Assembly (NCBI RefSeq): GCF_013343115.1
Contig: NZ_CP054570.1
Location: 1,798,001-1,862,000, forward strand
Source: Streptococcus sanguinis
GTDB taxonomy: Bacteria; Bacillota; Bacilli; Lactobacillales; Streptococcaceae
Direction: 5' to 3'
DNA length: 64,000 nt
Below, in pieces: positions 1 to 64,000 of this stretch. The notes beneath the pieces were generated by a model, which was given only the letters and a program-made list of their open reading frames with translations, searched no databases and was not told the DNA's origin. Every line of letters begins with the position of its first letter. Position 1 is the first letter of the stretch. A program made the translations under genes and the position numbers.

Positions 1-566
1 ACAAAGGTGTCCACACGGTCAAAAGCGTGAGAACGTGCTAGCTGAATCCAAGATCCCTCGGTTAGAGGCCCCACATTGACATTAATCGCACTAGATAGCT
101 CTTCTCGGACATTCTCATCTTTTTGCTTGAGCATGACGTCGTGGGTGAGGAGCACTCCACCTGGCTTCAGCACCCGGTAGTACTCATCCATACATTTGGC
201 CTTCCCCTTATCCGTCTGCATGGTCAGCATGGCTTCATTGATAACAATATCAAAAGAATTGTCATCATAAGGCAGCTTCATGGCATTAGCCTGCTCAAAT
301 GTGACGAGCTCACCAACACCAGCCTTGTCTCTATTAAGCTTAGCCTGAGCCAGCGCAGCCTTATCCAAATCAACTGCAGTAATCTGGCAGCCATATGTTT
401 TAGCTAGCTCGATTGTTGTGGTCCCCATATTGCAGGCAACCTCTAGAACTTTCTTATCGCTGGAAAACTGCCCCTGCTCAATCAGCCAGTCGGTTGCCAG
501 CTTACCACCGGGACGAAGGCGTTTCTTTCCTAATTTTGCTAAAAATTTATGACCTGCTTCTGCCAT
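1..566 (-). CDS. Class I SAM-dependent methyltransferase (partial, C-terminus outside window)
   Basis: The reading frame starts at ATG 566 behind an AGGTTC-type RBS (complement of 573-579) and runs off the left edge without a stop. The translation begins MAEAGHKFLAKLGKKRLRPGG. It then shows the Rossmann SAM-binding signature (VLEVACNMGTTT, about residues 40-51), an acidic residue ending the second strand (ITAVDLD) and the post-I motif region (FDIVINEAMLTMQ). This is a Methyltransf_11/25-type domain of the UbiE kind. The substrate cannot be told. It has the same orientation as the azlD operon but is separated from it by a terminator, so it is probably a separate unit. Confidence 0.85.
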   Translation of the reverse strand, partial: MAEAGHKFLAKLGKKRLRPGGKLATDWLIEQGQFSSDKKVLEVACNMGTTTIELAKTYGCQITAVDLDKAALAQAKLNRDKAGVGELVTFEQANAMKLPYDDNSFDIVINEAMLTMQTDKGKAKCMDEYYRVLKPGGVLLTHDVMLKQKDENVREELSSAINVNVGPLTEGSWIQLARSHAFDRVDTF

Positions 567-643
567 TTCCGAACCTCCATAATTTTGATTGCTTCCATTA
601 TAGCATAAAATATTATATTTTCAGATAATTCTTAGAATTCAGC

Positions 644-678
644 AAAAAAACAGACCGAATCGACCGATTCAATCTGTC
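644..678 (-). terminator. Rho-independent terminator of the tsaB-azlD operon
   Basis: On the minus strand, CAGA-TTGAATCG pairs with CGATTCGG-TCTG (651-678). The stem is followed directly by a run of seven T (complement of 644-650), just past the azlD stop. Confidence 0.85.
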
Positions 679-688
679 TTGTATCTCT

Positions 689-1027
689 TTACAAGCCAAG
701 AAATCCCGCCAGATAGCGCAGCAAGGCTACCAAAACCACGCCAAATACAACAGTTGCAATTAAGTTCTTATACTTAAAAGCCACATAGCTAGTCGGAAAA
801 ACGGCCATTAAATCCAGCCATTTAAAACTCGGCAGCTGACCTGTTTTAGCATTGGTGACACTGGATAGGATAAGGGCAAAGATTATGGAAACTGGCAGAT
901 ATTTGAGGAAACGCTCCACCATAGGCGGAAGCCCCTTGTACTTGACTAGGATAAAGGGTAAAACCCGCGGAATCCAAGTGACTAGAGCTGACAAAAGAAT
1001 GGCCAGCAAAATATACTTACTTATCAT
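689..1027 (-). CDS. azlD: AzlD family branched-chain amino acid transport subunit
   Basis: Small 112-residue membrane protein with four predicted hydrophobic segments. The N-terminal part (SALVTWIPRVLPFILVKY) is typical of AzlD. In this family the small AzlD subunit works with AzlC to export branched-chain amino acids and analogues at the cytoplasmic membrane. The gene overlaps the end of azlC by 11 bases, so the two are translationally coupled. It is the last gene of the operon and is followed by a terminator. Substrate is inferred from the family. Confidence 0.9.
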   Translation of the reverse strand: MISKYILLAILLSALVTWIPRVLPFILVKYKGLPPMVERFLKYLPVSIIFALILSSVTNAKTGQLPSFKWLDLMAVFPTSYVAFKYKNLIATVVFGVVLVALLRYLAGFLGL

Positions 1028-1712
1028 CCAAGATCACCCCCACCGTACAGCCTAGCAAGGTTGCAAAAAGCACCGCTAGCGAATTTTGAAGTAGCATAGT
1101 TAGGACTAAGTAGGCAAGGCCCACCACGCCCAAGACGAAAAAGAGCTTCTTTATCTTGACCCGTCGCAGCATGATTGTAAACTGAGAAGAAAAAATGCCA
1201 ATAAACATGGCGACTAGGGCAAAGTCTAGGCCAAAGCTCTCAGGATTGGGCAGAAGGGCGCCGAGGGCAGTTCCTAAAATAGTACCCAAAATCCAAGAAG
1301 TATAACTCATGAAATTGTTACCCATCATCCAGCTAGCCGCAATCTCTTCTGTATGCACCTGCTCTCCCATCAAGACCCCATAAGATTCATCCGTCAAAAA
1401 AGAGCCAATGACAATGTTCTGAGCTAAGCTAGACTTACGAAAAAGAGTTGATGCATGCAGACAGAGCAAAAGATGCCGGATATTGATGAGAAAAACAGTC
1501 AGTGCGATGGCCAAAACCGGCGCCTGCTGGGCAAATAAACCAATCATAGCAAACTGGGCACTGCCGGCATAAACCAGAACACTCATCAACCCCATCTCCA
1601 AGGGATTCATATAAGGCGATGCCATGATGCCGCAGGCTAGACCAATCCCAATATAGCCCAGAGCCGTTGGCACCGCCGCTTGTGCCCCTTGTTTAAATGT
1701 CTGTCCGCGCAT
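1017..1712 (-). CDS. azlC: AzlC family branched-chain amino acid exporter
   Basis: A 231-residue polytopic membrane protein. It has the AzlC signature region near the N-terminus (ALGYIGIGLACGIMA ... LVYAGSAQFAMIGL) and the conserved NIRHLLL segment. It is the large subunit of the AzlCD exporter of branched-chain amino acids. Start ATG 1712 has the RBS AAAGGAG five bases upstream and lies nine bases after the tsaD stop, so it is probably co-transcribed with the t6A genes. The functional link to tsaD is not obvious; shared transcription may be incidental. Confidence 0.92.
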   Translation of the reverse strand: MRGQTFKQGAQAAVPTALGYIGIGLACGIMASPYMNPLEMGLMSVLVYAGSAQFAMIGLFAQQAPVLAIALTVFLINIRHLLLCLHASTLFRKSSLAQNIVIGSFLTDESYGVLMGEQVHTEEIAASWMMGNNFMSYTSWILGTILGTALGALLPNPESFGLDFALVAMFIGIFSSQFTIMLRRVKIKKLFFVLGVVGLAYLVLTMLLQNSLAVLFATLLGCTVGVILDDK

Positions 1713-1721
1713 TCTTCTCCT

Positions 1722-2732
1722 TTACTCCATGGTTTCAAAAGCCAGACTTGGCTTAGCATTCAGGTCCAAACTGGCAAAATTCTCCTTGTTCCACTCACTG
1801 ACACTGGCATAGGCAATCATACCAGCATTGTCACCGCAGAGGCGAAGCGGTGGAATAATCACCTTAACATCCTGAATCTCAGCTGCCAAGCGTTCTCTCA
1901 GTCCTTGATTGGCCGCAACACCGCCCGCCACGACCAGAGTCTTGACTGGATATTTTTCCAGCGCTTTCTTAGTCTTGGCCATGAGAATATCCATGACCGC
2001 CGCCTGAAAGCTTGCTGACAAGTCTTGATTAGATAAGACCTCTCCTTTTTGCTGGGCATTGTGGTGCAGGTTGATAAAGGCCGACTTGAGACCGGAAAAA
2101 GAAAATTCCAGATTGTCTTCCTTAATCATGGCCCGCGGAAAATCATAAATATCCTGTCCCTCATGAGCCAGCAGATCAATCTCCCGGCCTGCTGGATAGG
2201 TCAGCCCCATGACTCGACCGACCTTATCATAGGCTTCACCGACCGCATCATCGCGAGTTTCCCCCACAATCTTATAGTCACCAGCCTGACTAACATAGAC
2301 CAGCTCGGTATGGCCGCCACTGACCAAGAGAGCCAGCAAGGGAAATTCCAAGGGCTCCACACTCTGGGCTGCCATCAGGTGTCCAGCCATGTGATTGACC
2401 GGAATCAAGGGAATATCATGAGCCCAAGCAAAAGACTTGGCCGCTGCCAAGCCGACCAGAAGCGCCCCAACCAGACCTGGACCGTAGGTAACAGCCACAG
2501 CTGTGACTTGCTCCTCGCTAATCCCTGCTTCTGCCAAGGCCTCCTCAATGCAAACCGTAATGACCTCCACATGATGGCGGCTGGCCACTTCTGGTACCAC
2601 TCCACCAAAACGCTTGTGGCTCTCAATCTGGCTGGCAATAACATTGCTCAAAAGCTCAGTCTCATTCTTCAGAACCGCCACACTGGTCTCGTCACAAGAC
2701 GTCTCAAAAGCTAAAATATATCTATCTTTCAT
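1722..2732 (-). CDS. tsaD: tRNA N6-threonylcarbamoyladenosine transferase TsaD
   Basis: 336 residues, normal length for TsaD (Gcp/Kae1). It transfers the threonylcarbamoyl group to A37 of ANN-decoding tRNAs, together with TsaB and TsaE. Visible motifs are the N-terminal ASKHA fold start ([12 protein letters not shown]), the metal-binding H114-x3-H118 in NHMAGH, the phosphate loop VSGGHTEL, and [10 protein letters not shown] near the C-terminus. The start overlaps the end of rimI by 11 bases, and tsaB lies one gene upstream, so the t6A transferase pair is in one operon. The cytoplasmic function is well established for the family. Confidence 0.97.
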
Positions 2733-3174
2733 GGATCTCTCTTTTCATGACAATCGCATCTTCCACTGGCGCATGATAGTAGGCCTTCCGCCGCGCGATT
2801 TCTTCAAATTTTTCTTTTTTGTAAAATAGCAGAGCTGGCTTGTTGGACTCCCTCACTTCGAGGAAAATTTCTTTGTCTGCTGGCAAAAAGGCAAACAAGG
2901 CTGTCGCGATTTTCTGTCCCTGATAGCTAGGCAATACAGCAATCTGCAGAACCTCTGCTTCAAAGTCTGTCTCCTGCCAGACTAAAAAGGCAACAAGCCG
3001 ATTCTCATCTTCTGCCAGCGCACAGCTGTTCACATCCGAGCGCAGAACCTCTTCCACTTGGCCTGCGGTCCAAGGACTGACCTCATAGACTGCAAGTAAG
3101 AGCTGTTCCAGCTCTTTTGCGAGAGTTGCTGCGTCCATATCTGAGCTATCGCTCCATTTTCTCATCGTAATCAT
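2722..3174 (-). CDS. rimI: Ribosomal protein S18-alanine N-acetyltransferase (RimI-like GNAT)
   Basis: 150-residue GNAT acetyltransferase. The acetyl-CoA loop region is [17 protein letters not shown] (about residues 77-93), followed by [29 protein letters not shown], the RimI-type C-terminal half. In Gram-positives rimI lies between tsaB and tsaD, as here. Its ATG overlaps the tsaB TGA (ATGA). The natural substrate in streptococci (S18 or other N-termini) is assumed from the family and not shown by the sequence. Confidence 0.92.
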
Positions 3175-3857
3175 AGGCGCTGAATGTAAGAATCACTGGA
3201 TTCCTGATGTGTTTTGAGCCAATTTTCCTCAGCCTCTACCCGTTTGAGGTAGTTAGGAATAAAATCATGAATGGACTGGGCTGGCAGGTCTAAACCGAGA
3301 CGACCAATAGCTGCCGCATCTAGTAAGGTCGGCTGAATGGCAGCCTGAGGAAGAGCAGCTTCAATTTGCTCCGCAAAAGCTGCTGTCTCTCCGGCAAAGG
3401 TGACCGGCTGGTTAGCAGCGCCAGCTATTTCCAAAACCTCTGCCAATGGCAGATGAGCCTCCGGCCGTACAGACTGACCAGACTGATAAAAGCCAGCATA
3501 GACATTATTGCGGCGGGCATCCATGACAGGAATGACCAAACCTTCCACCTGCTCTGGGACTAAAGCCAGCAAACTAGACACACCGACCAGCTCAATCTTG
3601 AGGGTATGAGCCAGAGTCTTGGCTGTCGCCACCGCCATTCGCAGACCTGTGTAGCTGCCCGGACCCTGAGCAACTACGATACGATCCAAATCTGTTGGCT
3701 TCATATCCAGACTATTCATCAGAAAATCGATAGCTGGCATAAGGGTAATGCTATGGTTTTTCTTTATATTTAAAGTCATCTGCGCCAGCAAGGTCTCGTC
3801 CTCTAAAATCGCGAGCGTCAGCGCCTTACTTGACGTATCAAAAGCTGCAATCTTCAT
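3171..3857 (-). CDS. tsaB: tRNA threonylcarbamoyladenosine biosynthesis protein TsaB
   Basis: 228-residue ASKHA-fold protein, paralogue and partner of TsaD. Signatures are the start MKIAAFDTSSKALTLAILE, the central GPGSYTGLRMAVATAKTLA and VVAQ before it. It lacks the TsaD metal-binding histidines, as expected for TsaB, which supports TsaD as a scaffold. It is the second gene of the operon, nine bases after the MarR-type gene, and it overlaps rimI. Confidence 0.96.
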   Translation of the reverse strand: MKIAAFDTSSKALTLAILEDETLLAQMTLNIKKNHSITLMPAIDFLMNSLDMKPTDLDRIVVAQGPGSYTGLRMAVATAKTLAHTLKIELVGVSSLLALVPEQVEGLVIPVMDARRNNVYAGFYQSGQSVRPEAHLPLAEVLEIAGAANQPVTFAGETAAFAEQIEAALPQAAIQPTLLDAAAIGRLGLDLPAQSIHDFIPNYLKRVEAEENWLKTHQESSDSYIQRL

Positions 3858-3866
3858 GCTTATCCT

Positions 3867-4331
3867 CTATTTTTCCTCTTGCCGCCAAAGTGAGCGGCGT
3901 TTTAATTTGTCTTCGTAGAAACTATCTACCAAAAATTCCTCTAAAATCTGGCTAAAAGCCTCCAAATTAGGCACTTGCTGCGCCAAGTGTTTTCCAAAAA
4001 TCGCTTCTTGCTCAGCAATCTTGGGCAGCAAATCCGCTCCAGCAGCAGTCAAGCTCAAGCGAGAACTGCGCTTGTCCTTGCTAGAAATTTCCTTCTTGAC
4101 CAAGCCTTTTTTAATCAAAGCCTGCACCAAGCGACTAGGGCTTTTTTCCTCACAAATCAGGGATTCCCCCAAGCCCTTGAGAGACAGCGGAGCATGTTCG
4201 CCCAAAACGAGCAAGACCTCGCTTTGATTGGGCGTAATTCCCAAAGGCTCTAGCAACTTCCCATATTCTCTCGTCGCTAAGCTCTCTGCACTTCTAAACA
4301 AATAGCCAAATCGAATTCCTTCTGCTACCAC
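3867..4331 (-). CDS. MarR family transcriptional regulator
   Basis: 154 residues with a winged-helix core: LEPLGITPNQSEVLLVLGEHAPLSLKGLGESLICEEKSPSRLVQALIKKGLVKKEIS, followed by the wing KDKRSSRLSLT. Start is GTG 4331 with RBS GAAAGGAG. It heads the tsaB operon and is divergent from the SDR gene at 4464. The intergenic region carries a 26-bp perfect palindrome next to the SDR promoter, which is most simply the operator of this regulator. The ligand is unknown. Confidence 0.88.
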   Translation of the reverse strand: MVAEGIRFGYLFRSAESLATREYGKLLEPLGITPNQSEVLLVLGEHAPLSLKGLGESLICEEKSPSRLVQALIKKGLVKKEISSKDKRSSRLSLTAAGADLLPKIAEQEAIFGKHLAQQVPNLEAFSQILEEFLVDSFYEDKLKRRSLWRQEEK

Positions 4332-4388
4332 GCTGCTCTCCTTTCAAAAATCACTTCTATACTATTTTACACTAGATTAGGTAAATTG

Positions 4389-4417
4389 TTGACAATTTTA
4401 GTTAAAAAATATAAAAT
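4389..4417 (+). promoter_or_regulatory. Sigma-A promoter of the SDR/epimerase gene
   Basis: TTGACA (4389-4394), 17-base spacer, TAAAAT (4412-4417). The expected start site falls inside the palindrome 4420-4445. The -35 also lies within the short inverted repeat AATTGT-TG-ACAATT (4384-4397). Confidence 0.8.
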
Positions 4418-4419
4418 CT

Positions 4420-4445
4420 CAAATAGATGATATATCATCTATTTG
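4420..4445. promoter_or_regulatory. 26-bp perfect palindrome, probable MarR-type operator
   Basis: The half-site CAAATAGATGATA (4420-4432) is mirrored exactly in 4433-4445. It covers the predicted transcription start of the rightward gene and ends right before its RBS, in the gap between the divergent marR-type gene and the SDR gene. Repression of the SDR gene by binding here is inferred. Confidence 0.75.
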
Positions 4446-4463
4446 CAAAAGGAGGAAAAACGG

Positions 4464-5516
4464 ATGACCCCAAACCCTACAAATCAAAAACCAGCTAGAA
4501 CAATGACCCACGCTTTTGTGACTAGTGCGACCGGTCTTTTAGGAAATAATCTCGTGCGTGCTCTGCTAAAAGAAAACATTCAAGTGACCGCTCTCGTTCG
4601 CTCCGAGGAAAAAGCGCGCAAACAATTTGCCGACCTGCCTATCCAGATTGTCAAGGGGGATATTTTAGAGCCCGAAAGCTATCGTGACTATCTAGCAGGC
4701 TGCGACAGCCTCTTTCATACCGCTGCTTTTTTCCGCGATAATTATAAAGGCGGCAAGCACTGGCAGGAGCTCTACGACACTAATATTATAGGCACAAATA
4801 ACCTCCTAGAAGCTGCTTACGAGGCTGGTATCCGCCAATTTGTCCATACTTCCTCCTGTGTCGTACTGGAAGGTGAGGCCAATCAGCTAATCGATGAAAG
4901 CATGTCTCGCTCAAAAGATACTCCTTTTGATTACTATCGCAGCAAGATTTTGAGTGAAGAGGCCGTTCGTGATTTCTTGGACAAGCATTCAGATGTTTTC
5001 GGTTGCTTTATCTTGCCGAGTGTAATGTTGGGTCCTAGAGACCTCGGTCCGACCTCCAGTGGGCAGCTGATTATCAATTTTGTAGAGCAAAAACTTCCAG
5101 GTATCTTAAAGGCTAGCTATAATATGGTGGATGCTAGAGATGTAGCAGATATTCATCTCCGCGCCATGAAATACGGACGCTCAAAGGAGCGCTATCTGGC
5201 AGTTGGACGGCAAGTGACCATGACAGAATTGTACCAAATACTGGAAAAAATCACTGGCGTTCCCGCCCCCAAGCGCAAGATCTCCCCTCTTTTCGTCAAA
5301 ATCTATGCCCAAGCAAGTGAGCTCTACCACCGGCTCACCAAAAAACCAATTTTGGTTACCAATGAGCTCGCTCATCTCATGGCCGAAGAATATCTCAAAA
5401 GTAATTTTAGCTTTGCCAAAACCGAGAGCGAGCTAGGCGGACAGCATCGCCCTCTCGAAGAAAGCTTAGCTGACGTGGTAGATTGGTACCGCAAGCACGG
5501 CTATTTCGCCAAATAA
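4464..5516 (+). CDS. NAD-dependent epimerase/dehydratase (extended SDR, dihydroflavonol-reductase-like)
   Basis: 350 residues from ATG 4464, chosen because GGAGG lies eight bases upstream; an upstream in-frame TTG at 4443 would sit inside the operator. The Rossmann entry FVTSATGLLGNNLVRALL replaces the usual first glycine with S-A. LVRSEEKA follows, then the catalytic YYRSK (Y-x3-K). The family acts on small sugars or aldehydes/ketones with NAD(P)H; substrate not identifiable. It is a single-gene unit with its own promoter, palindrome and terminator, and its divergent MarR regulator suggests induction by a small toxic molecule. Confidence 0.88.
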   Translation: MTPNPTNQKPARTMTHAFVTSATGLLGNNLVRALLKENIQVTALVRSEEKARKQFADLPIQIVKGDILEPESYRDYLAGCDSLFHTAAFFRDNYKGGKHWQELYDTNIIGTNNLLEAAYEAGIRQFVHTSSCVVLEGEANQLIDESMSRSKDTPFDYYRSKILSEEAVRDFLDKHSDVFGCFILPSVMLGPRDLGPTSSGQLIINFVEQKLPGILKASYNMVDARDVADIHLRAMKYGRSKERYLAVGRQVTMTELYQILEKITGVPAPKRKISPLFVKIYAQASELYHRLTKKPILVTNELAHLMAEEYLKSNFSFAKTESELGGQHRPLEESLADVVDWYRKHGYFAK

Positions 5517-5525
5517 GCAGCCCTC

Positions 5526-5567
5526 AAAATCAAGTGACCAAATGTTCATCGCTTGATTTTTCTTTTT
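5526..5567 (+). terminator. Terminator of the SDR gene
   Basis: AAAATCAAGTGA pairs with a TCGCTTGATTTT arm and is followed by TCTTTTT. Confidence 0.75.
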
Positions 5568-5616
5568 GTCAAGCCGCTTTGGCTGAAAAACCGTCTCTGA
5601 AATTCACCGTCCCGAC

Positions 5617-5646
5617 TTGCTTCCTAAGCTCATTCTATGGTATAAT
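5617..5646 (+). promoter_or_regulatory. Promoter of rpoY-rnjA, in the 5517-5863 gap
   Basis: TTGCTT (5617-5622), 18-base spacer, extended -10 TGGTATAAT ending at 5646. This predicts a leader of about 210 bases before rpoY. Apart from the upstream terminator, nothing else recognisable is present in the 346-base gap. Confidence 0.65.
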
Positions 5647-5863
5647 TACAATAATAATTAAACATCAGGTCAATTTCATTACTCTTACTTTTCCATAAGA
5701 TACAAGGCTAAAACAGCATTTTAGCCTCTTCATTTGAGTAAGCCCTATCAGAAGTCACAGCAATCGCTCACTTTCCATTTATCATTTTTAATTTATCATG
5801 TGAAGAAATGCGCTAACGCCTGCCTTCTTTTATTTTTTAGACCTTATCACAGAAAGGAATCTT

Positions 5864-6094
5864 ATGATTTACAAAGTTTTTTATCAGGAAACAAAAGAGC
5901 GCAGTCCGCGCCGTGAAAAGACACGCGCCCTCTATTTGGATATTCAAGCTGACAGCGAGTTGGAAGGTCGCATTCAGGCTCGTAAGCTCATCGAAGAAAA
6001 TACCCCTTACAATATTGAATTTATCGAGCTCTTGTCTGACAAACACCTCGAATATGAAAAAGAGTCAGGCACTTTTGAATTGACGGAGTTCTAA
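5864..6094 (+). CDS. rpoY: DNA-directed RNA polymerase subunit epsilon (RpoY, DUF1447)
   Basis: 76 residues, [20 protein letters not shown] at the start and a C-terminal FELTEF. This is the Firmicutes-specific small RNA polymerase subunit formerly DUF1447/YkzG, which binds near the jaw of the enzyme. It lies directly before rnjA (three bases apart), the conserved arrangement in Firmicutes. RBS AGAAAGGAAT precedes the ATG. Confidence 0.95.
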
Positions 6095-6097
6095 CCC

Positions 6098-7780
6098 ATG
6101 GCATATACCTTAAAACCCAAAGAAGTTGGCGTTTTTGCGATTGGTGGGTTAGGCGAAATCGGTAAAAACACCTACGGGATTGAATACCAAAATGAAATCA
6201 TCATCGTGGATGCCGGTATCAAATTCCCAGAAGACGACCTGCTAGGAATTGACTATGTCATTCCTGACTACTCTTATATCGTGGAAAATATTGACCGCGT
6301 AAAAGCTGTCCTCATCACCCACGGGCACGAGGACCATATCGGCGGTATTCCTTTCCTGCTCAAGCAAGCCAATGTTCCTATCTATGCTGGTCCTCTGGCC
6401 CTGGCCCTCATTCGCGGCAAGCTAGAAGAGCATGGACTTTTGCGCGATGCCAAGCTCTATGAAATCAATCAAAACACAGAACTGCAGTTCAAGCATCTGA
6501 AAGCTACTTTCTTCCGGACAACCCACTCTATTCCAGAGCCTTTAGGAATTGTCATCCATACGCCGCAGGGTAAGATTGTCTGTACCGGTGACTTCAAGTT
6601 TGACTTTACACCAGTCGGTGAGCCGGCCGACCTGCACCGCATGGCTGCTCTGGGCGAGGAAGGCGTTCTCTGCCTCTTATCAGACTCGACCAATGCTGAA
6701 GTTCCGACCTTTACTAATTCCGAAAAAGTTGTCGGCCAGTCTATTATGAAGATCATTGAAGGCATTCATGGACGGATTATTTTCGCCTCCTTTGCTTCAA
6801 ACATCTTCCGGCTCCAGCAGGCAGCAGATGCTGCTGTCAAGACCGGCCGTAAGATTGCGGTCTTTGGCCGATCCATGGAAAAGGCTATTGTCAACGGGAT
6901 TGAGCTGGGCTATATCAAGGTTCCTAAAGATACCTTCATTGAACCAAATGAACTCAAGGACTACCCAGCTGGTGAAGTGCTGATTATGTGTACCGGAAGT
7001 CAGGGTGAGCCGATGGCAGCCCTGTCTCGGATTGCCAATGGTACCCACCGTCAGGTGCAGCTGCAACCTGGAGATACAGTCATCTTTTCCTCTAGCCCTA
7101 TCCCTGGTAATACGACCAGCGTTAACAAGCTGATTAATATTATCTCTGAAGCTGGTGTAGAGGTTATTCATGGTAAGATTAACAACATCCACACCTCTGG
7201 ACACGGTGGCCAGCAAGAGCAGAAACTTATGCTCCGCTTGATCAAGCCTAAATATTTCATGCCAGTCCACGGTGAATACCGCATGCAGAAAGTCCATGCT
7301 GGGCTAGCCGTTGATACTGGAGTTCCAAAAGACAATATCTTCATCATGAGCAACGGCGATGTGCTAGCTCTGACAGCTGATTCTGCCCGCATAGCTGGTA
7401 GCTTCAATGCCCAAGATATCTATGTCGATGGTAACCGTATTGGTGAAATCGGTGCTGCTGTCCTGCGCGACCGTAAAGACCTGTCAGAAGACGGGGTCGT
7501 ACTTGCTGTCGCAACAGTCGACTTTGAATCACAAATGATTCTAGCAGGCCCAGATATCCTCAGCCGTGGCTTCATCTACATGCGTGAGTCTGGTGATTTG
7601 ATTCGCCAAAGTCAGCGTCTTCTTTTCAATGCTATCCGCATTGCCCTCAAAAATAAAGATGCCAATATCCAGTCTGTCAACGGTGCTATCGTCAACGCCC
7701 TTCGTCCTTTCCTTTATGAAAATACTGAGCGCGAACCAATTATTATTCCGATGGTGCTTACACCAGACGAAGACAACTAA
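6098..7780 (+). CDS. rnjA: Ribonuclease J1
   Basis: 560 residues, full length. Metallo-beta-lactamase core with HGHEDH at H75-x-H77-x-D79-H80, the beta-CASP region and the C-terminal KH-like domain. RNase J1 is a 5'-3' exonuclease and endonuclease central to mRNA decay and 16S rRNA maturation. [27 protein letters not shown] is the conserved beta-CASP motif C region. It is coupled to rpoY. Immediately downstream are a terminator stem and the IS element. Confidence 0.97.
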
Positions 7781-7808
7781 AAAATAGCTTTGCCACTTGG
7801 GCAAAGCT
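7779..7808 (-). terminator. Terminator stem at the left edge of the IS (leftward function)
   Basis: AGCTTTGCC (7786-7794) pairs with GGCAAAGCT (7800-7808). The run of six A at 7779-7784 gives a T-run only on the minus strand. It therefore stops leftward transcription, originally probably from mntH and now from the transposase. Confidence 0.75.
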
Positions 7809-7823
7809 CAGATTGAAGACAAA
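7808..7823 (+). repeat. IS terminal inverted repeat, left
   Basis: TCAGATTGAAGACAAA, exact reverse complement of 9342-9357. Its outer three bases supply the transposase stop codon (TGA on the minus strand). Confidence 0.85.
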
Positions 7824-7847
7824 CATCGTTTGAGTGTTTGTCTTTTT
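7817..7847 (+). terminator. Inward terminator at the IS left end
   Basis: AGACAAACA (7817-7825) pairs with TGTTTGTCT (7835-7843), followed by a T-run. It would stop rightward readthrough from rnjA entering the element. Confidence 0.7.
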
Positions 7848-9341
7848 ATATCTTCAGCGCTACTATTCTCAAAATAGGCTGGAATCTTTATCAAAATAGT
7901 TTTCAGCGAAAAATAAAAAGGCTTCCCCGCCATCATTTTTACCAATTTTTTGATATTCAGGCATGCCAAAGTAAGTCCAACTTTTGCCTTCATTTTGGAC
8001 TTACCTACTTCTCTCGTATAACGTAGATTGTGGTATTCTTTGGCCGTGCCAAAAAGCCGCTCCACCGTTTCTTTACGTTTCTGGTAAAGTTCCTTGCTTC
8101 CCTTTTGATGCCGAATCTCCTCACAAATCTCTAAATACTCCCTCCAAATATGGCGAGTAACGACTTTCTGTTTCTTTTTACTTTCTGTGCAACTGGATAA
8201 CAGAGGACAAATTGCGCAAATCTTAGGATCACTTTTATACTCACGATAGCCATCGCGATTTGTTGTAGAGTAAGCTAACACTTGATTTTCAGGGCAAAGA
8301 TAACAGTCATAGTAGTCATCATAGATAAAGTCCTTAGGGCGAAGCTTCCCTTTCTTTCCACGAGGGCGAGTATAAGGGAATACAGGTGTAATATTTTGGT
8401 CAAGGAGGAATTTTGCAATACTTGGAGTCTTGTAGCCAGAGTCGGCGATAAGGTAGTCAGATTGGAGCCTTTCCAACTGTTCAAAAAGTGCAAGAAAAGC
8501 CTGACTGTCATGCACATTGCCAGCATCGATACTATAAGCTAGTGCCCATCCATGCTTATCGCATCCTACTTGGGCATTGTAGGCGAACACTTCCTTATGC
8601 TCCCCTTGTGAAACCAACCACTTTCAGGGTCTGTAGTAGAATTCTTCTTCGGTTCAGCCTCGCTTTCTTTTGCGGGCCCGAGAGACTTTTTTCAGTACTT
8701 TTTCCGATCTAAGCCAATCTCAACTTCCAGTTGCTCACTCATAAACCTAGCTTGCTTGTCTAGAACTTGATGAGTATATTTATGGTTATTGGCTGTGGCC
8801 TTGATATGAGTCCCATCAATAAAAATCTCAGTCGGGTCAATCAAACCTTGCCCCCATACAATGGATAGGACATAATGAAAAAATTCCTCGATTACTTCCT
8901 TATCTTGAAAACGACGATTGTAATTTTTGCCATAAGTGGTAAAATGAGAAACCTTATCGTTTAAACTCAAACCCAAAAACCAGCGATAGGAGGGATTGAC
9001 CTCAATGTCCCTGATAGTTTGGCGCATGGAACGTATACCGTAGAAACATTGGATGAGAGGGATTTTAACTAGCATAACAGGGTCTAAACTAGGACGACCT
9101 TTATCTTCAGAATAAGTATCTGCGACTAAGTCATAGATGAAGGAAAAATCGATCACTTGCTCAACCTGACGAAGAAAATGGGCTTGCGGAACGAGTTCAT
9201 CTAGCGTGTAAAAACCAACTTGATTGCGGTTGTAGTCTAGATTTTCTTTGTGAAACATAGGGAACACCTCACAACTTTTCTTACCTCTATTATACGACTT
9301 TACACAAAGAAAAGCCCTTAGAAATTTGTAGTTCTAAGGAT

Positions 9342-9357
9342 TTTGTCTTCAATCTGA
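9342..9357 (-). repeat. IS terminal inverted repeat, right
   Basis: Reverse complement of 7808-7823; identity stops at the 17th base (C versus A). Confidence 0.85.
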
Positions 9358-9384
9358 AAGAACAATTTCAACTGTTCTTTTTTT
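9357..9384 (+). terminator. Terminator stem at the right edge of the IS (rightward function)
   Basis: AAAGAACA (9357-9364) pairs with TGTTCTTT (9373-9380), followed by TTTT on the plus strand. This is probably the original rnjA terminator, now separated from rnjA by the IS. Confidence 0.7.
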
Positions 9385-9465
9385 GTACTTATTTTATGAA
9401 CCAACCACTACTCTTTCTCTTTATTAAACTTCACGCCGCTTCCGATACTTGACTTCAAAACCACT

Positions 9466-10800
9466 CTAAAAAATATCGAAAAGAAGTTTGATATTGAGAA
9501 TGGTTAAGATAATGGAAACTGCGTAACCTAGGATTGTGTTCCACTTGGCATTAGTAAATTCTCCCATCAGTGACTTCTTAGAGGTTAGATAAATCAAGGG
9601 GAAAATTGAAAACGGAAGAGCGATTGAAAGAAAGACCTGTGAATAGACCAATAACTGATCCAAGGTTTTTTCTTGATGCCCAAACAAAACGGCGACTATA
9701 ATCACAGGTAGCAAGGCAAAAATACGTGTACCGATACGGATAAGCCACTGAGGCAATCTTAGATGTAAGAAACCTTCCATGACAATCTGTCCTGTCAAGG
9801 TACCTGTAATGGTCGAATTCTGGCCACTTGCTAAGAGGGCTAAAGCAAACAAAGTTGACAGAATTGAGCTAGCTATCGCTCCTGCTATCGTCGAATCCTG
9901 TAAAGCATTGTACATTTGGGAGAAAGCTGAAATTTCAGATGCATGACCAAAAAAGAGGGAGGCACCTAAAATGAGAAGCAAGGAATTTACAATAAAGGCT
10001 AGAGACAACTGAAGATTTGAATCCCAGGTCATAAAGCGCACTGCTTTTCGAACATCCTTCTTATCTTTGTGATTTATTTTCCTTGTCTGGGATAGAGAGG
10101 AATGAAGATAGAGATTATGGGGCATGACTGTCGCACCTACAATCCCTAGAGCCAAGGTCAATTGACTTTCATGACCTGGTAACGGTGTTTCAAATAAAGT
10201 TGAAGTTGGTAAATAACCACCAATAATCCCTTGGATACTTGGATTGGATAAGGCCACAAGATAGGTAAAGATGGCTAATATGGTTAAAATAAGGGTCGTA
10301 ACAATAGCTTCAATTTTTTTGAAACCAAATTTCATCAATAAAAGTAATAAAAATACATCTAAAACGGTTAGAAGGATAGCAATCATAATCGGTATTTTAA
10401 ACAAAAGATTTAAGGCAATCGCTGAACCTAGAACCTCAGCCAAGTCTGTCGCCATTAAAGCCAATTCTAAAATCACCCACAAACTATAGCGAAGCCACTT
10501 GGGAGCATGATGAGCTGTTGCCTGCGCTAGGTCCATCCTAGTCACGATACCGAGCTTTCCAGCCATCTGTTGTAACTGCATAGCAATGATGGATGAAATC
10601 AAAATAACAAATAAAAGACTGTACTTGTAGGAGGCACCACCAACCACGCTGGTGATCCAGTTTCCTGGATCCATGTAGCCAACTGCCACAAGTGCACCAG
10701 GTCCTAAGAATGCTTTTAGATTTTGCCAAAAATGATTGTTATTTGGAGTCTCAATAGATTGATTGATCTCAGAAAGAGAGACTTTTTCATAAGAGGACAT
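9466..10800 (-). CDS. mntH: Nramp family divalent metal (Mn2+/Fe2+) : H+ symporter
   Basis: 444 residues, about 11 transmembrane helices. It contains the Nramp metal-site motifs DPGNW (44-48) in the first helix and MPHNLYLH in the sixth. MntH imports Mn2+ using the proton gradient. The window also codes for an Mn2+ ABC importer (53624-56142), so this strain carries two routes. Presence of mntH varies among oral streptococci, and the neighbouring IS marks this as a variable site. The promoter lies near 10904. Confidence 0.95.
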   Translation of the reverse strand: MSSYEKVSLSEINQSIETPNNNHFWQNLKAFLGPGALVAVGYMDPGNWITSVVGGASYKYSLLFVILISSIIAMQLQQMAGKLGIVTRMDLAQATAHHAPKWLRYSLWVILELALMATDLAEVLGSAIALNLLFKIPIMIAILLTVLDVFLLLLLMKFGFKKIEAIVTTLILTILAIFTYLVALSNPSIQGIIGGYLPTSTLFETPLPGHESQLTLALGIVGATVMPHNLYLHSSLSQTRKINHKDKKDVRKAVRFMTWDSNLQLSLAFIVNSLLLILGASLFFGHASEISAFSQMYNALQDSTIAGAIASSILSTLFALALLASGQNSTITGTLTGQIVMEGFLHLRLPQWLIRIGTRIFALLPVIIVAVLFGHQEKTLDQLLVYSQVFLSIALPFSIFPLIYLTSKKSLMGEFTNAKWNTILGYAVSIILTILNIKLLFDIF

Positions 10801-10866
10801 AGGGATTTCCCACTTTCTAATCTGTCTTTACATATTTCTTAATATAATATTTTTTGAAAGAATGAT

Positions 10867-10904
10867 GAAAATAGTTTACCTATTTCCAATTCACCCTTAT
10901 TATA
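10867..10904 (-). promoter_or_regulatory. mntH: mntH promoter with inverted repeat just downstream
   Basis: Extended -10 TGATATAAT (complement of 10899-10907), weak -35. In the early transcribed region GAAAATAG and CTATTTCC (10867-10887) form an imperfect inverted repeat, 7 of 8 matching. It does not resemble the AAAAATTAA-type operator of the ABC operon. A role as metalloregulator site is only a suggestion. Confidence 0.45.
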
Positions 10905-11034
10905 TCACATTTTGTAATGATTCCTAAGAAAAGAAATGATAGTTGAAATAGGCAATATCAGTATTGTAAAAGCCAGCGTTTTTTGTAAACTTTAATGGTG
11001 TTTGGCAATTGACTTCCATCTATTTGAAACAAGC

Positions 11035-11439
11035 TCAGCCTAATCTCTTAATAAAATGATATTTGGTAATGCCCTTTTGTGGGACATCTGTTAGACTGGC
11101 GTAGATTTCATAGCCTTGCTTGATGTAAAAATCCCTGGCCTGATAAGATTTAGTGGACAAGGTAATGCTAGTTACTCCAGCTTCTGCAGCCTTTTCTTCT
11201 AATTCTGCCAAAAGACTGGCTCCTAGGCCTTTTTTCTGATGTTCTTTATCCACCACCAAAGCCTTGATATGAATGTTTTCCAACACCTGTTGAGCATGGA
11301 GCAAGGCAATTAACCGGCCATCTTTCTCCCGCCTTAGATAATAATCTTGAGGTTCAAGTTTTTCAAGCATATCTGGACCAAAACAAGCCTCATATTGCTC
11401 ATCAAAAACCCGCTTAATAAAATCATGAAATTCTTCCAT
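11035..11439 (-). CDS. GNAT family N-acetyltransferase
   Basis: 134 residues. The acetyl-CoA binding segment is ALVVDKEHQKKGLGASLLAELEEKA (Q-x-x-G-L-G), then ITLSTKSYQARDFYIKQGYEIYASL, the usual beta5-alpha4 part. A short leading stretch MEEFHDFIKRVFDEQYEACFG is not family-diagnostic. The gene lies between mntH and the glnA terminator and is probably transcribed alone. Substrate unknown. Confidence 0.85.
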   Translation of the reverse strand: MEEFHDFIKRVFDEQYEACFGPDMLEKLEPQDYYLRREKDGRLIALLHAQQVLENIHIKALVVDKEHQKKGLGASLLAELEEKAAEAGVTSITLSTKSYQARDFYIKQGYEIYASLTDVPQKGITKYHFIKRLG

Positions 11440-11456
11440 CTTTCTCCTCCTCCATG

Positions 11457-11487
11457 AAAAAGCAGGGGATATGCCAATCCTCCTGCT
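11457..11487 (-). terminator. glnRA terminator
   Basis: AGCAGG-A-GGAT pairs with GG-CCTGCT around a short loop, followed on the minus strand by TTTTT (complement of 11457-11461). Confidence 0.75.
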
Positions 11488-11493
11488 CTACGT

Positions 11494-12840
11494 TTAGTAT
11501 AAATCTAGATAATTATCCACTTCCCATTGAGAGACGAAGGTTGCATAGCTAGCCCACTCAATACGCTTAGCTTCTAAGAAGCTTGTATAGATATGCTCGC
11601 CAAGAGCCGCTTTAACGACTTCGTCTTCTGTCAAGGCCTTCAAGGCATTGTGAAGAGTAGACGGCAGGTCTGTAATTCCAGCTTCCTTCCGCTCCTCTGG
11701 AGTCATGATATAGATATTCTCTTCGATTGGTGCTGGAGCTTCGATTTTATTTTCGACACCGTGCAGTCCAACTTCCAAGAGAACAGCCATAGCAATATAT
11801 GGATTGGCCATCGGGTCAACGGAGCGCAACTCCAAGCGAGTACCCATACCACGAGAAGCCGGCACGCGCACCAACGGTGAACGATTGCGTCCTGCCCAAG
11901 CGATATATACTGGCGCTTCATAGCCAGGAACCAGACGTTTGTATGAGTTAACCGTTGGGTTCATGATAGCTGTATAGTTATAAGCATGATTAATCAAACC
12001 ACCCAAGAAATGGTAGGCTGTTTCTGACAGCTGCATACCTTTTGGATCTTCTGGATCGAAGAAGGCATTATTTCCGTCTTGATCAAAGAGGGACATGTTA
12101 CAGTGCATACCAGATCCCGCAATACCAAACTTCGGCTTAGCCATAAAGGTCGCATACAGACCGTGCTTACGAGCAATAGTTTTCACAACCAGCTTGAAAA
12201 TCTGAATCTTATCACAAGCACGAAGCACTTCGTCATACTTAAAGTCAATCTCGTGCTGGCCAACTGCTACCTCATGGTGACTAGCTTCTACTTCAAAGCC
12301 CATCTTGGTCAGGACATTGACGATTTCCCGACGAGTATTATCTGCCAAGTCTGTCGGCGCCAAGTCAAAATAACCACCCTTGTCATTTACTTCCAGCGTC
12401 GGGTCCCCATTTTCATCCAACTTAAAGAGGAAAAACTCTGGCTCTGGTCCGAGGTTAAAGGATTTGAAGCCCAGCTCTTCCATATGCTTGAGGGCGCGCT
12501 TGAGGTTACTGCGAGGATCCCCTAGAAACGGTACATGATCTGTCGTATAAACATCGCAAATCAAACCCGCTACACTGCCGTTTTCATCTCCCCAAGGAAA
12601 GACTGTCCAAGTATCCAAATCAGGATAAAGATACATATCTGATTCATTGATACGGACAAAACCTTCGATGGAAGAACCATCAAACATGGCTTTATTGGAT
12701 AAGACTTTGTCAAGCTGTTCATCCGTGGCAGGAATTTCTACATTCTTCATAGTTCCTAGAATATCAGAGAACATAAGACGAATAAAGGTAACATTTTTCT
12801 CTTTTACTTCGCGACGGATATCAGCTGCTGTAATAGACAT
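11494..12840 (-). CDS. glnA: Glutamine synthetase, type I
   Basis: 448 residues, normal for the Gram-positive GSI-alpha form. Conserved pieces are [23 protein letters not shown] near the N-terminus, the metal-binding GPEPEFFLF and [13 protein letters not shown], the ATP-site [10 protein letters not shown] and NRSPLVRVP. It makes glutamine from glutamate, ammonia and ATP. It lacks the adenylylation tyrosine region typical of enterobacterial enzymes, as expected where control is by GlnR and feedback. Second gene of the glnRA operon, 31 bases after glnR, RBS AAGGAG. Confidence 0.98.
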
Positions 12841-12871
12841 TAAATTTCTCCTTGTAATTCAAACAAAATAG

Positions 12872-13237
12872 CTATGGTCGACGCATCTGACCAAAGGTTG
12901 GCAGAGAAGAAGCAAAACGGCCTTGCTGCAAGATGTCATGATGCAGGGCACGGCGGACATCTTTGTCACTAATGGTCTTGCGGGACTTGGCTTCACGCTC
13001 AGCATATTTCCTCTTAATTGCAGCGATATTATAACCTTCCGAAATATAATCTTTAATTTCTAAAAGGCGGTCCATATCATTCAAAGAATACATCCGACGA
13101 TTGCCCTCATTCCGAGCAGGGGTAATCAGATTCTGGTCTTCATAATAACGGATCTGACGGGCAGATAGGTCCGTCAGTTTCATAACACTGCCGATGGGAA
13201 AGACTGCCATGTTTCGGCGAAACTCTTTTTCCTTCAT
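12872..13237 (-). CDS. glnR: MerR family nitrogen repressor GlnR
   Basis: 121 residues. The MerR-type helix-turn-helix with wing is SVMKLTDLSARQIRYYEDQNLITPARNEGNRRMYSLNDMDRLLEIKDYI. The C-terminal tail (RFASSLPTFGQMRRP) is the part that senses feedback-inhibited glutamine synthetase in the family. GlnR represses glnRA and other nitrogen genes in glutamine excess. A GlnR box lies at its own promoter, so it is autoregulated. Confidence 0.96.
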   Translation of the reverse strand: MKEKEFRRNMAVFPIGSVMKLTDLSARQIRYYEDQNLITPARNEGNRRMYSLNDMDRLLEIKDYISEGYNIAAIKRKYAEREAKSRKTISDKDVRRALHHDILQQGRFASSLPTFGQMRRP

Positions 13238-13258
13238 TCAAATTCCTCTCTACGCACT

Positions 13259-13287
13259 ATTATAGGACGAAATAAATCTTATGTCAA
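13259..13287 (-). promoter_or_regulatory. glnRA promoter (perfect consensus)
   Basis: Minus-strand TTGACA (complement of 13282-13287), 17-base spacer, TATAAT (complement of 13259-13264). Confidence 0.9.
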
Positions 13288-13294
13288 GAAATAA

Positions 13295-13311
13295 TGTCAG
13301 ATTTTCTTACA
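13295..13311 (-). promoter_or_regulatory. GlnR box
   Basis: Minus-strand TGTAAGAAAATCTGACA fits the known TGTNA-N7-TNACA site exactly and lies just upstream of the -35 of glnR. The adjacent TGACATTATTTCTTGACA resembles a second degenerate half. Confidence 0.85.
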
Positions 13312-13317
13312 CAGATT

Positions 13318-13842
13318 TTATTTTTTCTTTTCAAAGATGGTTCGCAGCCGATCTATATCAGAATTTACCAGAATCGCAACAAAGACTCCCATGAAGGTTT
13401 CAAAGATTCTAGCAAAAACATACAAGATGGTATCTTCCGGCCGAATGGACAGGGTAATAATCAGCATGGCAGATACTCCGCCAATGACTCCCGCCTTGTT
13501 GTTCATAGCGACATTGGTCATAATTGTCAGCATAGTACAGACCGGTACCAAAAGGAGGGTGACCCAATACTGCTCCTTAAAGACACTATTGGCAATGAAA
13601 AAGAGCAGAGCGTAAAAACCACCGATGCTGTTTCCCAAGATTCGCGATGTCCCAAAGTGGACACTCTTATCAAAATCCTCACGAAGACTAAAGACTGCCG
13701 TCAAAGCACCGATTTGCAGCCCTTTCCAACCAAAAAGGCCAAAGAGCAGTAGAATGATGAAAACAGCCAGACCGGTTTTAAAGGTACGCATGCCCAGACG
13801 AAATTTCGATTTATCAAACTTGTACTTATTGAAATAACTCAT
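13318..13842 (-). CDS. FUSC/aromatic acid exporter-like membrane protein
   Basis: 174 residues, several transmembrane helices (LAVFIILLLFGLFGWKG, YALLFFIANSVF, YWVTLLLVPVCTMLTIMTNVAM, GVIGGVSAMLIITLSI) and a short charged C-terminus. The pattern RTFKTGLAV ... GLQIGALTAVFSLREDFDKSV fits the ArAE_1/DUF939 family (YgaE-like) in Firmicutes. In pneumococcus a gene of this kind also sits just upstream of glnR. Transport of aromatic acids is only a family-level suggestion. RBS AAGGAGACT at start ATG 13842. Confidence 0.75.
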   Translation of the reverse strand: MSYFNKYKFDKSKFRLGMRTFKTGLAVFIILLLFGLFGWKGLQIGALTAVFSLREDFDKSVHFGTSRILGNSIGGFYALLFFIANSVFKEQYWVTLLLVPVCTMLTIMTNVAMNNKAGVIGGVSAMLIITLSIRPEDTILYVFARIFETFMGVFVAILVNSDIDRLRTIFEKKK

Positions 13843-13976
13843 TAGTCTCCTTCCAGAAAATCCTCCCTCTCTTCATTTTAACATATTTCGTCTCAAAAAA
13901 ACTCTTTCTGCTCAGGACTTTTCCCGCACAAAGAAAAAGCCCTATCAGCTAGCGCATCAAGAGCTATCGACTATTT

Positions 13977-14014
13977 AAAAGCTGAGACATTATCTGTCCC
14001 AGCCGCGTTTTTTT
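13977..14014. terminator. Bidirectional terminator after the LysM-CHAP gene
   Basis: GCTGAGACA (13981-13989) pairs with TGTCCCAGC (13995-14003). T-runs exist on both sides: AAAA before the stem and GTTTTTTT after it. This stops the LysM-CHAP transcript. Confidence 0.75.
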
Positions 14015-14016
14015 CT

Positions 14017-14682
14017 TTAGTTTGGATAAATGTAGGTAACTCCACCCATAAATTCATTCGGATTAAAGTAGCCACGATAGTTGTTGATCTGCTTTTGGTG
14101 ATTGTAGTTCGCTTCCAAGACTTGGATAGAGCTGTCGTTTTGCACATCTGTCACATAAGCAACATGGCCGTATTCGCCACCATCCCAAACTGCAATAGCG
14201 CCTGGTACTGGAACATTTCCTGTTGCATAGCCCTGAGCACCAGCGTTGATTGCCCAAGTATTAGCATTGCCCCACCAGTTACTTGCCCAAGGCGCCATTT
14301 CTTTCACGCCCCAAGTACATTGGCCGATTGGGTAAGAATTGCCATAGTCAGTTGGTGTATTTAAGACAACATCTTCAGTATCAGATACCAAAGCAGCATC
14401 ACTTGTCGCTTCATAAGCTGGAGCGCTGTAAGGATTGTAAGTCTGAGCCAAAGCTGTACCATTTACTTGCAGCACATCTCCTGGGTTAATCGTATCAAAA
14501 ATTGTCTTTCCATTATTGGCAGCAAGTTCGTAAGGATTCATTCCATTGGCACTAGCAATGGCAAAAAAAGAGTCCCCTTGCTGGACAACATAAGAATCTG
14601 CATGAACAGCTTGAGCGCCGATTGTCGCCAAAAAAGCTGTGGAAGTTAAACCAAGAGTCGCTTTAGCAAATGTTTTTTTCAT
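14017..14682 (-). CDS. Secreted LysM-CHAP domain protein, probable peptidoglycan amidase/endopeptidase
   Basis: 221 residues. Signal peptide 1-28 (VHA|D). One LysM domain at about 31-74 (YVVQQGDSFFAIASANGMNPYELAANNGKTIF ... INPGDVLQV) binds peptidoglycan, then a linker, then a C-terminal CHAP domain at about 115-221. The catalytic Cys is in PIGQCTWGVKEMA and the His in EYGHVAYVTDV. Such proteins trim or cross-cut peptidoglycan during cell separation; exact bond unknown. It lies between the glnR-side gene and the adhesin gene, with its own terminator. Confidence 0.9.
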   Translation of the reverse strand: MKKTFAKATLGLTSTAFLATIGAQAVHADSYVVQQGDSFFAIASANGMNPYELAANNGKTIFDTINPGDVLQVNGTALAQTYNPYSAPAYEATSDAALVSDTEDVVLNTPTDYGNSYPIGQCTWGVKEMAPWASNWWGNANTWAINAGAQGYATGNVPVPGAIAVWDGGEYGHVAYVTDVQNDSSIQVLEANYNHQKQINNYRGYFNPNEFMGGVTYIYPN

Positions 14683-14816
14683 AACTGTTTTTCTCCGTAT
14701 AATTTGATGATAAAAAAATCATACCTCATTTACATGTCAGTTTTTTTAGAATTATGTTTTTGTCATGTTACAAATGATTTAGACTTTTGCTACATGAGAT
14801 TTAGCAGTATTTTTAA

Positions 14817-14843
14817 AGATAAAAGGCTAGGGATTCCCTAGCC
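14817..14843 (-). terminator. Terminator of the antigen I/II gene
   Basis: GGCTAGGG (14825-14832) pairs with CCCTAGCC (14836-14843) around a three-base loop. On the minus strand it is followed by TTTTATCTTT. Confidence 0.9.
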
Positions 14844-14853
14844 TCATCTATTA

Positions 14854-17800
14854 TCAGTCTTCTTTACCCTTCAATTTTCCTAGACCTAAAGCACCAATAA
14901 TGGCTGCTAAACCTAGATATGGCAGATAGACTGTATCTTTGGCTCCCGTTTCTGGCAGAAGAGAAACAGGAATCTTTTTAGCTGCTGAAGTTGGATTGGC
15001 TCTTCTTGGATCGTTTACATCTGAAACAAGCAGATGCTGTGCCTTAGGAGTGACTGTTGTAACCGTATTTGAAGCATAGACTACATGATTGACAGTATTA
15101 ATGTAGGTATTTTCAAAAGTACCCGCAGCAATCCGCTTCATCTGTAGATAGGTTTCAGCCTGAAAAGCTGAATCCAGAGAAATAGTCTCTAAGAATTCTT
15201 CCTTGAAACGAATAGAAATCAAGCCTTTCTCAAGATCAACATTCGCAGCTGTATACTCAGTCAAATCTGTACCAGCCTTTATCACCTTACCATCTTTGAT
15301 CGTGATGTCCACTTTGGCAAAGGTTTTGTAAGCACCCGTGTACTCATCTCCTCGTTGGTCATAATCATCCACAAAGCTATAGTCTGTCAAACCTTCAGAG
15401 TGGTTAGCAGGGATCAAGCCTCCGATGAGACGATAGTTAAAATGCCGTCCCAAAGTCAGTTCCTTGCCATCCAAGTTTTCTGCACTTGTTGGATCAAGAC
15501 TCAATGTAATATCTTTTTCAGGACTGATTTTAGGAACATTGTTGACGACTACGTCTGTCGCATAACCATTTCCAAAGTCAATTTGATAAGCCTTGTTCTC
15601 GAATTTACCACCTGTGCGGCCCATTCCTTCTTTGACTGCCATAGGACTTGTTATTGTCAAAGACTTACCTGTTACGACATATTGGTCATAAAAGGCTTGG
15701 GCATCGTCTGCCGCAAAGAATTGGAAAGAACCTTTGACAGTGATGTTCGCCTTTTGAAGGAGCTCTCGAACTGCTGCAGGGGCTGTTTCAAGGCTTTCGT
15801 AGTGGGTCACTGTCACACCTGCCACAGCCTTGCCATCCGCATCTACTAGCTTGACTAATTCCGGACGAAGTTCAAGTGCTTCTTCCGGATAGTCATCTAC
15901 ATAGTAGAAACCTTTTTGAATCGTGCTCTTAGATGACTTGTCACCCTTATACTGATCCAAATCCCAAGTCAGCTCGTAGTAATTGGTCGAACCAGCCAAG
16001 ACTTCCTTACCATCAATCACCAATCCTGCCTTGTTTTTATTGACCTTGGTTGGCTTGATGTAATTATTGCTAGGATTGTCTGAATCATCAGGCTTACCTG
16101 GTGTAGTCACGCGTACTACGTTTGAGCGGACACCATAGGCATCATTGACTGTCAGGGTGAAATTATTAGTATAGGTTGCGCCATCGTTGAGCACTCGGCC
16201 AACCACTGTCGGAAAGAGCGTAGCAACTTCTTTGGTCGTATCTGCGTTATAAGTAGCTAAGGTTGCTGCATTTGCTTTAAATGTCACTGTGTGGCTAGCC
16301 TTGTCATAGCTGATATCAAAGCCTGCACTAGCAGCTTTTGTTGCTGCTAAGTCAACTTCATAACCACTTGGCAACGGATCAGTAATGACAAATGAAGTCG
16401 TCTCACTGCGTCCAGCTGGAAGAGCTTCTGTCTTTAGAGCAAACTGAACGACGGACTGCTTAGCCACCAGAGTCTTATCAATATTGGTGCCTTGGTCATT
16501 TTGAATCTCTTTATTAATCTGCGGTTGAGATTGCAAGAGATGATAATGATAGCGCACAGTCGGAGCTACGGGCGCTGCTGGCTCTTTTTGATAAACAGGC
16601 TCTGCTGGTGAGGTTGGTAGCGGGCTATAAGTTGGTTCTACCGGCTTATTAGGCTCCGGTGTATCTGGTGTAGGAGTTGGCGCTTCCGGCTCCTTCTCAT
16701 AAGTTGGTGCTGCCGGAGGGGTTGGCTCCTTTTCATAGGTCGGTTCTACCACTGCTGGCCGGACAGCTTTTTCTACTTCATAGCTTGGCTCAGAAGGCTT
16801 ACTAGGCTCTGGGGTATCCGGTGTACGTGTCGGTGGCGTCGGTTCTTTTTCATAAGTCGGTGCTGCCGGAGGTGTTGGAAGAGCCTTCGGTGTTGGTGCA
16901 GTTGGAGCTGGATCCAAAGGCTTAAGCGCTTCTTCACTTGGCACTGCAGGAGCTGTAGGAGCTACGGGCGCTTCCGGTTCTTCTACTGTGATGATTGGCA
17001 GATCAGTCGCTCGAACATCACCATTAATCGCAAACCAAATATTTGGTTTCTTAGGAGCTAGTTTGTCAGCCCTACGTGGATCAGTAGCCTCTGGCTGGCC
17101 TAACACTTCAGAAGAGGAAATCGTTCCAATCGTCATGCTGTTGGTTGTACCAGAAATTTCCACCGCTCCTGCCCCATACCATGAGTTAGGAGCATCTGTA
17201 GTGTCCCAGCCTGAGTCTGGCTGAGCATTCTTATACATGGTAAAGCGAGATCCGCCAACTCCTTTTTTGAAGTTTTCAGACTCAGTCGCATAGATTTGGC
17301 CGTTCTTTTCACCAATAGAGGAACCCGAAATCTTGTTGAAAGTTCCTGTATAATCTTTGGCCATTTCGATAGAGTTGGCTTCACGGTTGAGGGAAGCCAC
17401 GGACATCAAAGCCTGATCAAAATTAATAGGTTGGCCTTTATCATCATAAAAGACAAATTCCGTCTTAACAAAGAGAGAGGTTGCATCTTCAAAATTTCCT
17501 GTATAAGCGGAAGCAAAAACTCCCATGGTCGGGTCTTTAAAAATACCCAACCAAGCCTTATCATTGCGGAATTGAGAGCTTGGATCAAGAGTATAAGTAT
17601 AAACAATTTTAGAAACTTTTTTCCCTCGATAATAAGTTCCCTGAAGATTTGTATAGGTTGCTGTTGCAGACTGACCGCGACTCAGCAAAACAGAAGACCA
17701 TTCAGTCGGTCCTTTACCGCTTGTTACGTTAGAACTATAGTCTGCATACTTACCAACCGTACCAAAGCTTTCCTGCTGATTGGTCTGATAGTTAGCATTT

Positions 17801-19374
17801 TGAATATCTGTTACTTTGAAGTTGTCAAACTGGAAGAGTTTCTTAGAAAACTCTGCAGTATTCTTCACAGCGGCTTCCATGCCAGCATAGCTGACAAACT
17901 CACCAGTTGTAGTCAGTGACAGATCAGCATTAGGTTCTGATTTGAAAACCAGGCTTTGCGCAATTGGACGGCTCAAATGCCCGTCTTCAGTCTTCTTTGC
18001 TTCTGCAAGAGCCAGTCCAGCCTTAATCTTGGCCTGTTCAGCATCATATTTAGCCTTATCTTGCTGATACTTGGCTAATTTTGTGTTATAGACAGCCAAA
18101 TCAGCATTATACTGGGCCAACTGAGCTTGATAGTTTGCTTGGGCTTGAGCATTACGCTTCTTGATTTCTTCATTTTCAGCTGCTATAGTGGCATTCTTAG
18201 CTTGATTCTCTGCTAGCTTTTGCTCATATTCTTTTTGAGCTGCTGCATTTTCAGCTTCAATTTGAGTCTTTTTAGCTTCATAAGCTGCTAGATCTGCTTC
18301 ATATTGAGCTTTTTTATCTTGATTTTCTTTTTGGATACGGGCCAATTCTGCCTGATAATTCGCCTGAGCCGCTTGATATGCCGCTTCATTATCAGTATTG
18401 GTCTTTCGGACAGTAGCTAAATCTGTTTGATATTGGGCAAGTGCTGCCTCGTAGGCCGCTTTTGCAGCCGCATTCCGCTGTTTAATAGCTTCATTATCAG
18501 CAGCAATCTTAGCATTGGCAGCTTCAGTGTCAGCCAAAGCTTTTTCATACCGGGCCTTAGCTGCCGCATTAGCTTTTTGAACTCGGTCCAGCTCACTAGC
18601 ATAAGCCGCCAGAGCCACATCATAATTAGCCTTTGTTTCCGCATTTAGTTTTTGAACACGGGCCAACTCTGCATCATAGGCCGCTTTTGCCGCTTGGTAA
18701 GCAGCCGTATTTTCTGCGTTGGTCTTTTGAACCATTGCTAAATCTGTTTTGTATTTACTAAGGGCAGCTTCATAATCTGCTTTCAGCTGAGCATTTTCTG
18801 CTGTGATCCGAGCTACTTCTGCTTGATGAGCAACCAAATCTTTAGCATATTGCTCCGCTGTCGCTTTGTTTTCTGCTGTAATCCGAACTACTTCCGCCTC
18901 GTAGGCTGATACTTTTTCTTTATACTCCTTGACCTTGGCATCAATCTCGGTTACTTGTGCTTGATAATCTGCTGCAATCTCCGCTTTTTTGTCTGCTGTG
19001 TCTTGATCAGTCTGAGCTACTCCTTTGTCAACAGCTGGATCTTTGACCACTGTCAGCCCAGCTTCTTGAGCTTTTTTGGCGCTTTCATCTAAACCAGCTG
19101 TTGGAACAGTCACTGTCACACCGCCGTCTGCCTGACCTGCTTGAGCCTGACTCTCTTTAGATGCCTGACTGGCTGGTCCTTGAGCTTGAGGCAGATTGGT
19201 CGCTGCATTTCCAGTGCCCACCATTTCAGTATTGACAGGACCATTGGTATCAGTTACTACTTCATCTGCTCTTACTTGCATCGTTGACGTTAAAAAAGCC
19301 GCACCTAGAACAGCACCGCATAAAGTTTTAACAGCCTTATTTTTCCGAAAACCAAAAACTTCTTTTTTCTTCAT
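14854..19374 (-). CDS. Antigen I/II family cell wall-anchored adhesin (SspA/SspB/PAaA-like)
   Basis: 1506 residues from ATG 19374, chosen because GGAAGGAG lies four bases upstream; the longer frame from 19419 has no RBS. Order: signal peptide with [26 protein letters not shown]; alanine-rich coiled-coil repeats, about 120-460, with repeated A-E-N-x-A-x-K-A-x-Y-E-A-x-L units; V (GbpC-like) domain, about 480-790; proline-rich repeats, about 800-950 ([10 protein letters not shown] units); C domains, about 955-1460; LPETG at 1473-1477, hydrophobic stretch and KGKED tail for sortase A. In this family the A and P repeats form a long stalk presenting the V domain to salivary agglutinin and other bacteria. 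Single copy here, whereas S. gordonii has a tandem sspA-sspB pair. Confidence 0.95.
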
Positions 19375-19513
19375 TTTTCTCCTTCCTCTGCTAACTTTTA
19401 CAGTCAGCAGTTTTCTCATGCCCTCTGAAAATCAAAAAGTAATGAAAACCTCCCATCAGAAGCTCCATTCTTATTTTGATCCTCTTTAAGCATCAGAATA
19501 TATATGTATCTTA

Positions 19514-19542
19514 ATCCTAACATGTTTTGCCTCGTTTTGCAA
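19514..19542 (-). promoter_or_regulatory. Promoter of the adhesin gene
   Basis: Minus-strand TTGCAA (complement of 19537-19542), 17-base spacer, extended -10 TGTTAGGAT (complement of 19514-19522). This gives a leader of about 130 bases. The 19375-19738 gap otherwise holds only the pgk terminator. Confidence 0.6.
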
Positions 19543-19653
19543 GCATTTTTTGCTCCTTTTATTTACCCCCAAACAAATTTAAACACTTGTTCAAATATTG
19601 TCTATTTTTATTCTTCTTTGCCCTATCTTCCTTTAAATGGACAATGAGAATAC

Positions 19654-19682
19654 AAGAAAAAGACCAGCTTTTGCTAGTCTTT
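19654..19682 (-). terminator. pgk terminator
   Basis: AAAGACCAGC/GCTAGTCTTT stem (19659-19682) with minus-strand TTTTTCTT. Confidence 0.75.
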
Positions 19683-19738
19683 CCTTATTACAGTTTTGTA
19701 CTTGTTCTCTACAAGATCAAAGATTCCAAACTAACTGC

Positions 19739-20935
19739 TTATTTTTCAGTCAGTGCTGCAAGTCCTGGTAATACTTTACCTTCAAGGAGTTCCATTGATG
19801 CACCTCCACCAGTAGAAATCCATGAGAACTTGTCTGCACGGCCAAGGTTGATAGCTGCAGCAGCTGAGTCCCCACCACCGATGATTGATTTTACACCAGG
19901 TTGTTTCACGATAGCGTCCATAACACCGATTGTACCAGCTTGGAAGTCTGGGTTTTCAAATACACCCATAGGACCATTCCAGACAACAGTCTTCGCACCA
20001 GTCAAGGCTTCATCAAATTTAGCAATAGATTTAGGACCGATATCCAAACCAAGGAAGCCTGGATCCACTGCTTCACCTTCAGTATCTTTCACTTCAGTGT
20101 AGTCAGCAAATGCGTTTGCTTCTTTAGAGTCAACTGGCAGAACCAGTTTGCCGTTAGCTTTTTCAAGAAGAGCTTTCGCAACATCCAATTTATCTTCTTC
20201 GACAAGTGAGTTACCGATTTCGATACCTTGTGCTTTGTAGAATGTGTAAGTCATACCACCACCGATAAGGACTTTATCAGCTTTTTCAAGCAAGTTTTCG
20301 ATAACACCGATCTTGTCAGATACTTTTGAACCACCAAGAATAGCTACGAATGGACGTTCTGGAGTTTCAACTGCTTCTTGGATATAGGCAATTTCGTTTT
20401 CAAGAAGGAAGCCAGCAACTGCTTTTTCAACGTTGCCTGAGATACCTACGTTAGATGCGTGTGCACGGTGAGCTGTACCGAATGCATCATTTACGAAGAT
20501 ACCGTCTCCAAGAGATGCCCAGTATTTACCAAGTTCAGGATCGTTTTTAGATTCTTTCTTGCCGTCAACATCTTCAAAACGAGTGTTTTCAACCAAGAGA
20601 ACTTGTCCATCTTCAAGAGCATTGATAGCTGCTTCCAATTCAGCACCACGAGTGACACCTGGGAAAACAACGTCTTGACCTAATTTAGCAGCCAAGTCTG
20701 CAGCTACTGGCGCAAGAGATTTACCTTCTTTGTCCGCTTCTTCTTTGACACGTCCAAGGTGAGAGAAGAGAATTGCGCGACCGCCTTGCTCGATGATGTA
20801 TTTAATAGTTGGAAGAGCTGCAGTGATACGGTTGTCATTTGTAATCACTCCATCTTTCAATGGTACGTTAAAGTCTACACGAACGAGGACTTTTTTACCT
20901 TTCAAATCAACGTCTTTAACAGTAAGTTTTGCCAT
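19739..20935 (-). CDS. pgk: Phosphoglycerate kinase
   Basis: 398 residues from ATG 20935 ([26 protein letters not shown]), the start matching the family N-terminus; RBS AAAAGGAG upstream. It converts 1,3-bisphosphoglycerate and ADP to 3-phosphoglycerate and ATP. Visible: substrate motif [26 protein letters not shown], nucleotide-site WNGPMGVFE and the C-terminal GGGDSAAA. Strong extended -10 TGATATAAT at the complement of 20972-20980. It is a monocistronic glycolytic gene. Confidence 0.98.
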
Positions 20936-21020
20936 GTTACAAAAACTCCTTTTCATATTTTATACGCAACTATTATATCATATTTTCCAAAAGTTTTCTT
21001 GATATAAAGAAAATTTTCAC

Positions 21021-21046
21021 AAAAAAGAAGTGCCACGCACTTCTTT
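21021..21046. terminator. Strong hairpin upstream of pgk (bidirectional terminator form)
   Basis: AAGAAGTGC (21026-21034) pairs with GCACTTCTT (21037-21045 region), with AAAAAA before and TTTCTCT after. It insulates pgk from the VIT gene. Confidence 0.7.
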
Positions 21047-21139
21047 CTCTCGAACGTTGAATTAGAGAATGGGAAGAAGGGAGCTGAACTCATTCAGACA
21101 ATAAGTTAAAGCTTTATTTTTCTCTAGATTTGACAACTC

Positions 21140-21162
21140 AAAAAGCCAGTAAAACTACTGAC
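21140..21162 (-). terminator. Terminator of the VIT-family gene
   Basis: Minus-strand GTCAGTA/TTACTGGC stem followed by TTTTTGAG, 17 bases after the stop. Confidence 0.6.
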
Positions 21163-21179
21163 TTCAATGCTTTCCATTG

Positions 21180-21869
21180 TTAAATTGCAAATACTTGTCC
21201 TACTGCATAAGTGACCGCCATGGTTAAAAGTCCGATCACGAGGTTGCGAATCATGGCATTTTTGAGCGGTGCTTTGCCCAATCTAGCGCTAGTATAGCCT
21301 GTTCCCAAAAGGGCCAAGGCCACGATTAGAACGGTTGCCCAGATACGGATATTGGCTGGAAGCAGGATAATGGTAACCATAGGAAAAAGCGCACCAACAG
21401 CAAAGGCTAAAAAGCTTGATACGGCAGCATGCCAGGGATTAGTGAACTCCTCAATCTCGATGCCATATTTTTCCTGCACCAAGGCCTCCAACGGATCTTG
21501 GAGAAAAGCCCGATTGGTCATGAGCTGAGCAGAAGTCTCACACTCGCCATTTTGAACATAGGCAGCATAGAGAGACTGCCTAGCGATATCTGGATTTTTT
21601 TCTAATAGCTCCCGCTCTCTAGCAACAGCAGCTTCTTCTGTATCCTTTTGAGTAGAAACTGATACATACTCTCCGCCAGCCATAGAAAAGGCGCCCGCAA
21701 AGACTGCCGCCAAACCAGACAGAAAGATAATCCAGACATCGTCCGTCGCACTAGCTACCCCAATAACCACACCTGCTATGGAAATAATACCATCATTGGC
21801 TCCTAAAACCCCGGCCCGCAATATATTCAGCCGCCCACTAAAGTTCGTATCAATTTTATGTTCTTCCAC
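21180..21869 (-). CDS. VIT1/CCC1 family divalent metal transporter
   Basis: 229 residues from GTG 21869 (VEEHKIDTNFSGRLNILRAGVLGANDG), chosen because the family starts with a short acidic/basic stretch before SGRLN; the frame is open further upstream only through a low-complexity AT-rich run. Features are GANDGIISIAGVVIGVASA in helix 1, GEYVSVSTQKDTEEA after helix 2, then the cytoplasmic metal-binding helices with many Glu, and three C-terminal helices. Family members export or sequester Fe2+/Mn2+; here efflux of Mn/Fe from the cytoplasm is a reasonable guess given mntH and ssaACB nearby. Confidence 0.85.
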   Translation of the reverse strand: MEEHKIDTNFSGRLNILRAGVLGANDGIISIAGVVIGVASATDDVWIIFLSGLAAVFAGAFSMAGGEYVSVSTQKDTEEAAVARERELLEKNPDIARQSLYAAYVQNGECETSAQLMTNRAFLQDPLEALVQEKYGIEIEEFTNPWHAAVSSFLAFAVGALFPMVTIILLPANIRIWATVLIVALALLGTGYTSARLGKAPLKNAMIRNLVIGLLTMAVTYAVGQVFAI

Positions 21870-21969
21870 TATTTTAATTTTCTCTTTCTTTTTATTTATA
21901 ATGATTATAAATAAAATCCAGAAGTAATACAAGAGAAAATCGAAAAATGAGAAAAGTTCTACTATTTAA

Positions 21970-22003
21970 GAGAAGAAAGTCACCAGATTTCTACTATCTG
22001 ATG
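21970..22003 (-). terminator. Terminator of the SDR-araC operon
   Basis: Minus-strand CATCAGAT/ATCTGGTG stem with one wobble pair, followed by ACTTTCTTCT; modest strength. Confidence 0.5.
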
Positions 22004-22025
22004 CCTTTCAAGTTCTATTTATATT

Positions 22026-23006
22026 TTAGGGTTGTTTCTGAATCTCTTCTCGATACTCCGATATCGTCTTTCCTGTCCACTTTTTAAAGGCTCGAGAGAA
22101 GGAAGATACTTCCGAATAACCAAGCAAATAGGCTACATCATCCGTTGTCATGTCAGGATTTTTGAAGTAACCAAAGGCTAGAATCTTCTGCACATTTTGC
22201 AATTCCTGGTTAAACTTGGTCCCTTCTGCCGTCAGATTTCGTTGCAAGGTTCGGCTACTAATACCGAGAGTCGCTGCGATATCCTCGATACTAAATGCCC
22301 CACTTGGAATAGCTTGATAGAGTTTTTGCTGGACAATTCCTGTGAAACTTTCACTGGTCACGGCTTCTGCCAAGCGCTCTTTGAGCTGAGGTTCTAGGTA
22401 ATCCAACATGACATTATTGGCTGTCAGGAATGGTTTCTCTAAATCCGACTTTTTAAAGACAACTTCATTGCCCTCCATTTCTTCCACATGACAGCTAAGT
22501 ACCTTCAGGCTAGCTTCTTCATAGACATATGGAGTACCAACGTGTACAGGGATGATATTTTCTCCAGTCCCTGTCCGAATCAAATCGACCAATAATAGTT
22601 GTTCATTGAGAATGGCGAAACGGGGCAAGTCAAGACCTGGATAATCATAGCGGTAGCTAACACGGACAAGGTCATCAAAGGTTTCGATGCTAACAACAAT
22701 GGGACCTGTGATTTTCTTGTATTTAGCAAAATGTTCAATCGCTGCGAGACCATTTTTTGACGAAAGTGCCGCAAAGAAAGGCGGCATGAACATTTGGATA
22801 TCCTTGATACGGCTCATGGCAATGATCTGCTCATCAGTGGCCACCTTATCAAAAGCCGTCAAAAGATGGTAGTAATCCAGAGTTGAGAGATTCATCTCTT
22901 CCTTCCAGGTGGTATCTGGAAGATTGGCCAGTTCCAGAATCATATTCAAGTCTAGCCCGATTTGTTTTAAATTGTCAATATATTGCTGACTGAGATTCAG
23001 ACGCAT
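22026..23006 (-). CDS. AraC family transcriptional regulator
   Basis: 326 residues. The N-terminal ligand domain is of the OruR/ArgR-type (PF12625-like; LANLPDTTWKEEMNLSTLDYYHLLTAFD, SIETFDDLVRVSYRYD). The C-terminal AraC double helix-turn-helix is at about 235-320: FSIEDIAATLGISSRTLQRNL and DVAYLLGYSEVSSFSRAFKKWTGKTISEYR. It follows the SDR gene after 19 bases, so both are transcribed from the promoter carrying the phased TTGTC repeats, which are its likely binding sites. Ligand unknown. Confidence 0.9.
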   Translation of the reverse strand: MRLNLSQQYIDNLKQIGLDLNMILELANLPDTTWKEEMNLSTLDYYHLLTAFDKVATDEQIIAMSRIKDIQMFMPPFFAALSSKNGLAAIEHFAKYKKITGPIVVSIETFDDLVRVSYRYDYPGLDLPRFAILNEQLLLVDLIRTGTGENIIPVHVGTPYVYEEASLKVLSCHVEEMEGNEVVFKKSDLEKPFLTANNVMLDYLEPQLKERLAEAVTSESFTGIVQQKLYQAIPSGAFSIEDIAATLGISSRTLQRNLTAEGTKFNQELQNVQKILAFGYFKNPDMTTDDVAYLLGYSEVSSFSRAFKKWTGKTISEYREEIQKQP

Positions 23007-23025
23007 AGGGTTTCTCCATTTTCTC

Positions 23026-23847
23026 TTAAGAAGCCCGCTTCATGAGGGCATCAAACCAACGATCTGGCAAGATAGCATGCAAGAATACCAAAGGTTTAGC
23101 TCCCATACCAACTAAATAGCGTGTTTTAGGACGACGGCTGTTAACTGCTTTTGAAATAGCGTTTGAAATCACTTTTGGATTTGACATCATATTACCGGAG
23201 TATTGCTTCCGCATCCCTTCTGCTGCCTTAGTGGCTGCTGCTTCATAAGCACCACCTTTAGCTGATTCAGCCAATTTGTCAGCAGCGATGAAGCCCCAGT
23301 CCGTTTTAATACCGCCTGGTTCGATGATAGAGACATCAATGCCATAATCAGCCACTTCCATACGAAGACCATCTGAAAAAGCTTCAAGAGCATATTTGGT
23401 CGCATGATACCAAGCACCAAAGTAGGATGTCAAACGACCACCCATTGAACCCACATTAATAATGCGACCTGAATTTTGCTTACGCATATAAGGAAGAACG
23501 AGCTGGGTCAAGCGAGCTAGACCAAAGATATTCACTTCAAACTGCATCTTGGCTTCTTCAATCGTTACATCTTCAACGGCACCATATGAACCGTAACCAG
23601 CATTATTGACTAAGACATCGATACGATTTTCTTTCTTGATGATGAGATTAAGAGCTTCTTTAATGCTAACTTCATCTGTAATATCCAAACGAACTGGTGT
23701 CACGCCAAAGATTTCAAGTGGTTTCATGGCATCCACACGGCGGGCAGCTCCATAGACAATATGACCTTCTTTAGCAAGTTGTTCAGCAGTTTGGTAGCCG
23801 ATACCTGATGAAGCGCCTGTGACTAAGATAACTTTTTTGTTTGACAT
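23026..23847 (-). CDS. Short-chain dehydrogenase/reductase (classical SDR)
   Basis: 273 residues. TGASSGIG (about 10-17) is the NAD(P)-binding TGxxxGxG. NNAGYGSYG is the NNAG motif, GSMGGR holds the catalytic Ser, and WYHATKYALE is Y-x3-K. Arginines after the second strand (GAARRVD) suggest NADPH preference. The C-terminus (LPDRWFDALMKR) resembles the YkvO/retinol-dehydrogenase-like oxidoreductases common in Firmicutes. First gene of an operon with the AraC regulator. Substrate not inferable. Confidence 0.9.
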   Translation of the reverse strand: MSNKKVILVTGASSGIGYQTAEQLAKEGHIVYGAARRVDAMKPLEIFGVTPVRLDITDEVSIKEALNLIIKKENRIDVLVNNAGYGSYGAVEDVTIEEAKMQFEVNIFGLARLTQLVLPYMRKQNSGRIINVGSMGGRLTSYFGAWYHATKYALEAFSDGLRMEVADYGIDVSIIEPGGIKTDWGFIAADKLAESAKGGAYEAAATKAAEGMRKQYSGNMMSNPKVISNAISKAVNSRRPKTRYLVGMGAKPLVFLHAILPDRWFDALMKRAS

Positions 23848-23885
23848 GTTGATTTCCTCTTTTGTTTCATTTGATTGATGAGACT

Positions 23886-23914
23886 ATTATACGATACAGG
23901 AAGCGACAAGTAAA
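23886..23914 (-). promoter_or_regulatory. Promoter of the SDR-araC operon
   Basis: Minus-strand TTTACT (complement of 23909-23914), 17-base spacer, TATAAT (complement of 23886-23891). Confidence 0.65.
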
Positions 23915-23950
23915 CGACAGATTCTGACAACGGAATGACAATTTACGACA
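23904..23950 (-). promoter_or_regulatory. Five phased TTGTC-type direct repeats upstream of the SDR-araC promoter
   Basis: GACA on the plus strand (TGTC on the minus) starts at 23905, 23916, 23926, 23937 and 23947, spaced 11, 10, 11 and 10 bases. All copies are in the same orientation on one face of the helix. Four of the five extend to TTGTC(A/G). The array abuts the -35, as expected for an activator; AraC-family proteins bind such direct repeats. Confidence 0.6.
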
Positions 23951-24036
23951 AAAGCGAGCGTATTTCTTCTACTATATCATTTTTAACCGGTCAAATACTC
24001 GAATTGCAATATCTTGTAAAATTTTTAAAAAAATCA

Positions 24037-24067
24037 TTGACATGGAACGCGTTCCACAGGATATACT
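24037..24067 (+). promoter_or_regulatory. HAD-lacI promoter with palindromic LacI-type operator
   Basis: TTGACA (24037-24042) is followed at once by the perfect 14-bp palindrome TGGAACGCGTTCCA (24043-24056), then TATACT (24062-24067; spacer 19). The operator fills the -35/-10 spacer, so binding would block RNA polymerase. The LacI-family protein encoded second in the operon is the obvious candidate. Confidence 0.8.
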
Positions 24068-24097
24068 TTAGAAAAACACCAAACGGAGGTTCATAAT

Positions 24098-24901
24098 ATG
24101 ACAATCAAACGTATTTTTTGCGATATGGATGGAACGCTATTGAATAGCCAAGGCAGACTGACTGACAGTAATGCTAAACTTATTTCTCAGGCCAATCTTC
24201 CTTTCACCCTGGTTTCCGCACGAGCACCTATGGAGATGAAAGAAGCCATTGATAAATTAGAACTGACTGGCCCCCAGATTGGTTTCAATGGTGGATTGAT
24301 TTATACCTACAAGCAAAATCAAATCAAGATCCTGCATCAGCAAGCTTTAGAAAGAAATGATTCTACTTATTTAGTCAACTTTATCAACCAGCATTTTCCT
24401 CACTTAAGTCAATCTTACTACGACTTAGAAAACTGGTATACCTATAAAATGGACAATGGAATCGACTATGAGCAACAATTGACCAGACTAGAGGCAACTA
24501 TTATCGGGGAGGAGCAATACCTAAAAGTTCAAACAAGTATTTTTAAAATTATGCTCATCACTTTTGATGGAAACGAAATGAGAGCATTAAAAGCTAAACT
24601 CGAAGAATTAAATCTTCCAAATGTTTCTATACAGCAAGCTGGTGATTTTTATCTAGAAATTACACACAAAAAAGCTAAAAAATCAGTTGGAATTGACTAT
24701 ATAATCAAAGAAGAAAAGCTACATAAAAAAGAACTAGTCGCCTTCGGCGATGGTCACAATGATCTCCCTATGTTTGAACGGGTTGGACTGAGTATTGCAA
24801 TGGAAAATGCTAGTCAAGCAATCAAAGACAAAGTCAGTCTCATTACCAAAACTAACGATGAAGACGGTGTTGGCTATGGTATCCATCACTTTCTCCTATA
24901 A
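24098..24901 (+). CDS. HAD superfamily Cof-type hydrolase (sugar/nucleotide phosphatase)
   Basis: 267 residues. HAD motif I is DMDGTLL (about 8-14), motif II is in FTLVSARAP, the type IIB cap lies between, motif III is KKAKKSVGI, and motif IV is GDGHNDLPMFE with the family's GxGxND. Members dephosphorylate sugar phosphates or flavin/PLP precursors. The adjacent LacI-family regulator and operator suggest a sugar phosphate as substrate or signal. RBS GGAGG eleven bases before ATG 24098. Confidence 0.92.
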   Translation: MTIKRIFCDMDGTLLNSQGRLTDSNAKLISQANLPFTLVSARAPMEMKEAIDKLELTGPQIGFNGGLIYTYKQNQIKILHQQALERNDSTYLVNFINQHFPHLSQSYYDLENWYTYKMDNGIDYEQQLTRLEATIIGEEQYLKVQTSIFKIMLITFDGNEMRALKAKLEELNLPNVSIQQAGDFYLEITHKKAKKSVGIDYIIKEEKLHKKELVAFGDGHNDLPMFERVGLSIAMENASQAIKDKVSLITKTNDEDGVGYGIHHFLL

Positions 24902-24909
24902 GTCCAATC

Positions 24910-24939
24910 TTGCCAACAACTCCTATCATTTGGTATAGT
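24910..24939 (+). promoter_or_regulatory. Internal promoter before the lacI-type gene
   Basis: TTGCCA (24910-24915), 18-base spacer, extended -10 TGGTATAGT ending 24939, within the 58-base gap. Confidence 0.5.
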
Positions 24940-24959
24940 GTATAAAGAAAGGGGGTACT

Positions 24960-25895
24960 ATGGTTTCCATACGTGACATCGCCAAACAATCTGGCTATTC
25001 CATCTCAACTGTTTCTCGCTACATCAACAAATCAGGTTATGTCTCACAAGAAGCTGCCGAAACAATTTCAGCTATTATAAAAGAACTAGATTATAGCCCT
25101 AGTCAGATTGCTAGAGACTTAAGTGCCGGCCATACTCGAAAAATCGGTGTTGTAGTGCCTCATGTTCGGCATACCTACTTTACTGAATTGATAAAGGGGT
25201 TGCTAGACGCAGCCCTAGAGAGTCATTACCAGCTCCTATTTTTGCCATCAGACTACAGCATAGAAGCTGAGAAATCCTATCTGGAACAGCTACGGAGCAA
25301 TGCTTTTGATGCACTAATCTTTACTTCTCGGGCTATTGATATACAGACCATCGCTAGCTACCGAAAATATGGCTCCATTGTCTGTCTGGAAGAAACAGAC
25401 TTACCTGAGTTAATTTCTATCTCAGTGGATCGAAAACCTGGATATCAAGCTCTCTTTAAATGGATCCAGAAGCATAACCCCCAGAAAGTAGCCTTGTTAT
25501 TCTCTCGAAACAGTCCAATCAGCCCCACTTTTCGTGAAACCCTATCAGTCTTTGAGGAAATTTTCAAGGGCGTGGAGTATGTAACTTTTGGGGGATTAAT
25601 GAGATATGAGGATGCAGGATGGATTTTTGAAAAGCTGTGTATGCAAAAAGGTTTAGACTGCATTGTTTCCAATAGCGATGACTTAGCAGTCGGACTACTA
25701 GAATTCTATAAAAAAGCTGGTATAGAACCGCCACTCATTGTCAGTCAAACCAGTCAGTTGTCTGGGAAACTGCTCAATATCCCCAGCATTGACAACTATT
25801 CTTACCAACTTGGCACACTTGCTTTTAAAGCGGCTATTGCAAAAAATCCCCAGTCAATCTGCTTGCCATCAAAATTTCTAATCAAAAGAAAATAA
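24960..25895 (+). CDS. LacI family transcriptional repressor
   Basis: 311 residues. N-terminal LacI helix-turn-helix SIRDIAKQSGYSISTVSRYINKSGYVSQEAAETI with hinge YSPSQIARDLSAGHTRKIGVVVP, then a periplasmic-binding-like effector domain. RBS AAAGGGGG. It lies in an operon behind the HAD phosphatase whose promoter carries a palindromic operator, which indicates autoregulation. The effector domain is slightly shorter than in most family members (usual 330-340). Effector unknown. Confidence 0.92.
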   Translation: MVSIRDIAKQSGYSISTVSRYINKSGYVSQEAAETISAIIKELDYSPSQIARDLSAGHTRKIGVVVPHVRHTYFTELIKGLLDAALESHYQLLFLPSDYSIEAEKSYLEQLRSNAFDALIFTSRAIDIQTIASYRKYGSIVCLEETDLPELISISVDRKPGYQALFKWIQKHNPQKVALLFSRNSPISPTFRETLSVFEEIFKGVEYVTFGGLMRYEDAGWIFEKLCMQKGLDCIVSNSDDLAVGLLEFYKKAGIEPPLIVSQTSQLSGKLLNIPSIDNYSYQLGTLAFKAAIAKNPQSICLPSKFLIKRK

Positions 25896-25920
25896 AAGTG
25901 GTTTAGGCCACCTTTTTAGT
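25892..25920 (+). terminator. Terminator of the HAD-lacI operon
   Basis: AAAAGTGG/CCACCTTTTT stem overlapping the last codon, followed by AGTTTT. Confidence 0.6.
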
Positions 25921-25999
25921 TTTGCTAGTTTACTTGTATCTCTTGATACCCATTTTCTGTTATAATAAATTGTTAGAAATCAGCGCGAAAGGATTTACA

Positions 26000-27145
26000 A
26001 TGACAAATCTTATCAAACACAAACGGGTGGAATTTAGCGAGCTTTTTTATGACTTGGTTTTTGTCTACGCGATTTCCAAAACAACTGCCCTCATCCATCA
26101 TCTTCATCATGGGGTTCTATCCCTGGATGCTATTTTCGGCTTCCTGATGTCACTTCTAGTTCTGGTCAATTCTTGGATGATTCAGACCGTCTATACTAAT
26201 CGCTATGGGAAAAATTCTCTTTTTAATATGGTCGTCATGTTCGTCAATATGGCCATGCTGCTCTTGATATCAAACATGATTACCAATGACTGGCAGTCCT
26301 ATTTCCATACCTTCTGCTGGACGATTGGGACACTGACCCTGACCTTATTTTTCCAATATCTGGTTGAATATCTTCGAAAATCTACAAGCTCTGCCAATCG
26401 TAAAAGTATCAAAGGATTTCTTTGGATGACCGGTCTTCGAACTATTTTGGTCTACCTAGCTGCTCTCTTGGCAATTCATCTTGGGATTCATGTCTACATG
26501 ACTGGGATTCTCCTGACCTTTATCATGCCCGTCCTATTGACACGAAAAGTTTCCCATTTTCAAATCAACCTGCCCCACCTGATTGAACGCATTTCGCTTT
26601 TAGTTATCATCACTTTTGGTGAGATGATTATGGGACTAGCTGATTTCTTTACCCTTGAACATTTCTCCATCCATTCTATCCTTTACTTTATCATCATGGT
26701 CAACCTCTTTATGAATTACTTTGGTCAGTTTGACCATGCTATTGATGAGAATGGGGAGAATAAAGGAATCTTCCTAATTTATAGCCACTATCCGATTTTT
26801 ATCGGCTTAATTATGGTCACTGTTTCTATGAGTTTCTTGGTAAATCCTGAAGCCCATCACCTCTTTGCGACTAGCTTCTTCTATGCTGGTATCGGACTCT
26901 TCCAAGCTGCGGTCTTGTCAAATGGTCGCTTCAACAAGAGTTATCTCCGCTATAACAAGTTCTTTTATGGGTTCCAAGCAGGAATCTTCCTTCTCGGATT
27001 GGCCTTTTCATTCCTTTTTTCAGCCAGCCCAACCATCGTCATTGCTATCGCAACCCTGATGACCTTAGCAATGGAAATTCATTTTACTCATTTTTATATG
27101 GCACAGACCAAGAAATTCTCAACACCTAATTGGGAATTGTTCTAA
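26000..27145 (+). CDS. ltrA: Low temperature requirement protein A (LtrA) family membrane protein
   Basis: 381 residues from ATG 26000, with RBS GAAAGGA. The N-terminus KHKRVEFSELFYDLVFVYAISKTT is the LtrA signature (V-x-x-x-ELFYDLVFV). About ten transmembrane helices follow, including LISLLVIITFGEMIMGL, the conserved E in a central helix. The family was named from a cold-sensitive Listeria mutant and its biochemical role is unknown. It has its own extended -10 (TGTTATAAT, 25959-25966) and terminator. Confidence 0.88.
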   Translation: MTNLIKHKRVEFSELFYDLVFVYAISKTTALIHHLHHGVLSLDAIFGFLMSLLVLVNSWMIQTVYTNRYGKNSLFNMVVMFVNMAMLLLISNMITNDWQSYFHTFCWTIGTLTLTLFFQYLVEYLRKSTSSANRKSIKGFLWMTGLRTILVYLAALLAIHLGIHVYMTGILLTFIMPVLLTRKVSHFQINLPHLIERISLLVIITFGEMIMGLADFFTLEHFSIHSILYFIIMVNLFMNYFGQFDHAIDENGENKGIFLIYSHYPIFIGLIMVTVSMSFLVNPEAHHLFATSFFYAGIGLFQAAVLSNGRFNKSYLRYNKFFYGFQAGIFLLGLAFSFLFSASPTIVIAIATLMTLAMEIHFTHFYMAQTKKFSTPNWELF

Positions 27146-27148
27146 CAA

Positions 27149-27185
27149 AAGACCTTGAGAAAATTTTCTCAAGGTCTTCTTTGTA
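27149..27185. terminator. Bidirectional terminator between ltrA and leuS
   Basis: AAGACCTTGAGAAAA pairs perfectly with TTTTCTCAAGGTCTT (27149-27178). Short T-runs lie on both outer sides. The ltrA and leuS genes converge on it. Confidence 0.85.
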
Positions 27186-27259
27186 TTTGATAGCAATAGC
27201 ATTTTATTGTCTGATGCGGACTTGATTGAAATCTCCTGCAAATGCAATAAACAAACTAA

Positions 27260-29761
27260 TTATTTCACAACGATATTAACAAGTTTATTTGGTACGCTAA
27301 TGACTTTTACAACTTCTTTGTCGGCGATTTCAGACTTGATTTTTTCATCTGCCAGAGCGATTTCCTGCAGTTCCTCACGGCTCAAGTCCTTAGCTACGAC
27401 TAGCTTAGCACGAACTTTACCCTTGATTTGAACTACGATTTCGACCTCTGCTTCGACCAGTTTGCTTTCGTCATAAGTTGGCCAAATTACATAGGAAATG
27501 CTCTCACCAGTTTGAGCGACTGCCTGCCAGAGTTCTTCAGCCAAGTGTGGTGCAAAAGGCGCCAGCAATTGGATAAAACCTTTGGCATATTCGACATAGA
27601 GCTTTTCTTCCTTGTTGGCTGCATTGACAAAGATCATGAGCTGGGCAATGGCTGTGTTAAACTTGAGCTCCTCAATCTGCTCTGTGACAGACTTGACCGT
27701 TTCATGGTAGACCTTGTCCAAAGCTCCGCTATTTTCAGTGACCAGCTCCTTAGAGTTAAGGAGACGATAAACCCGATCAAGGAACTTACGGCTGCCTTCT
27801 AACCCTTCTTCGCTCCAAGCGATAGATGCATCCAGCGGCCCCATGAACATTTCATAGACACGAAGCGTATCGGCACCATATTGCTCCACTACATCGTCTG
27901 GGTTGACTACATTCTTCAGAGACTTAGACATCTTAGCAGGCGCTTGCTCCAGTTCTTCTCCAGTTTCGATATTGAAGAAAGAACCATCGCGTTTTTCCAC
28001 CTTGTCTGTCGCCACTAGAGCACCGCGACTATCACGGTAGCTAGTCCCCAGAATCATCCCTTGGTTAAAGAGTTTTTGGAAAGGCTCTTTGGTCGGAACC
28101 ACTCCGATATCATAAAGGAACTTGTGCCAGAAGCGAGCGTAGAGAAGATGGAGTACAGCGTGCTCCGCACCTCCGATGTAAATATCAACTGGAAGCCAAG
28201 CCCTGAGCAAGTCTTCGTCTGCTAATTTCTCATTGTTGTGCGGGTCAATGTAACGCAGGTAATACCAGCTGGAACCAGCCCATTGAGGCATAGTGTTGGT
28301 TTCACGGCGTCCTTTGACACCATCTTCCCTAGTCACTTCCAGCCAGTCAGTCAGATTGGCCAGAGGGCTTTCACCGGTACCAGAAGGGCGTATATCCTTG
28401 GTTACAGGCAAGACAAGTGGCAGTTCATTTTCAGGGACAGCTGTTGAAGTCCCGTCTTCCCAATGAATGATTGGAATCGGCTCACCCCAGTAACGCTGAC
28501 GGCTAAAGAGCCAGTCGCGCAGACGATAGGTGACTTTTTCATTTCCGACACCTTCTGCTTCCAGCCAAGCAACCATCTTTTCGATAGCGGCAGCCTTGTC
28601 TAAGCCATCTAGGAAGCCAGAGTTAATATGCGGACCATCTTCTGTGTAAGCAGCGTCAGCAACATTGCCCCCCTCTAAAACAGGAATAATCTCCAAATTA
28701 AATTGCTTAGCAAACTCCCAGTCGCGCTCGTCATGCGCAGGAACGGCCATGATAGCACCTGTTCCGTAGCTTGCAAGCACATAGTCGGCAATCCAGATTG
28801 GGATTTCCTTGCCATTGACAGGATTGATGGCATAAGCTCCTGTCCAGACACCAGTCTTATCCTTAGCCAAATCAGTCCGAGCAAGGTCAGATTTGAGGCT
28901 GGCTGCGTGTTTGTAGTCTGCTACTGCTTGGGCTTGTTCTGCACTTGTAATAGCATCAACGAGAGCATGCTCTGGAGCCAAAACAGCATAGGTCGCTCCA
29001 AAAAGGGTATCCGGACGAGTCGTAAAGACGGTGAAGTCCTTATCTGTATCCTTGATCTTGAAGGTTACATTGGCACCGGTTGACTTGCCGATCCAGTTGC
29101 GCTGCATATCCTTGATAGACTCAGGCCAATCCAGCTCCTCTAAGTCATTGAGCAGACGTTCTGCATAGGCTGTGATTTTCAGCATCCATTGACGCATAGG
29201 CTTGCGGACAACTGGATAGCCGCCGCGCTCAGATGTCCCGTCTGGCAGAACTTCCTCATTGGCAATAGCCGTTCCCAGCTCTTCAACCCAGTTTACTGGC
29301 ACTTCTGCTTCATAAGCTAGGCCTTTTTCGTAAAGCTTTGTGAAAATCCACTGGGTCCACTTGTAGTAGTTAGGGTCAGTTGTATTGATTTCTCGGTCCC
29401 AGTCATACGAAAATCCTAGAGCATTGATTTGACGCTTAAAATTGGCAATATTTTCTGCTGTAAAGTCAGCCGGGTCATTGCCTGTATCCATGGCGTATTG
29501 CTCAGCCGGCAGACCAAAGGCATCCCAGCCCATAGGATGCAGGACATTATAGCCCCGAGCCCGCTTGTAGCGGCTGAGGATATCTGTCGCTGTGTAGCCC
29601 TCCGGATGCCCTACATGGAGTCCCGCTCCTGATGGATAAGGAAACATGTCCAGCGCATAAAAGTTAGGCTTGTCCTTGTCCGTACCTGTCTTAAATGTAT
29701 GGTGCTCTGCCCAATATTTCTGCCACTTGGGTTCGATTTCTTTGTGATTATAATAAGCCAT
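27260..29761 (-). CDS. leuS: Leucyl-tRNA synthetase
   Basis: 833 residues from ATG 29761 ([20 protein letters not shown]), matching the family N-terminus; RBS GGAGAAAAG. Class Ia synthetase: HVGH (49-52) as the HIGH motif, the CP1 editing domain in the middle, KMSKS near residue 577, and a C-terminal domain ending KLVNIVVK. I see no T-box antiterminator in the leader; the promoter is an extended -10 TGGTATAAT about 20 bases upstream. Its neighbour gldA follows the pneumococcal order. Confidence 0.98.
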
Positions 29762-29877
29762 TCTTTTCTCCATTTTTTGTACTGTTTCTATTATACCATT
29801 TTCAAGGGATTTTGAAAGATGGAATCCAGTTTTCACTGACAAAAACTATAACTCACTTCTAAAGAGTTAATCTCTGA

Positions 29878-29906
29878 TTGACCTCTAAAATTAAAAGTTG
29901 TATAAT
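29878..29906 (+). promoter_or_regulatory. Promoter of the ICMT-like gene
   Basis: TTGACC (29878-29883), 17-base spacer, TATAAT (29901-29906). Confidence 0.8.
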
Positions 29907-29925
29907 TCTGACCGGAGGAATAATC

Positions 29926-30489
29926 ATGAATTTACAAACTATTTTCACTTATATTTTCTTTGTTATTTTTATTAGCACAGAAATGTGGATTAAAAATAAA
30001 ACTAAGTCAAACAATGTAAACGACTCTGCAGATAAAGGGAGCCGCTACATCATTATCGGCAGTGTTATCAGCTGCTTATTTTTGATAAACGGACAATTTC
30101 TCGACTTTGTCCCCCACTTACCCAGCCTCACTATCTATCTTGGAATTCTCATCTCTCTAGCAGGGTTCGTATTGCGGTTCTATGCAGTCAATTATCTCGG
30201 AAAAAACTTCACACTGGCCGTTCAAACAACCGATAGTCAACAATTAGTAGACCATGGCCCTTATTCTATTGTAAGAAATCCTGCCTATACTGGCAGTATC
30301 TTGTCTATCCTTGGCCTATCGATTACCTCATTAAATCCTCTTACAATCATTATCAGTCTTATTTTACTCGTGTTAGGATATAGCATTCGACTTAGAGTAG
30401 AAGAAAAAGCTTTAGGCAATCACTTTGGGAAAAATTACGAAGCTTATTGCCAAAAGGTTAGATACCGAGTTTTTCCTTACATCTGGTAA
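29926..30489 (+). CDS. Isoprenylcysteine carboxyl methyltransferase (ICMT/PEMT-like) family membrane protein
   Basis: 187 residues from ATG 29926 (GGAGGA upstream). Four or five transmembrane segments. The C-terminal ICMT signature is DHGPYSIVRNPAYTGSIL ... RVEEKALGNHFGKNYEAYCQKVRYRVFPYIW, with the RNP and EE-L motifs that bind SAM. Bacterial members are lipid or small-molecule methyltransferases of mostly unknown substrate; true prenylated proteins are not expected. Single gene ending at the duplicated 55-bp terminator. Confidence 0.85.
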   Translation: MNLQTIFTYIFFVIFISTEMWIKNKTKSNNVNDSADKGSRYIIIGSVISCLFLINGQFLDFVPHLPSLTIYLGILISLAGFVLRFYAVNYLGKNFTLAVQTTDSQQLVDHGPYSIVRNPAYTGSILSILGLSITSLNPLTIIISLILLVLGYSIRLRVEEKALGNHFGKNYEAYCQKVRYRVFPYIW

Positions 30490-30492
30490 TCT

Positions 30493-30547
30493 CACCAAAA
30501 AACAAGCCACATTGTCAACCCTACGGTTGAAAGGTGGCTTGTTTTGT
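30493..30547. terminator. 55-bp terminator repeat, copy 1
   Basis: ACAAGCCAC ... GTGGCTTGT outer stem with inner CAACC/GGTTG, A-run before and TTTT after. It serves the convergent ICMT-like and gldA genes. It is identical base for base to 40535-40589. Confidence 0.9.
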
Positions 30548-30556
30548 ATTTTGCTT

Positions 30557-31651
30557 TTATTTATCCAAATCCCTGACATATTGGTCGACTGCTAGGATGG
30601 CACCTGCAATGTCAGAAGCTGAAATCTCAAATGGCATCTGATGGATGGTTTCGCCCTCAATCGTCGCTTGCTGACCAACTTTGAGCAAATCTTCATAGCT
30701 GGCATTTTCTAAATGCATTTCTTTCAGAGTTGTCGGCATACCAATCTTTTGATAGAAGCGAATATATTTTTCCAATTCTTCTTTAGGTCGGTTTTCTAAT
30801 AAGAGCTGGGTCAAAGTTCCATAGGCAACTTTTTCGCCGTGGGTCAAGTGATGAATATCGCCTGTAAGAGCTGTAAAGCCGTTGTGGATAGCATGGGCTG
30901 CCGCTAAACCGCCGCTCTCAAAGCCGACGCCGCTGAGAAGGGTATTGGCTTCAATGATATTTTCCAGAGCTGGAGTTACAACTTTTGCTTCACAGGCTGC
31001 GATAGCCTGCAGGCCATCTGCAAACAGTGTTTCTTCACACTTCTTCGCAATCGCCACACCAGCCAGACTCTGTCTTTGTCCCAACATGGTAGTGCCATTT
31101 TTCTGCTGGACAGCACGCGCCTCTACCCAAGTCGCTAAACCATCTGCAATCCCAGAAGCCAGAAGTCGTTTTGGCGCTCCAGCAATCACTTTCGTATCCA
31201 CCAAGACGAGTTCAGGATTTTTACTATAGAAAATATACTTTTCAAAGGCGCCGTCTTCTGTATAGATAACAGAAAGTGCTGACGTTGGGGCATCTGTAGA
31301 GGCAATGGTTGGCGCAATGACCACAGGACGTCCTAGTATGTCTGCAATGGCCTTCGCACTGTCAATCGTTTTTCCACCACCTAGACCAATAACCAAGTCT
31401 GCTCCGTCTTTTTCAGCCAGAGCAACGACCCGATCAATTTCAGCATCAGAAGCTTCTCCGTTAAAAGCTACATGCAGCACATGAAAGCCATAACGAGTAA
31501 GGTAGTCATTGAATTTCTCCCCAACAATCTGGTAAACCACATCATCACAAAGCAAGACTGGATGGCTGCCTAACTGAAGAATCTGTTTCGCATTTTCAAA
31601 CAGAGCATTTTCTCCCTGAATATAACGAGACGGACTTGCAAAAATTTTCAT
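30557..31651 (-). CDS. gldA: Glycerol dehydrogenase (NAD+, zinc), likely hydroxyacetone reductase in this cluster
   Basis: 364 residues of the iron-containing/polyol dehydrogenase superfamily. NAD-binding GLGGGKTIDSAKA (about 93-105); metal ligands D in GIADGLATW and His in AAHAIHNGF and HHLTHGEKV. It reduces dihydroxyacetone/hydroxyacetone or oxidises glycerol. It is the last gene of the GRE-fsa-gldA unit. In the E. coli anhydroglycolysis pathway GldA turns hydroxyacetone into 1,2-propanediol; that role here is inferred from the context. Confidence 0.95.
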   Translation of the reverse strand: MKIFASPSRYIQGENALFENAKQILQLGSHPVLLCDDVVYQIVGEKFNDYLTRYGFHVLHVAFNGEASDAEIDRVVALAEKDGADLVIGLGGGKTIDSAKAIADILGRPVVIAPTIASTDAPTSALSVIYTEDGAFEKYIFYSKNPELVLVDTKVIAGAPKRLLASGIADGLATWVEARAVQQKNGTTMLGQRQSLAGVAIAKKCEETLFADGLQAIAACEAKVVTPALENIIEANTLLSGVGFESGGLAAAHAIHNGFTALTGDIHHLTHGEKVAYGTLTQLLLENRPKEELEKYIRFYQKIGMPTTLKEMHLENASYEDLLKVGQQATIEGETIHQMPFEISASDIAGAILAVDQYVRDLDK

Positions 31652-31696
31652 AGAGCACCTCTTTCTTTTTTATAGATAGAGCATTATATATGCCTG

Positions 31697-32365
31697 TTAA
31701 ATGTGTTCCTGATTGTGAATTGCTGACCAGTCAGCAGCAAAGTCATCTACCGCCTTAGCGATAGACGGCATGGCAAAGGCTGCTCCAAAGATATCTGGTC
31801 CTGCTGTAATAGCTTGAGCCCCATCAGCAAAAGCACGATTGATTTGGCCAACATTCTTAAAGGAAGCTGCCAATATTTTGCTGGCGGAATGATCCCGCTC
31901 AATCGCCTGAGCCAACTGGCTGATGATAGCATCTGAATCAATATTAAGATTTTCCATGCGGTTATAGTAAGGAGCAAGATAGTCAGCCCCCGCTTCAATG
32001 GCTAATAGACCTTGAAAGGTTGTATAAATGGCTGTCGCTGTAATCTTGTAGCCTTCTGCTTTGAGAATTTTGATAGCTGCCAGCCCAGCCGGTGTGACCG
32101 GAACTTTAATGTAGACAGCATCGCCGCATTTTTTTCGAATTTCAGCAGCATCTTTCAAGATTCCCTCATAATCCTTGGCAACAACCTGCACATGGATAGA
32201 TGGACCTTCTCCTATGATTTCCCGAACAGCGCGAATCCGTTCGAAGAAGTCTATTTTTCCTTCTTTTTTTGCGATGGTCGGATTAGAAGTCACTCCCGCC
32301 AAGGGGAGGACTTCCGACCATTTTTTTATCTCCTCTAAATTTAAGGTATCAAGCATGAATTCCAT
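31697..32365 (-). CDS. fsa: Fructose-6-phosphate aldolase (TalC/MipB-type transaldolase)
   Basis: 222 residues, the short decameric FSA class. Schiff-base lysine is K87 in VYIKVPVTP; the N-terminal D6 (MLDTLN) and T26/N28 (GVTSNPT) are conserved. FSA splits fructose 6-phosphate or 1-deoxyfructose 6-phosphate to glyceraldehyde 3-phosphate plus dihydroxyacetone or hydroxyacetone. It lies 14 bases after the glycyl radical enzyme and 45 bases before gldA, a three-enzyme order that makes the deoxy-sugar reaction likely. Often annotated simply as transaldolase. Confidence 0.93.
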
Positions 32366-32379
32366 AAATTGGACCTCTT

Positions 32380-34821
32380 TTACAATGTGTGCTCCGTACG
32401 TCCAATAATATCATCTTGCGTCGCCTTGGAAAGCACATTGAAGAAAGCAGAGTACCCTGCAACACGAACAATCAAATCGCGGTGTTTTTCAGGATGCTTC
32501 TGAGCATCAATCAAGGTTTCCCGAGAAACGACATTGTATTGGATATGATAGCCATGCAGACGGTTAAAGAATGTACGAAGCAAGGCAATAAGTTTCACTT
32601 TATCTTCTTCCTTAGACAGGGTCTGAGGATTGACTTTTTGATTAAGCAGAACGCCACCTACGATTTCGTCTGTCGGTAATTTAGAAACAGATTTCAATAC
32701 GGAGGTTGGGCCGTTCTTGTCCATATTGTGGGATGGAGAGCAGCCTTCAGCGAGCGGTGTTCCGGCATTGCGGCCATCTGGTGTCGCCAAGGTACCGCGA
32801 CCTTGACCTACATTGGCTGAAATAGAAGACGTTCCTGAGTAGCGGATACCGCCAATTGGACCGCGGCCATAACGGGTATTTGGATATTTAGCGATTTCAT
32901 CCACATAAATATCATAAGCATCTGTCACTAGCTTATCTGCGTAATCATCATCATTACCATATTTTGGTGCATCATGAATCAGCATCTCTTGAATTTCTTT
33001 ACCCCGCTCACCTGCATAGTCCGTTTCAAGTGCATGCCAGAGTTCAGCCGGAGTCAGCCTGCCTTCCTCAAAGACCAGCTTTTTGATAGCCGCCAATGAG
33101 TCTGATAGATTGGCAATACCGACTTGAAGACCGGAAATATAGTCATAGACAGCTCCGCCCTCTTTCAAATGCTTACCGCGTCCGATACAGTCATCTGTCA
33201 AAGCTGAGCAGAGGATATCCGGCACTTCTCTTTCAAGAGACAGGTCAATAGAATTTTCCACGATGACACTCATGCGGGTCAAATGGCGCAAGGTCTTGTC
33301 CCAAGCCGTTTGCAGCTCAGCAAAGCTCTTCATATCTTTAAAATGACCGAAGCTTGGTGCAAAGCGCTTGCCAGATGCTGGATCAATTCCATCGTTCATA
33401 GTAATCAGGAGTACCTTAGGGAAGTTCATGTAGCTCATGCCTGTACAACGGTAGCCCCATTTACCAGGCACAGCAGTTTCCACACAGCCGATAGCACTGT
33501 AATCGTATGCATCTTCTTCCAAAACGCCTTTGGCGATAAAGGACGGAATGATGATTTCATCATTATTGAAGGCCGGCATACCGAAACCAAGCTTCATGAC
33601 TTCGATACACTCATTCATAAAGCGAGCATCTAAGCCTGCATGATAGCGAACAGTCAGATTCGGCTGAGGAAGATGAGTTTGAGCTACAGATTTCAAGACA
33701 AGGTAGGAAAGCGGGTTGACTGCATCTCTCTTATCTCTCGTTTGGCCACCGATTGTCACATTTTGATAAAGGGGACTGCCCGCAGATGAGAATGTGTGGG
33801 CCTGGCTGCGCACTTTATTAATGGTAATCGTCTTAATCCAGAGATTGGTTAAGCGTTCCACAATACTAGCCTCTGTCTCACGTCCAGCTTCCAAATCTGC
33901 CTTGACATAAGGATACATGTACTGGTCAAAGCGGCCATAAGAGAGTGAATGTCCGTTGGACTCAATCTGAAGGATACACTGGATAAACCAAACAGACTGA
34001 ACAGCTTCAGCAAAGGTTGATGCTGGCTCGTACGGCACTTTAGAACAGATTCTAGCGATTTCTAAGAGCTCTTGACGGCGCTTAGGCTCTGCTTTTTCAG
34101 CAAGCTGATTGGCCAAGGCCACAAAACGCTCCGCATAAGCTTTCACAGCATCTACTACGATGAAAATGGAATCATAGAAGTGGTATTTATCAATACTAGC
34201 CGGATCGGTCAAATCCAAGGCTTCCTTAGCTGCGCGAGCTTTTTCTTCAAAACCTTTCAGTCCATAGGCCAAGAGTTTTTGATAGTTGACCGCCAAGTGG
34301 GCATCCCCAGAGTTCATCTTTCCTTCCATGCCAAAGAAGCCAGTTTCCATATAAACCTGAACTTCCTCTGGAAGTAAAGCTCCAGCTCTCGCACGGAGGT
34401 TATTATTTTCCCAGAAAGGAGCGATGCTGCGGAGCTGCTCTTTGGTTTCTTCTGTAATGTAGAAGACGTCTCCGTCCCGCTTCTCAAAAAGATCTAGTTC
34501 ATTGAGTACAAACTCTAAAGTATACTCTGGGAAGATAGGCGCGTCTTTATTAGATGAAGCCTGATTGCCGACAATCATCGTTTCATCTTCGATATAAAGC
34601 GTCATATTTTCCAAAATCTCTTTAAGCATATAAGCACGTTTCAACACATTTGGTTTTTCCTTATGCTTATCATAGGCCTTAGTAGCTAGGACAGCACGCT
34701 CTGCATCAATATAGGGCTTTTTATTTAAAACATCTTCCCGATATTTATTCATCCGCTCTGTTAAGCTACCAAAATAGTCTGTTTTTATTGTTGTTTTTTC
34801 TACTTCTTTTACTTGGATCAT
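32380..34821 (-). CDS. pflF: Glycyl radical enzyme of the C-O lyase (YbiW/PflD) type, not pyruvate formate-lyase
   Basis: 813 residues. Glycyl radical motif RVAGYSAFF with the radical at G789. Active-site cysteine C446 in [13 protein letters not shown], followed by E448. True pyruvate formate-lyase has two adjacent cysteines; the single Cys plus C-x-E is the signature of radical dehydratases and C-O/C-N lyases such as glycerol dehydratase and CutC. Length and neighbours (fsa, gldA, PTS, activase) match E. coli YbiW/PflD, reported to open 1,5-anhydroglucitol- or anhydromannitol-6-phosphate to 1-deoxyfructose 6-phosphate. Commonly annotated as formate acetyltransferase, which I think is wrong. 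It is oxygen sensitive and needs the activase at 39743-40519. Confidence 0.9.
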
Positions 34822-34868
34822 TTGGCCACGACCTTTCTTATGAAATTTAATTTATTTCTTTCGTAACT

Positions 34869-34897
34869 ATTGTAACATGCAAAATCCTAGAATTCAA
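34869..34897 (-). promoter_or_regulatory. Promoter of the GRE-fsa-gldA unit
   Basis: Minus-strand TTGAAT (complement of 34892-34897), 17-base spacer, extended -10 TGTTACAAT (complement of 34869-34877). A TTTCTTTCGTAA element (34855-34866) overlaps the start site. Confidence 0.7.
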
Positions 34898-34928
34898 TCA
34901 TTTATAGGCGATTACTGAATTAAAGATT

Positions 34929-34945
34929 TTTTGCACATTTGTGCC
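34929..34945. promoter_or_regulatory. Operator-like motif TTTTGCACATTTGTGC, copy 1
   Basis: Centre GCACA-TT-TGTGC is palindromic. It lies about 35 bases upstream of the -35 of the GRE gene. The same 16 bases occur at 37108-37123 upstream of the PTS genes. Confidence 0.7.
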
Positions 34946-34989
34946 ATCTGAGCCAAGAAACTTTTGTGTTTTTATCCATCAAAATCAGA

Positions 34990-36291
34990 TTATTCTTCAT
35001 TTTTCAATTCGTTATTGTAGGCAATCTTATCCTGAAACTTCACAAATGGGAAATAGACAAAGGCAGACATAGCTAGAATGACAATTTGAATGACTGCCCC
35101 TTGCCAGCCAGCGACCATAAAGCCAGAAATGATAGCCGGTGTACTCCAAGGCAAAGTCACACCTGCGAATGGCTGCATAAAGCCGACCGCAATCGCCATG
35201 TAGACAATCAAAGCGGCTAGAACCGGTACCAAAACAAAGGGCAGAAACATGACCGGATTCATCACAATCGGAAAACCAAAGACAACTGGCTCATTGACAT
35301 TAAAGATTGCCGGGAAAGCAGCAACTTTCCCCAGAGCCTTATACTGTTTGGACTTGGCAGCAAAGAGCATGGCCACGACCACTCCGAAAGTAATACCGGA
35401 TCCCGATAAGATAAGAAAACTATCCAAGAACTGTTGGGTCACAATATGAGCGCCTTGACTAACGGACAGCTTATCTGCAGCAAGCAGGGCCTTATTGGCA
35501 TCTAGATTTGACAGTAGCAAAGCTGTTACGACACCATTGACAACGGACTGACCGTGGACGCCGAACCACCACAGGAAAGAAATAAAGAAAGCAATACCGA
35601 TAGCTCCATACAGAGAGCCTGTCAGACCTTGCAGAGGCACCTGAATGACATCGTAAATCATCTCAATAAAGGTACCGCCACCTGTCACTATCTTGGCAAT
35701 AATATAAACAAGCATTGACAGCAAGAAAATAACGAAAGCAGGAATCATGGCTTCAAACTGCTTGGCAATCGCTTGAGGAACCTGCTCTGGCATTTTGATG
35801 ACAATATGCTTTTGAATGAAAATCGTATAGATACTGCCAACTGCCAGACCAATGAGAATGGCTCCAATGATTCCTTGTCCGCCAAACCAGACCTTGGCAA
35901 TCGCATCTGCAATCGCCTCACCCTTTTCTGGTATGTAGGAGGATTTCAAAAGTATAAAGAAAGAAGAAAGAGACAACACCCCTGCCGGCAGAGGCTCTAC
36001 ACCGCTATTCTTGGCATAAGAATAACCAATTGAAAAACAGGAAATCAGCCCCATAATGGCAAAGGTTCCTGAATAAACCTGCATAAACGGTTCTGTCCAG
36101 TCAGCCCCAAACACACCAGCAATGGCTTGATTTAGACCTTCAAACGGCAATTGCCCTACAATCAAGAATAGACTTCCCACAACTGTAAGAGGCAAAATTG
36201 CCAACATACCGTCTTTTAAGGCGATAATCCCGCGCATATTGACAAACTTCATAATCGGCGCAATGATTTTTTGAGTATCCACTTTAGACAT
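34990..36291 (-). CDS. PTS lactose/cellobiose-type transporter subunit IIC
   Basis: 433 residues, about ten transmembrane helices. EIIC family signature: MSKVDTQKIIAPIMKFVNMRGIIALKDGMLAILPLTVVGSLFLIV at the start, and FGVHGQSVVNG and NEPVVFGFPIVMNP in the loop that binds sugar. It imports and phosphorylates its sugar with the IIA and IIB proteins coded just upstream. In the cluster context the incoming substrate should be the precursor of the GRE substrate, a 1,5-anhydrohexitol, which the PTS would deliver as the 6-phosphate. Pneumococcal homologues are labelled cellobiose PTS only by similarity. Confidence 0.92.
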   Translation of the reverse strand: MSKVDTQKIIAPIMKFVNMRGIIALKDGMLAILPLTVVGSLFLIVGQLPFEGLNQAIAGVFGADWTEPFMQVYSGTFAIMGLISCFSIGYSYAKNSGVEPLPAGVLSLSSFFILLKSSYIPEKGEAIADAIAKVWFGGQGIIGAILIGLAVGSIYTIFIQKHIVIKMPEQVPQAIAKQFEAMIPAFVIFLLSMLVYIIAKIVTGGGTFIEMIYDVIQVPLQGLTGSLYGAIGIAFFISFLWWFGVHGQSVVNGVVTALLLSNLDANKALLAADKLSVSQGAHIVTQQFLDSFLILSGSGITFGVVVAMLFAAKSKQYKALGKVAAFPAIFNVNEPVVFGFPIVMNPVMFLPFVLVPVLAALIVYMAIAVGFMQPFAGVTLPWSTPAIISGFMVAGWQGAVIQIVILAMSAFVYFPFVKFQDKIAYNNELKNEE

Positions 36292-36308
36292 AACGAAGCT
36301 CCTTGATT

Positions 36309-36620
36309 TTAATGTTTATCCAACAAACTCAAAGCGAGGTTTAACACTTTTTCGCCATCTAGCATACCGTAATCAGCCATCGGAATAACTGCAATCGGAG
36401 TATGGCAGCTGTCGCAAATAGCTGTAGATTTGTCTAGTGTATAGGCTACCTGCGGGCCCAATAAAGCGACATCCAGATCCGCTGCATAATCAGCCAACTT
36501 AGCCTGAGAGTAGGCTTCAATCTCAGCTTCCAGCCCTTTTTCAGCTGCAGCTATTTTCATATTGTTGACCAACATTCCTGTTGAAAAACCTGCCGCGCAA
36601 AACAAACCAATCTTAACCAT
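36309..36620 (-). CDS. PTS lactose/cellobiose-type subunit IIB
   Basis: 103 residues. Phosphoacceptor Cys8 in KIGLFCAAGFSTGMLVNNM, the IIB(Lac/Cel) P-loop, and GPQVAYTLD. It passes phosphate from IIA to the sugar on IIC. Lies 18 bases before IIC and 20 bases after IIA in the same unit. Confidence 0.93.
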   Translation of the reverse strand: MVKIGLFCAAGFSTGMLVNNMKIAAAEKGLEAEIEAYSQAKLADYAADLDVALLGPQVAYTLDKSTAICDSCHTPIAVIPMADYGMLDGEKVLNLALSLLDKH

Positions 36621-36640
36621 CTTTTCATCCTCCTGATGAT

Positions 36641-36964
36641 TTATTTTTCCCCTTGTAATTCTCTTCTCAAGTCGATGATTTCTTTGATGAGGTTAATCTC
36701 TGTAATGCTAGTCATCAAATGATCTTGAGAATGAACAAACAGTGCTGTAATCTCTGTTTTCGTTCCTCCAGCTTCCTGAGCTAGGAACTTGGTCTGCAAG
36801 TTATGGGCCTCTAACAGCGCCTTATCTGCCAGCTCAATCTGCTCATCGCATTCTGAAAACTTACCATCTTTAGCTAGTGATAAAGCTTGATAAATATGCT
36901 GCTTGGCATCACCAGCGTCTAAGATAAGACCCATGATAATTTGATCTGCTACAATCATTTCCAT
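36641..36964 (-). CDS. PTS lactose/cellobiose-type subunit IIA
   Basis: 107 residues, all-helical IIA(Lac/Cel). Phosphohistidine H78 in FVHSQDHLMTS. First gene of the IIA-IIB-IIC unit. Start ATG 36964 lies 12 bases after GGAG (ATAGGAG); a second ATG two codons later is possible. Its upstream gap carries a promoter and the TGCACATTTGTGCA operator. Confidence 0.92.
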   Translation of the reverse strand: MEMIVADQIIMGLILDAGDAKQHIYQALSLAKDGKFSECDEQIELADKALLEAHNLQTKFLAQEAGGTKTEITALFVHSQDHLMTSITEINLIKEIIDLRRELQGEK

Positions 36965-37077
36965 ATGTTACAATCGCTCCTATCTTTATGATTAACAAAA
37001 ACTTGTTCTTTTGTTTGAAAGTGATTTATTTTTGTTTGTAACTAGAATGTATCACCTTTATCTCAGTCCGTCAATAT

Positions 37078-37124
37078 ATTATAGAACAAATTAGCTTATT
37101 TAAATTATTTTGCACATTTGTGCA
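37078..37124 (-). promoter_or_regulatory. PTS operon promoter with TTTTGCACATTTGTGC motif, copy 2
   Basis: TATAAT (complement of 37078-37083) without a good -35. The perfect 14-bp palindrome TGCACATTTGTGCA (37111-37124) is centred about 46 bases before the expected start, a usual activator position. The remaining bases of the 36965-37294 gap hold no gene; the mRNA leader would be about 105 bases. Confidence 0.65.
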
Positions 37125-37294
37125 GAATAAAAACTCCCCCGATAAAGGACAGTTCTGTACAGCTGTATTCATCTGCGATTCAAAGGCACTCTATTAGATA
37201 AGAACGATAAGCAGATTCGGCACAAAAAAGAAGTAGCAGCTATTCGCTTCTACTTCCTCATATATGCTATTTTAAGAAACCGAAACTTATCTTT

Positions 37295-37786
37295 TTATGC
37301 AGCTTTCTCAATTTCCTTTGCTATTCTACTTTTCCGCAATTTCCTCTGGAGGATATATTTCAATAAAACAGCAGGATTCAGACTATAGGATAATTGTAAT
37401 TTAAAATAATTAATCCACTCGATGACAGCAAAAAAACAAATTGCTAAAAAGATTATGGATGTGGGAAATTCACTGTAATTTAAAATAATTATCAAGGCCC
37501 CTACACCTAGTAAAATAAGGTCTAAGATCTTTAGTATTCTGTAAATCTTGCCTGTATATCTTTCAGCAAATCTTGGATTGGAAATCCTTTTTATCAAAAT
37601 CCACCAGAAAACAGAGCCCTGTATCAAAATAAAACTCAGTACAAACAAGGAGAAAGAAATAGAAATCAAAGCTCCAGTAGTAAGAATCCATTTTTTGAGA
37701 AGGAAAAAATTCATCCAAAATACTAGCACAGCGACTAGCTCCCCTGTGGCTAAACTAGTCAATTTTCGTTTCATTAACTTTTTCAA
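37295..37786 (-). CDS. Hypothetical membrane protein
   Basis: 163 residues from TTG 37786 (GGAGG 12 bases upstream; ATG 37774 is an alternative without RBS). Four hydrophobic segments: LVAVLVFWMNFFLL, TGALISISFSLFVLSFILIQGSVFWWILI, ILDLILLGVGALIIIL and SIIFLAICFFAVIEWINY. The C-terminus is basic (LQRKLRKSRIAKEIEKAA). I do not recognise the family. The region is AT-rich compared with its neighbours and interrupts the regulator-PTS order known from pneumococcus, which suggests a later insertion. Confidence 0.65.
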   Translation of the reverse strand: MKKLMKRKLTSLATGELVAVLVFWMNFFLLKKWILTTGALISISFSLFVLSFILIQGSVFWWILIKRISNPRFAERYTGKIYRILKILDLILLGVGALIIILNYSEFPTSIIFLAICFFAVIEWINYFKLQLSYSLNPAVLLKYILQRKLRKSRIAKEIEKAA

Positions 37787-37886
37787 ATCAACAATCCACC
37801 TCCATACATAAGTGCTAATTTTACATAAAAAATAGGGTTCCTAAATTTCGTTTTGGAAATCTTATTCACCTGAGATTCTAATGCCA

Positions 37887-38858
37887 TCAGGAAGTGAGGA
37901 AACTCCTATCTCCGTCCAAGTCTAGCATTTTCAAAATAGTCGCCTCATCCGTAATCAAATGATTGACATAGCCAGCTCGCAACACCGCTAAGATAGCAGC
38001 AGATTTTTGACTGCCATAGGCAAAGGCCAGACTAAGCGGCACTTTTTTCAAATTTTCCAAAGAGATGGCAATCGTTCGATTTTGCAAATGCTGGTAGACC
38101 ATCTCCCCTTTTTTATTAAAGAAGCGACAGCAGATTTCTCCGACAGCATCCTGACTCTCTAGAGCAAGAAAATCCTCTGAGGTCAGCATGTCCAGCCATT
38201 GACGATTTCTCGTGTCAACCTGCCCTCCAATACCAACCACAGCCACATCCAGCTCCTGCCAGCTGCTTTTCAGATCTTCAAAATATTTAGAAGCCAATAT
38301 TCCATTTGTCAGTTGCTCGTTCTCCTGAATAATCGTGGAATTCATAAAACGGCAGTCCCCATGGTATTTTCCAGCCATGCTATAGATGAGGGTGTTCACA
38401 TGATAGCGTGCATGGATATGACTCGGTCCACCTGCCAAAGGAAAGAAATGGACATTTGTCAAATGCTTGCTGCTAGAGTGCTCTACTAAAAGGCTCAAGC
38501 TCTTTCCCCAAGAAAATCCCACTTTATCATTGTCTTTAATCAGGCCGCGCAGCATACCTGCAGCAGCTTGAGCCAACCTCTCTTCCAGGTCTGCTGGAGA
38601 TTCATCTACTAAGTTACTGACAATTTCGATTCCCTTGAGCCCGTATTTTTCTTTTACATAGTTTTCCAAATGGAACAAGCGGGTATCGAAATCTTCGATC
38701 TCAATCTTCACAATGCCTTCTTTTTTAGCTTCTGCCAGCATTCGGCTGATAGTGGTGCGATAAATCCCTGTCTCAGCCGCAATGTCAGACTGGCTTCTTT
38801 CTTCTATGTAGTAGAGATAAGCAATTTTTGCCAATAGTTTTTTTCTTTCATTTTTCAT
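37887..38858 (-). CDS. SorC/DeoR-type sugar-binding transcriptional regulator
   Basis: 323 residues. N-terminal helix-turn-helix KIAYLYYIEERSQSDIAAETGIYRTTISRMLAEAKKEGIVKIEI and the SorC sugar-phosphate-binding domain (FSWGKSLSLLVEH, VVGIGGQVDTRN, GEICCRFF). Such proteins act as repressors or activators controlled by phosphosugars. It forms a two-gene unit with the DeoR gene upstream (16 bases). The TGCACATTTGTGCA motifs at the PTS and GRE promoters are its likely targets. Confidence 0.9.
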   Translation of the reverse strand: MKNERKKLLAKIAYLYYIEERSQSDIAAETGIYRTTISRMLAEAKKEGIVKIEIEDFDTRLFHLENYVKEKYGLKGIEIVSNLVDESPADLEERLAQAAAGMLRGLIKDNDKVGFSWGKSLSLLVEHSSSKHLTNVHFFPLAGGPSHIHARYHVNTLIYSMAGKYHGDCRFMNSTIIQENEQLTNGILASKYFEDLKSSWQELDVAVVGIGGQVDTRNRQWLDMLTSEDFLALESQDAVGEICCRFFNKKGEMVYQHLQNRTIAISLENLKKVPLSLAFAYGSQKSAAILAVLRAGYVNHLITDEATILKMLDLDGDRSFLTS

Positions 38859-38874
38859 CTTATCTCCTTCTCTG

Positions 38875-39618
38875 CTAGATCAGAGTCAGCTTGATATCGG
38901 CAGCTTTCAAGCGCTCAACAGCCTCTTTAGGAATCGCCTTGTCAGTCACCACTTGGGCAATCTGTTTGAAGCCAAATCTCTTAACCGTTCCTTTTCTGGT
39001 AAACTTACTTGAGTCCGTCAAGACAATCATCTGGTCAGATGCCTCTGACATATACTGCACAACCTCACTCCGCATCAGGTCCTTGCCTGTAAAGCCTAGA
39101 TTTTCATCATAGCCATCTGTTCCGACAAAAGCATGTTCTACGTGGAAAAAGCGGATCATTTCCTTGAGAAGAGGCCCTACTGTCACTTGAGAATCTTTCT
39201 GAAATTCTCCGCCCAGTAAGATAATTTTACAAGAATCAGTTTGTTTTATATAATCCGCAATAAAATAAGAATTGGTAATAATCTTGACATTCTTCTTCGT
39301 CCGGCAGATTTCCTCAGCTAGCAAGGCACAGGTCGAACCTGATTCGATCATAATGGTTTCATTATCCTGAACGATTTTTGCTGCTTCCTGGGCAATTCGG
39401 CGCTTGGTATCATAATGAAAGGAAAGTCTGACATTCAGATCATCGCCGCTATTTAAAACAGCATAGCCATGCTCTCTGCGCAGTAGACCTTTGGTTTCCA
39501 GCTTATCCAAGTCCTTGCGAATCGTTACTTTGGACACTTTTAACCGGTCAGACAAAGTATTGACATCAATTCGTTCAAATTCAGATACTAATTTAACAAT
39601 TTCATCTAAACGTTCCAT
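38875..39618 (-). CDS. DeoR/GlpR family transcriptional regulator
   Basis: 247 residues. Winged helix ERLDEIVKLVSEFERIDVNTLSDRLKVSKVTIRKDLDKLETKGLLRREHGYAV, then the DeoR sensor domain with IMIESGSTCALLAEEI, LGGEFQKDSQVTVGP and VGTDGYDENLGFTGKD. Members are repressors released by phosphosugars. It is divergent from the GRE activase gene, and the matching TTTC(A/T)TTCGTAA elements near the activase and GRE promoters are candidates for its operator. Confidence 0.92.
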   Translation of the reverse strand: MERLDEIVKLVSEFERIDVNTLSDRLKVSKVTIRKDLDKLETKGLLRREHGYAVLNSGDDLNVRLSFHYDTKRRIAQEAAKIVQDNETIMIESGSTCALLAEEICRTKKNVKIITNSYFIADYIKQTDSCKIILLGGEFQKDSQVTVGPLLKEMIRFFHVEHAFVGTDGYDENLGFTGKDLMRSEVVQYMSEASDQMIVLTDSSKFTRKGTVKRFGFKQIAQVVTDKAIPKEAVERLKAADIKLTLI

Positions 39619-39636
39619 TCTATCACCTCTGCTATT

Positions 39637-39717
39637 ATTGTAACAAAAGACGCCTTAAAAATAAAATAAAAATAACTTTCATTCGTAATTGTTTTTCTTT
39701 CTAAAATAAGTTATAAT
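39637..39717. promoter_or_regulatory. Divergent promoters of the DeoR gene and the activase gene
   Basis: Rightward: TTGTTT (39689-39694), 17 bases, TATAAT (39712-39717). Leftward: extended -10 TGTTACAAT (complement of 39637-39645), the same form as at the GRE gene. TTTCATTCGTAA (39677-39688) lies against the rightward -35. Confidence 0.65.
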
Positions 39718-39742
39718 GATTATATCCAAAGGAGGCCTGAGT

Positions 39743-40519
39743 ATGGAAACAACAAAAGGAATTATTTTCAACATCCAACATTTCAGTATTCATGATGGAC
39801 CAGGGATTCGTACAACGGTTTTCCTCAAGGGCTGTCCTCTGCGCTGCCCTTGGTGCTCTAATCCAGAATCACAGCAATTCAGACCCGAGCCTATGCTGGA
39901 TGCTACTACCAAAAAAAGCATCACTATGGGGGAGGAAAGAAGTGTCGAGGAGATTATCAACGAAGTCCTAAAGGACAGAGATTTTTATGAAGAATCTGGC
40001 GGTGGCCTAACCTTATCTGGCGGAGAGATTTTCGCCCAGTTTGAATTTGCCAAGGCCATTCTCAAAGCGGCTAAGGAAAAAGGGATTCATACCGCTATTG
40101 AAACAACTGCCTTTGTAGAACATGAAAAATTCGTGGATCTCATCCAGTACGTTGATTTTATCTATACAGACCTGAAACATTATAACTCTGTCAACCACCG
40201 CAAGGTGACTGGAGTAAAAAACGAATTAATTGTTCAGAATATCCACTACGCCTTCACTCATCAAAAGACGATTGTTCTGCGCATTCCTGTCATTCCAGAT
40301 TTTAATGACTCTTTAGAAGATGCAGAGCGGTTTGCGACTTTGTTTAATGAACTATCCATCGATCAAGTCCAGCTGTTGCCTTTCCATCAATTTGGCGAAA
40401 ATAAATACAAATTACTTGGCCGAAAGTATGCCATGGAAGATGTCAAGGCCTTGCACCCTGAAGACTTATTTGAATACCAAGATGTCTTTTTGAAGCATGA
40501 CATTAATTGTTATTTTTAG
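39743..40519 (+). CDS. pflE: Glycyl radical enzyme activating enzyme (radical SAM)
   Basis: 258 residues from ATG 39743 (AAAGGAGG upstream). Radical SAM cluster CPLRCPWC with C31-x3-C35-x2-C38, preceded by the activase signature HDGPGIRTTVFLKG, and GGGLTLSGGE for SAM. It makes the glycyl radical on the enzyme at 32380-34821. Most activases of non-PFL radical enzymes carry an inserted ferredoxin-like domain with eight cysteines after the cluster; here that stretch is about 25 residues and cysteine-free, like PFL activase. Confidence 0.93.
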   Translation: METTKGIIFNIQHFSIHDGPGIRTTVFLKGCPLRCPWCSNPESQQFRPEPMLDATTKKSITMGEERSVEEIINEVLKDRDFYEESGGGLTLSGGEIFAQFEFAKAILKAAKEKGIHTAIETTAFVEHEKFVDLIQYVDFIYTDLKHYNSVNHRKVTGVKNELIVQNIHYAFTHQKTIVLRIPVIPDFNDSLEDAERFATLFNELSIDQVQLLPFHQFGENKYKLLGRKYAMEDVKALHPEDLFEYQDVFLKHDINCYF

Positions 40520-40534
40520 TCTTTAATTTTCAAA

Positions 40535-40589
40535 CACCAAAAAACAAGCCACATTGTCAACCCTACGGTTGAAAGGTGGCTTGTTTTGT
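40535..40589. terminator. 55-bp terminator repeat, copy 2
   Basis: Identical to 30493-30547, in the same orientation. It lies between the convergent activase and glycosyltransferase genes and ends one base before the latter's stop codon. Confidence 0.9.
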
Positions 40590-41459
40590 TTATTCTCCAA
40601 ATAGTTTGAGTTTGCTTTCAATTTCCTGATAGACCAGACTGGACTGCATACCGACAGCTGCAGCGCTGTCGCGACAATACTGGAGCAGGAAAGCGTAGTA
40701 TTTGTAGTAGAAGCTCAGGTCATAGCCCAGCTTACCCAAAATGGCTAGCTGCTCCTCAAAACCTATAATCAAGTCTCGGAACCACTGCTCATTCCAAGTC
40801 ATGGAGATGCTATTTGGCCGCAAGCGATAGTAATAGAGCGGTTCATTGAGGTAGATAATCTTTTCTGACTGAAGGTACAGCTTATAAGTCGTAAAAGCAT
40901 CTTCGGCCACTCGGCCGACTGGATAGCGCACTGTATCAAAGAGCTTACGTTTATAGAGCTTGGCCCAGGCACAAAGAAAGACACCGTCTAGCATGCGCCG
41001 TCTAGGATACTCCTCGATTATCTCTTCTCGCGTATAGAGGGTTTCAAAATGCTCTGTCGAATAGTAGAGGAAGGCTGAATCCTCTGCACGAAAGCTACAG
41101 TGGTGACCAATGGCAATATCCGCATCGTACTCCTTGAGCTTTTCATAAAGGCGGGCAACATGCTGCTCAGGCAGCCAGTCATCCGAATCTACAAAAATCA
41201 AATAGTCTGCACTAGAGTGCTCAATCCCTGTGTTGCGGGCACCGGACAAGCCTTGATTTTCCTGATGAATGAGACGAATCCTCGCATCCTGATCAGCTAG
41301 CTCTTGGCAAATCTGGCCAGAAGCATCTGTTGAACCATCATTGACTAGAATAATTTCCAGATTTTGATATGTCTGACGACAGACGCTGTTCACACATTCT
41401 GCTAAATACTGCTCAACATTGTAAACAGGGATGATAACACTGATTAATTCCTGAGACAT
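40590..41459 (-). CDS. Family 2 glycosyltransferase
   Basis: 289 residues, GT-A fold. SVIIPVYNVEQYLAECVNSVCRQTYQNLEIILVNDGSTD at the start, the metal-binding DSDDW (about 92-96), and the ED in RVAEDAFTTYK as catalytic base region. No transmembrane helix. Typical of GT2 enzymes adding sugars to capsule, wall polysaccharide or serine-rich glycoproteins. It stands alone here, so the acceptor is unknown. Confidence 0.92.
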   Translation of the reverse strand: MSQELISVIIPVYNVEQYLAECVNSVCRQTYQNLEIILVNDGSTDASGQICQELADQDARIRLIHQENQGLSGARNTGIEHSSADYLIFVDSDDWLPEQHVARLYEKLKEYDADIAIGHHCSFRAEDSAFLYYSTEHFETLYTREEIIEEYPRRRMLDGVFLCAWAKLYKRKLFDTVRYPVGRVAEDAFTTYKLYLQSEKIIYLNEPLYYYRLRPNSISMTWNEQWFRDLIIGFEEQLAILGKLGYDLSFYYKYYAFLLQYCRDSAAAVGMQSSLVYQEIESKLKLFGE

Positions 41460-41634
41460 GATAACTCCTATTCTTTTCCTGTCTTTTTATTATACATGAT
41501 TTTTTAGGTTTGTGAGGTGTTTTTGGGAAAATAAATTTTTAAAGGGTAGTTTCCGCTTTTTAGACATATTTTGATTTGTTGTTCAATTGTTTTGTTTTTA
41601 CACTTATAAAAATCTTCCGTCCTTTATTTTATGC

Positions 41635-41640
41635 TATACT
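41635..41640 (+). promoter_or_regulatory. Extended -10 of the NERD gene
   Basis: TGCTATACT (41632-41640); no clear -35. Confidence 0.45.
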
Positions 41641-41670
41641 CGAATTAGGGATTTTAAGGGAGATTAGGAA

Positions 41671-42651
41671 ATGTTTGGATTCTTTTTCATCGCATTTATG
41701 GCTGTCTTTGGCATCGTCTTTTTTATCAGTTATAAGCTGCTTGAAGACAGGGAAGATAGGGACTCGGATTGGTCGTCCAGCCAAAGCCCAGAGCCTGACT
41801 ATTTCCAGCAAACCCAGACTGCCCCTTGGGAACTCAAATACAACAAGGGAAAACAGGGAGAGTACCAGCTTGGTCAGGTCTTGAACCAGCTCTATGGCTA
41901 TAAAAAGATTTTATACAATCTCTACATCTTCAAAGAAGATGGCACTACCACTGAGATTGATGCCTTGCTGATTCATCCATCTGGAATTTACATTTTTGAG
42001 TCCAAAAACTACAAGGGCTGGATTTTCGGCTCAGAAAATCAGCAATACTGGACTCAGGTTCTTTCCAGAGGCCGAGGAAAATCCTACAAGAATTCTTTTT
42101 TCAATCCCATTATTCAAAATAAAGTCCATCTCAAATGGCTCAGCTACTATCTCAACCAATACACCCCAAATCTATATTCCTATATCGTCTTTGGCAATGA
42201 CTGTCAGCTTAAAGAAATCCATCTAAACAGTGACAGGCATAAGGTTATTCAGACCTGGCAAGTGATTGGGGCAATTGACCAGCAGGCCTGCCAAAGTCCA
42301 GTCTACCTGTCGCCCGAGCAGATTGACGACCTCTATCGTATGCTCCTGCCCCTGACTAAGCGAAAGCAGGTCATCAAAGAGCGCCATATTAATAGCATTG
42401 CTCAAAATAAACAGCGTAGAGAAGCAGAAAAGATCTGCCCTCGCTGCCAGCATGGATTAGTGCTCCGTACAGCAGCCAAAGGTTCTAAGGCCGGTCAGCA
42501 ATTTTGGGGCTGCTCCAATTTCCCAAGATGCCGCTTTACTCAAAAATACCAAGAGCCTGTCTGCAACCCGCTTGCCGAGCAAGTTGCTCAAGCATCTAAT
42601 CTCGGACAGCCTATCATACAAAACCTAAACCAAACACAAAGCAACAGCTAG
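41671..42651 (+). CDS. NERD domain protein with topoisomerase-type zinc finger, membrane anchored
   Basis: 326 residues. N-terminal transmembrane helix (FGFFFIAFMAVFGIVFFISY, residues 2-21). NERD domain, about 55-175: KGKQGEYQLGQVL, TTTEIDALLIHPSGIYIFESKNYKGWIFG, an endonuclease-like fold with acidic residues and E-S-K (cf. D/E-x-K). A C4 zinc ribbon of the topoisomerase I C-terminal type, about 255-295 (CPRCQHGLVLR ... FWGCSNFPRCRFT). RBS GGGAGATTAGG. The NERD family is predicted to process DNA or RNA but is uncharacterised. Membrane tether plus zinc finger suggests action on nucleic acid at the membrane. Confidence 0.88.
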   Translation: MFGFFFIAFMAVFGIVFFISYKLLEDREDRDSDWSSSQSPEPDYFQQTQTAPWELKYNKGKQGEYQLGQVLNQLYGYKKILYNLYIFKEDGTTTEIDALLIHPSGIYIFESKNYKGWIFGSENQQYWTQVLSRGRGKSYKNSFFNPIIQNKVHLKWLSYYLNQYTPNLYSYIVFGNDCQLKEIHLNSDRHKVIQTWQVIGAIDQQACQSPVYLSPEQIDDLYRMLLPLTKRKQVIKERHINSIAQNKQRREAEKICPRCQHGLVLRTAAKGSKAGQQFWGCSNFPRCRFTQKYQEPVCNPLAEQVAQASNLGQPIIQNLNQTQSNS

Positions 42652-42671
42652 AATCTGCTGTTGCTTTTTTG
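42639..42671 (+). terminator. Terminator of the NERD gene
   Basis: GCAACAGC (42641-42648) pairs with GCTGTTGC (42657-42664), then TTTTTT. The stop codon lies in the hairpin. Confidence 0.85.
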
Positions 42672-42699
42672 TAGATTATTTTTCCTCTAGCTTGCAAAA

Positions 42700-44115
42700 C
42701 TAAGATTTTTTCTTCAAGCCAAGGAAGCCAGCTCCCAGCCCTAAGAGTCCGAGTCCAAGCAGATTGGTCAATAGACTGCTTTGGCTGCCGGTCTTAGGTA
42801 GTTGTTTGGAAGAAGCTTGTTGAAGAGTTGGCTCTTGAGACGATGCTTGAGGGTCCGTCTGGCCGTTTGCTTTGTAGGTTAGATTTTCCACCTGGCTACT
42901 CTTTGAATCAGGACTTGCAGGAGTTTGCTGCTGGGCTTGATTTTGAGAGGCCTGCTCCATATCGGCCAACGGTACGATACTCTTCATAAACTCATCTTGT
43001 GAAATGGCCCTTTCTTCAACTGCATCTTGAATACCAGTGAGGCTGACAAAATAATAACGCGCCCAATCCTTGGTCAGTCGCTGAATACCAGCCAGACCAG
43101 CTCCTGGATACCAGAGCGGCTTGCTCACTTCTTCAGCAAATTTCCAGTCACCACCAACTTGAATACCAAGCTTGGCATCTGGATCAGATTTTTCAGAAAT
43201 ACGAGCTTCTACGGAAACTAAAACAGCCCGAATGGTTTGAGGATTTGGAATATCACGGGCTTGATCAGAACCCCAGTGGGCAACCCGATCTTGCTTAGGT
43301 AAGACCTCAATAGCTGTTCCCCCGCCAGCCAAGGCTTCCTGCTGGGCATCTCCTACGTTGCTGGACATATTCCCCTTGAATTGAGAAACCCATTGAACCC
43401 CTTGAGGGTGATCCACAATTTTCTCCCAAACATTGGAGTCCTTCCGGAGCACGAAAGCCTGCATGTTACGAATATCCGCCCAAGCATTGCTGGCCTTATT
43501 GTCCGTCATTTCCATCACAACACCCCAAGGATCAAATTCATTCATCCATTTGCCGCGTTCCTTGTCAAAGACAGCCTTCGCTTCTTCGTCAGTCATCCCT
43601 TCGCCTTTATAAGCTAGGTAGTACCAATCAGCTGCTGGGTCATAAGTCGGACGACCGCCTAACACGACGGCTCCGCCATTAAATTGGCCAGGACCGCCAT
43701 TAGGACCGCGCTTTTGACGCTCCCCATTTTCTTCAACGACATTTTCCTCCGACCAAACCCAGACATCCCCTTGATTGGCTCCCATCTGAGCAATGGCGCG
43801 CTGCTTCTGCTCATCGGACATGACCTGATTGGCTGGCAACTCGCTAGCGGCTGCAGCTGATTCAGCCTGATTTGCAGGAGCTGCTTGGGGTTCAGCCACA
43901 GCTGGATTTTCAGCCTCAGGACTTGCTTGCGGTGCTGGAGAAGCCGGCGTTTCAGCCACTGCGGCAGGGGCAGGCGCAACATCTTCTGCTTCAACTCTTG
44001 AGACAGCTGTAAAAGCTGCTAAGGACAAGAGGGAAGCACATAGCAGCAAGCCGCTCCCATACTTGGCAGCAGAAGCAGATTTTGTTATAGCTTGCCAAGA
44101 AAACTTATTATTCAT
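42700..44115 (-). CDS. LPXTG cell wall-anchored protein with unrecognised central domain
   Basis: 471 residues. Signal peptide, about 1-43 (SAAKYGSGLLLCASLLSLAAFTAVSRVEA). Ala/Pro/Glu-rich stalk, about 44-98. A compact, Trp-rich central domain, about 105-390 (WVWSEENVVEENGERQKRGPNGGPG, ADWYYLAYKGEGMTDEEAKAVFDKERGKW, LGIQVGGDWKFAEEVSKPLWYPGAG). Then a Gln/Ser-rich linker and LPKTG at 439-443 with hydrophobic tail and KKKS. I do not recognise the central domain; the WYPGAG/WARYYFVSL pattern could be a carbohydrate-binding sandwich. It is downstream of the bgaC-aldo-keto reductase operon without a clear terminator between. Confidence 0.85.
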   Translation of the reverse strand: MNNKFSWQAITKSASAAKYGSGLLLCASLLSLAAFTAVSRVEAEDVAPAPAAVAETPASPAPQASPEAENPAVAEPQAAPANQAESAAAASELPANQVMSDEQKQRAIAQMGANQGDVWVWSEENVVEENGERQKRGPNGGPGQFNGGAVVLGGRPTYDPAADWYYLAYKGEGMTDEEAKAVFDKERGKWMNEFDPWGVVMEMTDNKASNAWADIRNMQAFVLRKDSNVWEKIVDHPQGVQWVSQFKGNMSSNVGDAQQEALAGGGTAIEVLPKQDRVAHWGSDQARDIPNPQTIRAVLVSVEARISEKSDPDAKLGIQVGGDWKFAEEVSKPLWYPGAGLAGIQRLTKDWARYYFVSLTGIQDAVEERAISQDEFMKSIVPLADMEQASQNQAQQQTPASPDSKSSQVENLTYKANGQTDPQASSQEPTLQQASSKQLPKTGSQSSLLTNLLGLGLLGLGAGFLGLKKKS

Positions 44116-44150
44116 ATCATTCTCCTTTCATAAGGTGCAGAGTCGAGCTT

Positions 44151-44199
44151 AATCAATGAAGTATGCAGACTGATTCACTGCTCTTAGCCTTCATTGATT
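44151..44199. repeat. Inverted repeat in the leader of the LPXTG gene
   Basis: AATCAATGAAG (44151-44161) and CTTCATTGATT (44189-44199), perfect 11-base arms 27 bases apart, with no T-run. It could be an operator or an mRNA structure between the aldo-keto reductase and surface-protein genes. Confidence 0.6.
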
Positions 44200-44233
44200 C
44201 TGAATAACAAATAATCTCCCAGCAAAAACAAGC

Positions 44234-45163
44234 TTAGGGCAGAGGATTCCCCGCACTCTTGTAAATCTTATACCAGTCAGCCCGAGAGAGCTCAATATCA
44301 AAAGCAGCCACCATTGAGCGAATTCGTTGTGGATTCATGGAGCCAACAATCGGCTGCATTTGTGCTGGATGACGCAAAATCCAGGCGAGAACTAGGGCTT
44401 CAAAAGAAACTTGATAGTCTGACGCAAAGGCGTGCAGAGTTTCTGTAAGCTGAGCATATTTAGGATGCTCTATAAAGAGTCCCTGGTTCAAGTCAACCTG
44501 AAATGGTGACCAAGACTGAATCGTGATATGATGCAATCGACAATAGTCTAACACACTACCATCCCGAACGATTGCTAAAGGATTGAGCATATTGGCATTG
44601 AGCCCAGCATCCAACATCGGAGTATGGGCTGGACCAAACTGCAGTTGGTTGGCAATCAAGGGCTGCTCCACACTCTTTTGCAGCAGCTCCATTTGATAAG
44701 GATTTTGATTGCTGACTCCGAAATAGCGGACCTTCCCAGCTTGGTGCAGACGTGAGAAAGCTTCAGCCACCTCTTCCGGCTCTACAAGAGCATCTGGCCG
44801 GTGCAGGAGGAGCACATCCAGATAGTCTGTCTGCAAACGCTCCAAGCTGCCTTCAACCGAGCTGATAATATAATCCTTAGAAAAGTCAAAATGGTAGTTG
44901 GTGTGAACATCCCGCAGTCCGCACTTGGACTGGATGAGAACTCGATCCCGGGGAATCTTAGCCGAGCGAAGAGCCTGTGCAAACTTTGCTTCAGACTGGC
45001 CTCCAGCATAAACATCTGAGTGGTCAAAGAAATTAATTCCCACTTCTAATGCTGTTTCAAGAACGGAAACAACCTCTTTAGGATCATGCTCTGCCAGTCG
45101 CATGCAACCCAAAATCAGCTGACTGGCTTCTTTCAGTTCATTCCCGACTGTCATATATTTCAT
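44234..45163 (-). CDS. Aldo/keto reductase
   Basis: 309 residues, TIM barrel. Catalytic tetrad pieces FFDHSDVYAGGQSE (Asp, Tyr), VLIQSKCG (Lys) and DVLLLHRPD (His); NADPH-site region VGSMNPQRI near the C-terminus. Close to the YdhF/oxidoreductase subgroup. It starts nine bases after the beta-galactosidase stop, so it belongs to the galactoside operon. It may reduce a released sugar or aldehyde; substrate not known. Confidence 0.92.
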   Translation of the reverse strand: MKYMTVGNELKEASQLILGCMRLAEHDPKEVVSVLETALEVGINFFDHSDVYAGGQSEAKFAQALRSAKIPRDRVLIQSKCGLRDVHTNYHFDFSKDYIISSVEGSLERLQTDYLDVLLLHRPDALVEPEEVAEAFSRLHQAGKVRYFGVSNQNPYQMELLQKSVEQPLIANQLQFGPAHTPMLDAGLNANMLNPLAIVRDGSVLDYCRLHHITIQSWSPFQVDLNQGLFIEHPKYAQLTETLHAFASDYQVSFEALVLAWILRHPAQMQPIVGSMNPQRIRSMVAAFDIELSRADWYKIYKSAGNPLP

Positions 45164-45172
45164 CGCAACACC

Positions 45173-46951
45173 TCATTTCTTATAGACTGGATGGTCAAGC
45201 AAGGTCAACTCTTCAATCTTGACATTTTCAGTTTCAAAGACGATAAACTCATTCTTCTCCTTAAGCAAGCCAGACGGCACATAGAGATAGTGAATCGGTC
45301 CTTCATTCCAGTAGCGGCCAAGGTTGAACCCATTGACCGAAATACAGCCCTTCCCATACTTAGAGCAATCAATGAAGGTATCAGCGATATCATCCAACTT
45401 CGCTTCAAAGCGATAGAAGGTCGGTGCTTTGACTTTTTCCGGTGGATCTGAGTAACAATCTAGCTTGGCCAGCATTTCCTTGTCAAACTTGAGCGCATAA
45501 TGCTTCCAACCCTTTCGGAACTGGTGGTTAATCATGATACCACCCTTGACTCCCTTGGATTGACTGGGTGCGCCTAGCTTGTAACCATAGTTGACACGTC
45601 CCATATTTTCCACCAGCACATCAATCTGAATCCGCTCGGTATCAGCTGAGAAGAGCATCTCATCACCGATTTCTTCCCGATACTGGGTAGCCAGGTGCTC
45701 CTGATTGATATAAAAATGACAGCGGTCATGAGTCTCCAATGCCTTGAGCCTTTCCTCATGGTATTGATTTTTGATATCGGAACGGTAGAGGATATAGCCA
45801 TGATTCTGCTCAATCTGCTCCATAGGCTGCGGATAATCCAGCAAAATTTCCTCTGTGATATCCGCTGCCACATCCAGCAGGTTTGCAGTACCAAGCAGTG
45901 GAAAACTGCCATAGGCCTTGGCCTGTCGGCTAATCGGCTCCATCTGCTCAAGCTCTGGAAAGACCTCGTGGGTCACCCGCTGAACAGCGTAGTATTTCTC
46001 GGTCGGCTGCCCCCACTCAGTAATGGGTGCGTCAAAATCATAGGAGGTAATCTGTGGCAAATCCTTGGTCTTGCGGGCTGAACAGCCACTGATAAAACCA
46101 AAGTTTGTCCCACCTCTCAAGAGGAAGAGGTTCATGCTGCCCAGCTGCAGCATTTTTTTGACATCCTGGGCCAAATCTTCTGCCTCTCGCCGAACGATTT
46201 CCTCGCTCCAGCGGCTGAACCAGCCGTCCCAAAACTCAGTACACATAAGAGGCCATTTCTTGCCATAGCGCTCCATGAAAGCTCGTAGATTGTCTGTATT
46301 TTCCTTGGGCTGAGAGCCAAAATTCCCCGTCACAAAAATATCATCCTCAATCAAGGTTCCAGATTCCAAAGCCTCTATCCATGTCCCATCAGAAGTAAAG
46401 AGGGGAACCGTAACGCCACGAACCTTCATCATCTGCGCAATGCTGCGCATGTAGGCCTTGTCCTCGGCGTAAGAACCGTATTCATTTTCCACCTGCATCA
46501 TGAGGATAGTGCCGCCCTGATCACTCTGATAGGGCAGAAGCTTGGGAAAGAGCCAGTCATAAAAATGACTGACCTTCTCCAGAAAAAGCGGATGATTGAC
46601 CCGCAGGCGCATCGAAGGATATCTCAAGAGCCAGGCCGGCAGGCCTCCAAAATCAAACTCTGCGCAGATGTAAGGCGTCGGCCGGACAATGAGATAAAGC
46701 CCCATCTCCTCAACCAACTTGAAGTATGCTTCAAAATCCAGCATGCCCTCTGCCTGAAACTGACCTTCCTGAGGCTCATGCAATGCCCAAGGAATATAGG
46801 TTTCTACCGTATTAAAGCCCAGGGCTTTGAGATTGTAAAGGGTATCTCGCCACTGGTCTGGATGAAGCCGGAAATACTGAATAGCTCCCGATAAAATCTT
46901 AAAAGGCTTGCCATCCAGGTAAAATTCTTCTTTAATTTCAAATTTTGCCAT
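45173..46951 (-). CDS. bgaC: Beta-galactosidase, glycoside hydrolase family 35 (BgaC-like)
   Basis: 592 residues, intracellular (no signal peptide). GH35 acid/base E157 in VENEYGSY and nucleophile E239 in CTEFWDGW; N-terminal GAIQYFRLHPDQW signature. C-terminal beta domains end ENVKIEELTLLDHPVYKK. In pneumococcus BgaC cleaves terminal beta-1,3-linked galactose. It is adjacent (zero gap) to PTS IIC, which suggests hydrolysis of an imported disaccharide such as Gal-beta-1,3-HexNAc. Confidence 0.94.
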   Translation of the reverse strand: MAKFEIKEEFYLDGKPFKILSGAIQYFRLHPDQWRDTLYNLKALGFNTVETYIPWALHEPQEGQFQAEGMLDFEAYFKLVEEMGLYLIVRPTPYICAEFDFGGLPAWLLRYPSMRLRVNHPLFLEKVSHFYDWLFPKLLPYQSDQGGTILMMQVENEYGSYAEDKAYMRSIAQMMKVRGVTVPLFTSDGTWIEALESGTLIEDDIFVTGNFGSQPKENTDNLRAFMERYGKKWPLMCTEFWDGWFSRWSEEIVRREAEDLAQDVKKMLQLGSMNLFLLRGGTNFGFISGCSARKTKDLPQITSYDFDAPITEWGQPTEKYYAVQRVTHEVFPELEQMEPISRQAKAYGSFPLLGTANLLDVAADITEEILLDYPQPMEQIEQNHGYILYRSDIKNQYHEERLKALETHDRCHFYINQEHLATQYREEIGDEMLFSADTERIQIDVLVENMGRVNYGYKLGAPSQSKGVKGGIMINHQFRKGWKHYALKFDKEMLAKLDCYSDPPEKVKAPTFYRFEAKLDDIADTFIDCSKYGKGCISVNGFNLGRYWNEGPIHYLYVPSGLLKEKNEFIVFETENVKIEELTLLDHPVYKK

Positions 46952-48313
46952 CTATCCAAGCTCCTCCTGTTTATCTGCCATCTTGACAAAGGGCAGATAT
47001 ATAGCGGTTGAAATAGCGATATTAACCAGCGAAAGAATAATTGCCCGCCAGTCGAAGGCTGTCGCAAAGAAACCGTAGAGAATCGGTGGCATGACCCAGG
47101 TGACGTTTTGAGTAACCGGCGCAACCAAGCCCATAGAGGTTGCAAAGTAGGCTACTGTTACCATGACCATTGGCGTCAGGACGTATGGAATAAACATAAT
47201 TGGATTCAAAACGATTGGCAGACCGTACATGACCGGCTCACCGATGTTGAAGACCATTGGGAAAATTCCCAACTTAGCCACTTCGCGATAGTGCTTGTTC
47301 CGAGATTGCCAGAGAATGGCAATGGCAACACCAATCGCATCAAACCAGACAAAAGCACCGAAAGAATTATCCGTCCACATGTAAGGAATCGCATGCCCAG
47401 CCTGATAAGCTTCCAGATTGGCCAGCATGGTCACACCAAATAGACTAGCCATAACTGGCGCCAGCACATTACCGCCGTGCAGTCCGAAGAACCAGAAAAT
47501 CTTATTGAGAAAGACAATGAGCAGTACAGCCCAGAAGCTTTGAGACAAGCTGAGAAGCGGTGCCTGCAAAATCTTATAGATCCAGTCAATCAACAGCTCG
47601 CCTGTCACCAGATTAAAGAGGTAGGTCGCAATTCCCACGACATACATGGCAATGGCAGCCGGAATGATAGACAGGAACGGCTTCATGATAGCTGGCGGAA
47701 CGGAATCTGGAAGCTTGATAGTCCAGTTACGATTCATGACCTTACAAAAGATGATAACAGATACAAAACCAATCAGAATAGCAGTAAAGTAACCACGCGC
47801 ACTGATTTGGTCACCTGGAATGACACTGTTAATCGTCACAGACAGATTACTGCCGTCAAGTTTTAGCTCCGGAAGTTTTGAAATCGCCTTGCTCAGCCCT
47901 GGTGTTTTGCCAGCCAACTCAAAGGTTTTAGTAACTGATCCACCAATGGTAATAATATAGGAAGCAACAGCTACCAGACCAGCAGACACCTTATCAGTAT
48001 TGTAAATCTTAGCGATATTGACCCCGAAGGTAAAGAGGAACAAGAGGGTAACGATAGGAATACTGCCCTTAAATACCAGCCAGTTAATATCAATCAGCCA
48101 CTGGAAGGTAGAGGAAATCCAGGTCCAGCCGAACTGTCCTGGCAAGTCAGATAGAAAGGCGTTGACCATGAGAGCGAAAGAGCCCGTCATAATCACAGGC
48201 ATGGTTCCAATAAAGGAATCCCGCAGGGCAACCAGAAATTTTTGGTTGCCGATTTTATTGGCAATAGGCATGAGACGCGCTTGCCATTTATCAACCAAAC
48301 TACTCATCTGCAT
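46952..48313 (-). CDS. PTS lactose/cellobiose-type subunit IIC, beta-galactoside operon
   Basis: 453 residues, ten or so transmembrane helices. N-terminal SSLVDKWQARLMPIANKIGNQKFLVALRDSFIGTMPVIMTGSF and GLHGGNVLAPVM, GEPVMYGLPIVLNPIMFIPY are EIIC(Cel) signatures. It ends exactly where bgaC starts. It imports a beta-galactoside with IIA/IIB and is under CcpA and ROK control by the upstream sites. Confidence 0.93.
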   Translation of the reverse strand: MQMSSLVDKWQARLMPIANKIGNQKFLVALRDSFIGTMPVIMTGSFALMVNAFLSDLPGQFGWTWISSTFQWLIDINWLVFKGSIPIVTLLFLFTFGVNIAKIYNTDKVSAGLVAVASYIITIGGSVTKTFELAGKTPGLSKAISKLPELKLDGSNLSVTINSVIPGDQISARGYFTAILIGFVSVIIFCKVMNRNWTIKLPDSVPPAIMKPFLSIIPAAIAMYVVGIATYLFNLVTGELLIDWIYKILQAPLLSLSQSFWAVLLIVFLNKIFWFFGLHGGNVLAPVMASLFGVTMLANLEAYQAGHAIPYMWTDNSFGAFVWFDAIGVAIAILWQSRNKHYREVAKLGIFPMVFNIGEPVMYGLPIVLNPIMFIPYVLTPMVMVTVAYFATSMGLVAPVTQNVTWVMPPILYGFFATAFDWRAIILSLVNIAISTAIYLPFVKMADKQEELG

Positions 48314-48318
48314 TTCTC

Positions 48319-48636
48319 CTATTCATCAAATTTTTTATGCAAATCAACAATCTCCTTTGCCAAATCAACAAAGGCGATACTGGTCATGAGATGATCCTGC
48401 CCATGTACCATAAATAAACTAAGTTCTGTCTTTTCTCCTTGTGCCTCCTTGCTCAGCATATCAGCTTGAGCGTGATGGGCTTGCAGCAGGGCCTTCTGAG
48501 CCTGACTCAGCCTCTCCTGAGCCCGGTCAAAGTCCTGCTTTTTAGCAGCTGCAATAGCTTCGATAGCACAAGACTTGGCCTCTCCGCCATACATAATGAG
48601 GGTCATAGCGACCTCTAAGGAATCTTTATTTTCCAT
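48319..48636 (-). CDS. PTS lactose/cellobiose-type subunit IIA, beta-galactoside operon
   Basis: 105 residues. Phosphohistidine H78 in FMVHGQDHLMTS. It lies eight bases after IIB and five before IIC. It is a paralogue of the IIA at 36641-36964. Confidence 0.92.
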   Translation of the reverse strand: MENKDSLEVAMTLIMYGGEAKSCAIEAIAAAKKQDFDRAQERLSQAQKALLQAHHAQADMLSKEAQGEKTELSLFMVHGQDHLMTSIAFVDLAKEIVDLHKKFDE

Positions 48637-48644
48637 AGGAATAC

Positions 48645-48962
48645 CTACTTCATGAGCGACTCTGCCAGATCCAGAACTTTATCCCCCTTCATCATTCCGT
48701 AGTCCGTCATAGGGATAACATCGACCGGAATGCCTTTTGAAGCTAGTTTTTCCTGTAAATCCTCCAGCAGATAGCGGACCTGAGGCCCCAGCAAAAGGAC
48801 ATCAACCTTTTTCTCGCTTAGATAGTCTTCTGCTTCTGACACTGGCACCGCAAATATCGTCGCAGCTAAACCTCGCTCCTCTGCAGCTTTCTGCATTTTA
48901 TTGACCATGAGACTGGTGCTCATTCCAGCCGCACAGACTAACATAATCTGTTTTGTTTCCAT
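48645..48962 (-). CDS. PTS lactose/cellobiose-type subunit IIB, beta-galactoside operon
   Basis: 105 residues from ATG 48962, six bases after AGGAGG; the upstream ATG 48968 touches the RBS and is too close. Phosphocysteine C10 in QIMLVCAAGMSTSLMVNKM and GPQVRYLLE. First gene of the operon IIB-IIA-IIC-bgaC-aldo/keto reductase. Confidence 0.92.
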   Translation of the reverse strand: METKQIMLVCAAGMSTSLMVNKMQKAAEERGLAATIFAVPVSEAEDYLSEKKVDVLLLGPQVRYLLEDLQEKLASKGIPVDVIPMTDYGMMKGDKVLDLAESLMK

Positions 48963-49025
48963 CGGCATCCTCCTTTATGAATCTGACCTAGCCAGCAACG
49001 ACGTTCGCCATTTATTTTTAATATA

Positions 49026-49077
49026 TAAACAAAAATCCAAAAATAGAATATTTTTCACCATGTTATTAATATTCTAT
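49026..49077. promoter_or_regulatory. Probable ROK operator region in the PTS leader
   Basis: Perfect 10-bp inverted repeat ATAGAATATT (49043-49052) / AATATTCTAT (49068-49077), plus an adjoining TAAACAAAA-ATCCAAA stretch (49026-49042). The stretch from 49026 recurs, nearly unchanged, at the complement of 51391-51420. Confidence 0.65.
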
Positions 49078-49081
49078 AAAC

Positions 49082-49118
49082 ATTATAACTATTTTTCTGT
49101 ACCATGTCAACGCTTACA
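49082..49118 (-). promoter_or_regulatory. PTS-bgaC promoter with cre site
   Basis: Minus-strand TTGACA (complement of 49105-49110), 17-base spacer, TATAAT (complement of 49082-49087). The -35 is embedded in TGTAAGCGTTGACA (complement of 49105-49118), which fits the CcpA cre consensus TG-N2-A-N-CG-N4-CA. Direct catabolite repression follows. Confidence 0.85.
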
Positions 49119-49166
49119 TTTGAGATTTCTAGCTTTTTTTGATAGTATAGCAGCAGAGGAAACAAG

Positions 49167-50363
49167 ATGACACGAACTAGAAAACAAAACGAGCTAAGGG
49201 CAACTGTTCTGGATCAGCTCTATGCCAAACGACCGATTTCTCGAATTGATATTTCAAAAGAAACTCAAATTACACCAGCCACGACCGGCAGCATCATCAA
49301 TGAACTGATCAAGGAAGGCTTGGTTCTAGAGCTGGGCGAGCTCAATGACGAGAGCGTAGGCCGCAAGAAAACCCTGCTAGATATTGCGCCTCGTAGCCGC
49401 TACTATCTGGGCTTTGAGATTTCTGAAAAACAGCTGGCCATCGTCATCGCTGACAATACCGGTGAGATTGCAGAAAGCAGCATTCGGACTTATCAGGTCG
49501 AGGTGACAGGCGGGCCGTCTGACCAGGAAATCATCCGGCTGATTCAAGGTTTTCTGAAAAAGAACAGCCAATACCCCATCTCAGCGATTGCCCTCGGGCT
49601 GCCGGGGCATGTGAATCTCTCTGAGAGTGATTTTATTATTTCTAAAAACCCCCACTGGGGACAGATTAACCTACAGACTATTCAAGAGGCCTTTGACCTC
49701 CCTGTCTACTTTGCCAATAAGTCCCACTGCCTGACACTGGCTGAACGCCTCTTTAGCTATCATCCGACAGACAGTAATTTTATCGTCTATCATGTCGCTA
49801 GAGGTATTCATTGCTCCTACATGTACAAGGGCGGTATTTACAGCCAGGAAAATTATCTTATCGGGGAGGTGGGGCATACTGTCATCAATCCTGAAGGCGA
49901 GCGCTGTCCTTGCGGCAAGCACGGCTGCCTGCAGGTTTATGCCAGTGAGAGCGCTCTGATTGATAAAGCAGCTATCCTGTATCGGGCTTCCCAGACATCG
50001 CTCTTAAAGACTCTTGTAGAGGACGTCAATGACATTGATTTGACAAGTCTGATGACCGCCTATCGATTAGGAGACTTGGGCAGCATTGAGTTGATTCATA
50101 CTGCCTGCCGCTATCTGGCCATTTCCATTTCCAACCTCTGCCAGCTTATTGATAGCGAAAGGATTTATCTGGACGGCCAAATATTCTCCTATCCGGTTAT
50201 TGCCGAACAGGTCCTGGCTCAGTTAGAGCAGGAAGTACCTCTCTTTCCAAAACAAAAACAAGCAGAGATTGTCATTATCCCCTACTCTAAATACAGCATC
50301 GCCCGCTCTGCAGTCAGTCTCTGTGTCTATCATGAATTTTTAGATAAAAAAGGAAACCTATAA
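49167..50363 (+). CDS. ROK family transcriptional repressor
   Basis: 398 residues. N-terminal winged helix LDQLYAKRPISRIDISKETQITPATTGSIINELIKEGLVLE. ROK domain with the DxGxT-like start weakened (FEISEKQLAIVIAD), GLPGHVN, and the zinc motif CPCGKHGCLQVYASESAL. It is of the NagC/XylR type. Divergent from the PTS-bgaC operon, with its target region in between; probably induced by an imported galactoside or its phosphate. Confidence 0.92.
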   Translation: MTRTRKQNELRATVLDQLYAKRPISRIDISKETQITPATTGSIINELIKEGLVLELGELNDESVGRKKTLLDIAPRSRYYLGFEISEKQLAIVIADNTGEIAESSIRTYQVEVTGGPSDQEIIRLIQGFLKKNSQYPISAIALGLPGHVNLSESDFIISKNPHWGQINLQTIQEAFDLPVYFANKSHCLTLAERLFSYHPTDSNFIVYHVARGIHCSYMYKGGIYSQENYLIGEVGHTVINPEGERCPCGKHGCLQVYASESALIDKAAILYRASQTSLLKTLVEDVNDIDLTSLMTAYRLGDLGSIELIHTACRYLAISISNLCQLIDSERIYLDGQIFSYPVIAEQVLAQLEQEVPLFPKQKQAEIVIIPYSKYSIARSAVSLCVYHEFLDKKGNL

Positions 50364-50452
50364 AGGCCGAGACAAGAATCTCGGTCTTTCTTTTATAAAA
50401 AATAGAGATAGGCTTTCTAGGAGCTTCCCCCTTAAAAGTCTATCTCATTTTA

Positions 50453-51349
50453 CTATCTATTAATCGAACGTGAAATCATGGAAATGGTGTGGCGCTGTCC
50501 TCTGAGAGCCTTGCTCATGGCAAAGATATTTTCAACCGGAGCCAGACAGCCGTAGCCTGAATCTCCGATATGCTGGATATCTACACCGCAGATTTTGTTG
50601 CGGATAGCCATTTGCTTGACAATATCCTCATCAGCACTCTCCTGACTGGTACCGATAGCACTCATAACCAGAGCCCCCTTTTGATGGGCCAGTCGGACAA
50701 TCTGCTTCAAGTCCTGCTCATCAAAGCCTGGCACACTGCCGACTGCCGGTGCTAGGACAATATCAACACCAGCTTCGATAAATTGAGCGATTGCTTCTAG
50801 GTCTGCTACCGGCTCATCCACACCCGAAGCATGCATTTTGCCTGCAATCAGCAGACCTGAAAAATTCTCCTTGACCACTCGAATGGTGTCAATAATGGCT
50901 TGATTGGTGACACCAGTTCCCGGATTACCCGTCAGGCAGATAAAGTCAACGCCCAACTCTTCTGCTCGCTGAACGGTCGCTAGACTAGCCTGACGCCCCT
51001 CATTGATAATCAGGCGTTCTCCTGCCATCTGGGCCTGACTGTCCACCGGCTCTAGATTGATACCGATAGGACGCCCCACCAAGCGGTGCAGCTCCTTAAC
51101 AAAATCTTCCTTGGCATCCAGACCAGCCACAAAAGGCTGGAAGATATCAATCCCATTCAGCAAAATCAAGTCAGCACCAAAAGACCTAGCAATCTCTGCA
51201 TTGGTCACATCACCGATATAAGATTCTTTGAAAGCTACGTTTTCAGACAGGATAACGCGGCCCTCACTGGCCTTGATGCTCTGTTTCAGCTCCGGCGCAG
51301 TCATACTTAAAATTTCTGAAGCATTTGAACTAATGAATCGTTTTACCAT
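50453..51349 (-). CDS. Uncharacterised TIM-barrel protein (PEP mutase-like; probably DUF7916)
   Basis: 298 residues. Alternating beta/alpha segments: GRVILSENV, GADLILLNGIDI, PIGINLEPV, VDFICLTGNPGTGV, GLLIAGKMHASGV, VDIVLAPAVGSVPG, GALVMSAIGTSQES, ICGVDIQHIGDSGYG. That makes eight strands with phosphate-binding-like glycines. The family is usually found with sugar PTS genes, and the name DUF7916 is from memory. Its promoter has a cre site and shares a long leader motif with the bgaC-PTS operon, so it likely belongs to the same pathway. Confidence 0.7.
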   Translation of the reverse strand: MVKRFISSNASEILSMTAPELKQSIKASEGRVILSENVAFKESYIGDVTNAEIARSFGADLILLNGIDIFQPFVAGLDAKEDFVKELHRLVGRPIGINLEPVDSQAQMAGERLIINEGRQASLATVQRAEELGVDFICLTGNPGTGVTNQAIIDTIRVVKENFSGLLIAGKMHASGVDEPVADLEAIAQFIEAGVDIVLAPAVGSVPGFDEQDLKQIVRLAHQKGALVMSAIGTSQESADEDIVKQMAIRNKICGVDIQHIGDSGYGCLAPVENIFAMSKALRGQRHTISMISRSINR

Positions 51350-51390
51350 AAGAACATCTCTTTTCTTTATTATTCATTAATAAACACTTT

Positions 51391-51420
51391 GAAATCTATT
51401 CTATTTGGATGTTTTGTTTA
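51391..51420 (-). promoter_or_regulatory. Shared leader motif, probable second ROK site
   Basis: Minus strand reads TAAACAAAAC-ATCCAAATAG-AATAGATTTC. It aligns with 49026-49056 with three small gaps. It is located downstream of the -10 of the TIM-barrel gene, where a repressor would block elongation or initiation. Confidence 0.6.
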
Positions 51421-51438
51421 TTTTTTGTTATCAACTAC

Positions 51439-51475
51439 AGTATAGCACAAGGCTAGAAAAATGTAAACGCTTTAT
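51439..51475 (-). promoter_or_regulatory. Promoter of the TIM-barrel gene with cre site
   Basis: Minus-strand TTTACA (complement of 51462-51467), 17-base spacer, extended -10 TGCTATACT (complement of 51439-51447). ATGTAAACGCTTTAT (51461-51475) is a cre-like sequence lying on the -35. Confidence 0.75.
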
Positions 51476-51489
51476 ATTTTCTTTGACAA

Positions 51490-51523
51490 AATAGTCTGCT
51501 TTCAAAACCAAAAGCAGACTATT
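51490..51523 (-). terminator. pepO terminator
   Basis: AATAGTCTGCTTT and AAAGCAGACTATT form a perfect 13-bp stem; a short TTTT follows on the minus strand. Confidence 0.7.
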
Positions 51524-51581
51524 GAAATGCACTCGATTATTTTTGATTTGAGCAAGATTCGATAAACGTCTTATCTCTGCA

Positions 51582-53474
51582 TCACCAGATGACCACCCGC
51601 TCTTCTGGGCTCCGCCACATGCCATCTCCCTCTTGCACATCAAAGGTCGTAAAGAAATCGTCAAAGTTAGGCAGCTGCACATTGGTCCGAAGCTTGGCTG
51701 GCGCATGGACATCAACGCTTGCCAAGAGCTTCATATATTCCTCTCGACCTTTCATCCGCCAGATGCGTGCAAAGTTGGTAAAGAATTCCTCAGCAGAGAA
51801 ATCCGCTTCTTTCTTGGCTGCTTCTAAGGCAGCTGCAATACCGCCCAGATCTGCCACATTTTCTGAAACAGTCAGCTTGCCATTGACCTTAGCACCATAG
51901 GAATCCTGTCCTTCGAACTGATCAATGACCTTTTGAGTCCGTTCGGTAAAGGCTTGGTAGTCATGCTCCGTCCACCAATTATTAAGGCTGCCATTTTCAT
52001 CAAAGGAAGCACCATTGGTATCAAAAGCATGAGAAATCTCATGGGCGATGACCGCTCCGATACCACCATAATTAGCTGAAGAGGACTGGTGCAGGTCATA
52101 GAAAGGCGCCTGCAGGATAGCCGCTGGAAAGACAATCAGGTTTTTCTGTGGATTGTAGTAGGCATTGACCATATGGGCTGGCATACCCCATTCCTTGTAA
52201 TCTACTGGTTGATTCCACTTGCTCCAGCTGTAAGCAATATCAATCTGGCTCAGCTTCTGAGCATTTTCAAAGAGAGTCAGCTTTTCGTCTACAACCTTTC
52301 GAGAGTAACGCTCAGGAAGTTCATCAGGATAGCCAATATAAGGCTTGATGACATTGAGTTTGACAATAGCCTTATCCCGAGTTTCTGGTGTCAGCCAGTC
52401 ATTCTGGGCCAGGCGATTTTTATAAACTTCAATCATCGTCGCCACTTTCTGCTCCACATCAGCCTTGGCTTCTGGTGAGAACTTTTGACCGGCATACCAA
52501 AGACCGACAGCTTGATTAAAGGGACCTTGGGCTAGGTAAAAGGCTGCTTTTTTCTTGTCCTGAGCCTGAGGAGTCCCTGATAGAGCACGATGATAAGCTC
52601 CTGCCAAGACACGGATGTCATCCGTTAGGTAAGGTGTTGTATTGCGGACCGCAGAGAGAATCAGCAAAGCATGGAGTTTATCCCAGTTAGTGGCTGTATA
52701 GATATCCTTAGCTGCCTGCCAAAAACGCTCTTCTGGCACAATGACTTGGTCGGGTTCTTGACCGATTAACTTGGTGAAAATATCCGCCATAGGCAACTCT
52801 GGCACCAAGGCTTTGAAATCTTCCCACTTATAAGGATGATAGAGCTTAGCATACTCAGAGCTTTCTTCACTAGACAGAACATACTGAGCAAAAACAGCAT
52901 CCAGCTCCAAGACTTTATCCAAAAGATCCTTAATTTCCTCCTCAGCAAAATCAAATTTGGCCAGCAAATCTTCCTGAGCCTTGCGCCATTTTGCAAGAAG
53001 ATCCGCCTTCTGCGGATGGTCCTCCGCATAGTAGGTCGTATCTGGCAAAATTGTTCCCGGTCCGTCTGCCCAGAGGACATTGATTCGGGCATCCATAAAG
53101 TCAGGTGCCACACCAAAGGGGAAATAAGTCGGCTTGCCAGCCAGCTCAAAATCAGCAATCTTAGAAGCATAGTCTTCAAAAGACGCTAGGTTGCGAATTT
53201 CATCAATGTAAGCACGCGCAGGCTCAATACCAGCCGCTTCCCGTTTATCATAATCCGCTGCCAAGCGATGGTAAGCAACAAAGTTCTGCAGAATGGCATC
53301 TTCTGGCACTCCATCTCCAGCCAGCCATTTGTCGGTCGTTGCAAGCATAAGTTCCTCAATCTCATCTGCCAAATCCATGAAGCCGCCCGTCACTGGCTTA
53401 TCATCAGGAATAACCGCCGTCTTGGCCCACTCACCATTAACCGCATCATAGAAATCATCTTGTAGTCGTGTCAT
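51582..53474 (-). CDS. pepO: Endopeptidase O (M13 family metallopeptidase)
   Basis: 630 residues from ATG 53474 (MTRLQDDFYDAVNGEWA). Neprilysin family: zinc motif HEISH 478-482, third ligand E538 in ENVADLGG, substrate-site NAYYNPQ and C-terminal RSPEERVVIW. No signal peptide, yet streptococcal PepO is reported to be released and to bind host proteins. It is divergent from the Mn ABC operon across about 150 bases, the conserved arrangement in this group. Confidence 0.96.
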   Translation of the reverse strand: MTRLQDDFYDAVNGEWAKTAVIPDDKPVTGGFMDLADEIEELMLATTDKWLAGDGVPEDAILQNFVAYHRLAADYDKREAAGIEPARAYIDEIRNLASFEDYASKIADFELAGKPTYFPFGVAPDFMDARINVLWADGPGTILPDTTYYAEDHPQKADLLAKWRKAQEDLLAKFDFAEEEIKDLLDKVLELDAVFAQYVLSSEESSEYAKLYHPYKWEDFKALVPELPMADIFTKLIGQEPDQVIVPEERFWQAAKDIYTATNWDKLHALLILSAVRNTTPYLTDDIRVLAGAYHRALSGTPQAQDKKKAAFYLAQGPFNQAVGLWYAGQKFSPEAKADVEQKVATMIEVYKNRLAQNDWLTPETRDKAIVKLNVIKPYIGYPDELPERYSRKVVDEKLTLFENAQKLSQIDIAYSWSKWNQPVDYKEWGMPAHMVNAYYNPQKNLIVFPAAILQAPFYDLHQSSSANYGGIGAVIAHEISHAFDTNGASFDENGSLNNWWTEHDYQAFTERTQKVIDQFEGQDSYGAKVNGKLTVSENVADLGGIAAALEAAKKEADFSAEEFFTNFARIWRMKGREEYMKLLASVDVHAPAKLRTNVQLPNFDDFFTTFDVQEGDGMWRSPEERVVIW

Positions 53475-53563
53475 CTTCTTCTCACTTTCATGCTTTTGAT
53501 ATAACCTTATCAAAATCCACTTCTTTTTTCAAACATTTCTTATATTAATTTTAAAAATTTACT

Positions 53564-53602
53564 AAAAATTAACTTGACTTAATTTTTGTTTTAATGTATA
53601 TT
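53564..53602 (+). promoter_or_regulatory. Mn-ABC operon promoter with metalloregulator operator
   Basis: AAAAATTAA (53564-53572), CTTGAC, TTAATTTTT (53579-53587): perfect 9-bp arms. The -35 TTGACT (53574-53579) sits in the centre, followed by 17 bases and TATATT (53597-53602). This matches the published type of ScaR/SloR site, bound by the Mn-loaded regulator. Confidence 0.9.
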
Positions 53603-53623
53603 AAAACCATAGAGGTGTATGAG

Positions 53624-54343
53624 ATGATTACGATTAAAGATTTGACTGTCAGCTATCAGGATACGCTGGCTCTTGAGCCCCTTTCATTAACCATTAAGGA
53701 GCCAACCATTACTGGGATTATTGGTCCTAACGGAGCCGGAAAATCCACCCTGCTCAAGGGCATGCTAGGGATTATTGACCACCAAGGCCAGACTCTGCTG
53801 GATCAAAAGCCGCTGCAAAACTCTCTCCAGAGGGTCGCCTACGTAGAGCAAAAGATTAATATTGATTATCATTTTCCTATCAAAGTCAAAGAGTGTGTCT
53901 CTTTGGGGCTTTACCCTCAGCTCAAGATTTTTCAGGGGCTAAAGAGTTCCCATTGGAACAAGGTGGCTGAGGCATTGAAAATTGTCGGTTTAGAAGACTT
54001 GGCAGAGCGTCAGATTAGCCAGCTGTCCGGCGGGCAATTTCAGCGGGTCTTGATTGCTCGCTGCTTGGTTCAAGAAGCGGATTGTATCTTTTTGGACGAG
54101 CCCTTCGTCGGGATTGACTCTGTCAGCGAAGAGATTATCATGTCTACCCTGCGCAGTCTCAAAGCCGCAGGCAAGATTATCCTGATTGTCCATCATGACC
54201 TGAGTAAGGTGGTTGATTATTTTGATCGGGTCATCCTGCTCAATCGTAAGCTGATTGCCTTCGGTCCTACCGAGACCAGCTTTACCAAGGACAATATGAA
54301 AAAGACTTACGGCTCCCAGCTCTTTATGAATGGAGGTGCCTAG
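53624..54343 (+). CDS. ssaA: Manganese ABC transporter, ATP-binding protein
   Basis: 239 residues from ATG 53624. An upstream in-frame ATG at 53594 overlaps the -10, so it is not on the mRNA. Walker [10 protein letters not shown], signature LSGGQFQR, Walker B CIFLDEPF, and H-loop IVHHD. It powers Mn2+ (and Fe2+) uptake; orthologues are ScaC and PsaB. Its stop precedes the permease ATG by one base. Confidence 0.95.
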
Positions 54344-54344
54344 G

Positions 54345-55193
54345 ATGATTTTAGAATTTTTCCAAGGGCTGCGGGACTTTCACTTCCTGCAAAATGCCCT
54401 CATCACAGCCATCGTCATTGGGATTGTTGCTGGAGCTGTCGGCTGCTTTATCATTCTGCGCGGCATGTCACTCATGGGGGATGCTATCTCTCATGCGGTT
54501 CTGCCCGGTGTGGCCCTGTCCTACATTTTAGGGATTAATTTCTTTATCGGAGCCATCACCTTCGGACTTTTGGCCTCGATTATTATCACCTACATCAAGG
54601 GCAATTCCATTATCAAAAGCGATACAGCCATTGGGATTACCTTTTCTTCCTTCCTAGCTCTGGGTGTGATCCTGATTGGCGTTGCCAATAGCTCCACTGA
54701 CCTCTTTCATATTCTCTTTGGGAATATTTTGGCCGTACAGGACATTGATATGTGGATTAGTATTGGAGTCGGAATAGCTGTGCTCTTAATCATCATCCTC
54801 TTTTTCAAGCAGCTATTGATTACCTCCTTTGACCCCCTGCTGGCTCAAGCCATGGGCATGCCGGTCAGCTTCTATCACTATCTGCTGATGATTCTCTTGA
54901 CCTTGGTCTCTGTGACAGCCATGCAGAGCGTGGGAACCATTCTGATTGTCGCTCTCTTGATAACGCCGGCAGCAACGGCCTACCTCTATGCCAACAGTCT
55001 GAAAACCATGATTCTGCTGTCCTCAGGACTGGGCGCTCTAGCTTCTGTACTGGGCCTCTTTATCGGCTACAGCTTTAATGTCGCTGCAGGTTCCAGCATT
55101 GTCCTGACCTCAGCCATCATCTTTCTCATCTCTTTCTTTATTGCCCCTAAACAACGCTATTTAAAACTTAAAAACCAACCTAAACTAAAATAA
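54345..55193 (+). CDS. ssaC: Manganese ABC transporter, permease
   Basis: 282 residues from ATG 54345 (MILEFFQGLRDFHFLQNAL), with GGAGG nine bases upstream inside the ATPase gene. Eight to nine helices of the ABC-3 family; GDAISHAVLPGVALSY and MSVGTILIVALLITPAATAYL are conserved. Orthologous to ScaB/PsaC. Confidence 0.95.
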   Translation: MILEFFQGLRDFHFLQNALITAIVIGIVAGAVGCFIILRGMSLMGDAISHAVLPGVALSYILGINFFIGAITFGLLASIIITYIKGNSIIKSDTAIGITFSSFLALGVILIGVANSSTDLFHILFGNILAVQDIDMWISIGVGIAVLLIIILFFKQLLITSFDPLLAQAMGMPVSFYHYLLMILLTLVSVTAMQSVGTILIVALLITPAATAYLYANSLKTMILLSSGLGALASVLGLFIGYSFNVAAGSSIVLTSAIIFLISFFIAPKQRYLKLKNQPKLK

Positions 55194-55212
55194 AATTTGA
55201 TGGAGGAATCCC

Positions 55213-56142
55213 ATGAAAAAATTAGGTTTTTTATCCCTGCTTTTGCTAGCAGTCTGCACTCTCTTTGCCTGCTCCGGTCAGAAGAAGGCGTCCAGTGAGT
55301 CATCCAAGCTCAAGGTTGTTGCAACCAACTCAATTATCGCTGATATTACCAAAAATATAGCTGGCGATAAGATTGACCTGCACAGCATTGTACCAGTCGG
55401 CAAAGACCCCCACGAATACGAACCTCTGCCTGAAGATGTCAAAAAGACTTCTCAAGCGGATCTCATCTTCTACAACGGTATCAACCTGGAAACTGGCGGC
55501 AATGCTTGGTTCACCAAGTTGGTCAAAAATGCCAATAAGGAAGAAAACAAGGACTACTATGCTGTCAGCGATGGCGTTGACGTCATTTACCTTGAAGGGC
55601 AAAGTGAAAAGGGCAAAGAAGACCCTCATGCTTGGCTCAACTTGGAAAATGGTATCATCTATGCACAAAATATTGCCAAGCGTTTGATTGAAAAAGACCC
55701 TGACAATAAGGCCACTTACGAGAAAAATCTCAAAGCCTATGTGGAAAAGCTAACCGCTCTGGATAAGGAAGCCAAGGAGAAATTCAACAATATCCCAGAA
55801 GAAAAGAAAATGATTGTGACCAGTGAAGGATGCTTCAAGTACTTCTCTAAAGCCTACAACGTGCCGTCGGCCTACATCTGGGAAATCAACACCGAGGAAG
55901 AAGGAACTCCAGACCAAATCAAAAGCTTGGTTGAAAAACTACGCAAGACCAAAGTGCCATCTCTCTTTGTCGAATCAAGTGTGGACGACCGTCCGATGAA
56001 GACTGTTTCTAAAGACACCAACATCCCAATCCACGCTAAAATCTTCACTGACTCAATCGCTGACAAAGGCGAAGAAGGCGACAGCTACTACAGCATGATG
56101 AAATACAATCTGGATAAAATTTCTGAAGGATTGGCAAAATAA
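55213..56142 (+). CDS. ssaB: Manganese-binding lipoprotein (ScaA/PsaA/SsaB)
   Basis: 309 residues. Lipobox LFAC with acylated C20. Metal ligands H67, H139, E205 and D280 fall at the same numbers as in PsaA ([28 protein letters not shown]). It captures Mn2+ outside the cell for the permease and is known in the group also as an adhesin antigen. RBS TGGAGG. Confidence 0.97.
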
Positions 56143-56147
56143 TGATA

Positions 56148-56187
56148 AAAGGTTAGGAAGACAAAATCCTAACCTCTTTATTTTTGT
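56148..56187 (+). terminator. Terminator of the Mn-ABC operon
   Basis: AGGTTAGGA (56150-56158) / TCCTAACCT (56167-56175), then CTTTATTTTTG. tpx may receive some readthrough. Confidence 0.8.
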
Positions 56188-56293
56188 ATAAGGAGTTTTA
56201 ATTTGTAGCACTCTCAAATTTCCGGTCAAATTATTCGAAAAAAATCACTATTCGCTGTACAATGAAGCTATCAAACATGAATGGAGACTCCTT

Positions 56294-56785
56294 ATGACAA
56301 CTTTTCTCGGAAATCCTGTAACCTTTACTGGAAAGCAACTGCAAGTCGGCGATACCGCCCACGATTTTAGCCTGACAGCTACTGACCTTTCAAAGAAAAC
56401 TCTGGCTGACTTTGCTGGCAAAAAGAAAGTCCTGAGCATCATCCCATCTATCGATACTGGTGTCTGCTCGACTCAGACTCGTCGTTTTAACCAAGAACTC
56501 TCTGACTTGGACAATACCGTTGTGATCACGGTTTCAGTTGACTTGCCTTTTGCTCAAGGCAAGTGGTGTGCTGCTGAAGGCATTGAGAATGCTGTCATGC
56601 TCTCTGACTACTTCGATCATTCTTTCGGTCGCGACTATGCTGTCCTTATCAATGAATGGCACCTTTTGGCTCGCGCAGTTCTAGTTTTGGACGAAAACAA
56701 CACTGTGACCTACGCTGAGTATGTAGACAATATCAATACCGAGCCAGACTTTGAAGCAGCGATTGCTGCAGTTAAGAGTTTGTAA
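56294..56785 (+). CDS. tpx: Thiol peroxidase (atypical 2-Cys peroxiredoxin)
   Basis: 163 residues. Peroxidatic C58 in DTGVCSTQT and resolving C92 in GKWCAAEG; C-terminal [17 protein letters not shown]. It reduces H2O2 and alkyl peroxides with thioredoxin. Directly behind ssaB, the usual place in oral streptococci, linking Mn uptake and peroxide defence. Confidence 0.97.
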
Positions 56786-56787
56786 AA

Positions 56788-56823
56788 GATAAAAATACGG
56801 ATTTGCTAGTCCGTATTTTTTTG
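56788..56823. terminator. Bidirectional terminator between tpx and the DUF3114 gene
   Basis: AAAAATACGGA (56791-56801) / TCCGTATTTTT (56810-56820). The stop codon of the leftward gene (56806-56808) lies in the loop. Confidence 0.9.
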
Positions 56824-57903
56824 TGCGAAAAACTTCTGCCAAAACTGACGGAAGCAAGCCCAGGAACGCAAGAGAAAGGATGGTCGATTCAGCAATTTCT
56901 TGAATTGAGCAATCTCTGCCTTTGCCTGTTTATAAGCACTCCGTCCCTTTCGAGCATAAGGGCTCTTAGCCGAACGATAGCCCAGCGGACCACGATTATT
57001 CTGAGGTGACTTGAACTTGCGGCCGCCATTTTCAATGACAAGCCTGCGAAAGCGAGGATCCCATATAGCAGGCGTTTTGACGTCATAGCGGGTATGAGAA
57101 GCCTGATTGACCGGACGATTGCGCTCACCGTAGTTAAAGCTGGCGCCATTCACAATCCCATTTTGGCTAGCCCCCTCTGGATCTATGATATTGAGAAAAC
57201 GGCCTGTCTGATCCAGAATAAACTCTGTATGAAAATCAATCAGGATTTTTATATTGGCCTGACTTGCTTGACCATCCGGATAGACAGCTTGCTCTGACTT
57301 CTTATCAATATAGGCTTTATTGTGCAGGCGAGAGGACTCTTGAAAGCTATAAGTCAGCCCTGGCCAATCCTTTAGATAGGAAGCCAAGGCTTCTGCATCT
57401 GTCATACCAGCCTGACGGTAGCGCTCCCTGACCCACTGGGCCTGCTGGCAGGAAATGACATAGCGAAACTGATGCAGCTGCTTTTTGAGCTTTTGATTAC
57501 CATCCTTTTGGCTCAAATCATCTGCCGGAAAAGCCTGGCGCAAGGTCCTTGAGAAAATCTTCCAAAAGCCATCATGCGGTGTTAGGCCTGGAGCAATTCG
57601 AGCCAGCAAAAAATCTGTCTCTGACTTGTCCCCGCTCAACTCCTCAGGCATATTAACAATATTCATAGCCATAACCAGCAGTTCCTGAGCTCCTAACCTG
57701 CTGTTCTGAGCATTCTCAGCCTGCCAGAGCTTTTGAAAAAAGGGACTGCCAAAAAGCTGAGCTTCCTGAAGGTAATCTCCTTCTTCTGTCAATGTTTTCC
57801 CTTGCACACTAATCTCTGCAAAAACTCGTTCCAGTGCTGCCCGAGACCAACCAATTGATTGCAATTGCTGAAAGAGCTGCTCTTTCTCTTCTTTCGGATA
57901 CAT
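56806..57903 (-). CDS. DUF3114 domain protein
   Basis: 365 residues, no signal peptide or membrane segment. I recognise it as a streptococcal DUF3114-type protein: PQNNRGPLGYRSAKSPYARKGRSAYKQAKAEI near the C-terminus, and IKILIDFHTEFILDQTGRFLNIIDPEG with the later NGASFNYGERNRPVNQASH. Many basic residues at the end. Function unknown. Promoter TTGACG (complement of 57951-57956), 18 bases, TATAAT (57927-57932), which overlaps the terminator of the neighbouring surface-protein gene. Confidence 0.75.
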   Translation of the reverse strand: MYPKEEKEQLFQQLQSIGWSRAALERVFAEISVQGKTLTEEGDYLQEAQLFGSPFFQKLWQAENAQNSRLGAQELLVMAMNIVNMPEELSGDKSETDFLLARIAPGLTPHDGFWKIFSRTLRQAFPADDLSQKDGNQKLKKQLHQFRYVISCQQAQWVRERYRQAGMTDAEALASYLKDWPGLTYSFQESSRLHNKAYIDKKSEQAVYPDGQASQANIKILIDFHTEFILDQTGRFLNIIDPEGASQNGIVNGASFNYGERNRPVNQASHTRYDVKTPAIWDPRFRRLVIENGGRKFKSPQNNRGPLGYRSAKSPYARKGRSAYKQAKAEIAQFKKLLNRPSFLLRSWACFRQFWQKFFAQKNTD

Positions 57904-57940
57904 GGCTTCCCTCCTTTCTTTTTTCTATTATACCCACATA

Positions 57941-57975
57941 GAAAACCGCCCGTCAAGCAACGAGCGGTCTTCTTA
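57941..57975 (-). terminator. Terminator of the Bsp-repeat/C39 gene
   Basis: ACCGCTCGT / ACGGGCGGT stem on the minus strand (complement of 57945-57968), then TTTTC. Confidence 0.75.
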
Positions 57976-57987
57976 TTCACGAATTTC

Positions 57988-60867
57988 TTATCCTTTGATG
58001 GCAATAAAGGGTGTTCCTTCTGTATTATCCGTCGGATCTACACTCTTGACTCCAAAGAGATAGTCTACTGGATACCAGCCATTATTAGCTGCATTATAAG
58101 GGTCACGGACATAGGTTTTTCCATTGTCATAGCCTTTGAGAACCAGCTCATGAGTGACTGGATAATGGGCAAAGATGCTGGTACCAACGGCACCTAGGAC
58201 ATGATGCCCCTGCGAAAGCACTTCTTTGACTGCAGAAGCTGTAAACAGGGTCTCAGTCGTCAGATCCCAGTGCTGGGCAGCGCGAACAATACCACGGCTG
58301 CTGGTGCCAAATCCATCTTTATTAAATTCATTGGTATTATTGTATAGGTAATCCGCAACGGTTGTTGGAAGCACTTCTGTCCCAGTAATTCCAGAAATAA
58401 CCATGGCTAGCGTTGTCGGCACGCATCCTGTCGCATCCATGCTGTAAGGACCATACTTCCTGCCACCCCAGCGACCATCACGCTGTGAGTAGTACGGAGT
58501 ATTGTAAACCGCTTTTGATACCTGGGTCGTAGTAGCATCAACAGCGATGAGCTGACCATTGTCCTGCTTATAGTAAAGATGAATCTTGTACTCGCCGGTA
58601 GAAAGCTTATGGTCACTAGCTCGGACTGTGATCTTATAGGTGCCATTCGCCTGCTTTTGAGCTAAATACCATTTGACATCATCCTGATCCTTATCTGTGG
58701 ACCAAGTTGGCAGATAGACTGCTTGAATTCCACCTGGATTGGAGACATTTGTCACAACCACATCAAAAGTTCCTGTTCGCGCATTATTGTTTTGGATATT
58801 GATTTTTCCAGTCGCACGGATATTTTCAGGTGCTACAGAAACCATCAGCTTCTCGCCACCCGCACCTTGCATCTGGCCATCCTCGTTCAGATAGTAAAGA
58901 TGAACCTTGTACTCACCTACTGAAAACTTATGATCCTGAGCTCGGACATGTTTTTTATAGGTGCCGTCAGCTTGGCGCTCAGCGATATACCACTGCACGT
59001 CGACTTGGTCATCCTTGCTGGACCATGTTGGCAGGTAGACCGCCTTCAGACCATCTGGAGCAACAATATCAGACACGACAATATCAAATTCGCCTGTCTG
59101 CGGATTGTTGTTCTGAATGGTGATCTTGCCCTGTGGTTGCGCGCGAGTAACCACCGTCTTTGTTGAGCCTGCACCCTGAAGCTGGCCTGAATCATTCACA
59201 AAATAGAGATGAACATTATACTCACCAAGGGAGTTCTTGTGGTTGCGGTAGCTGACATGCTTGAAATAGGTTCCATTGGCTCGTCTTTCGGCTGTGTACC
59301 ATTGCACATCGTCTTGGTCGTTAGCGGTGGACCAGGTTGGAAGACTAACAGACTTCAGGCCATCTGGGGCAACAATATCAGAAACGACAATATCAAATTC
59401 ACCTGTCTGCGGATTGTTGTTCTGAATGGTAATTTTACCCTGTGGCTGCGCGCGAGTAACAACCGTCTTAGCCGAACCTGCACCCTGCAGCTGACCTGCA
59501 TCATTCATAAAATAGAGATGAACATTATACTCACCAAGAGAGTTCTTATGGTTGCGGTAGTTGACATGCTTGAAATAGGTCCCATCAGCGCGTCTTTCGG
59601 CTGTGTACCACTGCACATCGTCTTGGTCGTTAGCAACAGACCAAGTCGGCAAGTAAACAGCTTTTAGACCATCTGGGGCAACAATGTCTGACACGACAAT
59701 ATCAAATTCACCTGTCTGTGGATTGTTGTTCTGAATAGTAATCTTGCCTTGTGGCTGCGCGCGAGTAACAACCGTCTTAGCCGAACCTGCACCCTGCAGC
59801 TGACCTGCATCATTCACAAAATAGAGGTGCACATTATACTCACCCAAGGAGTTCTTGTGGTTGCGGTAGCTGACATGTTTGAAATAGGTCCCATCAGCTC
59901 GTCTTTCAGCAGTGTACCACTGCACGTCGTCTTGGTCGTTAGCAGCTGACCAAGTCGGCAGATAGACCGCCTTCAGGCCATCTGGGGCGACAATATCGGA
60001 TACGACAATATCAAATTCGCCTGTCTGCGGATTGTTGTTCTGAATGGTGATCTTGCCTTTTGGTTGCGCGCGGTCAACCACCGTCTTAGCTGAGCCTGCA
60101 CCCTGCAGCTGGCCTGCATCATTCACAAAATAGAGGTGAACATTATACTCGCCCAAGGAGTTCTTATGATTGCGGTAGCTGACATGTTTGAAATAGGTCC
60201 CATCAGCTCGTCTTTCAGCGGTGTACCACTGCACGTCGTCTTGGTCGTTGGCAGCTGACCAAGTCGGCAAGTAAACGGACTTCAGACCATCTGGGGCAAC
60301 AATATCGGATACGACAATATCAAATTCACCAGTCTGCGGATTGTTGTTCTGAATGGTAATCTTACCTTGAGGCTTTTTGACCTCTGCTGCCAATGGACGC
60401 TCTGTAGCAGAAGCTGCTTGCGCCAGCTGATTAGAAGCATCACTTTTTTCAGAGTCGTCAGCTACAGCAGGTTGATTTTCTGTCGAAGCTACAGTATCAC
60501 TTTTCGGATGGGCATTTTCTACAGGATCTGATGAAGTAGGCCGAGCACTGGTATCGGAAGACGTAGGTATCTGACTAGCGTCAGGAGTAACAGCCTCCGG
60601 CGCTGGTGCAGCCTTATCCATACTTGACAGACTGGTTTCTGTCACAGTCGGAGTTGCAGCTGTGCTAGCTTGGTTCTCCACAGCCTGGCTGACAGCGACA
60701 CTGTCAGCTGTCTGACTAGGTGTCAGCTGTTCTGCCTGCACTGCTCCACTTCCAAGAAAGGCCAGACCAGTCGCAATCGCTACCGAGACTGCTCCCAGAC
60801 TGCATTTGCGAATGCCAAAACGAGTAAACTTCTCTGCTCGAGACGCCATCATTCGTCTTTTTTTCAT
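57988..60867 (-). CDS. Secreted protein with YSIRK-type signal, six Bsp-like repeats and C39-like peptidase domain
   Basis: 959 residues from ATG 60867 (AAAGGAG upstream). Signal peptide with FTRFGIRKCSLGAVSVAIATGLAF. Low-complexity Ser/Thr/Ala segment, about 55-165. Six repeats of about 105 residues (GKITIQNNNPQTGEFDIVV ... GLKAVYLPTWS ... DVQWYTAERRADGTY ... GEYNVHLYFVNDAGQ) of the GBS Bsp-like family. A C-terminal Peptidase_C39-like domain, about 800-959, with Cys in MDATGCVPTTLAMV, His in VTHELVLKGYDNG and the Asp/Asn in VRDPYN. There is no LPXTG, so it is secreted or bound by the repeats. The Bsp repeats are linked to cell shape or surface display in group B streptococci. The target of the peptidase is unknown. 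Confidence 0.9.
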   Translation of the reverse strand: MKKRRMMASRAEKFTRFGIRKCSLGAVSVAIATGLAFLGSGAVQAEQLTPSQTADSVAVSQAVENQASTAATPTVTETSLSSMDKAAPAPEAVTPDASQIPTSSDTSARPTSSDPVENAHPKSDTVASTENQPAVADDSEKSDASNQLAQAASATERPLAAEVKKPQGKITIQNNNPQTGEFDIVVSDIVAPDGLKSVYLPTWSAANDQDDVQWYTAERRADGTYFKHVSYRNHKNSLGEYNVHLYFVNDAGQLQGAGSAKTVVDRAQPKGKITIQNNNPQTGEFDIVVSDIVAPDGLKAVYLPTWSAANDQDDVQWYTAERRADGTYFKHVSYRNHKNSLGEYNVHLYFVNDAGQLQGAGSAKTVVTRAQPQGKITIQNNNPQTGEFDIVVSDIVAPDGLKAVYLPTWSVANDQDDVQWYTAERRADGTYFKHVNYRNHKNSLGEYNVHLYFMNDAGQLQGAGSAKTVVTRAQPQGKITIQNNNPQTGEFDIVVSDIVAPDGLKSVSLPTWSTANDQDDVQWYTAERRANGTYFKHVSYRNHKNSLGEYNVHLYFVNDSGQLQGAGSTKTVVTRAQPQGKITIQNNNPQTGEFDIVVSDIVAPDGLKAVYLPTWSSKDDQVDVQWYIAERQADGTYKKHVRAQDHKFSVGEYKVHLYYLNEDGQMQGAGGEKLMVSVAPENIRATGKINIQNNNARTGTFDVVVTNVSNPGGIQAVYLPTWSTDKDQDDVKWYLAQKQANGTYKITVRASDHKLSTGEYKIHLYYKQDNGQLIAVDATTTQVSKAVYNTPYYSQRDGRWGGRKYGPYSMDATGCVPTTLAMVISGITGTEVLPTTVADYLYNNTNEFNKDGFGTSSRGIVRAAQHWDLTTETLFTASAVKEVLSQGHHVLGAVGTSIFAHYPVTHELVLKGYDNGKTYVRDPYNAANNGWYPVDYLFGVKSVDPTDNTEGTPFIAIKG

Positions 60868-60965
60868 AATAGGATTCTCCTTTTGCAAAAAAGTAAAAAG
60901 CAAGCCAATTTTCTGCAAACCAGCTAAAGAATTTTTACTTTTTATTTTTTAAATTGTACGCTTTG

Positions 60966-60994
60966 ATTATATAATAATCGCAAAACGATTACAA
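60966..60994 (-). promoter_or_regulatory. Promoter of the Bsp-repeat/C39 gene with inverted repeat in the spacer
   Basis: Minus-strand TTGTAA (complement of 60989-60994), 17 bases, TATAAT (complement of 60966-60971). TAATCG-CAAAA-CGATTA (60975-60991) is an inverted repeat within the spacer and a repressor-site candidate. Confidence 0.7.
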
Positions 60995-61033
60995 GCGAAT
61001 AAAGAAAAACTAAACATCAAAGAAAGGCTTAGA

Positions 61034-61065
61034 CACTGTATTCTTACAGTGATTTTTGTTATACT
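61034..61065 (+). promoter_or_regulatory. Promoter of the metalloregulator gene with palindrome
   Basis: -35 TGTATT (61037-61042), 17 bases, extended -10 TGTTATACT (61057-61065). CACTGTATTCTTACAGTG (61034-61051) has perfect 7-bp arms over the -35. It is unlike the ABC-operon operator, so another regulator may bind. Confidence 0.65.
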
Positions 61066-61094
61066 AGTGATAGAAAGTTCAGCGAGGATGCAAG

Positions 61095-61742
61095 ATGACC
61101 CCAAATAAAGAAGACTATCTCAAGTGTATCTATGAGATTGGCAGCCGCCACAAAAAAATCACCAATAAAGAAATCGCCCAGCTCATGCAGGTTTCACCTC
61201 CAGCTGTGACGGAAATGATGAAAAAAATGCTGGCGGAAGAACTTCTGGTCAAGGATAAAAAAGCCGGCTACCTGCTGACTGATTTGGGGCTAAGGCTAGT
61301 TTCCGACCTCTATCGCAAGCACCGGCTGATTGAGGTCTTTCTGGTCAATCATCTCGGCTACTCGACTGATGAAATCCATGAGGAAGCCGAAGTCCTAGAG
61401 CACACTGTTTCTGAGCGTTTCGTTGAGCGTCTGGATGCCATGCTCCAGTACCCCAAGACCTGTCCTCACGGAGGCACCATCCCAGCCAAGGGAGAGCTTC
61501 TGGACGAAGAAAACCAACTGACTCTGGAAGAGGCTTCTGCCCCTGGTGACTATATCATCAAACGCGTACACGACGACTTTGACTTGCTCAAATACTTGGA
61601 AAAATATAACCTGCAAATCGGCCAAACCATCACCTTCATCCAATACGATTCTTTCGCTCAGGCCTATCTTCTCAAGACAGAAACCCAAGAAATCCAAATC
61701 AATCCTATGATTGCCCAACAGATTTATGTAGAAAAACTATAA
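61095..61742 (+). CDS. ssaR: DtxR/MntR-family manganese-dependent repressor (ScaR/SloR/SsaR)
   Basis: 215 residues. Winged helix NKEDYLKCIYEIGSRHKKITNKEIAQLMQVSPPAVTEMMKKMLAEELLVKDKKAGYLLT; metal-binding dimer domain with HRLIEVFLVNHLGYSTDEIHEEAEVLEHTVSERFVERLD, where the His/Glu/Cys ligands lie (CPHG at about 123); C-terminal SH3/FeoA-like domain, about 145-215. With Mn2+ it represses the ABC operon 7 kb away through the palindrome at 53564-53587. Confidence 0.95.
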   Translation: MTPNKEDYLKCIYEIGSRHKKITNKEIAQLMQVSPPAVTEMMKKMLAEELLVKDKKAGYLLTDLGLRLVSDLYRKHRLIEVFLVNHLGYSTDEIHEEAEVLEHTVSERFVERLDAMLQYPKTCPHGGTIPAKGELLDEENQLTLEEASAPGDYIIKRVHDDFDLLKYLEKYNLQIGQTITFIQYDSFAQAYLLKTETQEIQINPMIAQQIYVEKL

Positions 61743-61744
61743 AC

Positions 61745-61785
61745 AGAACCCAGTTCGGACTTTTTAGTCTAAACTGGGTTTTTAT
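61745..61785 (+). terminator. Terminator of the metalloregulator gene
   Basis: AACCCAGTT (61747-61755) / AACTGGGTT (61772-61780), then TTTATT, which leads straight into the next promoter. Confidence 0.8.
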
Positions 61786-61824
61786 TGACAAAAATAAGAT
61801 GTCAGATTATAATAAGTATACTTA
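61785..61824 (+). promoter_or_regulatory. marR-EVE promoter with palindromic operator
   Basis: TTGACA (61785-61790), 17 bases, TATAAT (61808-61813), immediately followed by the perfect 12-bp palindrome TAAGTATACTTA (61813-61824) over the start site. Autorepression is likely. Confidence 0.8.
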
Positions 61825-61847
61825 CAAAATATCTAGAGGGAAAGCTA

Positions 61848-62309
61848 ATGGAAAAATCGCAGTTCAACTCCATCTACAAGGATGAATACAAAAAATCAAC
61901 CGGTCTGCTCTTTATCCGTGCCTACCACAAGTGGCATGGGCTGATAAAAAACAAACTGAGAACGATTGATTTGACCCATCCTCAGTTTGTCGTTCTGACC
62001 ACTCTTGCAGCGCTTCTGCGTCAGCGAGAATGGGTGAGTCAGACCGATATTGCCCGATTTTCTGACATGGATGTTATGACCGTATCCCAAATCATCCGCC
62101 TCTTGGTCAAGAAAGGTTTGATCATGCGGGAAGTCCATCCCAAGGACAGCCGTGCCAACATCATACTTCTAACGGATACGGGGCTGCAAAAGGTCAACCA
62201 AGCCCTTCCTCTGGTAGAAAGCATTGATCAGGCGTTCTTTGGAAAATTAGAAAATAATACAGAAACATTAAACCAACTCTTAATAGAACTGGAGGCAGAA
62301 AATGACTAG
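61848..62309 (+). CDS. MarR family transcriptional regulator
   Basis: 153 residues from ATG 61848 (AGAGGG upstream; the longer frame lacks an RBS). MarR winged helix: HPQFVVLTTLAALLRQREWVSQTDIARFSDMDVMTVSQIIRLLVKKGLIMREVHPKDSRANIILLTDTG. It overlaps the EVE gene by eight bases and has a palindrome at its promoter. Confidence 0.9.
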   Translation: MEKSQFNSIYKDEYKKSTGLLFIRAYHKWHGLIKNKLRTIDLTHPQFVVLTTLAALLRQREWVSQTDIARFSDMDVMTVSQIIRLLVKKGLIMREVHPKDSRANIILLTDTGLQKVNQALPLVESIDQAFFGKLENNTETLNQLLIELEAEND

Positions 62310-62727
62310 ATTTTGGATTGGTGTCGTATCAAAAGAACATGTACTAAGAGGTGTAGAGGGTGGATTTTGTCAAGTCTGCCATGGAAAGAAAGCACCATTG
62401 AACCGAATGAAAAAGGGGGACTATCTTCTGTACTACAGCCCCAAGTATCAGCTGAATGGTCAGGAAAAGCTACAGGCCTTTACAGCAGTTGGCAAGATTC
62501 TAGATGACACTGCTTACCAAGTAGAGATGTTTGAAGGCTTTGTCCCATTTCGGCGAGATGTCAGCTACTACCAGCCTGTCAAAGACTGCCCTATTGAGCA
62601 AGTCCGACATCATCCTCAGTGGCGCCAATATGCTTCTCAGATAAGATACGGACATTTCGAAGTTTCGAAAGACTTCTTCCTTTATGTTTTTGAGCAAATG
62701 AAACTGGACAGCCCTGCAAATCAGTAG
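62302..62727 (+). CDS. EVE domain protein (UPF0310)
   Basis: 141 residues, a single EVE (PUA-like) domain: RFWIGVVSKEHVLRGVEGGFCQVCHGKKAPLNRMKKGDYLLYYSPKY, FTAVGKI, and FVPFRRDVSYY. The fold resembles YTH/ASCH domains, which bind modified bases in RNA or DNA. The bound molecule here is unknown. Translationally coupled to the MarR gene. Confidence 0.92.
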   Translation: MTRFWIGVVSKEHVLRGVEGGFCQVCHGKKAPLNRMKKGDYLLYYSPKYQLNGQEKLQAFTAVGKILDDTAYQVEMFEGFVPFRRDVSYYQPVKDCPIEQVRHHPQWRQYASQIRYGHFEVSKDFFLYVFEQMKLDSPANQ

Positions 62728-62777
62728 AAGCAGCTTCGTTTGACTTACACCTAAACCTTTGCTCACCTGTCATTAAA

Positions 62778-62816
62778 TCTAAAGTTCCGATTCTCAAGGA
62801 AAATCGGAACTTTTTG
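62778..62816. terminator. Terminator after the EVE gene
   Basis: AAAGTTCCGATT (62781-62792) / AATCGGAACTTT (62802-62813) with TTT following; the CPBP gene converges on it. Confidence 0.85.
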
Positions 62817-62840
62817 ATTTGAAGTGAAATTATCGATTTA

Positions 62841-63455
62841 TCAAATCAGCATAAAAGCAAATAAACTACACGTAATCACATTTACTAAAGCATGTATAAT
62901 CCAGCTAGCTAAAATGGAGCCATCAGATTTCTTTTCATTGACAAAGCCCATATAAGCCGCGATGCCACCCGTACACAAAATGATGAGCAGGGTTTGCTGC
63001 CAAGAGAGCACTGTTATAGACATTAAGCCATGGAGCAGACCAAAAAGAGCAGCTTGTATGGTGTTGGCTACCACAAAGGATAAGCGACTAGCCAATCTCT
63101 TTAAAAGAAAACCTCTGAATAGCAGTTCTTCCGACAGAGAAGTTTGAAAAATACCATAAATCAGAACAGCTGGCAAGGCTTGGAAGCCTAGGCCTGAGAA
63201 ATTCGAAGTCGCTGTATCCAGATTTTTTACAGCAGGATATACTAGCAAAAACGAAAGAAGCAAGAAAGATAGCGAACCAAACAAAATCCACAGCCAGATC
63301 TTCCGGCTGCCAGTATCTTTTAGTGGTTTTAAGCCAAGCCATTCTAAAAATGGACTTTTTCTTCTAGCACTTATCAACCACCAAACAAAAGGAAGAAAAG
63401 CAAACAAAGCAATTTGAATCAGAGCATTCAGCATCTGTTGAACTAGATTTTCCAT
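62841..63455 (-). CDS. CPBP family intramembrane glutamic endopeptidase (Abi/CAAX protease-like)
   Basis: 204 residues from ATG 63455 (AAAGGAG upstream). Seven or so helices. Motif 1 SLSEELLFRGF (EE-x3-R), motif 2 AALFGLLHGLM (F-x3-H), motif 3 near SWIIHALVN (H-x3-N). Related proteins protect against own bacteriocins or process membrane peptides. No bacteriocin gene is visible next to it. Confidence 0.88.
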   Translation of the reverse strand: MENLVQQMLNALIQIALFAFLPFVWWLISARRKSPFLEWLGLKPLKDTGSRKIWLWILFGSLSFLLLSFLLVYPAVKNLDTATSNFSGLGFQALPAVLIYGIFQTSLSEELLFRGFLLKRLASRLSFVVANTIQAALFGLLHGLMSITVLSWQQTLLIILCTGGIAAYMGFVNEKKSDGSILASWIIHALVNVITCSLFAFMLI

Positions 63456-63955
63456 GATAAGAGACTCCTTTCTTTTCTTTAATATGATTATACAAGACAA
63501 ACTTCAAGAATTTATAAAGTAATTCTAAAATATTTCTAAAGAATGAAAGAAATCATAAACATAAACAAATCAAGGATTATCGCCACTTCAACTTGTTTGC
63601 TATGCTTATCATTTTTGGACTAAATGATTCCAAAAACTCTTTAAAAACTTATCTCAACAATATAAGAAAAGTTGCAGATAAAAATAAGGCGATGAGTTTA
63701 AAAAATAGAAAACTGGCAATACGTTAAAGTAAGGGAGAAACTCCTAAAATTTTATCATACGAAGTCAAATTTTCAGCCTATCTATCCCAGATAATTTTCT
63801 TTTTAGTCAAATACTCCCAGCTCCTGTTCATCCACTTTCTACCCCTCGGGGTCTCAATTTTGCAGGCTTAGTGCCATGCCAAAAGCTGTTTTTCCCTTCT
63901 TGCCAACCCGCTTACATTTTGCTACAATGATGTCAAAAATCAGTAAGGAAAAATT
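63456..63955. other. 500-base gap with no recognisable gene
   Basis: AT-rich, with several short frames but none with RBS and homology that I can see. The only clear signal is the promoter at 63900-63928. Confidence 0.6.
63900..63928 (+). promoter_or_regulatory. Promoter of the gene at the right edge
   Basis: TTGCCA (63900-63905), 17 bases, extended -10 TGCTACAAT (63920-63928). Confidence 0.65.
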
Positions 63956-64000
63956 ATGCCACAACAACTTTTTAAAGAATTTGCCCAGCTAGATCAAGTG
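63956..64000 (+). CDS. Start of an unidentified protein (partial)
   Basis: Only MPQQLFKEFAQLDQV is in the window, from ATG 63956 with AGTAAGGAAAAATT upstream and a good promoter. Too short to identify. Confidence 0.6.
   Translation, partial: MPQQLFKEFAQLDQV

Follow-up and report, generated by a model that had tools for sequence, protein, structure and literature searches.

A candidate 1,5-anhydroglucitol catabolic module with its own phosphotransferase importer in Streptococcus sanguinis

Between positions 30557 and 40519 of a 64,000-nucleotide stretch of Streptococcus sanguinis DNA (the window; contig NZ_CP054570.1) lies a block of nine genes. They encode a GldA-type dehydrogenase, a fructose-6-phosphate aldolase-type protein (FSA), a glycyl radical enzyme (GRE), the IIA, IIB and IIC components of a Lac-family phosphotransferase system (PTS), SorC- and DeoR-type regulators, and a GRE activase. 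A sequence-only reading had gathered these genes into one block, and each was recovered in place, with identities taken from curated models (NCBIfam and Pfam) by score against the model's cut-off (Table 1). The NCBIfam models for IIA and IIB scored under cut-off. The 163-residue open reading frame and the two promoter regions with a common palindrome were absent from that reading.

Table 1. Genes and candidate regulatory sites of the block (window coordinates)
Feature	Position	Strand	Evidence or remark
gldA (glycerol/1,2-propanediol dehydrogenase type)	30557-31651	-	NF006941, 554 bits (cut-off 336)
fsa (fructose-6-phosphate aldolase type)	31697-32365	-	NF009299, 414 bits (cut-off 214)
GRE, 813 aa	32380-34821	-	TIGR01774, 920 bits (cut-off 678)
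Putative DeoR-like operator repeats TTACGAAAGAAA ... TTTCATAAGAAAGG	34831-34868	-	Directly 3' of the -10 box of the GRE promoter
Candidate GRE-operon promoter, TTGAAT-17-TACAAT	34869-34897	-	Probable
Palindromic site GGCACAAATGTGCA	34932-34945	-	34 bp upstream of the GRE -35 box; second-best match in the genome
PTS EIIC, Lac/cellobiose family	34990-36291	-	TIGR00410, 378 bits (cut-off 236)
PTS EIIB, Lac family	36309-36620	-	Pfam PF02302 (PTS_IIB), above cut-off
PTS EIIA, Lac family	36641-36964	-	Pfam PF02255 (PTS_IIA), above cut-off
Putative DeoR-like operator repeats	37008-37045	-	Directly 3' of the -10 box of the PTS promoter; resemble the repeats at the GRE promoter
Candidate PTS-operon promoter, TTGACG-17-TACATT	37046-37074	-	Probable
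Palindromic site TGCACAAATGTGCA	37111-37124	-	36 bp upstream of the PTS -35 box
163-aa open reading frame, no known family	37295-37786		Between sorC and IIA
SorC-type regulator, sugar-binding domain	37887-38858	-	Pfam Sugar-bind, 250 bits
DeoR-family regulator	38875-39618	-	Pfam DeoRC and HTH_DeoR, above cut-off
Radical-SAM glycyl-radical activase	39716-40519	+	TIGR02494, 291 bits (cut-off 174)

FSA is 37% identical to FsaA, its score with TIGR00875 is under cut-off, and it agrees with FsaA at D6, N28, Q60, K87, T111, Y133, R136 and S168, which we take to be the catalytic residues. GldA is 49% identical to the compared part of E. coli GldA and conserves D170, H253 and H271, presumably the metal ligands; it scores 410 bits with the bifunctional propanediol/glycerol equivalog NF047954, under the cut-off of 700. 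The activase is without a Cys-rich ferredoxin-like insert: 53 residues and no Cys separate its CxxxCxxC and SGGE motifs, as against 97 residues and six Cys in YbiY.

The GRE has the catalytic C446 and E448 and the glycyl-radical residue Gly789. Over its full length it shares about 51% identity with E. coli YbiW; identity to PflD is 37%. An AlphaFold2 model was obtained with a mean pLDDT of 87.1 and a pTM of 0.90; statements on the pocket draw on the alignment. PDB 8yjn and 8id7 are chains of YbiW. Several other activities were rejected by their models: the pyruvate formate-lyase (PFL) model TIGR01255 (pyr_form_ly_1) gave 182 bits against a cut-off of 994, CutC 537 bits against a curated cut-off of 1050, HypD 568 against a curated 1100, and NF007437 558 against 1109. 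NF007437 carries the NCBIfam label formate C-acetyltransferase, and we read it as covering PflD because a relative 61% identical to PflD passes its cut-off; the PflD type was also rejected because the GRE lies in another tree group.

The active site of the GRE has a single Cys followed two residues later by Glu (G-C-V-E), rather than the Cys-Cys pair that we take to be characteristic of PFL, and a separate true PFL is encoded elsewhere in the genome (TIGR01255 above cut-off, 1055 bits on a 629-residue piece). NrdD is also encoded elsewhere. Together with the score on the PFL model, these observations already contradict the usual annotation, in which such genes form a second PFL or a mixed-acid module running from glycerol to fructose 6-phosphate (so given in PMC13262394 for S. 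suis and PMC3302838 for pneumococcus). Database names and the linkage of activase and GldA speak for that annotation, but we regard it as most improbable. The suspicion that the label 'pyruvate formate-lyase 2/cellobiose PTS' is misleading was thus borne out: the GRE falls far under the PFL cut-off, and PMC13262394, from 2026, reads the same S. suis genes as glycerol and mixed-acid metabolism.

Phylogeny of the GRE had been chosen beforehand as the check that could refute a YbiW-like function. A first tree of 137 rows, in which the outgroup (an incomplete PFL row) sat on a very long branch, left undecided whether the streptococcal-type and YbiW groups join. A second tree, built without that row (42 rows, mixture model, quick search, a midpoint root that is not inferred, and 25 rows on one side of the branch), settled this join and placed the GRE with YbiW (SH-aLRT 99) and away from PflD, glycerol dehydratase, CutC and HypD. 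The GRE does not, therefore, group with another characterised activity. The residues agree. Where positions are fixed in both the streptococcal-type group (80 rows) and the YbiW group (12 rows), 198 of 203 hold the same residue (97.5%), whereas the same comparison gives 160 of 221 for PflD, 165 of 220 for glycerol dehydratase, 137 of 215 for CutC and 117 of 168 for HypD (64-75%). Positions special to YbiW, picked on the same alignment that was used to score them, are present in the window GRE at 28 of 28 and in the streptococcal-type rows at 23 at least, as against 0-4 in five reference rows (PflD, glycerol dehydratase, CutC and HypD); two unplaced relatives have 16 and 21. We predict that the GRE is a YbiW-type lyase that opens the ring of 1,5-anhydroglucitol 6-phosphate. 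Because the streptococcal-type and YbiW groups are distinct and only half of their residues are identical, a shifted substrate is possible.

Another reading is that the GRE dehydrates the phosphate of an open-chain hexitol (for example sorbitol 6-phosphate), which would also supply FSA and GldA with 1-deoxyfructose 6-phosphate. Diol dehydratases are close relatives, the same gene set could serve, and glycerol dehydratase outscores PflD as a match to the GRE (620 versus 463 bits). Nevertheless, this reading appears very unlikely, since the GRE retains the YbiW-specific residues, among them those that differ from glycerol dehydratase, and a Lac-family PTS is an improbable hexitol importer. The B12-independent glycerol dehydratase (1r8w) itself is a GRE with the same Cys/Glu/Gly machinery, but N156, D447 and Y640, which we take to be its glycerol-contact positions, are replaced in the window GRE by G167, G461 and S665, as in YbiW. 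We rejected this activity by these residues and by its separate tree group; the block also has FSA and GldA, not a 1,3-propanediol gene set.

A consensus promoter scan was near chance overall (26 sites versus 20.6 expected, s.d. 4.2), and the GRE and PTS promoter calls therefore rest on their conserved spacing. Common to both promoters, at a similar distance to the -35 box, is the palindrome TGCACANNTGTGCA. Its two best copies genome-wide are both in the block, and TGCACAAATGTGCA is the sole perfect match in the 2.36-Mb genome. Among 30 streptococcal loci, 29 have the palindrome, with 0-2 mismatches, upstream of the GRE and 28 upstream of IIA. Within the window alone, 5 of 100 shuffles also gave three matches with at most two mismatches, which is not a rare outcome; the case is built on genome-wide rank and on the relatives, many of which are near-identical. 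Of 11 loci with a sorC gene, 9 have the palindrome upstream of the GRE, versus 1 of 6 that lack sorC; it is also found at PflD-type modules. The SorC-type regulator is the likely owner of this site and probably an activator. The repeat pattern TTACGAAAGAAA ... TTTCATAAGAAAGG recurs among streptococci, and 33 of the 49 loci with sufficient flank have a DeoR-type gene close to the GRE; we infer that the repeats may be bound by the DeoR-family protein, a probable repressor. Between 30 and 41 kb, no exact match to the catabolite-response consensus was found, and the single match in the window, at 49105, is at chance level. A search for structured RNA gave no match at gathering scores anywhere in the window, and a terminator scan was at chance level (9 versus 9.7 expected).

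The PTS, with the same upstream palindrome as the GRE, offers an in-block source of 6-phosphate, with a sugar specificity that is predicted. Against 1,5-anhydroglucitol as its sugar, characterised Lac-family PTS are known as carriers of disaccharides. The IIC also scores 378 bits with the cellobiose equivalog TIGR00359, but this is below the cut-off of 434, and the one solved relative that sequence searching found is 3qnq, labelled a cellobiose-specific IIC. An IIC orthologue (79-100% identical) was found in 40 of 147 Streptococcus genomes, all 40 of which have the GRE; this, with the palindrome and spacing common to the two promoters, leads us to count the PTS as part of the module. In eight of the 48 GRE-bearing streptococci, no IIC passed the search threshold. 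In none of the 49 loci with enough flank does a window-like IIC occur together with a linked ROK kinase, which is present in nine; 32 have neither, counting only IICs like that of the window. Four of four ROK kinases tested were confirmed by Pfam, and the closest solved structures to one that adjoins a YbiW-group GRE are glucokinases. This mutual exclusion of PTS and kinase is consistent with a 6-phosphorylated substrate.

GRE orthologues (84-100% identical) occur in 48 of the 147 genomes searched; 50 had a match, two of them only to paralogues of 35-36% identity. Some orthologues are partial or split between contigs, and one has an in-frame stop. The gene order of the block recurs in S. intermedius, S. 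australis, S. suis and S. zalophi, implying, with the spread of the GRE, that the block is not a chance arrangement. The activase is close to the GRE in 40 of 41 streptococcal-type loci (48 of 49 of all loci with enough flank) and FSA in 29 of the 41, but gldA is linked in only 9.

A search for PflD in seven streptococcal genomes revealed, in three, a separate SorC-IIA-FrwB-FrwC-PflD-activase-FSA module, whose PflD orthologs are 60-61% identical to PflD and are accompanied by a Frw-type PTS. Two of these three modules coexist in the genome with a YbiW-type module. This arrangement would leave 1,5-anhydroglucitol (AG) for the YbiW type, and the evidence points to AG rather than 1,5-anhydromannitol as the substrate; the earlier proposal of an anhydrohexitol is thereby upheld and narrowed. 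It is unlikely, in our view, that the same pathway instead handles 1,5-anhydromannitol, the PflD activity, or both epimers. FSA and GldA would be blind to the epimer, since both should give 1-deoxyfructose 6-phosphate once the C2 configuration is lost, and all three groups (streptococcal, YbiW and PflD) have L188, N388, K743 and F751, which are almost absent elsewhere. However, the tree places the GRE with YbiW rather than PflD, the residue differs from that of PflD at 61 of 221 doubly fixed positions, and three genomes have a separate PflD ortholog with a Frw-type PTS.

We therefore consider it probable that the block is a self-contained anaerobic module for the catabolism of AG, in which substrate, reaction steps and regulator roles are proposed as follows. 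The Lac-family PTS would import AG and phosphorylate it at C6. The activase would generate the radical at Gly789, and Cys446 of the GRE would abstract hydrogen at C2 of AG 6-phosphate, with cleavage of the C1-O5 bond to give 1-deoxyfructose 6-phosphate; the chemistry of the FSA family should restrict this product to the fructo configuration. FSA would split it into glyceraldehyde 3-phosphate, which would enter glycolysis, and hydroxyacetone, which GldA would reduce with NADH to 1,2-propanediol, restoring the NAD+ consumed by glyceraldehyde-3-phosphate dehydrogenase. The SorC-type protein may sense the sugar and turn on both promoters through the palindrome, and the DeoR-type protein may repress at the start site. 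The idea of an anhydroglycolysis-type pathway with its own importer thus gains support from the YbiW grouping, the 28 YbiW positions, the catalytic residues of FSA and GldA, and the common palindrome.

The pathway is a known one; its probable streptococcal member is new. A YbiW-YbiY-FsaA route for 1,5-anhydroglucitol 6-phosphate in E. coli was reportedly described by Ma et al. in 2024, and the activities of YbiW and PflD on 1,5-anhydrohexitol 6-phosphates are covered in section 5.1 of a review (PMC12441222). The streptococcal block resembles this route in its YbiW-grouping GRE with near-identical fixed positions, its activase, its FSA-type aldolase and GldA. It differs in the identities of GRE and FSA, in the missing ferredoxin-like insert, and in uniting a dedicated Lac-family PTS, SorC and DeoR genes and gldA, whereas neither PTS nor gldA lies alongside ybiW-ybiY-fsaA in the 8 kb read. 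The E. coli FrwCB-PflD-PflC system (with PtsA-FsaB-GldA), for 1,5-anhydromannitol 6-phosphate, follows the same logic of PTS, GRE, activase, FSA and GldA, but with a fructose-type PTS and a GRE of the other group; its direct counterpart is the separate module of the three streptococcal genomes.

In PMC12282319, the six transport and catabolic genes of the module in S. anginosus are up 30- to 146-fold in human plasma with 0.5% glucose versus artificial saliva, a comparison between media that differ in many ways, in which 61 loci rise at least 10-fold and routine culture was under 10% CO2 rather than anaerobic. AG is a metabolite of human plasma and saliva tied to glycaemic control (PMC6383396, PMC12849494, PMC4136819) and the precursor of a toxic phosphate in two neutropenias (PMC12441222), and a systematic study assigned substrates to all but two pneumococcal PTS, one of the two being the module's transporter (PMC3302838). 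Among the papers listed by literature searches, screened mostly by title and opening of the abstract, none was recognised as linking streptococci to anhydroglucitol, and no enzyme or growth data from a streptococcus came to light.

It is possible, and we suggest it only tentatively, that human-associated streptococci (including S. sanguinis, S. anginosus and pneumococcus) harvest AG, sensed through SorC in plasma and saliva. If so, AG, which the human body barely uses, would be a private streptococcal carbon source; the induction of the operon in plasma despite glucose would be explained; and oral bacteria would erode a clinical glycaemic marker in saliva. The two-module pattern (YbiW type with a Lac-type PTS, PflD type with a Frw-type PTS), with the alternation of PTS and ROK kinase, suggests a rule for annotating the pathway elsewhere. 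Overall, these data give an orphan pneumococcal PTS and a conserved streptococcal operon a testable candidate substrate, and growth on it would link the ecology of the mouth to plasma growth and to a clinical assay.

The block at 30557-40519 consists of ten of the 30 mechanical frames that cover this stretch together with its margins; NCBIfam and Pfam were used to name them, and all but the activase are on the minus strand. The frame listing confirmed the coordinates that the sequence-only reading had given the block, and the Cys446 and Glu448 that it had named in the glycyl radical enzyme (GRE) were also correct. The host genome is a single contig of 2.36 Mb. Besides the GRE it encodes two Gly_radical proteins, one a true PFL and one an anaerobic ribonucleotide reductase; the nearest named relative of the GRE is in another S. 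sanguinis locus, L071 (99.9%). The 163-aa frame, hydrophobic-looking and with a TTG start, lies between sorC and IIA. It is present, 87-99% identical, in the eight loci whose IIC is 99-100% identical to that of the window; of the 30 streptococcal IIC loci, the remaining 22 gave no match. The probable surface protein has an LPKTG sorting signal close to its end.

Features of the block and of the nearby surface protein
Feature	Position	Strand	Basis
gldA (glycerol/1,2-propanediol dehydrogenase type)	within 30557-40519		NCBIfam + Pfam
fsa (fructose-6-phosphate aldolase type, FSA)	within 30557-40519		NCBIfam + Pfam
GRE, 813 aa	32380-34821	-	NCBIfam + Pfam
IIC, IIB, IIA (Lac-family PTS)	within 30557-40519		NCBIfam + Pfam
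163-aa frame	37295-37786	-	no family in NCBIfam or Pfam
SorC-type regulator	within 30557-40519		NCBIfam + Pfam
DeoR-type regulator	within 30557-40519	-	NCBIfam + Pfam
Activase	39716-40519	+	NCBIfam + Pfam
Probable cell-wall-anchored surface protein	42700-44115	-	

Over its full length, the GRE is about 51% identical to YbiW and 37% to PflD, the E. coli enzymes for the 6-phosphates of 1,5-anhydroglucitol (AG) and 1,5-anhydromannitol. The best-scoring solved chain was 6xs4, labelled formate C-acetyltransferase (894 bits); the YbiW chains 8yjn and 8id7 scored 873 bits, glycerol dehydratase 620 and PflD (8yjo) only 463. In a 42-row tree (mixture model, quick search, root not inferred), 16 streptococcal-type rows and nine YbiW rows formed groups with support 100 and 99, and a branch with support 99 united the two and set them apart from PflD, glycerol dehydratase, CutC and HypD. 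The union had been left open by an earlier tree of 137 rows, whose outgroup was a distant and truncated PFL row; there, the streptococcal-type group extends to Enterococcus, Lactobacillaceae, Erysipelotrichaceae, Lachnospiraceae, Selenomonadaceae, Actinomycetota and Spirochaetota, and members of the YbiW group come from Enterobacteriaceae, Aeromonas, Bacteroidales, Spirochaetota and one Firmicutes metagenome bin. Just outside both groups branch the GREs of L144 (genome G332) and L145 (G507), which are 48-50% identical to the window GRE and keep 16 and 21 of its 28 signature residues. The GREs of L157, L158, L160 and L167 cluster compactly close to CutC; L157 and L158, which were scored, fell below every equivalog cut-off, with 700 and 716 bits for CutC where 1050 are required.

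Residue conservation was compared at positions fixed at over 95% within each group (80 streptococcal-type rows, 12 YbiW rows). The two groups have the same residue at 198 of the 203 positions fixed in both; the corresponding counts were 160/221 for PflD (3 rows), 165/220 for glycerol dehydratase (5), 137/215 for CutC (10) and 117/168 for HypD (9), and three YbiW subsets of 3 or 5 rows gave 87, 96 and 96%, above all other families. Of the five differences, A267/P and T331/L are non-conservative, and T390/S, I424/V and V447/I are conservative; V447 separates the catalytic residues Cys446 and Glu448. Twenty-four positions fixed in both groups are nearly absent from 35 other GREs, among them D173, H342, Y352, W455, R458, G461, S665 and a small insert with G654-P655; L188, N388, K743 and F751 are found in PflD too. 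N156, D447 and Y640 of glycerol dehydratase, which we take to be its glycerol contacts, are replaced in both groups in the alignment. The window GRE keeps 28 of 28 special positions, a description only, because they were chosen on the same alignment, and the 203-position comparison is the fairer test. These positions are located by alignment; the AlphaFold2 model of the GRE has good confidence (mean pLDDT 87.1, pTM 0.90).

Neighborhoods could be scored in the 49 of 80 named loci with enough flank. Beside streptococcal-type GREs (n = 41) we found activase in 40, DeoR-type regulator in 30, FSA in 29, SorC-type regulator in 11, GldA in nine, IIC in eight and ROK kinase in five; beside YbiW-type GREs (n = 8), activase in eight, ROK in four, FSA and DeoR in three each and IIC in none. 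IIC and ROK never occurred together (0/49). With the search for IIC confined to relatives of the one in the window, 32 of the 49 loci had neither gene, implying that in many cases the importer is encoded elsewhere or belongs to a different type. All four ROK genes checked were confirmed by Pfam, and the one compared structurally, beside the YbiW-type GRE of L108, has glucokinases as its nearest solved structures; in the Treponema locus L087, RbsABC-like ABC transporter genes, an activase and a ROK kinase adjoin the GRE. That one and the same enzyme has a PTS as its neighbor in certain genomes and a sugar kinase in others is as predicted for a hexose-like substrate phosphorylated at C6.

In some clostridial loci a short-chain dehydrogenase directly follows the GRE in place of FSA (identified by Pfam in L093, at 13047-13805, and through its sequence cluster in L092 and L095), hinting at another product fate or another substrate. 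The window activase lacks the Cys-rich ferredoxin-like insert, an observation that also covers L036-L044, L087 and others. At least six Cys occur in the insert region of 31 of the 65 scored activases of related GREs (YbiY and 30 others; four were unscored), so both types serve GREs of one group.

The fructo configuration that FSA accepts at C3 and C4 narrows the candidates among the 1,5-anhydrohexitols to AG and its C2 epimer, 1,5-anhydromannitol. A second, PflD-type module was present in three of the seven streptococcal genomes searched with PflD (G021, G043, G106; loci L211, L210, L212). It comprises a SorC-type regulator, a IIA (28-29% to the end part of PtsA), FrwB-like (55-62%) and FrwC-like (48-49%) PTS proteins, a PflD ortholog (60-61%), an activase and an FSA 59-61% identical to that of the window. 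Two of these genomes, G021 and G043, contain the YbiW-type module as well. The two E. coli activities thus appear to be divided in streptococci between two modules that differ in their PTS and share the type of aldolase. The PflD-type module is likely to be the 1,5-anhydromannitol system, which favors AG over its epimer for the block described here.

A perfect match to the palindrome TGCACAAATGTGCA occurs once in the genome, where it precedes the -35 box of the PTS promoter by 36 bp, and one match with a single mismatch precedes that of the GRE promoter by 34 bp; the other five matches have two mismatches each, one being the first site on the opposite strand. With the pattern reversed as a control, there were 3 reverse matches and 0 forward ones, and, for the window alone, 5 of 100 shuffles reached its count of three (up to two mismatches). 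The best 30 streptococcal IIC loci include eight, the window locus among them, that are nearly identical to it. In the 30, TGCACANNTGTGCA (up to two mismatches) lies upstream of GRE in 29, of IIA in 28, with masked sequence behind one of the two misses, and of both in 27. Its distance to the -35 box is 34-37 bp in 38 of the 43 pairs found, a spacing that suits an activator, 25-26 bp, about one helical turn shorter, in four and 51 bp in one. The palindrome follows sorC across loci: with up to three mismatches, it occurs upstream of GRE in 9 of 11 loci with sorC (missing in L059 and L079) and in one of six without (L041). PflD-type modules, which have their own SorC, carry it upstream of IIA in 3/3 (0-2 mismatches) and of PflD in 2/3. 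Repeats such as TTACGAAAGAAA / TTTCGAAAGAAAGG, immediately after the -10 box, recur in streptococci and are likely the DeoR site; we infer the pairing of each regulator with its site. In pneumococcus, PflR sites are mapped upstream of SP0245, SP0246 and SP0251 (PMC3302838), and the six genes SP_0248-0253 drop together by 2.3 to 2.6 log2 with carolacton (PMC4939601).

In S. anginosus KH1, the genes rose in heat-treated human plasma with 0.5% glucose relative to artificial saliva with 0.25% glucose (IIA 33-fold, IIB 49, IIC 30, GRE 146, FSA 104, GldA 122), among 61 loci up tenfold or more; the expression section of that report does not discuss these six (PMC12282319). Human blood contains AG (PMC12441222), so induction by AG would explain the rise, as would other differences between the two media.

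The genes present, the placement of the GRE, its conserved residues and the upstream sites in common are shown directly. By analogy with the E. coli work reviewed in PMC12441222, the PTS would take up AG as AG 6-phosphate, radical ring opening would yield 1-deoxyfructose 6-phosphate, aldol cleavage would follow, and hydroxyacetone would be reduced to 1,2-propanediol. We regard a pathway of this class as likely, and AG as its substrate as probable, though somewhat less certain. By our bookkeeping, GldA would consume the NADH formed at glyceraldehyde 3-phosphate, the PEP formed would pay for uptake, and pyruvate could be converted by the PFL route of this genome into acetate and formate, for about two ATP per AG in redox balance. 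On this bookkeeping, the cluster would run without lactate formation and only without oxygen.
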